Positions 1 to 64,000 of a stretch of DNA of 64,000 nt are shown here, in pieces (the stretch's first letter is position 1; each line of letters opens with the position of its first letter). Origin of the DNA: Rapana venosa. Taxonomy: Eukaryota; Mollusca; Gastropoda; Neogastropoda; Muricidae. The notes beneath the pieces were generated by a model. It was not told the origin of the DNA and ran no database searches. It was given only the letters and a program-made list of their open reading frames with translations. The stretch lies in contig CM054140.1 of NCBI GenBank assembly GCA_028751875.1, positions 24,598,135-24,662,134 of the forward strand. The letters are read 5' to 3'. Both the position numbers and the translations under genes were made by a program.

Positions 1-105
1 ATCCTTGAAACTAGCCATAATTTATCGTTCTGAAAAAAAATCTCACTGCTCAACATTGTATACTTTTCTGCAAACAGATCACACACCTAACCAAAACAAA
101 CACCC

Positions 106-136
<31 letters not shown>

Positions 137-324
137 CCAACCCTATAAACTAGCTAAAAAGAAAAGAAAAACAGAAGTTTTTGAGATCATAAAGTACAAA
201 CCACCAGAAAACTAGCTCAGCAAACACTTTTTTTCTTCTGCCAATTTCACACATCATCATAAGACACCAAAAACTGTAAAACTGATATTGACCTTGAGTG
301 ACCTTGACCCTCTAGGTTACCCTG
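1..324. other. ZRANB2 intron or 3' UTR at the left edge
   Basis: There is no coding signal here. The stretch contains a poly-C run (about 103-121) followed by a short CA repeat to about 136. Whether it is intron or 3' UTR depends on use of the donor at 329/328. Confidence 0.5.
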
Positions 325-603
325 TTACCTGGACCTAGATTTTGAACTCTTCTTGTGCCGATCGCTCCGAGATGACCTAGAACTGGAGCGGGAGCGGGAG
401 CGGGACCTTGAACGTGAGCTAGAACTGGAAGACGACGACGAGCTGCCCGACCTCGATGACCTTGATGACCCCGACCTAGATCTTGACCGTGATCGTTTCT
501 TGTCTGCGGATGCATTGTCCCTTTTCTGAGCTGCGGCAGGCTTGCTGTCATCGTCGTCGTTCACCAGATCGTACTTGGAGAGATCTACGTCTTCGTCATC
601 ATC
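325..603 (-). CDS. ZRANB2: ZRANB2 coding exon 6 (RS domain, possible read-through terminal exon)
   Basis: The exon encodes D179 to R270, starting DDDEDVDLSKYDL and then a domain rich in Arg-Ser and Ser runs. The acceptor is tgtgtag|GAT. The reading frame stops at TAA (327-325), but that TAA is part of CCAG|gtaac, a good donor. If the donor is used, the exon ends at 329 and the protein continues into exons outside the window. The human gene has C-terminal isoforms, which would fit. No poly(A) signal is visible between 325 and 1, which favours splicing onward. Confidence 0.85.
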   Translation of the reverse strand, partial: DDDEDVDLSKYDLVNDDDDSKPAAAQKRDNASADKKRSRSRSRSGSSRSSRSGSSSSSSSSSSRSRSRSRSRSSSRSSRSDRHKKSSKSRSR

Positions 604-1518
604 CTACACAACCAGATCGAATGGCTAAGAAAATGAACAGCATGATACAAATATACACTTTTTTTTTACAATATCATTATGTAAAGAAAAATAAACCCAC
701 ACAAAACAAAAAATCCACCCTGAAACACTTTGAAAAGAAATAAGAAAATACATTTTCACAATTTAATATCATTACGTACCAAAAAAACACCAAAACAAAC
801 CCAACCCACCCTGAAATACTATGAATTTTTTTTTTAAATACCACCATATTTTCCCAATCTCACGAAACGAAACAAAAGCGAGTGTAGTGGTATCATCACT
901 CAGCTAACATCTTCACCGAATCTTCACTGTGTTAAGCCCTCTAGGCTTAGTATGCTAAAACAAAGTCTGCTGATCATTCCTTCAGCTGCAGAATTTCACA
1001 TTCAGTGAACAATGTGTGTAAAAATGATTTGGGGAATCAAACAAAAAGGAAAGCGTGAGAGTGAAATAAGGTTAACTTCATGGCTGATTGTCAGCCTGAT
1101 CTTTTATTTCTTTTCTGGTGGCACGATAGCTAGTGGTTAGAGCGCTGAGTTTGTGATGTGAAGACCAAGGTTTGAGCCACAACCTGAGACACCTGTTCAT
1201 GGGGATTTCTTTCCCTGGAGTTAACGCCAGTACCAACACAACTCTCCCCAAAATCCTTTGGGTGAGACTATAAACCAGGTCCCATGTGCAAACACGCACA
1301 ACATCTTGCACACAAGTTTCTTCTTTGTTGCTGTTCCTTGGCTAGAGCTCTGATATTCACCAATGGTGAGATTTTGAGGATAGGTGGGTAAAACATTCAT
1401 TGCACCAAAACTTTAAAATTCACAGCCATCCGCTTCACTCACCTTGATTCTGTCATGTTCAAAGATAGTCTCAAGAAACATACTTCAACATGCTTTCCAG
1501 TAGTTTTCTTAAAAGTTT

Positions 1519-1607
<89 letters not shown>

Positions 1608-3838
1608 TGTGTGTGTTATGGTGTGTGTACAAATGAGTTGTCAATGCTTTAAAGAGTCAGAATACAAGGATACAGTCAGAATACTGTTATAATTACTGAA
1701 AACTGAGGCAACAGCATTCCACTCAGAAGGAATTAAACACTGAAGAAGCAATAAAAAAAAAATACACATTATCTAGAGCAACAATATGTTACTCGACAAA
1801 AAAGATTGCAGGCATTCACAAAGCGAGTAGCTCTAGCTGTGTACTATACCTCGTCTGATTCCAGTTTATATTTGGAGACGTCGCCTCCATCTTCATCGTC
1901 ATCCTCCTCCTCATCTTCTTCTTTTTCCTGTGGCCTTCGACTCACTTCTGCAGGCTGGTCATCAGACGACTTGCTTCGCCTGCTCTTTTTCTTCCGTCCA
2001 AACTGAACACAGACACAGCCAGGGGGCTTGAATTATCGTTACCTTAGGGAGTTGATAGCTGGTGAGAATCACAACAACACTGCTAAAAAGTAAGTTTTCT
2101 AGTAGGAAAAAGATGTCGGTTCTGGGGGCTACAAGTCAAAATCAGGAGGAAAGAAAAAAATTTATGTATGCAAAACATTTTTTTAATTGCTAAGAAGTTT
2201 TTTTTAATACAGCTTCTTCCATCATACCACAGAAACACATTCAAACACACACACACACACATTCTCCCCAGCTCAAATCCACTCTATAAAATATCACAGT
2301 AACAAGTTACATACTCATCAAAGTACATATATATTCTAACCAACCTCCCTCCCCCCCTCCTCCCCCCACCCCTCCCCCCACCCCTCAGCTGGATTCACAG
2401 GAAAGGTTGCTCATAAAAGAGACGGAAATAAATACCACATTTACTTCCGTCAGCCAATGTAAACAAATGTAAAAAGTCAAAGGTTTTTCCTTTCTTTTTC
2501 TTTCTTCAAGCAAAACCATGTATAAATCTTATCAGAGTATCTTAAAGAGTACAAGTGTCTTATAATCTTAAAATGACAAATGAAAATAACTATTTTAATT
2601 TCTACACCCACTGTTTACTAAACGTCACCTCATGACACTTACAGTAGCAAAATAAACAACAAAAACAACAAAAAAGTAAACAAATTTATTTAAAATGGAT
2701 CATGAGGCAAATTTATTCGAAATTTACAAAATGTTCTTACTGAGAATGAAGACTTCTCAAAGTCACAAAGATGACTGTTTGCTTGTAACTGTAACAAGCT
2801 GTTCTCTTCAGTGCTCTTTTGACAGTTTGAGTGACAGACCATACTTTTACAACAAGCAAGTCTTAGGCATCAACCACTTCTGCTGTACCTCTCACTTTTG
2901 TTAGGTTTTCTTTTATCTTTCGTTTAGTAGGGCTTGGTTTGTATTTAATTAAAAGTTTGAACTTACTTCACATGAAGAGTCAAGAGACATGGTACATCTC
3001 CACACATTTTTTTTATTCTGACGTTTCATCTCTGATAGTGTACATCTCCACACATTGTTTTGATTCTGACGTTTCATCTCTGAAATAATGTCCACACCCC
3101 AACGTCACATTCCAATATCCAGAGTAGCGGCGTTTACTGACCTCATCGTATTCCTCATCCGAGTCCTCTCGTTTGATGTACTCCACCACCTCGTCCCTCT
3201 CCATGTAGCCCCCGCCAAAGCCGGTTCTCTGCTCCACACGCCCGTACTTCGGGGAGTTGCACATGTTGCAGTTCATGCGTCGGGCCCAGTTGACATTGCC
3301 ACAGCTGAAAGGCATCATTTCACTTCATCATCACCACAAATTCGTTTTTAAATTTTTTAAAATTTTAAGCATCCCCCCACCACATAACCCCAAACCTCCA
3401 CCAATCAAAAAGACAGTATTACCAAGTTACACTTATTACAGCAACAATAAACAAAATACCCCCCAAAAACAACAAACACACACACACAAAACAAGTCCAC
3501 ATGAGAATACAATTATCTTATAGAACTTTGTAAATACTATCTCAATCCCACATAACATACCATACTCTATGAATTTTTTTTTTTTCAAAAGGGTTTCTGA
3601 TTATAAGCTGCACTTCCCAAAGTTTTACAACAGGTGCTGCACAAATCAAAACAGGAGAAACACAGTTTTGGTCAACATCAGCATTTGGGATTGATAAGAC
3701 TGGTACATGAACACAAAATGATATCAACACTACAACAGTTAAATTCATTCCAACCTGTTTGGGCAATCTCACCTGTCATGACTCAAATCCAGCAACTATT
3801 CCCTTAGTCAAAGATTCTCTCCCTCCTCTCTCTCTCTC

Positions 3839-3897
<59 letters not shown>

Positions 3898-6626
3898 CAT
3901 TAGAGTGATGTACTTGTGATCTGCTGACCCAGGTTTGATTCTCGTTCAAGAGGATTTTTCCTCTGGAGTTAACATCAGTGCCAACTCCACTCTCCCAACA
4001 GTATTTCGGATGAGACTATAAACCGAGGTCCTGTGTGCAAACGCATGCAGAACATCTTGCACATATGTTAAAACCCGTTCTGCTTTTAGGAAGAGTAGGC
4101 CATTGTGTGCTGGCGGGAATGGATGACAAAATTTACAAAACTGCGTACACACGGGGACTGGATGGAAAAAAGCATATGAGTACTTATTCCATTACCTTGA
4201 AATAAAAGATTCAAAATAAAGAAGACACACACACACAAGCTATAAAAGCACAGTCACAACACACTCTTTCCCAGTTTGTTTAATTCATAAATCGCTAGCC
4301 CTCATACCTTTTACACTGCCAGTCGTCAGCACTGAACAGTCCTTTGCTTTTTTCCGCCATGGCTTTGCCGATCTCTGTCCCACCTTTTTTGAATACCGTC
4401 CCATCTTTCCGATCTGGAACCAATGCTGCTCAAAGCAGATGCCCAAGCACACAGTACAAAGTACATGTGTACACGCACGTGTAGAGGTCAATATTAATTG
4501 AGAAAAAAGAACAGACAGAGGGGAAGGAGAGGAACCAATGTTACACTTATGGTGAAGTAACTCGAAGTTCTTGTAAAGCAAATTTTCTTCTAAAAAGGAA
4601 AGAGGCACGGTATACACAATTTAACAGTTCATCCTCAGCACCTCTGTGGCACTGACATGAACGTTTAATTCTTAACATTTAACAAAACAGTTTTAAGTGG
4701 TTAAAGTGCCGGACTTCTGATTCGAAAGACACAGGTTTGTTAAGCCCAAGTCATAGATTATGGAGTTGGGTCAGGGTATTTTTCTTCATTTAACGCTGGT
4801 CAGGACTGGATGGACACTATACTGCAGCCAAGTGGCTAAGGCTGTTTGACTTCAATCCTGTGGGACTACAAAGTTGTGGAACTGAATCTTGGCAGCAGCA
4901 TCTGGTGAATTAAGGGCTGGGATTTTTATGAAGTGCCAGGTCTGTTAAAGTGCAGACCTGCCAGTGCCTTACTCATTGAGGTTGTGCCAAATCTTAAGCT
5001 TCAGCACTCCTCTCCTTCACTGTGACGTGCCGAAGCTTAAGATTCGGCAGAATTACAATTTTTTTTAAATACACTAAAGTGATGTTCAACTCAAGGGAAA
5101 GTACTCTGGCCTGCACAGCAATCATTTTTCTAAACACAGTTGCTTTCCTTGACCATAAGCTTGTCTAGTTTGTGTCTGTTGGCTAATTTTGCTTGACATG
5201 TCAACAAGTGATATCTTTGGGATTTCAGGCTCTCCAGTGTTATGATTCTTTAAAAAAAAAAGTTATACAAAAAGTGACATCAGATGGATTCAGCCAACTT
5301 CAGGGAACTTTACTTTGGTGAAAAATAATCACATTGCTTGAAGGGGACTAGCGGATGAACAGTTCAAGCTATGTAAAGATAAGCAGCCCTAGTTTTCAAA
5401 ACTTTTTATTTTTCAGCATTCAGTGACATATGTTGAAAATTTGTAAAAAATAAATAGTCATCTATTGAAAAACTATAAAACAATCTCAAAAGTAGACATT
5501 ATAAACTTTTCAATGATGTATAATGTGTATGTAATTATTATGTTGGGTAAGTCTGCTGAATTTTTCAAATATAGCCCAAATCACGTGTAGCCACAAAACG
5601 GTGGGACTCATTTCACTGCAACTCCATTGAGTTAATTCCCTTTATCACATGCAGAAGATCATGATATACACATTAAAGATCCCATAATTCATGTCAACAT
5701 TTGGTGGGTTATGGAAACATGAACGTACCCAGCATGCATCCTGTAAAAAACATAAGCTGCTCTGATGATGGAATGTGTTGGCTAAGACCAGTGGGCAAAC
5801 CTCCTGTAGAGTTACAAGCACAAGAGTAGACCAGGCACTATGCTGCATGTATGCATCCCACCCTATACTATAGAATAACTTTAAACAATAAGGTAATGCA
5901 GGGAAGAAAATTTTGAGAGAAACCTGTCAGGACTGACTTGATCCCTGGAAGACTTTGGATGAGGTTATAGAAATGACGACCAGACAGCAAACACAATATT
6001 TAGCAATTTTATACATGATGCATATACATGCATTAAAATAACCTGTCCATTTTTTTATGAAGAGCACTTACACTTGTTATGGTCCAAGATATGACATGGA
6101 TTTTATAATACAGAAAATACTCCGCATCTACCGAAGGCTTTGCTGTTGCGTGTGACTGAAGACCTGGTGAAGGATCTGCCCAACTGCCAATATGATGAAG
6201 CATATTTTCCACTCCCTATGTAACACCTTGTTGGGAATGTCAAAACCCAAATCCCATCATTAAGATTATGGGAACTTTTGTCTTTTTGTACAAACAAACA
6301 AAAAAAGTTTCACGTCCAGACTCAAGAGTCTGATTGTGCTACAGGCTCGTTTTCTGCCATGTATTGCAAATGAAAGTGTTGAGCACTCAGGAAGCTAAAG
6401 AAGAGACTTGGGGTGGGGTGGGGGTATTCAGTTGTGATAATAAATATTTCTAGAACTGTGCTTAGTTCCTTCAAACATCTATGAACTTGGTATTCTCCCA
6501 CAAACTCATAATAAGCACACTCTGCATACTAAAGCAAAAAACCACTTAACCAGTGACACTAGTGACAGCATTCACCTCGTAAAAAGAAATTGAACGCCCC
6601 CCTTCCCCCCAAAAAAAAAACAACAA

Positions 6627-6698
<72 letters not shown>

Positions 6699-6981
6699 AT
6701 AGTTAGATGATTCTTATAAAAAATAAAAATACACTAAAAGTAAAACAAACAAGAAAAAGAAAACAAAGAATTGATGATAACAATATATTAAAAAAATGAG
6801 AAGAAGAAGAAGAAGAAGAAGAAGAAGAAGAAAGGCATGAAAATATATTAAAGGGAAACTCATGTCCAACTCACCTTTGCCACATTTGTTGCATTCTGAC
6901 CTGCGGGCAAAATTGACATTGCCACATCTGGAAACACACACACACACACACACCACACACACACACACGCACACACGCACG

Positions 6982-7013
<32 letters not shown>

Positions 7014-9793
7014 GTCTTGTCAGGTCTTGTTGGCTACAGGCAAAAGACATCATGATCATGTCATTTGCACTTAAAGTAAAAGAAGTTATTATTTTGAGGA
7101 TGTTGGCAAAGTAAGTACCCTAGTATACTTAAATACTGTCTGCGATCTATTTCAAACCTGAAACTTTGAAAATATGAAGCTTTCTCCCTCTTTCCCTTTC
7201 CAATAAAGCTGAACATTGTGAAAAGAATACATACTATTTTTACACTAATGACAGCCACTCAATCCCAACCCTAATAGATTTCTTTTTTATTTTTATTTTC
7301 AACAGAACATCTCTACTAGTACTGTGTTTTAAAAGCTTGTTTTTGTCTTTCACATAAGAATCTTGTGCAATAACATTAACACTAATACAGTAACAGTAAT
7401 AACAGCTGTACCCACATCACCTGAAAAGCAGCAAATGCAGATCACTCAGTTTCTCTTGTATTGCCAAGGATTAATTCACATCTGCAACAATCTCCTCACT
7501 AGTTTACCTCAGACTGTACATTTCAAGGACCTTCAAAAGTTCAAGTTCAATGCCTTCAGGCTGTGCAGAATGTAACACTGACAGCTTGGACTGAGAGACA
7601 AAACTGTAAACTGTCATGTAAATTTACTATCGATTACATGATGATCACTATCAGTATCTCTCCTGTTCTCAACCGACCACATTGGCTTGTAGTTGTACAG
7701 TTGTGGTTTGTGAACATGCTAGTTAAATACTGCCAATAGGCAATACTAGACCCAAGGTAATTATTAATTATATATAGTATTATATCATTACGGTAGTGTA
7801 GAAAACCTCCCAGCCTACCTACCTCAAATCTATTCTGAGTATTCATAACCTTCAGTAGTAAAACAGTTAAATCTTTGGCTCTGCAGTTGTTCCCAGCTCA
7901 TATCACATGTATTTTATGATCAGCAAGAATTTGCTGTCAGCCATCACCATCAAAGTGATACAGTTCAGGAAACCTAAAGGTTTCCAATCTACTACAAAAA
8001 TTATTACTTGATTTTACAGATCCATATATTATAATATTTATAATTATATGCTCATCAGGCCTTCAGTTAGCATAAATGTGTGTGTACACTTGTGTGCCTG
8101 GGTGCTTGCGTGCATGCGTGTGTGTGTGTGTGACTGTGTCCAGCCAGTGTGTATGACTGTGTCAGTGTGTGTTGTGTGTGGGGTGTGTGTGTGTGTGTGT
8201 GTGTGTGTTGTTGTGTGTGTGTGTGTTTGACTGTGTGTGTGTCACTGTGTGTGTGTGTGTCACTGTGTGCCATGTGTGTATACTTATGTAACTGCAATTG
8301 CAGGGAACATGCAGATTTTTTAACACATGTACATATAATATACACGTATGTATACATGTACAAAGAGCATGTCACTATACATGATGTATGTCCAAAGCAT
8401 GCATGCATGCATGCATGTACATTAACTTGATTAAGTGTGTGTGTGTCCATGTGTAATTTATAGACTGTTAACTGTAAAGTGTAAGAGCTTCAATCCTAGC
8501 CATGCAGATCTTTTCGTATTTAAAATAAAAGGACCCTAGTAGTAGTACTGTAGTAATCTACTGAACTAGTACTTTATCGGCTCCACTGTCAATTAATGAT
8601 GTCGTGGCAACTCATTGTTAGCCACTAAGTCAGTAAGTGCATAATTTAAAAATATCCAGCAAGCACTCTAGCTTCAGTATGGGTTTTGTTCTTAATGTTG
8701 TTAGTGTCTATGTAATTACTAATGTATGTAGACATGTACATGTATTACAAGTATACTTCTGCCAGCAGTAGTGTTGATCATGTAAATGTTATCTAGAGTA
8801 ATGCCCATTGGCACTGTACTAGTGATTTGCTGACCTGGGTTTGAATATATCCTTTGAGATTTTTTTCCCTCTGGAGATAACATCACTGTCATCAGTTCTA
8901 CTGAATCCACTCCTTCAGATGAGACTATAAACCGAGATCCCATGTGCCAGTGCATGAATACTGCATAGGCTAACATCCTTGCACACAGTGGCACACATTA
9001 AAACCCATCCCATTTTGGTGTTTTCCAAGAGTAGGCCATTGTGTTTGATGGGTACAATGACAAAATTTACAAACTGCATATACACACTGGGACTTGGATG
9101 TAAAAAAAAAAGAAAGGACTGGAGTGCTTATTCTATTAATGTATTATCCTCGAAATAGATAAATGAATAAACATTCCATGTGCTACCTCTTTTGCCTACT
9201 TTGGAAAACTGAACTGCATTTGATGTATCAAATTATAAAGACATTACATTTATGATTTTAAAAAAAACAATAACAACAAAACCAACATATATGTTGATTA
9301 TTACCATTACTGGTATTAGACAGTGGGCTGAGTAGGCTATCATTGTATCAATAAGTTAAATAACTGAATTATAGGCCCTATCGATCTGATTCTGAATATT
9401 TATTATCAAGATATTGATTCCATATTATTTTGTCTGATCACAAAAGAAACTTCATTTCGTTTGTACAGTTACAATATATGCTGTGAAAATATACAACCAT
9501 CTAGCTATTCTTTTGAAAAAAGAAAGTTGATTATTGCGCTGGGAATGAAAATAGTTGATCTAATATTACACTTTTCCGCCACAAGATCTGATTCGGCCCG
9601 AGTTTCACGTCTTCCGACACGTATTCGACTTCAGATAATTTTGAGTTTTGTTATACAATGTACATTTTGTATACGTTTCTTTACTTAAAAACCAACAACA
9701 AAGGTGCACACATTTTAACATCGTGTGTTCTTACTTGGGATCAGAGCAAATCCAGTCGCCTTCGTTAGGCTTGAATCGTGAAGACGCCGACAT
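325..9793 (-). CDS. ZRANB2: ZRANB2: two-zinc-finger RS-domain splicing factor (gene-level entry, 6 coding exons seen)
   Basis: ZRANB2 is a nuclear SR-like protein that binds GGU-containing 5' splice-site-like RNA and affects alternative splicing. Six exons join in frame on the minus strand (9793-9735, 6927-6875, 4413-4308, 3304-3142, 2002-1850, 603-325), all with AG/GT borders, to give 270 aa. Finger 1 has W14, C16, C21, N25, C32, C35. Finger 2 has W69, C71, C74, N78, C85, C88 and keeps D68, N76, V77, W79, R81, R82, N86, which I recall as the GGU-contact residues of the human protein at the same numbering. A GGTEIGK-type linker, an acidic stretch (about 150-190) and a C-terminal RS domain follow. 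Human ZRANB2 is about 330 aa, so the RS tail is short. The stop codon overlaps a good splice donor, so more exons may lie left of position 1. Identity is near certain; the 3' end is not. Confidence 0.95.
1118..1320 (+). repeat. SINE-A copy (divergent) in ZRANB2 intron 5
   Basis: A tRNA-like head (agctagtggttagagcgctg) is followed by the family core: a ggagttaac block, then the gagactataaacc block, then an acatcttgcacaca block. The usual 3' part is missing; from 1333 the sequence runs into repeat D (ggctagagctctgatattcaccaatggtg), so the two repeats abut. Confidence 0.75.
1520..1625. repeat. (GT)n microsatellite
   Basis: A nearly pure GT run of about 90 bases lies in ZRANB2 intron 5. Its translations are Cys-Val shadows and not genes. 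Confidence 0.95.
1850..2002 (-). CDS. ZRANB2: ZRANB2 coding exon 5
   Basis: This 153-nt phase-0 exon encodes F128 to E178. It starts FGRKKKSRR, matching the FGRKKKK start of the equivalent human exon, then has a long Glu/Asp run and a VSKYKLESDE end. The borders are gttcag|TTT and GACGAG|gtata. Confidence 0.93.
3142..3304 (-). CDS. ZRANB2: ZRANB2 coding exon 4
   Basis: This 163-nt exon completes S73 and encodes C74 to E127. It contains finger 2 ligands C74, C85 and C88 and the RNA-contact residues W79, R81 and R82. After these comes the hallmark RTGFGGGYMERDEVVEYI segment and an acidic EYDE end. The borders are tttcag|CTG and GATGAG|gtcagt; the exon ends in phase 0. Confidence 0.96.
3830..3896. 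repeat. (CT)n then (CA)n microsatellite
   Basis: A CT-rich run passes into a CA run that ends at the head of a SINE-A copy in ZRANB2 intron 3. Confidence 0.9.
3897..4225 (+). repeat. SINE-A copy, nearly complete
   Basis: The head keeps the box-B-like part (cccaggtttgattctcg). All following blocks are present: ggagttaacatcag, gatgagactataaaccgagg, gaacatcttgcacat, tgtgtgctggcgggaatgg, acacggggactggatgg. It ends with the cttattccattacctt block and an A-rich tail. The first bases of the head (box A) are degraded. Confidence 0.85.
4308..4413 (-). CDS. ZRANB2: ZRANB2 coding exon 3
   Basis: This 106-nt exon encodes D38 to K72 plus two bases. It holds the inter-finger linker with the conserved GGTEIGKAMAEKSKGLFS motif and opens finger 2 with D68, W69 and C71. 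The borders are ttccag|ATC and AAAAG|gtatgag. Phases join exactly to exon 2 (split GAT codon) and exon 4 (split AGC codon). Confidence 0.95.
4690..5060 (+). repeat. SINE-C (tRNA-Leu-like) with two hairpins
   Basis: A tRNA-like head at about 4830 (agtggctaaggctgtttgac) with a box-B-like part is followed by gaattaagggctgggatt. The same succession occurs in inverse orientation at 60895-61205, so this is an interspersed family. A second, weaker tRNA-like head lies at about 4695. The 3' half forms two inverted repeats (4935-4962 and 4985-5049). Confidence 0.6.
4985..5049. repeat. Strong inverted repeat (hairpin)
   Basis: Arms 4985-5007 and 5027-5049 pair at 21 of 23 positions around a 19-nt loop; the core is aatcttaagctt. 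A smaller hairpin precedes it (arms 4935-4944 and 4953-4962, 8-nt loop). Both are in ZRANB2 intron 2. Confidence 0.85.
6632..6697. repeat. (AT)n microsatellite
   Basis: A pure TA run of about 66 bases in ZRANB2 intron 2. A (GAA)n run follows at about 6798-6833. Confidence 0.95.
6875..6927 (-). CDS. ZRANB2: ZRANB2 coding exon 2
   Basis: This 53-nt exon encodes K20 to K37 plus one base: CGNVNFARRSECNKCGK, the C21, C32 and C35 ligands of finger 1. The acceptor reads tttccag|ATG and the donor AAAG|gtgag. On the transcribed strand an approximately 80-nt UG-rich repeat ends just before the acceptor. Because 53 is not a multiple of three, skipping this exon would break the frame. Confidence 0.93.
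6932..7012. repeat. (CA)n microsatellite abutting the ZRANB2 exon 2 acceptor
   Basis: On the transcribed (minus) strand this is an interrupted (TG)n tract of about 80 nt that ends four to five bases before the exon 2 acceptor (tttccag). It replaces the usual pyrimidine tract. Confidence 0.95.
8090..8260. repeat. GT-rich microsatellite cluster
   Basis: Interrupted GT repeats with gtcactgtg variants. A short gcatgcatgcatgc run lies near 8398. These are in ZRANB2 intron 1. Confidence 0.9.
8812..9175 (+). repeat. SINE-A copy in ZRANB2 intron 1
   Basis: Recognisable blocks in order: gatttgctgacctgggtttg, ggagataacatcac, gatgagactataaaccgag, a tccttgcacacag block, gagtaggccattgtgt, an acactgggacttggatg block, and an attatcctcgaaatag end with an A-rich tail. 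The head is 5'-degraded. Confidence 0.85.
9735..9793 (-). CDS. ZRANB2: ZRANB2 coding exon 1
   Basis: The ATG is at 9793-9791 and the exon encodes residues 1-19 plus two bases of codon 20. It opens with MSASSRF and carries W14 and C16, the first zinc ligand of finger 1. The donor reads CCCAA|gtaag. The peptide matches the conserved family N-terminus (NEGDWICSDP), which fixes the start. No TATA box or other promoter signal was recognised upstream; the preceding 200 bases hold a T/G-rich low-complexity stretch near 9900-9990. Confidence 0.93.
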
Positions 9794-10582
9794 TGTTGGC
9801 CTTGAGATAGGGTCACCAGAATAAAATGGATATTGCCTGAAGGGAATATGCCTAGTCTCCCTTGATTTGAAAAAACTCTCATTAGTTAAGATAAGGTTTT
9901 GTTTGGTTTTTGTTCTTGTTGTTGTTGTTGGGTTTTTTTGGTTTGGGTTTTTTTGTGGGGGTAAGTTGAACACGGGCTTGGGGTTGTGTGTTTTTAAAAA
10001 AATCAATATTAACAGTTATTACGGTCAAGTCACGTGTGTCAAAAATCGTAGATCCAGCCCAAAGATAATAGCCTTCATTGGGGCCTACCTGCATGCAATA
10101 CCTGAATCACTAAAGGTAGAGAAACACATTTTTATATCAACAGAAGAGAAGAGTACTGTTTTGACTAGTCTGTACGTTTGGGATATATAGAGTGCGTGCA
10201 CACACACACACACACATTCTCTTCACCACCAAGGGCACCACTGACCAGTACTGCTGCTGCTCCTATTAATTCAAGTATAGGGCCTATCTATAATCATCAC
10301 TTGCACAATATTTAACTGGTAATGATTTAGATAGTGACTTCTTATACCACCAAATGATCTTTTCAATTAACACAAATCACTGGGAATTTAAAACATCACA
10401 GCATGATATTTTTTTTAGGGTTTTTTTTTTTTATCAGATTGGAGGCAGGCTACTTATCTTCACCAAACACAGAAAATAATTTTTTTAAAATATGTTTTAA
10501 AAACAAACAAAAAACAACAGCAATACTTTCACACATGCCCATGCCTGTGGTGAGTTAGTGTTGAAGCCTTAACTTAACTTGA
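9794..10582. other. Intergenic, 5' side of ZRANB2
   Basis: No gene is recognised. It should hold the ZRANB2 5' UTR and promoter, but no core motif stands out. It contains a T/G-rich low-complexity run (9898-9990), a CA repeat (10197-10216) and otherwise unremarkable AT-rich DNA. Confidence 0.5.
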
Positions 10583-10885
10583 CTTATGCCTCTTGGTTCC
10601 TTGGGGAACATAGGGCTGCAACAACACCCCTCCAACGAACTCGGTTTGGGGAGATCCTCTTCAGCTCGGCCCATGTCATTCCGGCTGCCTTCGTTTCTTC
10701 GTCAACACTTCTGCGCCAGGTCTGTTTTGGTCGACCAACTTTTGCCCTTGGTTCCTGGCAAGGGCTGCACACACCAATGCTCGGTTTGGGTCTCTTCAGT
10801 GGGTTCCAGGTCAATGTGGCAGGCTGTTGGTGACATTGCCTGTGGCCAGCAAGGGTGCCTGTTCGAGTGGGTCTGCAATTCAATG
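10583..10885 (-). mobile_element. LINE (non-LTR retrotransposon) ORF2 3' fragment
   Basis: On the minus strand a decayed open frame ends VGRPKQTWRRSVDEETKA, then MTWAELKRI and WRGVVAALCSPRN, then a stop. This is the characteristic C-terminal end of an invertebrate non-LTR retrotransposon polyprotein, downstream of the reverse transcriptase, and it resembles the fragment at 55815-56499. Sequence below 10582 has short aactt/gactt repeats that may be the 3' tail. No target-site duplication was identified. Confidence 0.8.
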
Positions 10886-13800
10886 GGGAAGGTCATTGGA
10901 GGGACGTTGTGATGGTTGCCTGTCCACATGGGTGCCTGTCTCAGTCTGGCTCCGGACTAAGCTATTGTTGTTATCAGTAGTGGGCTTGGTTAGTGGTTAT
11001 ATATACATACATATTGGCTCAGATAAAACACCCCTTTGGACCACCGAAGTGCAGCAGTAGTGCAGGGTCATTCTGGTTGCTGGTCTCACAGAGACCGAAT
11101 ATAGACAAGCTCCCTGTGGATTTTTTATCCCGAGTGTGTGACATCATGAGCCTAGGCATAGCTGGGGCAGAGGCACAAGAACAGCAGGACAAGAAGGTAG
11201 AAGAAAGTAAGACAGCAAAAAATATACCTAAAAAAACAAAACCCACACCCCGACAAAAAAACCCACCACCACCCCCCACCACCCCCAAAAAAGAGTAAAA
11301 ACAGATCAGAAGGAAGTTCTTTTTAAAAAATTTTTTATAAACTTTATGTCTTTTCGCCAGCATGTCCCCTGATGTTTTGAGTCACAGTGTTTGTCTGACA
11401 GTTGGTGAAGAGGGCAGAGAGGCAGGAAACAAAACAGGAGAGTAAAAGCAATGGTGCCAGAAACAACAGAGGCTGCCCTGGAGAAAAATTAATTCAGGCT
11501 GAGAGAGAGAGGAGGAGAAATAGAAACAAATATCACCTAAAAAGCACATACGCACAAATGAAAGAAAAAAAATCAAAGATTTCTCGTTCTTACCAAAACT
11601 GTCACAAACACACACCTCTTCACAAAAAAAGTTCATCCAAAAACACATTAAGTTTTAAAACAGATCACTGTTTTATTCTTTCTCTCTTGCACAAACACAC
11701 ACAATAACGCAAGCATTGCAAGTGTACACACATTACTTAACATTTCCACTAACAATGTGAACAATGATGGACAAAGGCGACATGCATTCAGTGAAGTGAA
11801 GGATCAAGCTAACATCACTTTTACCACACTGTTTGAAAACTGGACAAAATCATGATACAAGCATCACATGACATAATCGGATTTGTTGACTAGGTAAAAG
11901 AGAGCATAGAGCGGAAAAGACGACTGACAGTATTTTTTCATAATAACAAGTCATTAAATGACAGAAGAGGCAAGAATTTTGATATGTATTGCATTGTATT
12001 GTTTTATACTGTGTTGTATAGTATTCAATTGTAGTGTGAAGTATTGTATGTTTTACACTGTATTGTATCTATCATCATAGCAGATTTGGCTGTTCTCCCT
12101 GCAGACAGCAAAATTGCCAAAGTACAGAGTTACCTATTTTTCTTTTTTTTAAAAACAAGTTTTAATTGCTTTCCAATAACAGTATCCCTTTCTGCAGAAT
12201 TTTGCTAGGGACAGATTTTGTTGCTACAGTTTCCTTTAGTGTGCTAAATGCAAGTTGCACTGGGGATCCTGGTTTAGCATCTCACTCCAAAGAACTAGTT
12301 ATACCCGCATCACCATTTTCCCCCTTCATTCCTCAGCTAGAGCTCCGAGGTTTACCAATGGTGAGATTTTGCATACGCGACTATTTTTGCACACCATTAA
12401 GGTAGCCATATTCCAACTTCGGCAATGGACCACCATTCAGTGTCTAATTAATTGGGAATTGGGTCGCAAACACTCGAAACACTATACATTCGGAATGACT
12501 GGTGTCAATGGCTGAGAAGTGTGTGTTGCTTTTGTTCAAGATGATGATTTAGAGGCAAAGTTATTGCTACTGCCATTAAAACAAATCAAACAAACAAAAT
12601 ACAACAAAAAGGAAACAAAGTCACAAACAAACAAAAATCACAACTAAAGAGAGAAAAAAACCCATACAAAATGAAACATGGAAAAAGTAAAAATAAATCC
12701 TTGATATTTTCTTCACAAATTCATTTTCTTAACAACAACAACAACAATCATTCGCAGACTTCATTGCTTGCTCTACTACACAAACTAATTAAATATAATA
12801 CAATGATGTATATATGTTGCGTATATTGACAAATTATATGGCAACATTTGCTGCTCTTCAAAACTGAACAAACATGCAACAATACAATATGAACAAAACT
12901 GCTATTCAGCTACTAACTAAACAAGAAAAATCATGCTTAACTAATATGATATGGATAATGTATGGCTATGCTATAATAACAATAATGAATAACTGATATG
13001 GGAAATATATGAATCGCAGTATAAAACCCCTCGTCATCATCAAAAGGTTGTAAAAACTCGTGCAAAAAAAGAAAAAAAGACCAAAACAAAACACTTTGGG
13101 CAACACAAAATGAAGTCATTCGATGTTGGGCAAACACACATTTGTTGAATATCATGGTCCAAGTTGTCAAAAGAAAAGTTAAGGTAAAGGTGTCCCATAA
13201 CCTATGTGGTTGTAGGGGAGTGAGGCATCAGAAACCTCAGCTTCTCAAGGGGCCAGCATTTTGAGGGTAGCATCCATCTGCTCTCCCTCGCTGCTTTACC
13301 TTCCCTGACCCTAAAGAGGCAGATACCCATTTACAGCTGGGTGAACTGGGGGACTGTACTGAAGCCAAGGGGTGCAAACAGTCACCCATCCAAGTGGTAA
13401 CCAAGCTTGATGCAGCTTAACCTTTGCTGGGGAAAGCGAGAGCTCTGACCACTGAGCTATCCCTTCCCTATCAAAAGTGCCAATTCAAATATAATGTTTT
13501 GCATTGTATCATAAAATACTGTGCTGCATATACTGTACTGATCTTTGGTAGTGTATTGGTTTGTATCATTTGAATTATAAATCAATGCAGTCACAAGCAA
13601 TTCTTATCTACATAAAATTAGGGCTGCTCTTTGTAGGGATATTGTATTGCCATGCTGTAGTGCTATCTTTTTGTGTCCATAAGAGTATCTTTGTGCACCT
13701 TTGAGCGTGTGTGTGTGCGCACGCGTGCGTGCGTGTGTGTGTATGTGTGTGAGTGTGTGTGTGTGTGAGATTAATCTTTCTAATCAAATTATGTGCAGAT

Positions 13801-14159
13801 CTGCAAGTGCCATAACCCTACCCATGTATACCAATAACAGCATGCAGATGACCACATAAGCAAGTAAAAGCTTTTGCAATTCATTTCAAAGTGAGTTGCA
13901 AGAACATGAGTATACATAATATGCACCCAAGGCTTCAGAAGTCTATTGAATTGTGTAAATGATAAAATGCTGCTGATAAAACTTCCATGCAAATATGGTG
14001 TAGTATGTATTCAATCTTCAAATTACATTAATATCACCTTAAAATGAGAGATGGAGAGGTGTGTGTGTGGTGGTGGGGGAGGGGGGGGGGTGGCTTAATG
14101 AAATGAAAACCTCACTCAGACATGACACTCTAAAGATTAAAACTGGAGTACTGCTGCAT
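10886..14159. other. Intergenic stretch without genes
   Basis: AT-rich sequence with A-rich and C-rich patches (11220-11300) and a copy of repeat D at 12335-12430. A minus-oriented tRNA-headed element of about 290 bp is at 13180-13470, ending in a box-A-like complement (gaccactgagctatccc). GT repeats are at 13705-13770. No coding signal was found. Confidence 0.6.
12335..12430 (+). repeat. Repeat D copy
   Basis: Shares agctagagctccgaggttta, a ccaatggtgagatttt block and a caccattaaggtagcc block with at least eight other places in the window. No coding capacity. Family unassigned. Confidence 0.8.
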
Positions 14160-14310
14160 GCATGATGAATTTTCTGCTAAGTATGGGAGGAGGGAGAGGC
14201 ACGGGCTTCGCCAGGTTCAACCCATCCATGATAGACACACCTGAAAAAATTGAATGCAGGGCCCCTAAGATTCCTCATGGAGTTAGAGGAGAAGTCGTCA
14301 CGTTGTTGTT
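14160..14310 (+). repeat. Unclassified interspersed repeat, copy 1
   Basis: Shares an ordered series of blocks with 58480-58620: gagaggcacgggcttcgcca, a gttcaacc/gttccacc block, and cctcatggagttagaggaga. Two copies 44 kb apart in the same orientation suggest an old interspersed element. Confidence 0.6.
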
Positions 14311-14847
14311 ATTGTCATTATTGTAATTGCTGTTGTGCGTGCGTGTGTTTGTGTGCAGTTTTTTTTTATGCCTTCCATCTTCAGTTTTCTTGAAAGAATC
14401 TTTTGATATGTTACTTCACACCCCCACCCCCCAAACTGATAATATTTCTTACACCTCAAGTACACCAATGTCTGAACTGAAAGAGCACAAGGTTATGACG
14501 ACTCATCTCTTGAGTCCACATGAAAAAGTATCGACAGACGTAAAATATCTGTTGTCTTACTGCAAGAGTGGCAAGCAAAAACTGCAGAGTGAAGTAAACC
14601 CATGATAAAATTGTGATATACATATCAGATGATATGTTGCCGACAAATTTGAAGAGCGCGACACATTGAAATAAAACACAAGGATGTTCACACTGAAGCA
14701 AACATGTTTATGGGACTATTTGTATATAAGTTTCTGAGGTCATGATTTAAAGTATGCAGCACACACAAAAATTCAGCATGTAAAACAACGCAAACAAAAG
14801 CATGAATTTATTGCTGATATACTCTTGATGATGCTTTCTTTTTGTTC

Positions 14848-14848
14848 C

Positions 14849-14897
<49 letters not shown>

Positions 14898-14978
14898 GTG
14901 TGTGTGTTGTGTGTGTGTGTGTGAGAGTGTGTGTTAGTGTGTTAGTGTGTGTGTGTGTGGTGTGTGTGTGTGTGTGTA
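14848..14978. repeat. (GT)n microsatellite
   Basis: About 130 bases of GT repeats with tgttg and gag interruptions. Confidence 0.95.
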
Positions 14979-15601
14979 TCCCTGTCTCAAGTGCTTTAAA
15001 AAGGAGAGGCGGAGGATTAAAGAAGCATCTCAGACAGAGACAGACAAGACACAGACGCAAAGAGAGAATGAAAAGAAACTGATATGCGATTTAGAAAAGC
15101 CCTTATAATTCAATACTGAAAAATACTGAAGGGAAAAAAAACCCATCAATATAAACAGTGCCTTGGAACCCTTTATAACAACAAACATAATATCACATGT
15201 AACTTGCAAAAACAAAAGAACACAAACATACAAACGAACAAAAACCAACCAACAAAGCAAAAATTGACAATTTGCAATATAAAAAAACCCTGAAAGAAAT
15301 CAAGCTGACTTATTATCAGTATTACCTAAGAGATCCAGAAAAGTAGCGACGTTTTATATCTATCTATCTATCTATATATATATATATATTTTTTTTTAAA
15401 TAATAGGAAAGAAAACTTGTACTTACATACAAAAAGTAATGATTTAATCAACACCAACAACAAAACAAACAAAAACATACAGAAAAATAGACACTGTTAA
15501 AAAATCAAACAAAACCAGAGATTTCTTATTCAAAACTCGAAGATATAGTAAAATACAGGACAGTCTCTTAAAAAAAAAAGGTGGTGGTGGGGGCGAGGGG
15601 C

Positions 15602-15653
15602 CACATGTCAAACATAAGTGACTTAGTCACATGTCAAGCATAAGTGACTTAGT
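15602..15653 (+). repeat. Two-unit 26-bp tandem repeat
   Basis: The unit cacatgtcaa.cataagtgacttagt occurs twice head to tail with minor change. Confidence 0.85.
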
Positions 15654-15798
15654 TACCTAGGTAAACTGTATCCGTTGATTCTTAATTTTAAAAAAACTTT
15701 AAGCGGGGGAAGGAGAGGACCGGGGAAGTATTTCATTTCATTTTATGCTCCACTAGCCAAGAGGGCCATTTCTGGATTGTTGCCTCGTTGCACCCTAA

Positions 15799-16002
15799 AA
15801 TTTAGAAGATAAAAAAAGAAGGGAGGTTAGTTTTGTCCTCTTTAGAAGATAAAGAAAGGGAGGTTAGTTTTGTCCTCTTCAGAAGATTTTTAAAGAAAGG
15901 GAGGTTAGTTTTGTCCTCTTTAGAAGATTAAAAAAAAGGGAGGTTAGTTTTGTCTTCTTTAGAAGATTAAAAAAAAAAAGGAGGTTAGTTTTGTCTTCTT
16001 TA
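15799..16002 (+). repeat. Minisatellite, about 5 units of about 42 bp
   Basis: Each unit has gggaggttagttttgtcctc, then tttagaagat, then an A run of variable length. The last units carry cttc for cctc. The unit length varies with the A run. Confidence 0.9.
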
Positions 16003-19000
16003 CCATGTTCTACCCTTCTTCAATGTTCATGTTATATGCTTGTGATTACCCGAGCTACCTGGATGCACTGATTCAGAACAGGTGCATAATATTACAGCAC
16101 AGTCCCACTTTCCAAACTTATCAAGGTTTAACCTTTTCTTTGTTTTTTTTTTAAACAATAAATGCACCATTTCTGGTGAGTGTGTGGGTTTGGTTTGGTT
16201 TTTGCTTGTTGTTTTTTTGTTTTAAAGGAAATGACATTAATTACTCATAATGTTCATGAAAATAACTGCACTTATTTATACAATCTATAAATCAGTTCTG
16301 ATTCATGACATTTAAGGGGTTTTTTTCCTGTGAATTTTTTTTCCTTCCCAAATGACACTATGCATGCTGAGATAGACACACAAAAAATCCATGAAGATTA
16401 CTCATGTACATACACACTTGACACAGATCTGTCACACAGTTTATCATAATATACACATTCTTACACATATGTCACATAGTATGATACATATTTTTTTTTT
16501 TTCAGAAGACAAAACAAACTGCCACATTGTTTCTTACATATTTTCCTGAAAACAAAAGAAAACAAAGCAAAAAACACACACACACAAACACACACACATA
16601 CCAACACAAAAAATCAGAGCGCAGAACATCATGCTTAGATAAAAACAAAAAGAAAGACGATGCCTTAAATGCACACACTCCCAAAGAGACAAAATAAAAA
16701 AATGTGTTCATCACAACTCAGTATGTACAATGTCTCCACACTCTTTGCAATCTGACTCACAAACACACACAAGTAATACAGTTGGTCACAAATCGTATCA
16801 GGGGGAAAAAAATTCAAAGGCAACATATGGTTGATTTGTACACGCCATGAATGTTATTTACAATACATCTGAAAAATAAGAAGCAATATTGTGATTAGTA
16901 AGTATGACAGCAAGCATTTTCTTTTATATTTCCAGAAAAAAAAAAACATATGCAGAAGAGAGCACACCTTTTCATCATTATCATGACCACCACCACCATC
17001 ATCATCATCACATTACCATCATCATCATGACATCGCCATCATCACAGGAAAAGGAAAACAATGGATAAACAAACAAATGCAGTAAGAATACTAGACTCTC
17101 TTAAGAAAGCAATACCCTCACCTAAAAATACGCACACATGCCCAGCTCTCTCTCTCTCTCTCTCTCCCTCTCTCTCTCTCTCACACACACTCACACACAC
17201 ACCTTTCACAAATAACAATTCATTAGCAAAGAAAAAAAAAATCCAAACAATCCCATCAGAACTGAATTGATTTCAGATCAATATTATTATCCATACTCAC
17301 AAAATGACATGCCCACTTGTCTTAAAGGAAACAGTACTACTGTGAAAAACACCTTATTGCTCACTACAAATCTGGATTCACCAAGCAAGTGCAAATGGAA
17401 TTCTTGCTAGCTTTTTACCACAATGCACACAAAAAAACCCCAACCCTGTTCCAAAACAAGGTTTTCAATGTTTGGTTACAACAGGCTATTCGTCCACACT
17501 TGTTTTTCTTTCTGAGACCATTGATAACAAGAGTCTACCAGATTTTTATTTAAAATCATAAAAATAATGTTGACTTTCTGTTGTTTTTCAAACATCAGCA
17601 GTTTTGATGCTACTCATTTTCTGTAAGTATTCCGACAACTATTTTTGTTTATTTACACACACACTCTCTCTCTCTCTCTTTCTCTCTCTTTTCAGTTTTA
17701 CGTAGAGATTATAATCTAGAACAAACCTGTTTCTTTTCTTTTCTCATATCAACAAATACAACAAATCCACCTCAACCTATGTACATCACGCATCACAAAA
17801 ATTGATGCATACACAGACACTTTCAGAAGCAGTCTTTCAACAAACTTTTGAACATGTGACAAAACAGTTGGAAGCAAACTGCTGAACACAGTGTCTCTCT
17901 CTACATACAAACATACACGAGTTCAGTTGACATCATTACCGTTACACTCCTCAGCAACGTGGTTTGTCTTTATTTAGTAAAAAGTCCAAGCTGATCAATT
18001 CTGTAAGTTATGAGACATCTTTCTCCATTCAGTTTGTTCATTTTGTGTGTCGTATGGCAAGTGCTTTGGCCCTCAGCATTTTAAACTCTGTCTGACAGCA
18101 TCTTACACCCTCTGACAGTGGGTTCACATATTTATTTATTCATTTATTTCGAGGATAATGACATAAGCCCTAATATGTTGTTTGGTTTTTTTTACATCCA
18201 GTTCCCGTGTGTCTGCAGTTTTGTAAATTTTGTCATCTGTTCCCACCAACCATACAGTTCCCATGCAGATCATGAGCATGTCTGCTAGAGACCTGTTCTT
18301 TCTCCAACTGATTTTCTGCAGTTGAAAGTTCAGAAAGACTATTTCATCGACCCTAAAAGACTGGGCAGGCAGTGGGCTAGCTGAGTGCATACAACTGACC
18401 CAAGACAAGGCTGACTTGGAGATCCATGGAACATTGATTAATACTGGATCTTGGGATGGCCCTTAATCCATCCAAAAACACAGATAAGGTCTGCTTCGTC
18501 CAAACATCTCTTGGGGGTATAAGCACAATGACTGAATCCATTTTGGTCGTTTTAATGGTTAAGATATGTGCCAGTACTGTGATCAAGCTGCTCACTACAT
18601 GTCTAATCAAACTTGATTTTTTTTTTTATGTTACTAGTCACTGTCATTCAGGGCATTACATTACAGTAATACCCTGCAGAAAGTTAATGTCACTAATTAA
18701 TTTACTGTCTTTCAAGGCATATGAAATCAATCATAACTTGTCATGGATAATGCGGTTGTTTCACTTGTCAAAATTTGTGAAACAAACTGCCAACGACATA
18801 AAGATATATATATTTACAACTGAGAAATGGGATATCATTCGTGTAAACGTGAATCTAATGAACATTCTGGAAAATGGATGATGAGAGATGAGATCTCCTA
18901 TTGGTATACAGACTCTTTGTCAAGGGTCTGCTTTCCTTGGTTTGGGTCAACTATCTGTCTGACCTGCATAGGCATAGCAGGTCTGCAAGAAAAAAAAACT

Positions 19001-19137
19001 GAGATCAGAGATCAGAAAAAAAAAAATCTCTTCACATGACATTGGGATTTGAAAATGACTTCATGAACATGAAATTTATGTCAAACACTGTCATTCGAAT
19101 TTTCATAACTTTTTTTATGATCAACAAAATGTTTACC
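16003..19137. other. Intergenic stretch without genes
   Basis: Contains CT/CA microsatellites (17140-17205, 17655-17690), a cat/atc repeat (16975-17045) and a truncated minus-strand SINE-A at 18122-18262. No plausible exon was found; open frames are short and low in complexity. Confidence 0.6.
18122..18262 (-). repeat. SINE-A 3' fragment
   Basis: Plus-strand sequence reads tttcgaggataatgac, tttacatccagttcccgtgt, ttttgtaaattttgtcatct and gttcccacc, the inverse complement of the SINE-A 3' half. The 5' half is absent. Confidence 0.85.
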
Positions 19138-19292
19138 ACTTTCACATTTTCAGCCACATTAAAATACAGACTTTCACATTTTCAGCCACATTAAAATACA
19201 GACTTTCACATTTTCAGCCACATTAAAATACAGACTTTCCATTTTCAGCCACATTAAAATAAACACTTTCACATTTTCAGCCACATTAAAAC
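19138..19292 (+). repeat. Minisatellite, about 5 units of about 32 bp
   Basis: The unit actttcacattttcagccac, then attaaaatacag, is repeated head to tail with very few changes, so the array is young. Confidence 0.92.
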
Positions 19293-19593
19293 AAAACAGA
19301 GTTAAAATGTGACAATCACTTCTACAAATATTATAAATCAACTGCCAAACTATTTATATAAATTTTTATACATCCCAAACATCATACACAACTTCAACAG
19401 TGTCACACTTTCCCACAGAAAGTGACACATTCACATTACAACACACCAGGCACAAAAACAAAAAACAAATAATAATGGAAGCAATGAGGAGAGACGTTAA
19501 AAAGACAACAACTCTCACTTTTGATTTCTTTGCTCGTGTTAGTTGAGAGCACTTTGGAACATAGCAAAAGCAGCCATGATAACAGTACACAGG

Positions 19594-19925
19594 TTTCTGG
19601 CCACCTCAGGACGCAGTCTCTCAGTTGGACTTCTTCATCTGACTTCTACACTGATTTCTAATTCTATGACCCAACTCAGGAAGTTCTCTCAGTATGACTT
19701 CTCAATCTGACTTCTACGCTGATTTCTAACTTTTATGGCTAACTCAGGACACAGTTTCTCAATTTGACTTCTTAACCTGACATCTACACTGATTTCTAAT
19801 TCTATGACCCAACTCAGGAAGTTCTCTCAGTATGACTTCTCAACCAGACTTCTACACTGATTTCTAACTTCTATGGCTAACTCAGGACACAGTCTCTCAG
19901 TTTGACTTCTTAACCCGATTTCTCC
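19594..19925 (+). repeat. Dimeric minisatellite (about 62 + 63 bp, dimer about 125 bp)
   Basis: Alternating subunits share ctcagtntgacttcttaa and ctacactgatttctaa. One type has tctatgacccaactcaggaa and the other tatggctaactcaggacaca. The A-B-A-B order gives a higher-order repeat. Confidence 0.88.
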
Positions 19926-20424
19926 CTAAACTCTTTAAGGGGTCATGGGGTACTGTGCTACTTGATTCAGGCAGTGTATCTTAAGTATTTTCAAACTGGT
20001 GTAGCTCATCCCTCTCCAGCCTGCATGCTGGGTATGTTCATGACATCCATAACACTGGCCGTTGCTGGCCTTCACTTCTGCTAAAGGTGGATGGGCTTTT
20101 CAACACATACACATCATGCTCTGAGTCTGTTCCCTCACAGGATCTTGGTTCATGGTCTCAACCAAAGGATGTTTCTCTGAGAATTGGTTACAGATTACAT
20201 TAGAGACTTTGAAAACCTGCCAGTGGCATGATTATTTCAGGATACTAACAAGAACTGATCATCAGTCAGCTGGTCGCTGTGTCATCCCATGGTGCCCTTA
20301 CAGCAAAGGAGACTGTGAGATATGTAATGTGATACTGTAAGAAATGAACGATTTCCCAAATTTTAGGATGTTAGTAGGGCATCTATGTCTGTTTACTCTA
20401 GGCCTTGGGAGTGAATGCAGCATA

Positions 20425-20478
<54 letters not shown>

Positions 20479-20679
20479 TTTAACCTATGTATTTCATGGA
20501 AGAGGCCTATTGTGTGCCTGGTCGTTGGGGTGAAACAAAAATACCCTGCGTGGGCTCAAAGGTTTACTAGTGCATTACTAGGTTGTGCAATACACTTGAC
20601 AAAGTGACTGCTAAGTAGTTCTCCTGGCTGGTCAGATTTTGGCATCGATAGACAGAATATTCAAGGGTGGAAACTACAA
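19926..20679. other. Intergenic stretch with (AT)n run
   Basis: Includes gcatgctgggtatgtt near 20022, also present near 60995, and a TA repeat at 20428-20470. No gene recognised. Confidence 0.55.
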
Positions 20680-20687
20680 CAGAGAAA

Positions 20688-20816
20688 AAGACAGACAGAC
20701 AGAGAGAGAGAGAGACACAGAGAGAGAGAGAGAGAGAAGAGAGAGACAGACAGAGAGAGACAGAGACAGACAGAGAGAGAGAGAAAGACAGACAGACAGA
20801 CAGAGGCAGAGGGAGG

Positions 20817-20890
<74 letters not shown>
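20688..20890. repeat. (GA)n/(CAGA)n microsatellite
   Basis: About 200 bases of GA with CAGA interruptions, purine-pure on the plus strand over long stretches. The Arg-Glu frames across it are artefacts. Confidence 0.95.
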
Positions 20891-20891
<1 letters not shown>

Positions 20892-22164
20892 GATTGATTG
20901 ATTGATTTATTGATTGTTAATCTTTGTGAGTGAGTGAGAGAAACGGAGGACAGTAGCTAAAGCCAAGGAAAAAACTTCTTAAGACTTGAATCTGCATGAC
21001 AACATAAGTAAGGCACAAATAATACTACATCTTCCTCAAAAGGTACAGTCCATCCCATGACAACTTGAAAGTGAAAGGAAAAATTCCTGAAAATGTCAAA
21101 AATCTGACATCTCAGACAATTTTTTTTAAAAAGAAAAGAAAAAGGCAATGTGCTGATCAAGGACATTCTGGTGTTGCTTTTAACCCTTCCACTGCTGGAT
21201 ATAGTTATTGGCGCTCACAGGAATTGCACTTAAAACCAAGAATTTTTAGCGGGGCTACCTTGCTCTGTTTTAGGGTTTTTACACGCTTATGATTAACACT
21301 AGATAGGTAAACCTATACATTTTTGGAAAGTAGAGACAATGTAGAATGTGATACAAAAAACAAAAAAGACATTACCTAGTATGTAGCAGGAGATATCCCA
21401 CAAATTATAATGAAAAAACTCCCTGACAGGTAAGCCACCTCACCCTCTACTTGTCATCATCTACACCCCTTTCATGGCAGAGACACAGAACAGAATGAAC
21501 AACAAGGCAAAGCAACATGTGTTAAAGGCATTAGAAGTGTGAGATAAGACTCCACTTCAATCAGCATCTTATGTTGGTAACTAGCCATTCACTTCCAACA
21601 ACTGACTCCTTTAGGTTGGTGTCAACAACATTCCTTTCCAGATCATCATCACTCCTAGTAACGCTAATCACACAAAGGACTGGAAGTTAGACACTTGAGT
21701 GACCCTACCAAGTGAAAAGGAGGCACTTTTCCCTAAAGTTACAATAATAGTTGATTGATGTTGAACATGACTTATGCTATGCCACAGTTTACTGGGAAGC
21801 CATGATCATGGCCCATTGAGCTGTACTGGTTAACAACCTTTACACATGCCTTTCATACTCTGGGACAGCATAACAACAAAAACGGCTGGTTTCTTTCAGC
21901 ACCTTTCAACCTTGCCCCACAGTAGCCTCAACTGTCTGACGTCAGCTCATAGTACAAAATGACATCAAATCAAGTCCAGCCGAGACTTTGTCTAAGCAAT
22001 CCTTTCAAATAGTTAAAAATATGAAATTCTGATAAAACAGCGCTTCCCTTTGACTACTGCTACCAAACAGTGCCTCGGAAAAGACAAAGAAACCTGGACA
22101 AAAGTTTGCAGAAAATTTGTTCCCCCTCACCCGTTAATTCAAATCGTACCACAAGATTGAAGGC
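20891..22164. other. Intergenic stretch without recognised features
   Basis: Moderately AT-rich unique-looking DNA. I see no exon, RNA gene or repeat that I can name. Confidence 0.5.
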
Positions 22165-22293
22165 ATTTCATTTTGCTAAGTGCTTAGAAGACAGAAAGAA
22201 TTTCATTTTGCCAAGTGCTTAGAAGACAGAAAGGATTTCATTTTGCTAAGTGCTTAGAAGACAGAAAGAATTTCATTTTGCTAAGTGCTTAGA
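22165..22293 (+). repeat. Minisatellite, 3-4 units of about 40 bp
   Basis: The unit atttcattttgctaagtgct, then tagaagacagaaag, is repeated nearly perfectly; the second unit has gcc for gct. Confidence 0.92.
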
Positions 22294-22564
22294 ATCACAC
22301 AGATCATGCCCCAGTATTGGTTTTACTACCATCTTCAATCATGCATACTTGTGTTTTGCTTATTTCAACAACAGCAATAACAACAACAATCACAGGTCTA
22401 AAAGAAAACGAAGCTCTACCTAACATTAATGCTTTCTCTTAACTGCCTTTTTTTGGGGGAAAATATCATGGCCTTACATACAAGTCTTACATTGAAATCG
22501 CACACAGCTTGCTGTTTCAACACTTTGGTCTTAACACGTACAAATTAATATAAACACATATGCC

Positions 22565-22815
22565 TCCACACACACACATACATCAAACAAATCAGACACA
22601 GCTTGATGTTAAGCTATCATGGTCTTGACATGTTGTACATATGTAATTACACATGTCCCCTTCCCCCCACCCTTCTGCCCCTCACCACACATGAAAGAAA
22701 TTTGACGCAGCTTGTTGTTAAGGTATCATGGTCTTGACATGTTGTACATATGTAATTACACACGTTTCCTTCCCTCCCTCCCCCCTTCCTCCTCAACACA
22801 TATCAAAGAAATTTG
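22565..22815 (+). repeat. Two-copy tandem duplication, about 120 bp
   Basis: Copies share gacacagcttg/gacgcagcttg, ttaagctatcatggtcttga and catgttgtacatatgtaatt, then a C-rich run. A partial third start (agacagcttgctgtt) follows. Confidence 0.8.
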
Positions 22816-22920
22816 AGACAGCTTGCTGTTACTGCGTTTGCTTTTACCACTACAGAAAACATGATCACAAGGGAAAAACTTCTCAATGATTAAAATAAAA
22901 TAGATCTGACCAGAGTTTAA

Positions 22921-23640
22921 CCTCTTAACTGCCGAGTGCAAGTGCACCCTATACGCTGGGGAATAAAATTCTCATGTATCACTTGCTATGCTCATGTCCC
23001 TCTTACTCAGAAATTATTAAATGAATAATCCTTATAGTCTGCCCAGTGACAGTATATATATATCGTAGATTGCTTTGAGGCAAGCTCAAATTAGTTAGCA
23101 TGATATTTCAGTACGAAAATATATTTAAAATGTAAAAAAAATCGACAAAACATACACTTTCTTCATCATCACTGTCATTCTGAGTACCCCCCATCTCAAC
23201 ATCATCAAACATAGGTCCAGGCAAAACCTCAGTCATTTTTTTTTTTTAAATGCACTATCTCTTGAATCATACAAGATCATTTTCATCACTGTCAGGATTA
23301 TCTAAAGTTTTATTTGCCACTTTTTCAGCTGTGTAAATTTATTGATACCTTCAACAACAAGTGTCAGCCATTTTGAACAAGAACTGCCCAAGCAGTCATG
23401 CATAAAAACACAAAATACAAGCTATAAAAAAACGATCGTTTTTGCCACAGTTTTTGCAGCTGGATGTTGCCAAGCAACAGGAGAGTGATCTCCACTAATT
23501 TTGGAGTTCTTTTCCTTAAACTGTAGTCAAGGAAGCTGGCCTGTTTACTTTGGTTTGAAACCCTGGAAATTTTCCAGGTTGTAGGCGCATAGGGTGCACA
23601 TTTAGCCCTGGAAAATTTCTGGGGTGGGGCAGTCTAGTGG
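22921..23640. mobile_element. Non-autonomous piggyBac-like element flanked by TTAA
   Basis: A 720-bp segment lies between TTAA (22917-22920) and TTAA (23641-23644), the target site duplicated by piggyBac elements. The outer 13 bp are inverted repeats matching at 10 positions (left cctcttaactgcc, right complement ccactagactgcc). A second subterminal inverted pair, gtgcaccctatacgc and gtgcaccctatgcgc, sits about 25-60 bp inside. On the minus strand around 23236-23160 an ATG opens a short acidic frame (MTEVLPGPMFDD, then NDSDDEE), like the acidic N-terminus of piggyBac transposases. No catalytic domain is present, so it cannot move by itself. Confidence 0.72.
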
Positions 23641-23644
23641 TTAA

Positions 23645-25847
23645 AAAAAAAAAGATGTACAGAGTTAAGCAGGTGAAACTGATACCCAAAATAGAAGATC
23701 CATACATGACAAAATAAACATGTACCTCTCTCCTCCCCCACTCACAGACACACAATCATGCATCAATATTTTACAAATACAGGTGCACACACTGACACTG
23801 AATCTGAAATATAACTTGAAACAATTTCAGTCATCCAAAAGGTGACATACTAATGCAGGTATGCATTTTTTCCCCAAAGGTTTGACCAAAAAAAACATGA
23901 AACACATGGTGTTCACACATTTTTTTCTCTAATCTCTAAGACTGGGGAAATAACAAACCACATAATTATCTGCTGCTAATGTGGTCCTACTTAATCAAGA
24001 TGCACTGTCACCTTAACATAAGTGTTATTGCTGTTATAATTCAGACAATATATTTTACCACTGCTGTTTTGTCAGATAAAAGCAAAGAATGCCAACAATA
24101 AAAAAAGAAAGAATTAAAAAGCATTCTTGTTTAGAATTTAAACAAAATAAACATAATTGACACTTTCATTGTAGACGGTTGCTTTCTCTCTTTTAACAAA
24201 TTGCTTTTCATTCTTCGAATATCCTTCTCTTTTTAGCTGTATTATAACGGTACATCTGTCTATCAAACCTCCACAACACTGACTAATAATGAGAAACAAC
24301 ATCCTGCTAATCATCAAGATGTATGATTCTTCTAGGCGTGCTCCTCTCCACACAGCTGCACCTACTGGAAGCCCTTAGTGACCGAGGACAAAGCGTGAAG
24401 TGACTCCTTACAATACTCATGGATCATATTTAGATTTGCGCTCATCGCTATATTGCTCTCACAGTATCATCATATCACAAAACGATACCTCCCCCAAACC
24501 ACCACCACCCCCTCCCCCCAAAAAAAAGAAAAAAAGAAAAGAACCAGCAACAAAAAATTCCAAACAAAACCCAACCACCCCATCATAAACAAACAAGCAA
24601 AACAGAAGAGAGAAAAAATCCCCAACCGAATAAACAAAACAAAAAAACCAAATCATTATTTTTACAGTTTATATGACCTCAAAAAGCTTTTTTCAAGGGC
24701 TTTTGTACAAATATTATATAATCAATCCATCAACCTGCACAAATATTTGCAAGCAATCATTCAACCAATCATCCAATACAAACAATTATTACCAAAAAGA
24801 ATATATTTCAATCAATCAATCAATCAAACCATTTTATTTTCTTTTTCTGTCCATCACTTCAGGCACTTTAACAGGAGGGCAATTTAGAAAAAAAAGAAAA
24901 GTTCACACTATGGAGATAACATAAACACACCATCAAAAATAAGATGAAAAAATATGATTTCCACCAGTTTTATATATTATACTGCCGTGATATTTTTAGG
25001 TTTCAAGTATCTTTGTCAAAGTCACCCCCCATCCCCACCCCATCATGTCGTATATTTTCTGTCTCAGTTCAATTTTCTTTAATGCAGAACATTTTATGTC
25101 TTTGCCTCATTTTTTTTCAAGTAATATAATTATTTTATTAAAAATTTATCTGATTTTACTAGAATCTGTTTTCAATACTCACAAGCATTACACTCGATAC
25201 ACAAATTATATATATCTGAAAATGTAAGTTGCCGTGGGGTTCTTTTACAAGTGTCTTAATGTTATGTTGCACACAAAACATTAGTTTACCATCTCATCCA
25301 AAAGATTGCACCCAGATGATCACTCACACACACCACCACAACAAACTAGTGAAAATTCTGGCTTTAGACAGGACTAACACTGAAGCCTCTGAGTGTAACC
25401 ACTAGATACAATACCTTCCCAACAAACACACGCAAGAAACCTTTTAAAAGCTGAGTGCAGACAATATCTCAGGCAAGCAATATCTCTAATATCTCTAGGT
25501 CCTCCCTAGTTCTGATATCATATGGTCAAGATACATATTTGGATACAAATGACGATACTCCAAATCAACTTTGGTATCTTTTGCACCTCAGTGCTCATTC
25601 AATTTTTTGTTTGGGTTGAGAAAAAACCCCAACCCACATGATGATAAATCAAATCAAAGTCGGTAACTCTTTGTGTCTACTATGTTCTTTGGTCAACATA
25701 CACTGGAAACATGATGATATTCAAAATCAATTTAGTCATCTCAAATCCTTCCATGTTTGCTGCGTTGTTTGATAACTAACTTGCAAAAATGATAGATATG
25801 ATGGTAATCCATATCGACTTAGGCATCTTTCTCTAAGTCTCTTCTGT
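23645..25847. other. Intergenic stretch without genes
   Basis: AT-rich, with C/A-rich patches (24490-24640) and (AATC)n runs (24808-24832). No exon or RNA gene recognised. Confidence 0.55.
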
Positions 25848-26392
25848 CCTTTGGTCAGGACAATTCTATCTCCGTTAAGATCTGTTCCATACTTTGGTCA
25901 GGACAGTTCTATCTCCATTAAGATATGTTCTATACTTTGGTCAGGACAGTTCTATCTCCGTTAAGATCTGTTCCATACTTTGGTCAGGCAGTTCTATCTC
26001 CATTAAGATATGTTCTATACTTTGGTCAGGACAGTTCTATCTCCATTAAGATCTGTTCTATACTTTGGTCAGGACAATTCTATCTCCATTAAGATCTGGT
26101 CTATACTTTGGTCAAGACAGTTCTATCTCCGTTAAGATCTGTTCTATACTTTGGTCAGGACAGTTCTATCTCCATTAAGATCTGTTCTATACTTTGGTCA
26201 AGACAATTCTATCTTCAATAAGGTCTGTTCTATACTTTGGTCAAGACAATTCTATCTTCAATAAGGTCTGTTCTATACTTTGGTCAAGACAATTCTATCT
26301 TCAATAATGTCTGTTCTATACTTTGGTCAAGACAATTCTATCTTCAATAATGTCTGTTCTATACTTTGGTCAAGACAATTCTATTTCTCTTA
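25848..26392 (+). repeat. Minisatellite, about 12-13 units of about 43 bp
   Basis: The unit reads tctgttctatactttggtca, then rgacarttctatct, then an attaag or aataag segment. Left units carry cgttaagat and tcaggacag; right units carry caataaggt/atgt and tcaagacaa. Variants are therefore graded along the array, as expected if it grew by local duplication. Confidence 0.93.
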
Positions 26393-26394
26393 AG

Positions 26395-26776
26395 TCAGGA
26401 TAGCCTGGTTGTTAGCATGATGTGCTCGAGATCTGCTGACCCAAGTTAGATTCCTGTTCAAGAGGATTTTTCCTCTGGAGTTAACATCAGTGCCGACTCC
26501 ACTCCCCCAAAAGTCCTTCGGATGAATCTATAAACCGAAGATCCCATGTACGAATGCACGCAGAACATCTTACACACATGTTAAAACCTGTTACGCTTTT
26601 CAAAAAAGTAGGACATTGTGTGCTGTTGGGAATGGATGACAAAATTGACAAAACTGCATACACATGGGGACTGGATGAAAAAATGCACATGAGTGCTTAT
26701 TCCATTATCCTCGAAATAAAAGAATAAATAAATAAATAATAAATGAATGAATGAATGAATAAATAAATAAATAAAA
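26395..26776 (+). repeat. SINE-A, essentially full length
   Basis: A head with box A (tagcctggttgttagcatg) and a box-B-like region is followed by every family block: ggagttaacatcagtgcc, aagtccttcggatga, acatcttacacacatg, an acacatggggactggatg block and a cttattccattatcctcg block. It ends in an (AATA)n tail. Two internal RNA polymerase III boxes mark it as tRNA-derived. Confidence 0.92.
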
Positions 26777-27879
26777 GTCTATTTCCTTCTTTGGTCCAGA
26801 CAAGCAATAGATTTTCTGAATATGCAAACTAGTCTATAATTCTCTACGTCTGCTGTGTCATTTGGTCATAATACACAACAAACCCTGGTTCACAGTCACT
26901 GTCCATGCCAGAACAAAGAAACAATCAAAACCAGACAAAATGATAATCCCCTTAGCAAACAATATCAAACTGGTGTACCATTTGTTCCTTTCTCTCCAGA
27001 AGACAAAGATGATTTTTTTTTTTTAAATTAAATAAGTAAAAAGGTTGATGAGAAGGACAAGAACAATGAAAATGAAAAAAACCTAAACAAACAAAAGATG
27101 AAAATGTGACAGAGCTTATCACATAGAAGGAGATGAAGAAAAGGAAGAAGAAAACCCGGAAGAATAAGAAGATAAAGATAATGGTAATAAAGAAGAATGA
27201 GGGTGAAGGAAAAAAAGGCATTTTGAACAACGAATTCAATTGCCAGGTAAAAATCTACCATCTGTGACACTGAAAGGTGTTGACAGTGTTCAGCGTCTTA
27301 AACAACAACAACAACAAAACTCTGTATTCAGAATGAAAACCAGCCACCGCTGCTTCCAGTCACACATTAAACCTCCTCACACTCACAAACACACACACAC
27401 CCAAGTGTCCGACAGTACTACAACTCAAGGATCCAGAAATATGTTTTGAAAAAATGCCCAGCTTGACAAGACATCCCACATCAGATGTGGCTTGAAGATG
27501 TGGAGCCTTTCAGAGGAAGTTCTGTGGATGGGTGAGCAGCTGAAGAAGATGGTGGATGTCAACCTTGTGCTCCTTCTTCAGAATGAGGGTATGAACATTG
27601 TCAAGAAAGCCAAAGAAATGGGGGAAAAAACCAAGTCATGTAACAACATGAACAGATAAAAGCCATCGTTAAAAAAGAAACAACATAGCTTGTAAACTCA
27701 CTGAGTTTGCTTAACAAGTAAAAACCATCATTCAAAGTCTAACCAGCATAGCTTGTATTGAGTTTGCTAAGTAAATTTTTGTGTTGTGTTGTGTTGTGCT
27801 GTGCTGTGTTGTGTTGTGTTGTGCTGTGTTGTACTGTATCACACACCATATACAGTCATGGCAGATTTCACAGCATGTG
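26777..27879. other. Intergenic stretch with TGTTG repeats
   Basis: Mostly unique-looking AT-rich DNA; 27781-27838 is a pentameric tgttg/tgctg array. No gene seen. Confidence 0.55.
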
Positions 27880-28330
27880 GTCATAGCGCATCATCACACA
27901 CTTTTCCCCTGCCTGCCTGAGTATCATTTCCCTGCAGAGATTGCACTTTCCCACAGAACATTGCCAGGGACAATTCTCATGTTGTCGCGGCATTGTTGTT
28001 GGTGGGGGGGGGGGGGTTTCCTGAATAAACGCACCTACAGTGCCACTCCATAGTCTTCCGCGACTGAAGGCTGCCAAATGCAGCATACAAGACCTCCATT
28101 TAACTTCTTGCCACGGACAATTCTTTTGTTGCATGGGTACTTTTACAGAACAAATGTTGCATACAAGACCTCAGTCTATCTTCTTGTCCAAAAGACGCCC
28201 TCAGACCACCATCACGGTCAAGTGGAATTGGAAAAGTTCAGTTTTAGACTGGGATCGAATCCACCACCTCTAACTTTCTAGAGGGGCGTATTAACGCTAG
28301 ATCATTGATCTACAGCTCTGTCTACCTCTG
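27880..28330 (-). repeat. SINE-B copy, minus orientation
   Basis: The complement of the tRNA-like head is at 28250-28325 (gggatcgaatccaccacc, then a ctagagggg block). The 3' half has ttgccagggacaattct and a G run. Compared with the copy at 47868 it carries an internal duplication of about 85 bp (catacaagacctc twice, 28083 and 28158). Confidence 0.7.
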
Positions 28331-29276
28331 TGCCAGGATTCAGTGACAGTTTTATCTAATAATAATAATGAATGGAATTTATATAGTGCTATATCTTGCT
28401 TATCTGATAGTTCCTTATACTTTTTTGAAAAAAACAATTTCTTTTCATTTGTATTCAAATACAAACTAAACATACACTTTTTTTTAATACAAAATTTGTG
28501 GTGAGATTTGCTTTAAATGAAAAATCGTTTAAAAACAAAACAAACATATATTCTTTAAAGATAAGAGAGGCAGGTAAATCTTTAATTAAAAAAAACAAAC
28601 AAAAAAGGAAGAAAAAACCCGGAGAAGATCCACTTCAGTCCAACAAAAACAATGAACCATTCAAACATGTAAAAACCATGCAGGGATACGTGCCAGGCAC
28701 TCACGCATGCACCCCTGCATGCATGTGCACGCACTCACACACACATACACATTTACATCCATGCACGCGCATGCACACACACACAACACACACAATCATA
28801 GCAAAGATCAAACTCTAAGACAATGCTCAGTCTCAGTCCAATTTTCCACTTTGAAAAGAAAAAGAGCAAATACAAAAAAACCTATTTCATCCCCTCAAAA
28901 AACAAAAAAAATCTCACCCCCAAACCCAACCTCATAAAATTTCCAATACACACACACACTTGATCTTCTCCCCCTCCCTTCACCCCCCAAACAAATTCCA
29001 TACCTGTACACATTTCATTCCACTCTCCCCCCTCCACATCTATACATGCACACACCTCATCCCCCACCCCCCCCAACCTCCCTCCCATCACTAACTTCCA
29101 CACACGCACACACACAGAGAAACCCACAGTAGTCCGTGCGGCACTTTGCGGTGACTGTACAACATTGCTGCTTCACCAGGATTGATTGAGCGTGAGGTAG
29201 AGAGAGAGAGATGAACATGACGACGGGGTGACTACTGGTCCCAGCGATGTCTGTCTGGTCCCTCCTTGGGCAACGA
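28331..29276. other. 3' flank of ANKRD13C
   Basis: Should hold the ANKRD13C 3' UTR. A-rich stretches and CA-rich runs (28715-28800) are present, plus a C/A-rich segment (28910-29110). A candidate ATTAAA on the minus strand lies near 28577, but I cannot place the poly(A) site with confidence. Confidence 0.45.
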
Positions 29277-47057
<17,781 letters not shown>

Positions 47058-47867
47058 CTTTATTTACACTCGGCAAAGAAGCAGGGAGGCTCCTGCACCA
47101 TAGAGACCAAATGGATACTTTTTTTCTTACGGTCACAAAAATAAAAATAATCACTTGAATCAAAAATACTAAATATGATTATATATATCTACTGTATGGA
47201 GAATATATCTTACAAAATCTATTACAATGAGCTATTTTATAAGTTGTTTCATATTCATTTTTAACTTTAATGAATACTCTTTTCATGCACTTGTGATGGT
47301 TATATAAATGGAAGACACGAATGGATTTTTGCATTCTTTCTGTGTACAGATTGTATAATAATTCACAACTCTTCAGTTGTTCAAAGTGATGCCATTACTT
47401 ACTAAACCTCCCACATAACACATAACAGTTGCTGTGTAACAAAAAGTTGAGACAGACACAAATTAAGGGAAAGAAAGGGCAATCCAAGGCAACCCTTAAA
47501 AGATTTTAAATTCTGACAGCAAAACAATCTGTAAGACTGACTTTTCCCTGGACGCCATGAGAAATAATCACATTGGGCCTTTTCTGTAATTTTTTTCCAG
47601 CCAATATGTTGGGCAAGTTCAACCTGGAAGAACCCATCCTTCATTTCAGCACAGTTCAATTTAGCTTGTCCAGTTCAGTACTGAATGACAATTTAGTTTT
47701 AGAGCCTGACTGTCTGAATCTTTTCACATTACCCACAAGCACGATTTGTCCTCAGCCCATCTAATTACAGCCCTCATAAATCTATAACATTAAAGAAACA
47801 TTAGAACTGGGGTCAGAGAAAAGAGGGTCAGACTCTAGGGAGAACACAGTATTACAAACTTCAAACT
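47058..47867. other. ANKRD13C 5' flank
   Basis: Should contain the ANKRD13C 5' UTR and promoter, divergent from the plus-strand gene 5 kb away. No core promoter motif stands out and no exon was recognised. Confidence 0.45.
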
Positions 47868-48255
47868 AAATCGGTGGTCTAGAGGTAACGCGCCTGTCTA
47901 GAAAGCGACAAGTCCGGGTCGGAAGTGTGCGGTGGTTCGAATCCCGTTTGGGCCGAAACTTTTCCCCCATCCATTAGACCACCAGTGGTGGTCTGGGCAC
48001 TAGTCTTTCGGATGACCCTGTGTTACACAAAATTTTCAGCGCACGTTAAAGAACCCACGGCAACAAGAGAGTTGTCCCTGGCAAAATTCTTAGGAAAAAA
48101 GTCTCTGATAGGGAAACAAATACAGTTGCAGAAAAAAAAGGGTGGCGCTGCTCTTGTGGCGACCGCTTTCCCCCGGGGAGAGCAGCCCAAATTTCACGAA
48201 GAGAAATCTCTTGCTTAAAGTGGTATAAAAAAATGTTTTAAATAAAATTAAAATA
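47868..48255 (+). repeat. SINE-B, full length
   Basis: The tRNA-like head is very well kept: box A tctagaggtaacgcgcctg and box B ggtggttcgaatcccg. Then come gtggtctgggcactagtctt, tcggatgaccctg, acgttaaagaacccacggca, gttgtccctggcaaaattct, ggtggcgctgctcttgtggc, gagagcagcccaaatttcac, then an A-rich tail. From memory this matches a SINE common in gastropods. Near-intact boxes suggest a recent insertion. Confidence 0.88.
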
Positions 48256-48344
48256 AACTAAAAAGAAATGCTTTGTATAATAGTAATACCACAGCTAGGC
48301 TACTACAGTGATTTCCTTTCTGGTCACCTCATGCTCAGGGTCAA

Positions 48345-48680
48345 GGGATTGCCTGGTGGTTAGCGTGATGCGCTCGTGATCTGCTGACCCCAGTTCGATT
48401 CTGTTCAAGAGGATTTTTCCTCTGGAGTTAACATCAGTGCTAACTCCACTCTCCCCGCAAAGTCCATCGGATGAAACAATAAACCGAGATCCTGTGTGCG
48501 AGCGCACAGCAGAACTTCTTGGGCACACATTAAAACCCCTTCTGCTTTTTGGAAGAGTAGGCTATTTTGTGTCGGTGGGAACGGATGATAAAGTTTACAA
48601 AACTGCATCCACACAGGGACAGGATGAAAAAGCATATGATTGCTTATTCCATTATCCTCGAAATAAAAGTATTAAAAAAA
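48345..48680 (+). repeat. SINE-A, full length, best tRNA head
   Basis: Head gggattgcctggtggttagc with box A, and box B near 48391 (cccagttcgattctg). Then ggagttaacatcagtgcta, gtccatcggatgaaacaata, gaagagtaggctattttgtg, ggacaggatgaaaaagcata, and attatcctcgaaataaaag. Confidence 0.92.
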
Positions 48681-49169
48681 TTTTTTTCACATAAAAACAA
48701 TTCCTGACCTGCTGATCCTACTTCATTCATTTTATCTCATCATTTCCGCCATACCCAGGCTCATAATGAGGTCTGCTTAGGGTTAGAAATCCAAGGAGAG
48801 CTTATCAATGTTAACCTGCCTGGAGGCCACTGAAAAGAAGGACCATGCATGGCTGCCAGAGGATCACTTTGATGATATTCAGTGGTACTTGTTCTGATCA
48901 AGATATGCTGGACACCACCTTTTAAGCTCCTTACTGACAACAAAATTGGCTTAATGGTGGACCTAGATTTTGAGTTGGATATTGGGTGGTGATCACCACC
49001 ACATCCTGCATCAACCTTCCCCTATGTTCTTCTGACCCCAAAGGTTCTATCATCAAAGAACTCACACCAGGCAAGAAAGTGTATGGGAAAACAAAACTGA
49101 GGTTACAATGAGACAACAGCAACAGAGGCCAACAAATCAGAGATAATGTTCTTTTGTTGCATGATGGTC

Positions 49170-49605
49170 AATGGTATTTTTTCGCCATTCCTTGGCTAAA
49201 GGTCTGAGGTTCACCAATTGTGGGGTTTTTAGGTATATGACCATGCAGCCACCCCCACCCCCCCCCCCCCTTCCACCACCACCACCACCATTAGGTAGCT
49301 TCACTCCTACTTTGGGGATACAGTTGGAAATCGAACATACCAATGTTGCCAGGCACAATCAGGAAGTACCACCCAACCTGCTCTTAACCAATTTTCAAAT
49401 TTGTAGATTCTTTTGACATGCACAAGTCCATAAGCACACGGGTCCAACTCATTCTGAGTGTCTCCTCCAAAAGACTTGCATTCAGATTGATATTCCCATC
49501 AAATTAGGAAGAAACAGCAAGGCTGGGGATGGAACCCAGAACCTCATGGTTTACTTGTTAGGTAGGCGAATGTCTAAAGCGTCCTGCCACCTTCCTTTTT
49601 GGTCA
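49170..49605 (-). repeat. tRNA-headed repeat with repeat D sequence at its far end
   Basis: The complement of a tRNA-like head lies at 49528-49605 (box B complement gggatggaacccagaacc; box A complement near gcgtcctgccacc). The other end holds gctaaaggtctgaggttcac and a (CCA)n run, which is repeat D read on the plus strand. Whether these are one element or two is unclear. Confidence 0.55.
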
Positions 49606-49890
49606 ATGGTTATGAAAATCATATAATGATGACTATTTGACAGGTCTGTACTGTATATGTTTCCTATCATAACATATCCCTATCTCAACCAGGTCCGAGA
49701 GATACTTATACCTCAGTGCATTCTTGGTCAATTTATTTGAGCAATCTCTCTCAAAATTGCATTCATAAAGGGATGATACTCCCAAAGTGTTCTCAGTCTT
49801 CCTAAAGAGCCCATAACAAACTCACTCTGGGAAGGAGCTGGCTGAAGTATTTCACACACACACACACACACACCCACGCGCGCGCACGCA

Positions 49891-50137
49891 CAGAGAGAGA
49901 GAGACAATGACAAATTCTTTTATTTCGAGGATAATGAATAAGCACTCATGTGCTTTTTTACATCCAGTCCCCGCCCGTAGGGATACATCTTAATAATAAC
50001 CCAACACTTATACAGAGAGAGAGACAATGACAATGACAAATTCTTTTATTTCGAAGATAATGAATAAGCACTCGTGTGCTTTTTTACATCCAGTCCCCGC
50101 CCGTAGGGATACATCTTAATAATAACCCAACACTTAT

Positions 50138-50141
<4 letters not shown>
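49891..50141 (+). repeat. Tandem duplication of about 125 bp carrying a SINE-A tail
   Basis: Each copy has gagagacaatgaca, ttcttttatttcgaggataa, aagcactcatgtgctttttt, acatccagtccccgcccgta and aataataacccaacacttat. The SINE-A piece (minus orientation) is at 49918-49985 and 50042-50110. Copy 2 has an extra aatgac. A (GA)n tract (50141-50189) follows. Confidence 0.9.
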
Positions 50142-50189
<48 letters not shown>

Positions 50190-50191
<2 letters not shown>

Positions 50192-51606
50192 AAAATGATT
50201 GATATGGGATTCGAAATCTAGACCTGCCAGCCAGGAATCTGAGGCACCTCGCCACTCCACAGTGGCTGTGTAAATATAATGATTTAATGTAGTGATAGGG
50301 AATTCCTACTGTGCATATAAAAAACCGGAACCTCTGCGGTGCAGCTTCCGTAAACATACACACGTTTTGTTGTTGTTGCTGCAGACAGGACAAAAGACTG
50401 ACACTTCTTTGACAGTCTTTCTTGACCGAAAGTGCAAAAAAAGTGTAAGTATAGAACGACTGGAGAGAATCAAGTGCAGGGTGTTTGATAGTTTAATCTT
50501 TTGCACCCTCAGTATGTGTTTGGCTGAATAGCACAACCTTGCTCTTCAAGCTTGTTTTGAAAAACAGCTCATTCAGACAATTCAGTACAGTTCTTTCAAT
50601 AGTAATATTGACACTTCTTAGAAGTCTATACTGAATAGAATCAGGCAGTGATCGAGTATTGAAGAATCAAGTTTTTTTTTCTGCCATTGGTGCTATCAGT
50701 AAAGATTAAAAACACACTCACACAACAAATTTTAAAATGTATTTTGCAGTATTATAACCATAGGCCCTTTCAAAATGTTACAAATTGAGTCCTTTGAGGG
50801 ATGGAGTTGAACAAACTATGTGCACCTAGGGGGTATTTTAGTGCCCCAGCACTCAGCTGTCTTCATAATATATGTCTATTGCAATCTATCTATAGACAAT
50901 TAGTCTTATTAGAAGTGTGTAGAGTTCATAATGAGTAACATTACTTGTTAGTCACTTAGTGTTATTCATACCACTAGGGGTGGTGGCCCTCTTCTAGGCC
51001 TGCTTTTAGCCTGTGCACAATGTGTTGAATGCATACTGTGTTTGTACACAAGACTTCAGTTTATAGTCTCATCCAAGGGTCTTGCGGAAGAATGGAGTCA
51101 AACCAATATTGACTCTGTGGCTGAGCAGACTTGGACTAGTTGGACAGGTTTTATCCTCAAACTGCTCCATGAGTATGATGCTGTTACACTTACAGTGTAA
51201 GTGTTCTAGTACTTCTACTGTTACTGCTGAGTTATCTCAAGTCTCCAGTCCAAGTAGCAGATGGAGCATTATTTGTATATTACCTGGTGTAGTTTTTGGA
51301 AGGGGTGTTTTATTGTAAAAATAAATTTTCATGAGTGAAAATGTTTGGTAAAAGTAAACTAAAACTGTAAAAGAATAATGTATTACACAACACATACACG
51401 TGTATACATATTGTCATTGTAATGAATCTCCTATGCTGTACATAACATAATAACTCTTTTGCTTTGTTTAGTGTAAATGGTATTGCTGTGCTTGAAAAGA
51501 AATCTAGATTAAAAAGAAAAGGGGGATAGGAAATAGGTAGGATGAAGAGTATTAATTAATTATCTAATAAAATGCTGGCATGCATACACACACACACAAA
51601 CACACA

Positions 51607-51690
<84 letters not shown>

Positions 51691-52379
51691 ATGCAAATAC
51701 TGAATAGGCAGGCCAGATGTGCCTTCATGGATTTCTTGATTTTAAGAATTGTTTCTCTGTTATTTATTTGCAGCACAATCCAGGTGACATTATAACAATT
51801 TTATTTTTATCATTGCAGTGGAATACTTGCTGACTGTAGTGTGTTTTGTTTTGATGTCTGATTCAACAGGACTAACATGGATGTGACTATCTGTGCCATT
51901 TTGATACATACCTGAACATGATATTCTGCCTTTTGTACAGGGGCAAATGAGGCAGGCTATTATAGTCTTTTGCCAGTGATGCACCCTTTTCTTGAAGTCT
52001 GTCACTCTATGTAAGTTTATTATTTATTACAAATGTTTTTGTCATTTTATTTTAGTAGGAAATTTTGTAGTGCTGTATTGCAGAAAAGACCTAGTTAATA
52101 TAAATTATAAGATTACAAATTTGTCAGTTATTCACTGAATCAGTGAATGTCTTTGCTAATGCTTCAACAGCAGTGACACAGTATGTGCTGGTGTGATGCT
52201 GTTTACCCTGGACCTTCAAGAAAGTCAACCAGGTTGAAAAAAAAAAAATTAAAAAAAGGGGAATGGAAGAATTACCTTGAATTGAATGTATTGTGTTTCT
52301 TAATTTGACTTAATGAATATTTTTTTGTCCGTTGATGTCAAAATGAAAAATACTTAAAACAACTTTTGGGTTGATTCAG
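50190..52379. other. Upstream region of the GT31-like gene
   Basis: No coding exon recognised. A SINE-A core fragment in minus orientation is at about 51040-51085 (cagtttatagtctcatccaa), and a CA then CT microsatellite at 51582-51690. A donor-like site (tctat|gtaagt, about 52011) and the acceptor-like ttgattcag at 52379 could bound a 5' UTR intron. Confidence 0.5.
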
Positions 52380-52416
52380 ATATGCTGGGCAGCTTTGACT
52401 GAGGACAGCTGAAAGG

Positions 52417-53451
52417 ATGGGTGTGCCACCAGGTGCTGGCCTGGCCGTGGACCCTGGTGTGTATCACATCAACCAGCCCTCCATCTGTGGCCAGCACTCT
52501 GAGGTGCTGCTTCTAGTCATCATCAGAACTGTCTTCGCTCATTTTGACCGCCGCACAGTCATCCGCGAAACATGGGCAGCACGCAAAAACTACCACGGTT
52601 CCTTCATCCACGTCTTGTTCTTCTTTGAAATACCCGACAACAAACACATTCAGGAATCTATACAGAGAGAAAGCACGTTGTGTAAAGACATCGTGCAGTA
52701 CACCATCGAGTACCCTGAATACACAAATTTGACGTTAAAAACCTCTGTTGCGTCTCAGTGGGTGAGTGAGTTTTGTCCTCAGGCTAAGTTTGTCCTTGTG
52801 GCTGACGATAACGTGGTGGTTGATATCTTCAAAATTCTGCCTTTTCTTCGGGACCAGCTTGAAGCAGGCAAGCCTACCTCCAGCTCTATTGTGTTGTGCC
52901 ATTATCGAACGTCAGCCAGCGAAATGCTGGTATCCAAACAGGAGGCGGCATCAGATGAAGATCACCATTTTTGCAGCAACGAGGCTTACGTTGTGTCCCC
53001 TTCAGTCTTGGAACAGCTGTACCTCACGATCAAACTCAAAGGCTTGGACCTGAAGCAGCCACACTTGTGGCTCAGTCAGGTGGCCGAAGCAGCAGGGATC
53101 AAGTTCACCAACACCTCACAGCACTTTGCCGGAGCAAGGAAGAAACCCTCAGTGCTAAAGACCTTCATGGCCATGGATTATGTGTCGAGTTCAGTGATGA
53201 TCGGCATCGTCAGTGAGCTCTTCCAGGGCAAAGAGGCCACCATCATGCGACACATCTGGCGAATCATTCAGGAGCACCACTCCAAGATGCAAATTTCCAA
53301 CGTTTATCACGCACAGTTTCCTCCACACAAAGGCCATGACATTGGCGGAGTCAAGTTCATGGCCATTGTCTTGATGTGTGTGGACTTTGCTGTCGTTGTT
53401 GTCATCTTTGCGCTGATTTTTTGCAAACGGAAGCGTAAAAAGTGGTGGTGA
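52417..53451 (+). CDS. GT31 (beta-1,3-galactosyltransferase-like) protein, divergent, with C-terminal membrane segment
   Basis: A 344-aa intronless frame with the layout of the GT31 family, which transfers galactose or GlcNAc in beta-1,3 linkage in the Golgi. Seen: RRTVIRETWA (45-54), YTNLTLKT (102-109), ADDNVVVD (129-136) at the DxD site, CSNEAYVVS (186-194) for the usual CSGGGYVLS. QPHLWLSQ (214-221) sits where EDVYVG is usual. Two N-glycosylation sequons are at N104 and N232. There is no N-terminal signal anchor; instead residues about 313-335 form a strong hydrophobic segment followed by KRKRKKWW. An in-frame TGA 19-21 bases before the ATG supports this start, although a spliced upstream exon entering after that TGA is possible. 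With the DDD and EDV motifs changed it may be inactive or differ in chemistry. Codon use is clearly coding and GC-richer than flanks. Confidence 0.88.
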   Translation: MGVPPGAGLAVDPGVYHINQPSICGQHSEVLLLVIIRTVFAHFDRRTVIRETWAARKNYHGSFIHVLFFFEIPDNKHIQESIQRESTLCKDIVQYTIEYPEYTNLTLKTSVASQWVSEFCPQAKFVLVADDNVVVDIFKILPFLRDQLEAGKPTSSSIVLCHYRTSASEMLVSKQEAASDEDHHFCSNEAYVVSPSVLEQLYLTIKLKGLDLKQPHLWLSQVAEAAGIKFTNTSQHFAGARKKPSVLKTFMAMDYVSSSVMIGIVSELFQGKEATIMRHIWRIIQEHHSKMQISNVYHAQFPPHKGHDIGGVKFMAIVLMCVDFAVVVVIFALIFCKRKRKKWW

Positions 53452-55802
53452 AAATACATCCATGGATAAATGTCTGGTTTAGTTCTGAGTAGTTTGACAA
53501 AATGGTATTGAGAGAGAGTAGAATTTGAATGTGTAAATTGTACTAGCTTAGGACAAGTGGGTTGGACACAGTAATGGAATTGGATGTAAATGGTGTAAAG
53601 TCTGTTTGTTGGAAACTGGGGTGAAAGGGTATTGTAATATTGTAAGTGGTGTATATGGGAACCACCAGAGGTGAGAAGAAGAAAAAGAGAAGTGGAAGAC
53701 AAATTTGGAAAGGGTAGACCTGAGAGCTCTTTGGGCTTCTAGGTGTGTCCAGGGCTGGGTAGTGCCCTTGATCAGTTGATGGGATGGATTGGGGGCCAAG
53801 TCTCTAGAAGCTTAATGAGTTGTGAATTTTTACTTTGAAAAAGAACACCATAGACTTGTAAACAGGATTTTTCTGACTCAGAATTTACAAAATGGTCTTG
53901 AATGAGGCAGTTCAAAGTTTCCTAAGGTCCAACATACATAGAGTGACACACACACATATGGCACACGCGCACACGCACACACTTGCGCACACTCTCTCTC
54001 TCACACACACACACTTTATTTACACCCAAGAATTTGATCAACAGATTAATCAATGAACTCTGATCTCAAAAGTGGCCGAGGGGAATATTTCAGAACCTAT
54101 TTCTACCACAGACCAGGTGCATAATTCTTGTTAACCTCAAAACATATCTGTGTGTGCGTGTGTTGAATGTACTTTGTTTTAAAAATGTATATTGTTTCTG
54201 GACAGCAGTATGCATAAAAAACCTATTGGTTTTTGTATAAAACAGTGTATAGCAGCATGAACTGCATGGTGCCTTTGACCAGTTAGTGGTCTAGTTTATG
54301 GTAGTTAGTATAATAGTAGTCTAGTATTGTAGTAGTATGCTTGAACTGTTTATTTTTAATATAATTTATATAAAGATTTTCTTCAAAACACTTAAGAATG
54401 CAAATCAAGGCAAACACACATATGGTGATACATGTACCCAGTATTATTACACACACACATCCTCCACATATATGCAGACATCACTCATTAAGGTAAGCTT
54501 TTGAAATTATGCATGTCTGCAAAGAGATGCTTTCTTCTTTAATTGGAAGACGACATTACATTGCCATTTTCTTGCCAAGCATGAAAGACTGATATTATGT
54601 GCAGAGTTCACTTCCTAGCCAAGATTGTAGAATCTCATATCTCTGGTATGTCAGTTAGTTGTTAGTTTGAGAGAGAGCGAGAGAGAGAGAGATTGTAGTT
54701 AAGTGTACTATTTTATTTGTTATTTTTACCATATATATATATATATATATTTGTTTATAACTTATAAATTTGAAACTGCTGCACCAACATCATGTTGACA
54801 GAGGATGTGAATACAAAGATATTAGTTTCAAATATACATAACAGAAAAGTTAGATTTTATTGTATTCTTAGGCCCAGTGTGTTCATTCATGAGTGATAAA
54901 TAAAATAGCAATAGCTAGATCAGAAAAGTCTTTTTATTTATTTGAATTGCAAGAAAAAGTTTACTGTTGAGAATGTAGTTGTTTTATAAGAATACATTGT
55001 TTAGTTTATTTTTTCAACGCTGATGTTACATAGTTGTAGTATTTTTACAATCATGAATAATAAAGTTTGTATTTGTTTATAATTTAACAGTGTTGTTCAT
55101 TTTGAGAAAAAGGTGGTGAAGGTGGTGGTGGTGGTAATGGTGGGGGCAGGAGATAATAATCAAGTTTGAGTGAATATGAGATGCATTGAAAAGAAGAATA
55201 TAAAGCAGTTCAACCACATTTTCTCTCTTCTTTTTAAAAAACTGCCAATGTCACATTGGTGGTTTCAATATCTGGGTGCGCACTTTTGACTTCAATCTCA
55301 AAGTATCCCTGAGGCACGGTTGCATGAAGTCGATGAAGTTCTGGGTGTCATCAATATGCTTTTTACAGGATCACTCACTCACTCACTCACTCACTCATGC
55401 ACTCACTCTCTCAGTCATGCATGATGCATCTTAAGCATAGATCAGCCAACCACGGACCCCACACCAGGACAGCGACCTCATTGAGAATGAAAGCTAAATT
55501 TTGTGTACATGTCCCTCAGCTAGACCTTCAAGGTGAGGCCAACTGTGTATGCAACTGTTTTTACCCACCGTTAAGGTAGCAGCATTCTGACTTCAGGGAC
55601 AAGCTGCTCAAATTTAAATTGAAGAAGCATCTGTCAATGAAAACACATGTCAGAAACTAATTTTTCCCCCTCATCTCTGCGCTAATATCAAAATCAGTCA
55701 CAAGGGCCACACCAAGGCTGTTGAGTCATCACATAGTGAAAGAACCACCATAGTGGCAGCCTGAAATGAGATAGCAGTCAGTAACTGATTCTTAACATTC
55801 AG
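53452..55802. other. 3' region of the GT31-like gene and intergenic DNA
   Basis: After the stop codon there is AT-rich DNA, probably 3' UTR to about 55080. Then follow a (GGT)n run (55112-55140), an (ACTC)n run (55375-55398) and a repeat D copy at 55507-55602 (cagctagaccttcaaggtga, then cgttaaggtagcagcattct). No other exon seen. Confidence 0.55.
55059..55064 (+). terminator. Candidate poly(A) signal of the GT31-like gene
   Basis: AATAAA at 55059-55064 is followed by a GT-rich stretch (gtttgtatttgttt), the usual arrangement. A second AATAAA at 54899-54904 is an alternative. Either implies a 3' UTR of about 1.4-1.6 kb containing CA and TA microsatellites (53947-54015, 54733-54752). Confidence 0.55.
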
Positions 55803-55814
55803 AGAATTGGGTCT
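55803..55814 (+). repeat. Target-site duplication, left copy
   Basis: agaattgggtct, identical to 56500-56511 on the other side of the LINE fragment. Confidence 0.9.
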
Positions 55815-56499
55815 TCTTCTTATTCCTTATAGCTCCTAGCGGAGCATAGGGCCTCAACAGCGTCCTTCCACCATCTCCTGTCTCTGGCAAGGGTCTTGGC
55901 CTCTTCCCATGTCAGGCTGGAGTCTCTCAGCTCACTATGCAGGCTTCTCCTCCAGGTCTGTTTGGGGCGCCCTCCTTCCTTTTCCCCTGCGGGTTCCACT
56001 CGAGCGCTTGTCTGGTGATGTTGCAAGGCTCCTTCCGTAGGGTGTGGCTGACCCAACGCCACTTTCGCCGCCTTACTTGGACTTCCATAGACTGTTGGTT
56101 CGCCCTCATCCACAGGTCGGTATTTGGCACTCTGTCGAACCATCTGAGATGAAGGATCTGCTGGAGACATCCGTTGATGAAGGTCTGGATCTTGGAGGAG
56201 CTGGTGTTGATGACCCGCCAAGTTTCTGACCCGTAGAGAAGCACAGACTTCACGTTGGAGTTGAAGACCCTGAGCTTGGTGGTTGTGGAGATCGCATTTC
56301 TTCTCCATATGGGTTTCAAGATGGCAAATGCTTGGCGTGCTTTCTTTATTCTTGCCTTGATGTCTTCGTCTGTGCCTCCTGTCTGGCTGATCTTACTGCC
56401 CAGGTACACAAATTCACTGACATCCTCTACTGCTTTCCCAGGGATGGTGACAGGAGCCTCTTGCTGGTTGTTGGTACGCAGTAGCTTGGTCTTCTCTTG
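55815..56499 (-). mobile_element. 5'-truncated LINE insertion with frameshifted ORF2 end
   Basis: On the minus strand a frame runs open from the upstream border: EKTKLLRTNNQQEAPV, FVYLGSKISQTGGTDEDIK, SVLLYGSETWRV, ILHLRWFDRVPNTDLW, RRRKWRWVSHTLRKE, LEWNPQGKRKEG. It then shifts frame near 55976 and continues GGRPKQTWRRSLHSELRD to WKDAVEALCSARS and a stop at 55822-55820. This is the segment after the reverse-transcriptase domain of a non-LTR retrotransposon polyprotein. The insertion is bounded on both sides by agaattgggtct. It cannot make an active protein. Confidence 0.93.
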
Positions 56500-56511
56500 A
56501 GAATTGGGTCT
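56500..56511 (+). repeat. Target-site duplication, right copy
   Basis: agaattgggtct, identical to 55803-55814. It marks the 5' truncation border of the LINE. Confidence 0.9.
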
Positions 56512-56737
56512 AAAAGGCTGTAAAATGGTACTTTTTGTTTTTAAAAGCTGAATTCTCTCAGGAATACAAAACTAATGTCTGATGGATTATCTCAGAAAGG
56601 GCCTCCAAGGAATCTGCCGTTAAATATGTATGCTTTTTACGTCCTGAACATCGAACTTTTGAGAGATCATCCCTAGTGTCACGCATCATGGGTATGATAC
56701 AAGACCAGCGGTGTTGCCCACATGGGATGGGAATGAT

Positions 56738-57083
56738 TGATTTATTTATTTCTTTGATATCGAGGATAATGGAATAAGCATTTATGTGCTTTTTTTACAT
56801 CCAGTCTCCGTGTGTTTGCGGTTTTGTAAATTTGTCATCTGTTCCCATCGGCACACAATGGCCTACTCTTACGAAAAGCGGAACAGGGTTTAATGTGTGT
56901 CCAAGATGTTCTGCATGCGTTCGCACATGGGACCTCGGTTTATAGTCTCATCCAAAGGACTTTTTGGGAGAGTGGAGTCTGCACTGATGTTAACTCAAGG
57001 GGAAAATATTCCCTTGAATGGGAATCGAACCAGGGTCATCAGATTGCGAGCGCAATTTTCTAACCACTAGGCTATCCTGTCCC
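56738..57083 (-). repeat. SINE-A, full length, minus orientation
   Basis: Plus strand runs from the tail (tttatttatttctttgatat, cgaggataatggaataagca) through tttttacatccagtctccgt, cggcacacaatggcctactc and tttatagtctcatccaaagg. It ends at the head complement (gaatcgaaccagg for box B, taaccactaggctatcc for box A). Close to consensus. Confidence 0.93.
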
Positions 57084-58479
57084 CCCCTTGTGAAGTGAGA
57101 ATGAACAGCATGTAGCCTGGTAAAGACAGCTTCTTCCTTACTCAAACGGGTTAATTTTTCCCAGGTCTGTTTTCTTCCTTGTTGTTATGTAATATAGCAG
57201 AACACCCTTCACATCGGGACCAATCTGAAAAATGTTTGCTGTTAGTCTAGATGTTGTATATGAATACATTATTATGTCAAATTTAACATTTTATACAAAA
57301 TGGGAAAGTGTTGCACACACTAGCCATGCATTGTATACTTATTTTGTCTAAGTTAAGTGCAGTACTATTGTATTGGCCTCGCTTTTGTTCCTAAATAAGG
57401 TCAGAATTACAGTTCCCAGTACTTTCCATGTGAGATAAATCGTCAGTAATTACTCAGATGAAGTGGATTTAGTGATATATATATATATACATAAATGCTA
57501 ATACTGTAGTAATAATAATATGAAACTTGTATCAAGATATAAGCACCAGTGTTGTTGCTATGTATGCAATTTATGAACTATGATACCAGATGTAACTAAA
57601 CCATTTCAAAGTTCTGTTGTATTACATGAGGATATCGGACATTTCATTTTACAGCAGTTGCCCTGATGCTTGACTGCTCAGTGTTCATATTTATCTAGTA
57701 TGATCAGTCTTCAGTTATTCTTGCTCAATCCAAACCTTTACTAAGAGACTGTAAAAGTGTTGAATAGAAAATGTTTCTTTAACTCCACACATTCATGAAT
57801 AAACACACACACACACACGTACATAAGGAATCTTTTTTTAGAAAGTCAATTTAATGAGCAGCAATTTATCATAATCAACACACAAAGCGTACATATATAT
57901 ATATAATATAATGTAAAAGAAGTATTTACAATAAACTAATCAATGACATGACTAATCTATGCTCAGTATGAAAACTGTATCACAGAAAAGACTGATAATT
58001 ATTATACACACAACAACAACATAACACCTTCAGAAAAAATGATTCATTGTCACAACCTCCACAACCAATTTTTTTATACTTTTGACACTCATTCAAACTG
58101 ATTTAAGTACTCACAATGGTGTTCATACTTTATTTTTCTGTTGCAAAATTTTTTCTCACACAGCGACAATTGCAATGCAATGCAATGTAACAGATAGTTT
58201 TTTTTTTCTGAGATGTATGTATTCAAGGTGACACATTACCTGCAACATAACAAAATTTCTTTCCAGAATAGTGATATAGTCAGTCTCACTAGTTGTAAGC
58301 TTCCATTTTGAGAGCTTTCTCAGCTGAACTGAGCCGGTGACTGAAACTGAAAGAGATACTTCGATTGGTTGGTTGATTGTGTCTGATTAAACGTTATGAT
58401 TTAACACTTTTTGACATGTAGGCCTATTTTTGTTTTTTGTGTGTTTTTTTAGCAGTGAGAGACACAGAAAGCAAAGAAC
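57084..58479. other. Intergenic stretch without genes
   Basis: AT-rich DNA with a TA run (57475-57490) and a CA run (57803-57818). No exon, RNA gene or named repeat recognised. Confidence 0.5.
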
Positions 58480-58620
58480 AGATCTGCTGCATGCTTTATG
58501 ATCACTCTGGAGAGGGACAGGCTCCGCCAGGTTCCACCTGCTGTGACACACTGACACTGCCTGAGTTTAGCCAGATTTTTTTCACTCCTCAAGGAGTTAA
58601 TGGAGAAGTCAAGTCAAGCC
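58480..58620 (+). repeat. Unclassified interspersed repeat, copy 2
   Basis: gagagggacaggctccgcca, gttccacctgctgtgaca and cctcaaggagttaatggaga match 14160-14310 in order. An open frame across it is a chance frame. Confidence 0.6.
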
Positions 58621-60085
58621 GTCTTGGCCCTATCTACAATGTTGCTGAGATCTTCTTCAAGTATTCAAAAACAAACTTTATTCATGGGTGTGGGTGTGTG
58701 TTTGTGTGTGTGTGTGAGGCACACAATTGTACTGCATTTCTTTCTTTGCGTCTGCTGCGCTTCTGAATTTGTTGGTCAAATCATTTCAATTCTTTTTCCT
58801 CATTCCTTATCTCTTTCCCCATTCTGCCACCGTCCTATCAGTTTTCTTTCTTCTCCCCCTGGCCTTGTAACCAAGCATACATAAATGATGAAATAATCTT
58901 CCTTCTTCATTCTGCGGTTAAGTTTCTTTTTTTTTATATCATCTGGTTACAATTCGACAAAATGGAGTACACCTCACCTGAAGAGTCTAAAAGCAATGGG
59001 ATTAAAAATGACAAAGGCAAATATACATGGGCAATTTTAGAAATATCATACAACAGTAATAAAGACAAACAACAATAATTATATAATCAACAGTTACAAC
59101 AATTATTATTGTCATTCATGATTTTTGAGGAGGTGAAATAAGAAAAAAACAACTGTTATCTACACCTCCTAAACAAATGTATTTTATAACTTCTGTCCAT
59201 GCAGTCTATCTGTTAGCCATTCATTTAATGATAAAACAGCATTTCAATATTTTGTTATACAAAAATGTCAAACCTTGGTTCATCATTGATGAATAATATT
59301 GATATCATACATAACACAAATCTTATTCAGCCGAGAAAGGTGAGAGACAAGGTCTTGCATAAATATTGATAATGTGGTGTACTTAAACCAAACAAGCTCG
59401 TAGTTAAATCCATCTCTTTTAACACTCCAGTGAAGAAAGTTGCTCCTAGCAGAATGAAAAAAAAAGAGAAACCACAGACACACACAACCCCCTCTCAGCC
59501 ATAGTGATTTTATCTTTTACATACAATAACCCCCAAATTATAAGTCATAGAATGATAAACAGGAGTTACAAATTTGAACTCGAGAAAAAAAAAGGCTATA
59601 CACATGTCTCAGCCACATACATTATACAGGTCAATTTTCCATTGTGCACTATAGCCCTACAACGTTGAATGCTCACCACAGATAAATCTTTCATGGAGTA
59701 GTCAACAAAAAGTAAGAACTGTGAGCTTGAAGGGAAAGGGAGGGAAAAAATGAATTGTTGAAAATGAAACATACAATGTTGATCCAACATGAAAACAACA
59801 AATAATGAAATATACAAACATGTACAAAGATGAAAATCCATTAATCCATTCATATTCTCTCTCTCTCTCTTAAACTCACACCCATCCAACGACCCACACA
59901 TACTCAACACACATTTTAAAAACAGCTACACACATCCACAAGTTCGGCAAGAAAGCTAAGAGACTTGTACACAAGAAATTTATTCATATCACATAAAACA
60001 CATTGTCAAGCACCTTTTCCAACCTACTCCTTCTCCCCCAACTTCTCCCCACTCCCCTATCCTAAATAACACTACTAAAAGTTTG

Positions 60086-60126
<41 letters not shown>

Positions 60127-60894
60127 AAAACAACATACAAAATATATATATATATATATATATATACAACATCCCTACCAACTCCTTTACAAATAATAAG
60201 TCAGAAATAAAGAAATGAACATTGAAAAAAAAAGGTACAAGTTCCTGTAATCCTTCTGCATTTTACCTTTTTACATCAGCAATATAGAAATGACATTGAA
60301 CCTTTAGGCTTCACCTCTTAAGCTTCTGTTTCAAGGATAGAATCTGCTTTTTTGGGGGGAGGAAGGGGGGGTGGTAGGGGGTGCACAGTTGGAGGATGAG
60401 GTGAGGTGATCATCAATTCCCTTACAATAGCAAAACTGAAACATACCTTCAGAGCAGACAGAACAGTGTTGACATGTATCACAAACAACAATGACAAACA
60501 TTTCGCAAAGACTTGCACAAATTCAAGAGTTCCCAATCTTCCCAACATCACTGCCCTTATGCATCTTATCACACCATGGAGTTCTAAACCATACTTTGGT
60601 TAACAATAGTAACAGCTAATGCTCCAGTGGATGAAGATATGTAACAACAACTTATGCAGCCTCTGTCCTCTTGGCTCTTTCACTCACTTGCCATGTATTT
60701 ACACACAGCATGCAAATACAAACTTGTTCTCGGCTATGTTGCTGGGGGGAAAAAACCTGATATTATATCTGCACAAAATTTGTGCTTTTCTTTTCTATTG
60801 GTCAATTTGACATAGCTTGATTCTTCCATATTGCACTGCTTGATTCTCTACCATTCATACTCGCATATATATATATAATAGGAAAAAATGCGCT
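58621..60894. other. Intergenic stretch without genes
   Basis: AT-rich, with CA/TA microsatellites (60091-60165), a G-rich run (60353-60385) and CT runs. No supported gene. Confidence 0.5.
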
Positions 60895-61205
60895 GCTGTC
60901 AATTCTTGTATGTCTCTCTTCTCTCCCCTATTTCCTTGAAGTCATTGGGGCACTGCGCTCAGTTTTTCAGGCTGTCTTTTGAGCCCATCCTGATGCATGC
61001 TGGGTATGTTTGAGATTTTTACCTATATAATTATTTGACCTGTATGCATGGAGAGAATTTAGACAATGACAGAACTGAACTTTCAGTGGACAGGGCAGAT
61101 TGTAAAAATCCCCTCCCTTAAGTTTGCCAGACACTGCTATCCAGATTCGAACCCATGACTTCAGAGCCCTGTGAGGTGGAAGTCAAACATGTCAACCACT
61201 CACCT
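60895..61205 (-). repeat. SINE-C copy, minus orientation
   Basis: Head complement at 61140-61205 (ccagattcgaacccatgact for box B; caaacatgtcaaccactcac for box A), then aaaatcccctcccttaagtt. These match the 4830-4930 copy in reverse order. The long head with an extra arm suggests a tRNA-Leu or Ser type ancestor. Confidence 0.65.
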
Positions 61206-61675
61206 TTTTGCCAAAGAACAACCATCGGTAATCATTTATTTCAAATGAAGTCTTTCAACTACAGATCTATCTTGCATCTGCGATCTTTTGGATTCACCAC
61301 AAGTTCCTTTAGAAGCCGTGGGGATGTAGCGACTTGAGTTTAGTGGGGTTCCTATCTTCATCACCTCAGGGGATGTCACAAACTCCTTTGTAGACAACGG
61401 AAAGCTCATAGTATACTCTCTGTTCAATGCCTTCATGGACAAACATGGTGAAAGCACCTAAAAAAGAAAACAAATTGAAGGAGGGAAAATGAAACATTGC
61501 ACATGTAAGCCACAGGGATCATCTTCCATCCCCCTTTCTATGCACTGAAGCACAAGCATAAACAATTCCATCTCAACTATCCATCATACCCTTACCCCCT
61601 TAAAAAACCCCAAACCAAAATGATAACGCAGTCTGGAAGATTTGTTTAGAGCTAAAAATAGATACAACATCGGAG

Positions 61676-61965
61676 GTGGGATAGCCTAGTGGTTAGAGTG
61701 TTGAGCTCATGATCTGTTGGCCCAGGTTCAAGCCATCAACGAAGCATCTGTTTGAAGGGACCTTCCCCCAGGAGCACCATAAGAACAGCCTCTGCTGTCC
61801 CAAAAGTCTTTCGGATGAGACTTTACACTGAGGTACTGTGTGTGAACACATGCAGAGCATCTTACACACACACAATAAAACCAGTTCTACCTTTCTGAAA
61901 ATTAGGCCAAAGCATGCCAGTAGGAACTGATGACAGCATTTTAAAAAAAAGCGTGCACACTGGTT
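61676..61965 (+). repeat. SINE-A subfamily copy
   Basis: Head gggatagcctagtggttaga with a good box A and a box B region (cccaggttcaagcc). The core differs from other copies (caggagcaccataagaac) but keeps tctttcggatgagacttta, gcatcttacacacac and aaaaccagttct. A minus-oriented repeat D copy (61982-62072) abuts its 3' end. Confidence 0.75.
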
Positions 61966-62091
61966 TTGCGTTTAGACATCATCCCGAAGTTGGAATGCGG
62001 CTACCTCCATGGAGGGCAAAAACGATCACAAACACAAAAAAATCTTACCATTGTGAGCTCTGATTGAGGAATGAAAAAAAAAATATACACA

Positions 62092-62190
62092 CACACATAT
62101 ATATATATATATAGATATATAATTATATATATATATATGTATATGATATATAGATATATAATTATATATGTATATATATATATATATATG
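62092..62190. repeat. (TA)n microsatellite
   Basis: Interrupted TA repeats with gatata units, partly self-complementary. Confidence 0.93.
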
Positions 62191-62581
62191 CATCAATCAA
62201 TAAAAATCATAGGACAAACTAATAAAACTGTTTTCAGAATCATCCAATATCACACACGTGAAAAGACAAAATGATGACATTTTTTAAAAAAAACCCACAT
62301 CAACTCTCTCTTTAAAAAGTGCGCTGAGAACTCTGCATTTCAAACTCTCCGCTCAATACCGAAGGCATTATTATCTTTTCACAAAATTCAATGAAAATTA
62401 TGCCTCCTCAAAATCTTTGATAGTGTGTGATTTGTGTACACAACACAGCATGACTAAAGAGATCGGGGAACTTAATAATATCACATATGAAAAAAAAGAG
62501 AAACTATGATAAAGATAAATAAATTATAGCACATTTCAACATGAGGTATGAAACATGAATTCACAACAGCTGGTAAAACTA

Positions 62582-63118
62582 GCCCCCCCCCCCCCCCCCC
62601 CCAAAAAAGAATCCCCCCCAAAAAAACAACAACACCCAAACCAACCAACCCAAAACACCAAAAATTTTAAAAGGAAAAAAATAGAGAAAAAAATGGACAA
62701 AACCGAAAAATATTAAATGAATAAACAAAAGAAGCCACCACAAAATAAGTGGAGAAAGAAGAGAGAATGAAAGAAAGAGAGACAAAAATGCACTAAGGAA
62801 GGTAACATGCTCACATTCACAAAATGCCATTTTTGAAAAGAGGAGACTAAGAATGACCGAAAAAACAAAAATCATAAAAAGGAAAAAAACAAAACAAAGC
62901 ATACAACAACAAAAAATCAAAAGAAGAAATAAAAAAAGGAAACAACAACCCCTAATTAACAGAGGACAGATGAAAGAGATAATAAAGGATAGTGGTGAGG
63001 GGAGTGAAAGTGAGGAGGGGTGGTGGTGAAATGACTGAATGAAGGACTGGAAGATCCCCCCTCCCTCCACCCCCCCCCCCCCCCCCCCCCCCCCCCTCTC
63101 CCCCCCCCTCCCCCCCCC
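62582..63118. repeat. Low-complexity region bounded by poly-C runs
   Basis: C run at 62583-62602, A-rich sequence, then C runs at 63071-63096 and 63101-63118. No coding signal; Phe/Leu/Gly-rich frames across it are artefacts. Confidence 0.85.
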
Positions 63119-63549
63119 AACAAAAATTTACATCGTTAATCACCCACACATTTAACTTAAATGCCAAATTCAGACTCAACATCGTCAGGACTTGTAAGGT
63201 GAATTCAGCAAAACAAAAACAAAGATAGTAATGATAACATATCATTCATAATGCTTCCTGAGTAAAACACCTTTAATTTAAAAACCTCTGACTACTATAC
63301 ACACACACACAATGAAAGAATAACTTAAGTTCTTACTGCTGACATGACACTTCCTTTCTAAATTAGAAAAAATAAAACCCACATACACAACACCCCTCCC
63401 CCTCCTCTCCCCAAACCAATACCATGAAAAACTTGACCCCCACCCCCAAATCACTCCCTTGACTACTTGCGCTACCCCATCAGAGGTAGCCAAAGACATG
63501 CTGTATACAAATGAAAATAAATCTTGAAATTCTATGCAACAGTAACAAG

Positions 63550-63755
63550 TGAAGAGAAGAGAAATCAAACATGCGCAGTCTACCGTTCAGTGATTGTTTT
63601 CTCTTGTTTTCCAGCTAGAGTTCTGAGGACCACCCATAGTGAAACTTTAAAACGAGGAAAAGAGAAATCAAACATGCCCAGTCCACCGTACAGTGACTGG
63701 GGATTTTTTCTTGTTTCTCAGCTAGAGCCCTGAGGATCCCCCATGGTGAAGTTGT
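63550..63755 (+). repeat. Tandem duplication of about 105 bp containing repeat D
   Basis: Both copies have agagaaatcaaacatg, cagtcyaccgt.cagtga, then the repeat D start (cagctagagttctgagga; cagctagagccctgaggatc). Copy 1 is about 63550-63655, copy 2 about 63656-63755. Confidence 0.8.
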
Positions 63756-63845
63756 GAAGCTGCGACCGTTACCAGGGATTCTACATGATCCTACCGGCGG
63801 TCACTTCCAGTCAGAGTGTCACTGCCAGGAACGGTCGGGGTGGAT

Positions 63846-63960
63846 TTATTTCATTTTTTAAATTTTACTTTATTCTTTCATATCGAGGATAATGGAATAA
63901 ACACTTATGTGCTTTTTTTACATCCAGTCCCCGTACGTATGTGGATTTGTGAATTCTGGA
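63846..63960 (-). repeat. SINE-A 3' fragment at the right edge
   Basis: Plus strand reads atatcgaggataatggaata, then tttttacatccagtccccgt, and stops at a gtgaattctgg block; the remaining core is missing. Confidence 0.85.
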
Positions 63961-64000
63961 TGGGATGTCTAGCCACGACCCACCCATCCACAAAGCAGCA

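Follow-up and report, generated by a model that had tools for sequence, protein, structure and literature searches.

A putatively disabled GT31 glycosyltransferase relative of Rapana venosa with its only predicted membrane helix at the C-terminus

The window analyzed here, a 64,000-nucleotide stretch of Rapana venosa DNA, carries an open reading frame (Table 1) whose product, as judged from its sequence, is a GT31 relative by descent and is not classed as a GT31 transferase. In this protein the GT-A fold is predicted to be complete, most of the catalytic residues compared have been replaced, and the only membrane helix lies at the C-terminus; the altered motifs and the C-terminal helix are shared in part by relatives from three spiralian phyla. 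The explanation that we favor, to which we would give an even chance, is that the protein is a conserved GT31 relative which is anchored in the membrane, is disabled as a catalyst, and serves the early secretory pathway by binding a partner or cargo. N-terminally anchored GT31 enzymes are described in textbooks as type II proteins of the Golgi, and no description of a reversed anchor on a GT31-type protein was found in the literature searched. A reversed-anchor clade in three phyla, if true, would mean that membrane topology can be turned around while the GT-A domain stays intact, and the cephalopod and gastropod members would make a post-catalysis role of a glycosyltransferase fold directly testable in culturable molluscs.

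Table 1. Features of the gene and its predicted product, with positions in the window.
Feature	Position	Strand	Basis
In-frame TGA, seven codons 5' of the ATG	52396..52398	+	
Whole open reading frame, 344 aa from ATG, without internal intron, stop included	52417..53451	+	Open reading frame
GT-A fold domain, GT31 type, residues 15-294 (predicted)	52459..53298	+	
Cys24, aligned with beta3GalT5 Cys52 (disulfide half)	52486..52488	+	Alignment; PMC11969544; kept in 14/14 covering gastropod-clade rows
N104-L-T106 sequon, at the place of the N-glycan site conserved in GT31	52726..52734	+	Alignments; PMC7948508
Lys108, matching the Lys that binds uracil (beta3GalT5 K134, B3GNT2 K223)	52738..52740	+	Alignment
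Cys120, aligned with beta3GalT5 Cys146	52774..52776	+	Alignment
V128-A-D-D-N132 replacing K-T-D-x-D; sugar-binding Lys and metal-binding Asp lost	52798..52812	+	Alignment
Q214-P-H-L-W-L-S220 replacing the xED motif; H216 where the general base is expected	53056..53076	+	Alignment
Glu267 at the position of the metal-binding C-terminal His	53215..53217	+	Gapped alignment region, less certain
Most conserved segment, residues 271-300 (GKEATIMRHIWRIIQEHHSKMQISNVYHAQ), last fold helix	53227..53316	+	Predicted helix 273-300
Transmembrane helix, about residues 313-335, Asp323 within	53353..53421	+	Hydropathy; structure prediction
Basic tail CKRKRKKWW, KKxx-type end with two aromatics	53422..53448	+	Hydropathy; comparison with LMAN1 KKFF, PMC10317151

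The family assignment rests on a match of the frame to Pfam PF01762 (Galactosyl_T) at 7.7e-20 and 71.9 bits, against a cut-off of 23, together with the predicted fold of GT31 type. In human beta3GalT5, D126 and K134 hold the uracil, Y128 is the general acid, K154, D156, and E242 serve the donor sugar, D158 and H285 the metal, and D243 is the base (PMC11969544); equivalent DDD, base, His, and uracil residues are described for B3GNT2 (PMC7948508). By alignment, the window protein differs from beta3GalT5 at six of the nine active-site residues compared. V128 stands for K154, P215 for E242, and H216 for D243, leaving the xED motif without its Asp general base, and N132 stands for D158, the DxD site thus reading D-D-N with Asn for the metal Asp. 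The position of D126 holds no acidic residue (P100 by offset, Y99 in alignment A4, which comprises the window protein and 113 of 120 listed proteins), and E267 takes the place of the metal-binding H285, an equivalence that falls in a gapped part of the alignment near its end and is less sure in its exact place. K108, D130, and Y102 are retained, the K108 column being invariant across the 114 rows of A4 and most gastropod-clade rows having His, Gln, or Asp in place of Tyr at the Y102 position. Nucleotide binding through D130, D131, and K108 would still be conceivable. From these replacements we infer a loss of catalytic activity in the gastropod protein; for comparison, CHSY3 D261N/D263N is among the mutants grouped as impairing cellular chondroitin sulfate production (PMC12748766). 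The motifs that a sequence-only reading of the same DNA had pointed to are present as DRRTVIRETWA, TNLTLKT, ADDN (129-132), FCSNEAYVVS, and QPHLWLS (214-220, where EDVYVG is expected), and that reading had proposed a pseudoenzyme or a re-purposed GT31 fold, a proposal supported by the replaced residues, the complete predicted fold, and the conservation of the protein.

A first protein search returned 13 relatives, with query coverage of 91-100% except for row P0012 (77%), and five of them were named: Babylonia areolata, Nucella lapillus, Littorina saxatilis, Batillaria attramentaria, and Haliotis asinina. An alignment search added Octopus sinensis, Argonauta hians, and Lymnaea stagnalis among the best 120 of 263 matches, and a second added Owenia fusiformis (Annelida), Tubulanus polymorphus (Nemertea), and Acanthosepion pharaonis (Cephalopoda) among the best 120 of 242. 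The gastropod orthologues that the sequence-only reading had put forward as a check are thus found in Babylonia, Nucella, Littorina, Batillaria, Haliotis, and Lymnaea, and the deeper relatives are cephalopods, one annelid, and one nemertean; because these are drawn from the best 120 matches of each search, the range is a lower bound. The changed motifs and C-terminal helix to which that reading had drawn attention are real, and they are not peculiar to this copy, being common to the gastropod orthologues.

The family was defined from hits and alignments, ahead of the trees, as 33 rows (15 of the gastropod clade and 18 others). The two trees used 320 and 299 alignment columns, each column having letters in no fewer than 50% or 60% of the rows. 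In the quick tree the family formed one side of a branch with an SH-aLRT of 99 (32 of 85 rows), and in the careful tree, which held 28 of the 33 family rows and 22 others, it stood apart from the other GT31 rows tested with bootstrap/SH-aLRT values of 100/100 (28 of 50 rows); the gastropod subset of 12 rows received 100/99. Long branches were flagged for P0129 and P0018 in the careful tree and for P0070 and P0151 in the quick tree. Among 216 proteins, 30 had a transmembrane-like C-terminus, and 27 of these belonged to the family, the other three being P0027, P0075, and P0151. Six family rows had no clear C-terminal transmembrane segment: P0020, P0021, P0023, and P0128 stop at or ahead of the last helix, P0127 falls below the cut-off, and P0012 ends in other sequence. 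In P0012, unrelated sequence directly follows FQG, and the conserved last helix and membrane part are absent; this may be intron read-through, that is, an intron at that place in the species concerned, and the window gene is continuous at the matching place. Since the clade spans gastropods, cephalopods, an annelid, and a nemertean, the reversed anchor appears to be an old family trait.

The topology of the protein was considered by hydropathy and by eye. The C-terminal Kyte-Doolittle maximum was a mean of 3.12 over 19 residues at residue 317, followed by KRKRKKWW, and the best N-terminal window was 1.47, on the first strand of the fold. No hydrophobic segment that could act as a type II signal anchor was found at the N-terminus within the frame, and the hydropathy thus bears out what had been noted of both ends from the sequence alone. 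Nine non-gastropod relatives carry a hydrophobic, signal-like N-terminus, as judged by eye and hydropathy (P0016 being weak by the latter), and in eight of these nine the C-terminal helix is present as well, a combination suggestive of type I topology outside the gastropods. It is conceivable, if rather doubtful, that the mollusc, annelid, and nemertean family made the GT31 fold into a receptor, or a cargo receptor, of type I membrane topology, in which the conserved helix leads the domain into the membrane and the buried polar residue assembles it with a partner; the gastropods would then have wholly abandoned the active site and possibly the classical signal peptide too.

The gastropod members themselves give conflicting lines of evidence. 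None of the 14 gastropod-clade rows having an N-terminus shows a signal-like sequence; all start shortly ahead of the fold, with the first conserved Cys at residue 17-27 in 13 of them and at residue 36 in P0005, and the residues right after the Met are poorly conserved. Six of the 18 non-gastropod rows (P0015, P0019, P0020, P0121, P0125, and P0127) also have no clear signal, and three (P0022, P0023, and P0128) are cut short, so that models missing a first exon are inseparable from a true absence of the signal. In the window gene, the upstream in-frame TGA, the good context of the ATG (A at -3, G at +4), and the weak look of the candidate splice acceptors between the two favor the annotated start, and no convincing upstream signal exon emerged when the window was searched in translation. 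With a single transmembrane segment, no signal peptide, and a membrane helix ending only nine residues from the C-terminus, the protein has the makings of a tail-anchored one, as the sequence-only reading had tentatively proposed: the gastropods would have lost the signal peptide, the C-terminal helix would insert post-translationally, and the fold would work in the cytosol. A true switch of this kind would be the stranger result if true, and we keep it as a live rival, albeit an unlikely one. Against it stand the nine relatives that look signal-bearing, and also the basic tail, since such a tail generally favors a cytosolic C-terminus. Furthermore, all gastropod-clade rows that cover C24, C120, C161, and C186 retain these cysteines, and 14 of the 15 retain the N-x-T sequon, as expected of a lumenal, glycosylated domain; the sequon is not a family constant, because it is absent in 6 of the 17 other covering rows. 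The first two of these cysteines align with the Cys52-Cys146 disulfide of beta3GalT5 (PMC11969544). On balance we lean toward a lumenal gastropod domain with a missed or unusual signal, although the absence of a signal peptide from 14 rows fits such a domain poorly unless an exon has been missed.

The replacements seem not to be of one age. Among the 32 family rows covering the DxD region (P0126 being without it), none has Asp at both DxD ends and none has the preceding Lys, and none of the 33 has His in the H285 column; a copy merely decaying beside orthologues that keep DDD and EDV, the alternative that the earlier reading had allowed, is contradicted by these counts. Of the 17 non-gastropod rows covering the triplet, 9 read NDE and 16 have an acidic third residue; 16 of the 18 non-gastropod rows retain the base Asp, usually within PDDAW. 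In the gastropod clade, 13/15 rows have Asn as the third residue and 0/15 an acidic one, the metal Asp is gone in 15/15, and the base position holds H, R, Y, P, Q, or G in 14/15. The one exception, Batillaria P0009, has Asp there, its xED site reading KDVWLS, either a remnant or a reversion. Because the base Asp is kept outside the gastropods while the DxD is altered in all covering family rows, the earliest changes seem to lie on the donor and metal side (donor Lys, DxD, and metal His), with loss of the base following later in the gastropod line. An improbable alternative is that the protein remains an active transferase with an unusual, perhaps metal-independent site. The invariant K108 and the acidic residues outside the gastropods are in its favor, as is a description in which both Asp and Glu are allowed as the last DxD residue and enzymes of the GCNT1 type function without metal (PMC7948508), and octopus-like members may still catalyze something. 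The gastropod losses at the metal Asp and base, and the lack of the metal His in any row, speak against it, as does the xED block, which is among the least conserved segments of the fold (identity of 0.50 pairwise and 0.25 to Haliotis among 12 gastropod rows, P0010 and P0012 being excluded from these regional values). In the same rows, residues 271-300 show a mean pairwise identity of 0.89, and 0.83 to Haliotis, and the eight fold segments preceding this last helix show 20-57% identity to Haliotis.

The position of Asp323 in the membrane helix is Asp in 14/15 gastropod-clade rows and in P0014, P0015, P0016, P0017, P0022, P0122, and P0126; elsewhere it is Glu (P0121, P0124), Asn (P0123), Lys (P0125), Gln (P0127), or Ser (P0019). 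The conserved last helix and this polar residue may point to the helix and membrane segment as being used for binding. A cell-surface receptor, in which the dead domain would form the ectodomain and the polar residue would pair with a signaling partner, would draw on the same residue, yet we consider it quite improbable given the short tails, the lack of a known partner, and the KKxx-type ending, which suggests early-secretory residence. Exact KKxx endings occur in 8/15 gastropod-clade rows, KKWW likewise in 8/15 including the window protein, and exact KKxx in 0/18 other family rows, so that this trafficking hint is limited to the gastropod lineage. According to our preferred explanation of a disabled GT31 relative in the early secretory pathway, an old clade of molluscs, an annelid, and a nemertean would have adopted reversed anchoring, with the GT-A domain first and the only membrane helix at the C-terminus before a short basic tail. 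Many other members would resemble type I proteins with a site often of N-D-E and P-D-D-A-W, and the gastropod branch would have gone beyond them in losing the general base. The domain would be placed in the lumen of the ER or Golgi, where, with sugar transfer gone, it would bind a partner enzyme or a glycoprotein cargo through the near-invariant juxtamembrane helix and the polar membrane-helix residue, and the KKxx-type tail, in the rows having it, would cycle the protein between the ER and Golgi.

Both B3GALT5 and Cosmc (C1GALT1C1) have a type II topology with an N-terminal anchor, and Cosmc, as kin of T-synthase, lies outside the B3GALT/B3GNT branch. Cosmc is otherwise alike in being a GT31 relative without the DxD motif, and it serves as a client chaperone (PMC5493369). 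B3GALT5 (GT31; PDB 8zwp) differs in its DSD, K154, E242-D243, H285, and second disulfide, Cys276-Cys307, which are changed or absent in the window protein (PMC11969544), and B3GNT2 (GT31; PDB 7jhl, 6wmn) differs in its DDD at 245-247, base D333, H376, and N-terminal anchor at residues 8-28 (PMC7948508). CHPF is described as having no donor-binding residues and as supporting CHSY; unlike the window protein, CHPF in the CHSY-CHPF complex is type II, as the GT31-containing chondroitin synthases are, and has a second GT domain of family GT7 (PMC12748766). Because Cosmc and CHPF represent GT31 domains without a working site, a non-catalytic role would be plausible by precedent. LMAN1 (ERGIC-53) has a C-terminal dilysine and aromatic pair on its short cytosolic tail (KKFF, versus KKWW on the putatively cytosolic tail of the window protein), and its KKFF serves ER-Golgi cycling (PMC10317151); its lumenal part is an unrelated lectin domain, and the comparison covers the tail pattern only.

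The intact frame of about 1 kb reported from the sequence alone was confirmed: the longest stop-free run in the window, 350 codons, exceeds the longest run in each of 200 first-order Markov simulations of the window (mean 160.5, maximum 258). A decaying duplicate or mis-annotated fragment, for which the six replaced active-site residues might have spoken, is hardly credible and already contradicted, since the frame is intact and orthologues from several named genera carry the same substitutions.

Polyadenylation-like AATAAA signals stand at 54899 and 55059 of the window, 1.4-1.6 kb past the stop, and would imply a long 3' UTR. At 55820-56409 on the minus strand, 2.4 kb downstream of the gene, lie two frames that overlap each other, 162 aa and 160 aa long, the latter of which matches PF20049 (DUF6451) at 3.7e-17 and presumably resembles the end of a non-LTR reverse transcriptase; this is probably a decayed retrotransposon. 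Copies of a dispersed repeat, at most some 340 bp long and probably representing a short interspersed element, occur on both strands with 80-89% identity among the best 40 of 102 alignments (3900-4220, 26396-26740, 32215-32448, 35635-35887, 36773-36977, 41522-41757, 48346-48681, and 56736-57079), and none of these eight copies lies inside the gene. One copy is adjoined by a tandem array at 25834-26384, with a 43-bp unit in 12.9 copies and 93% matches.
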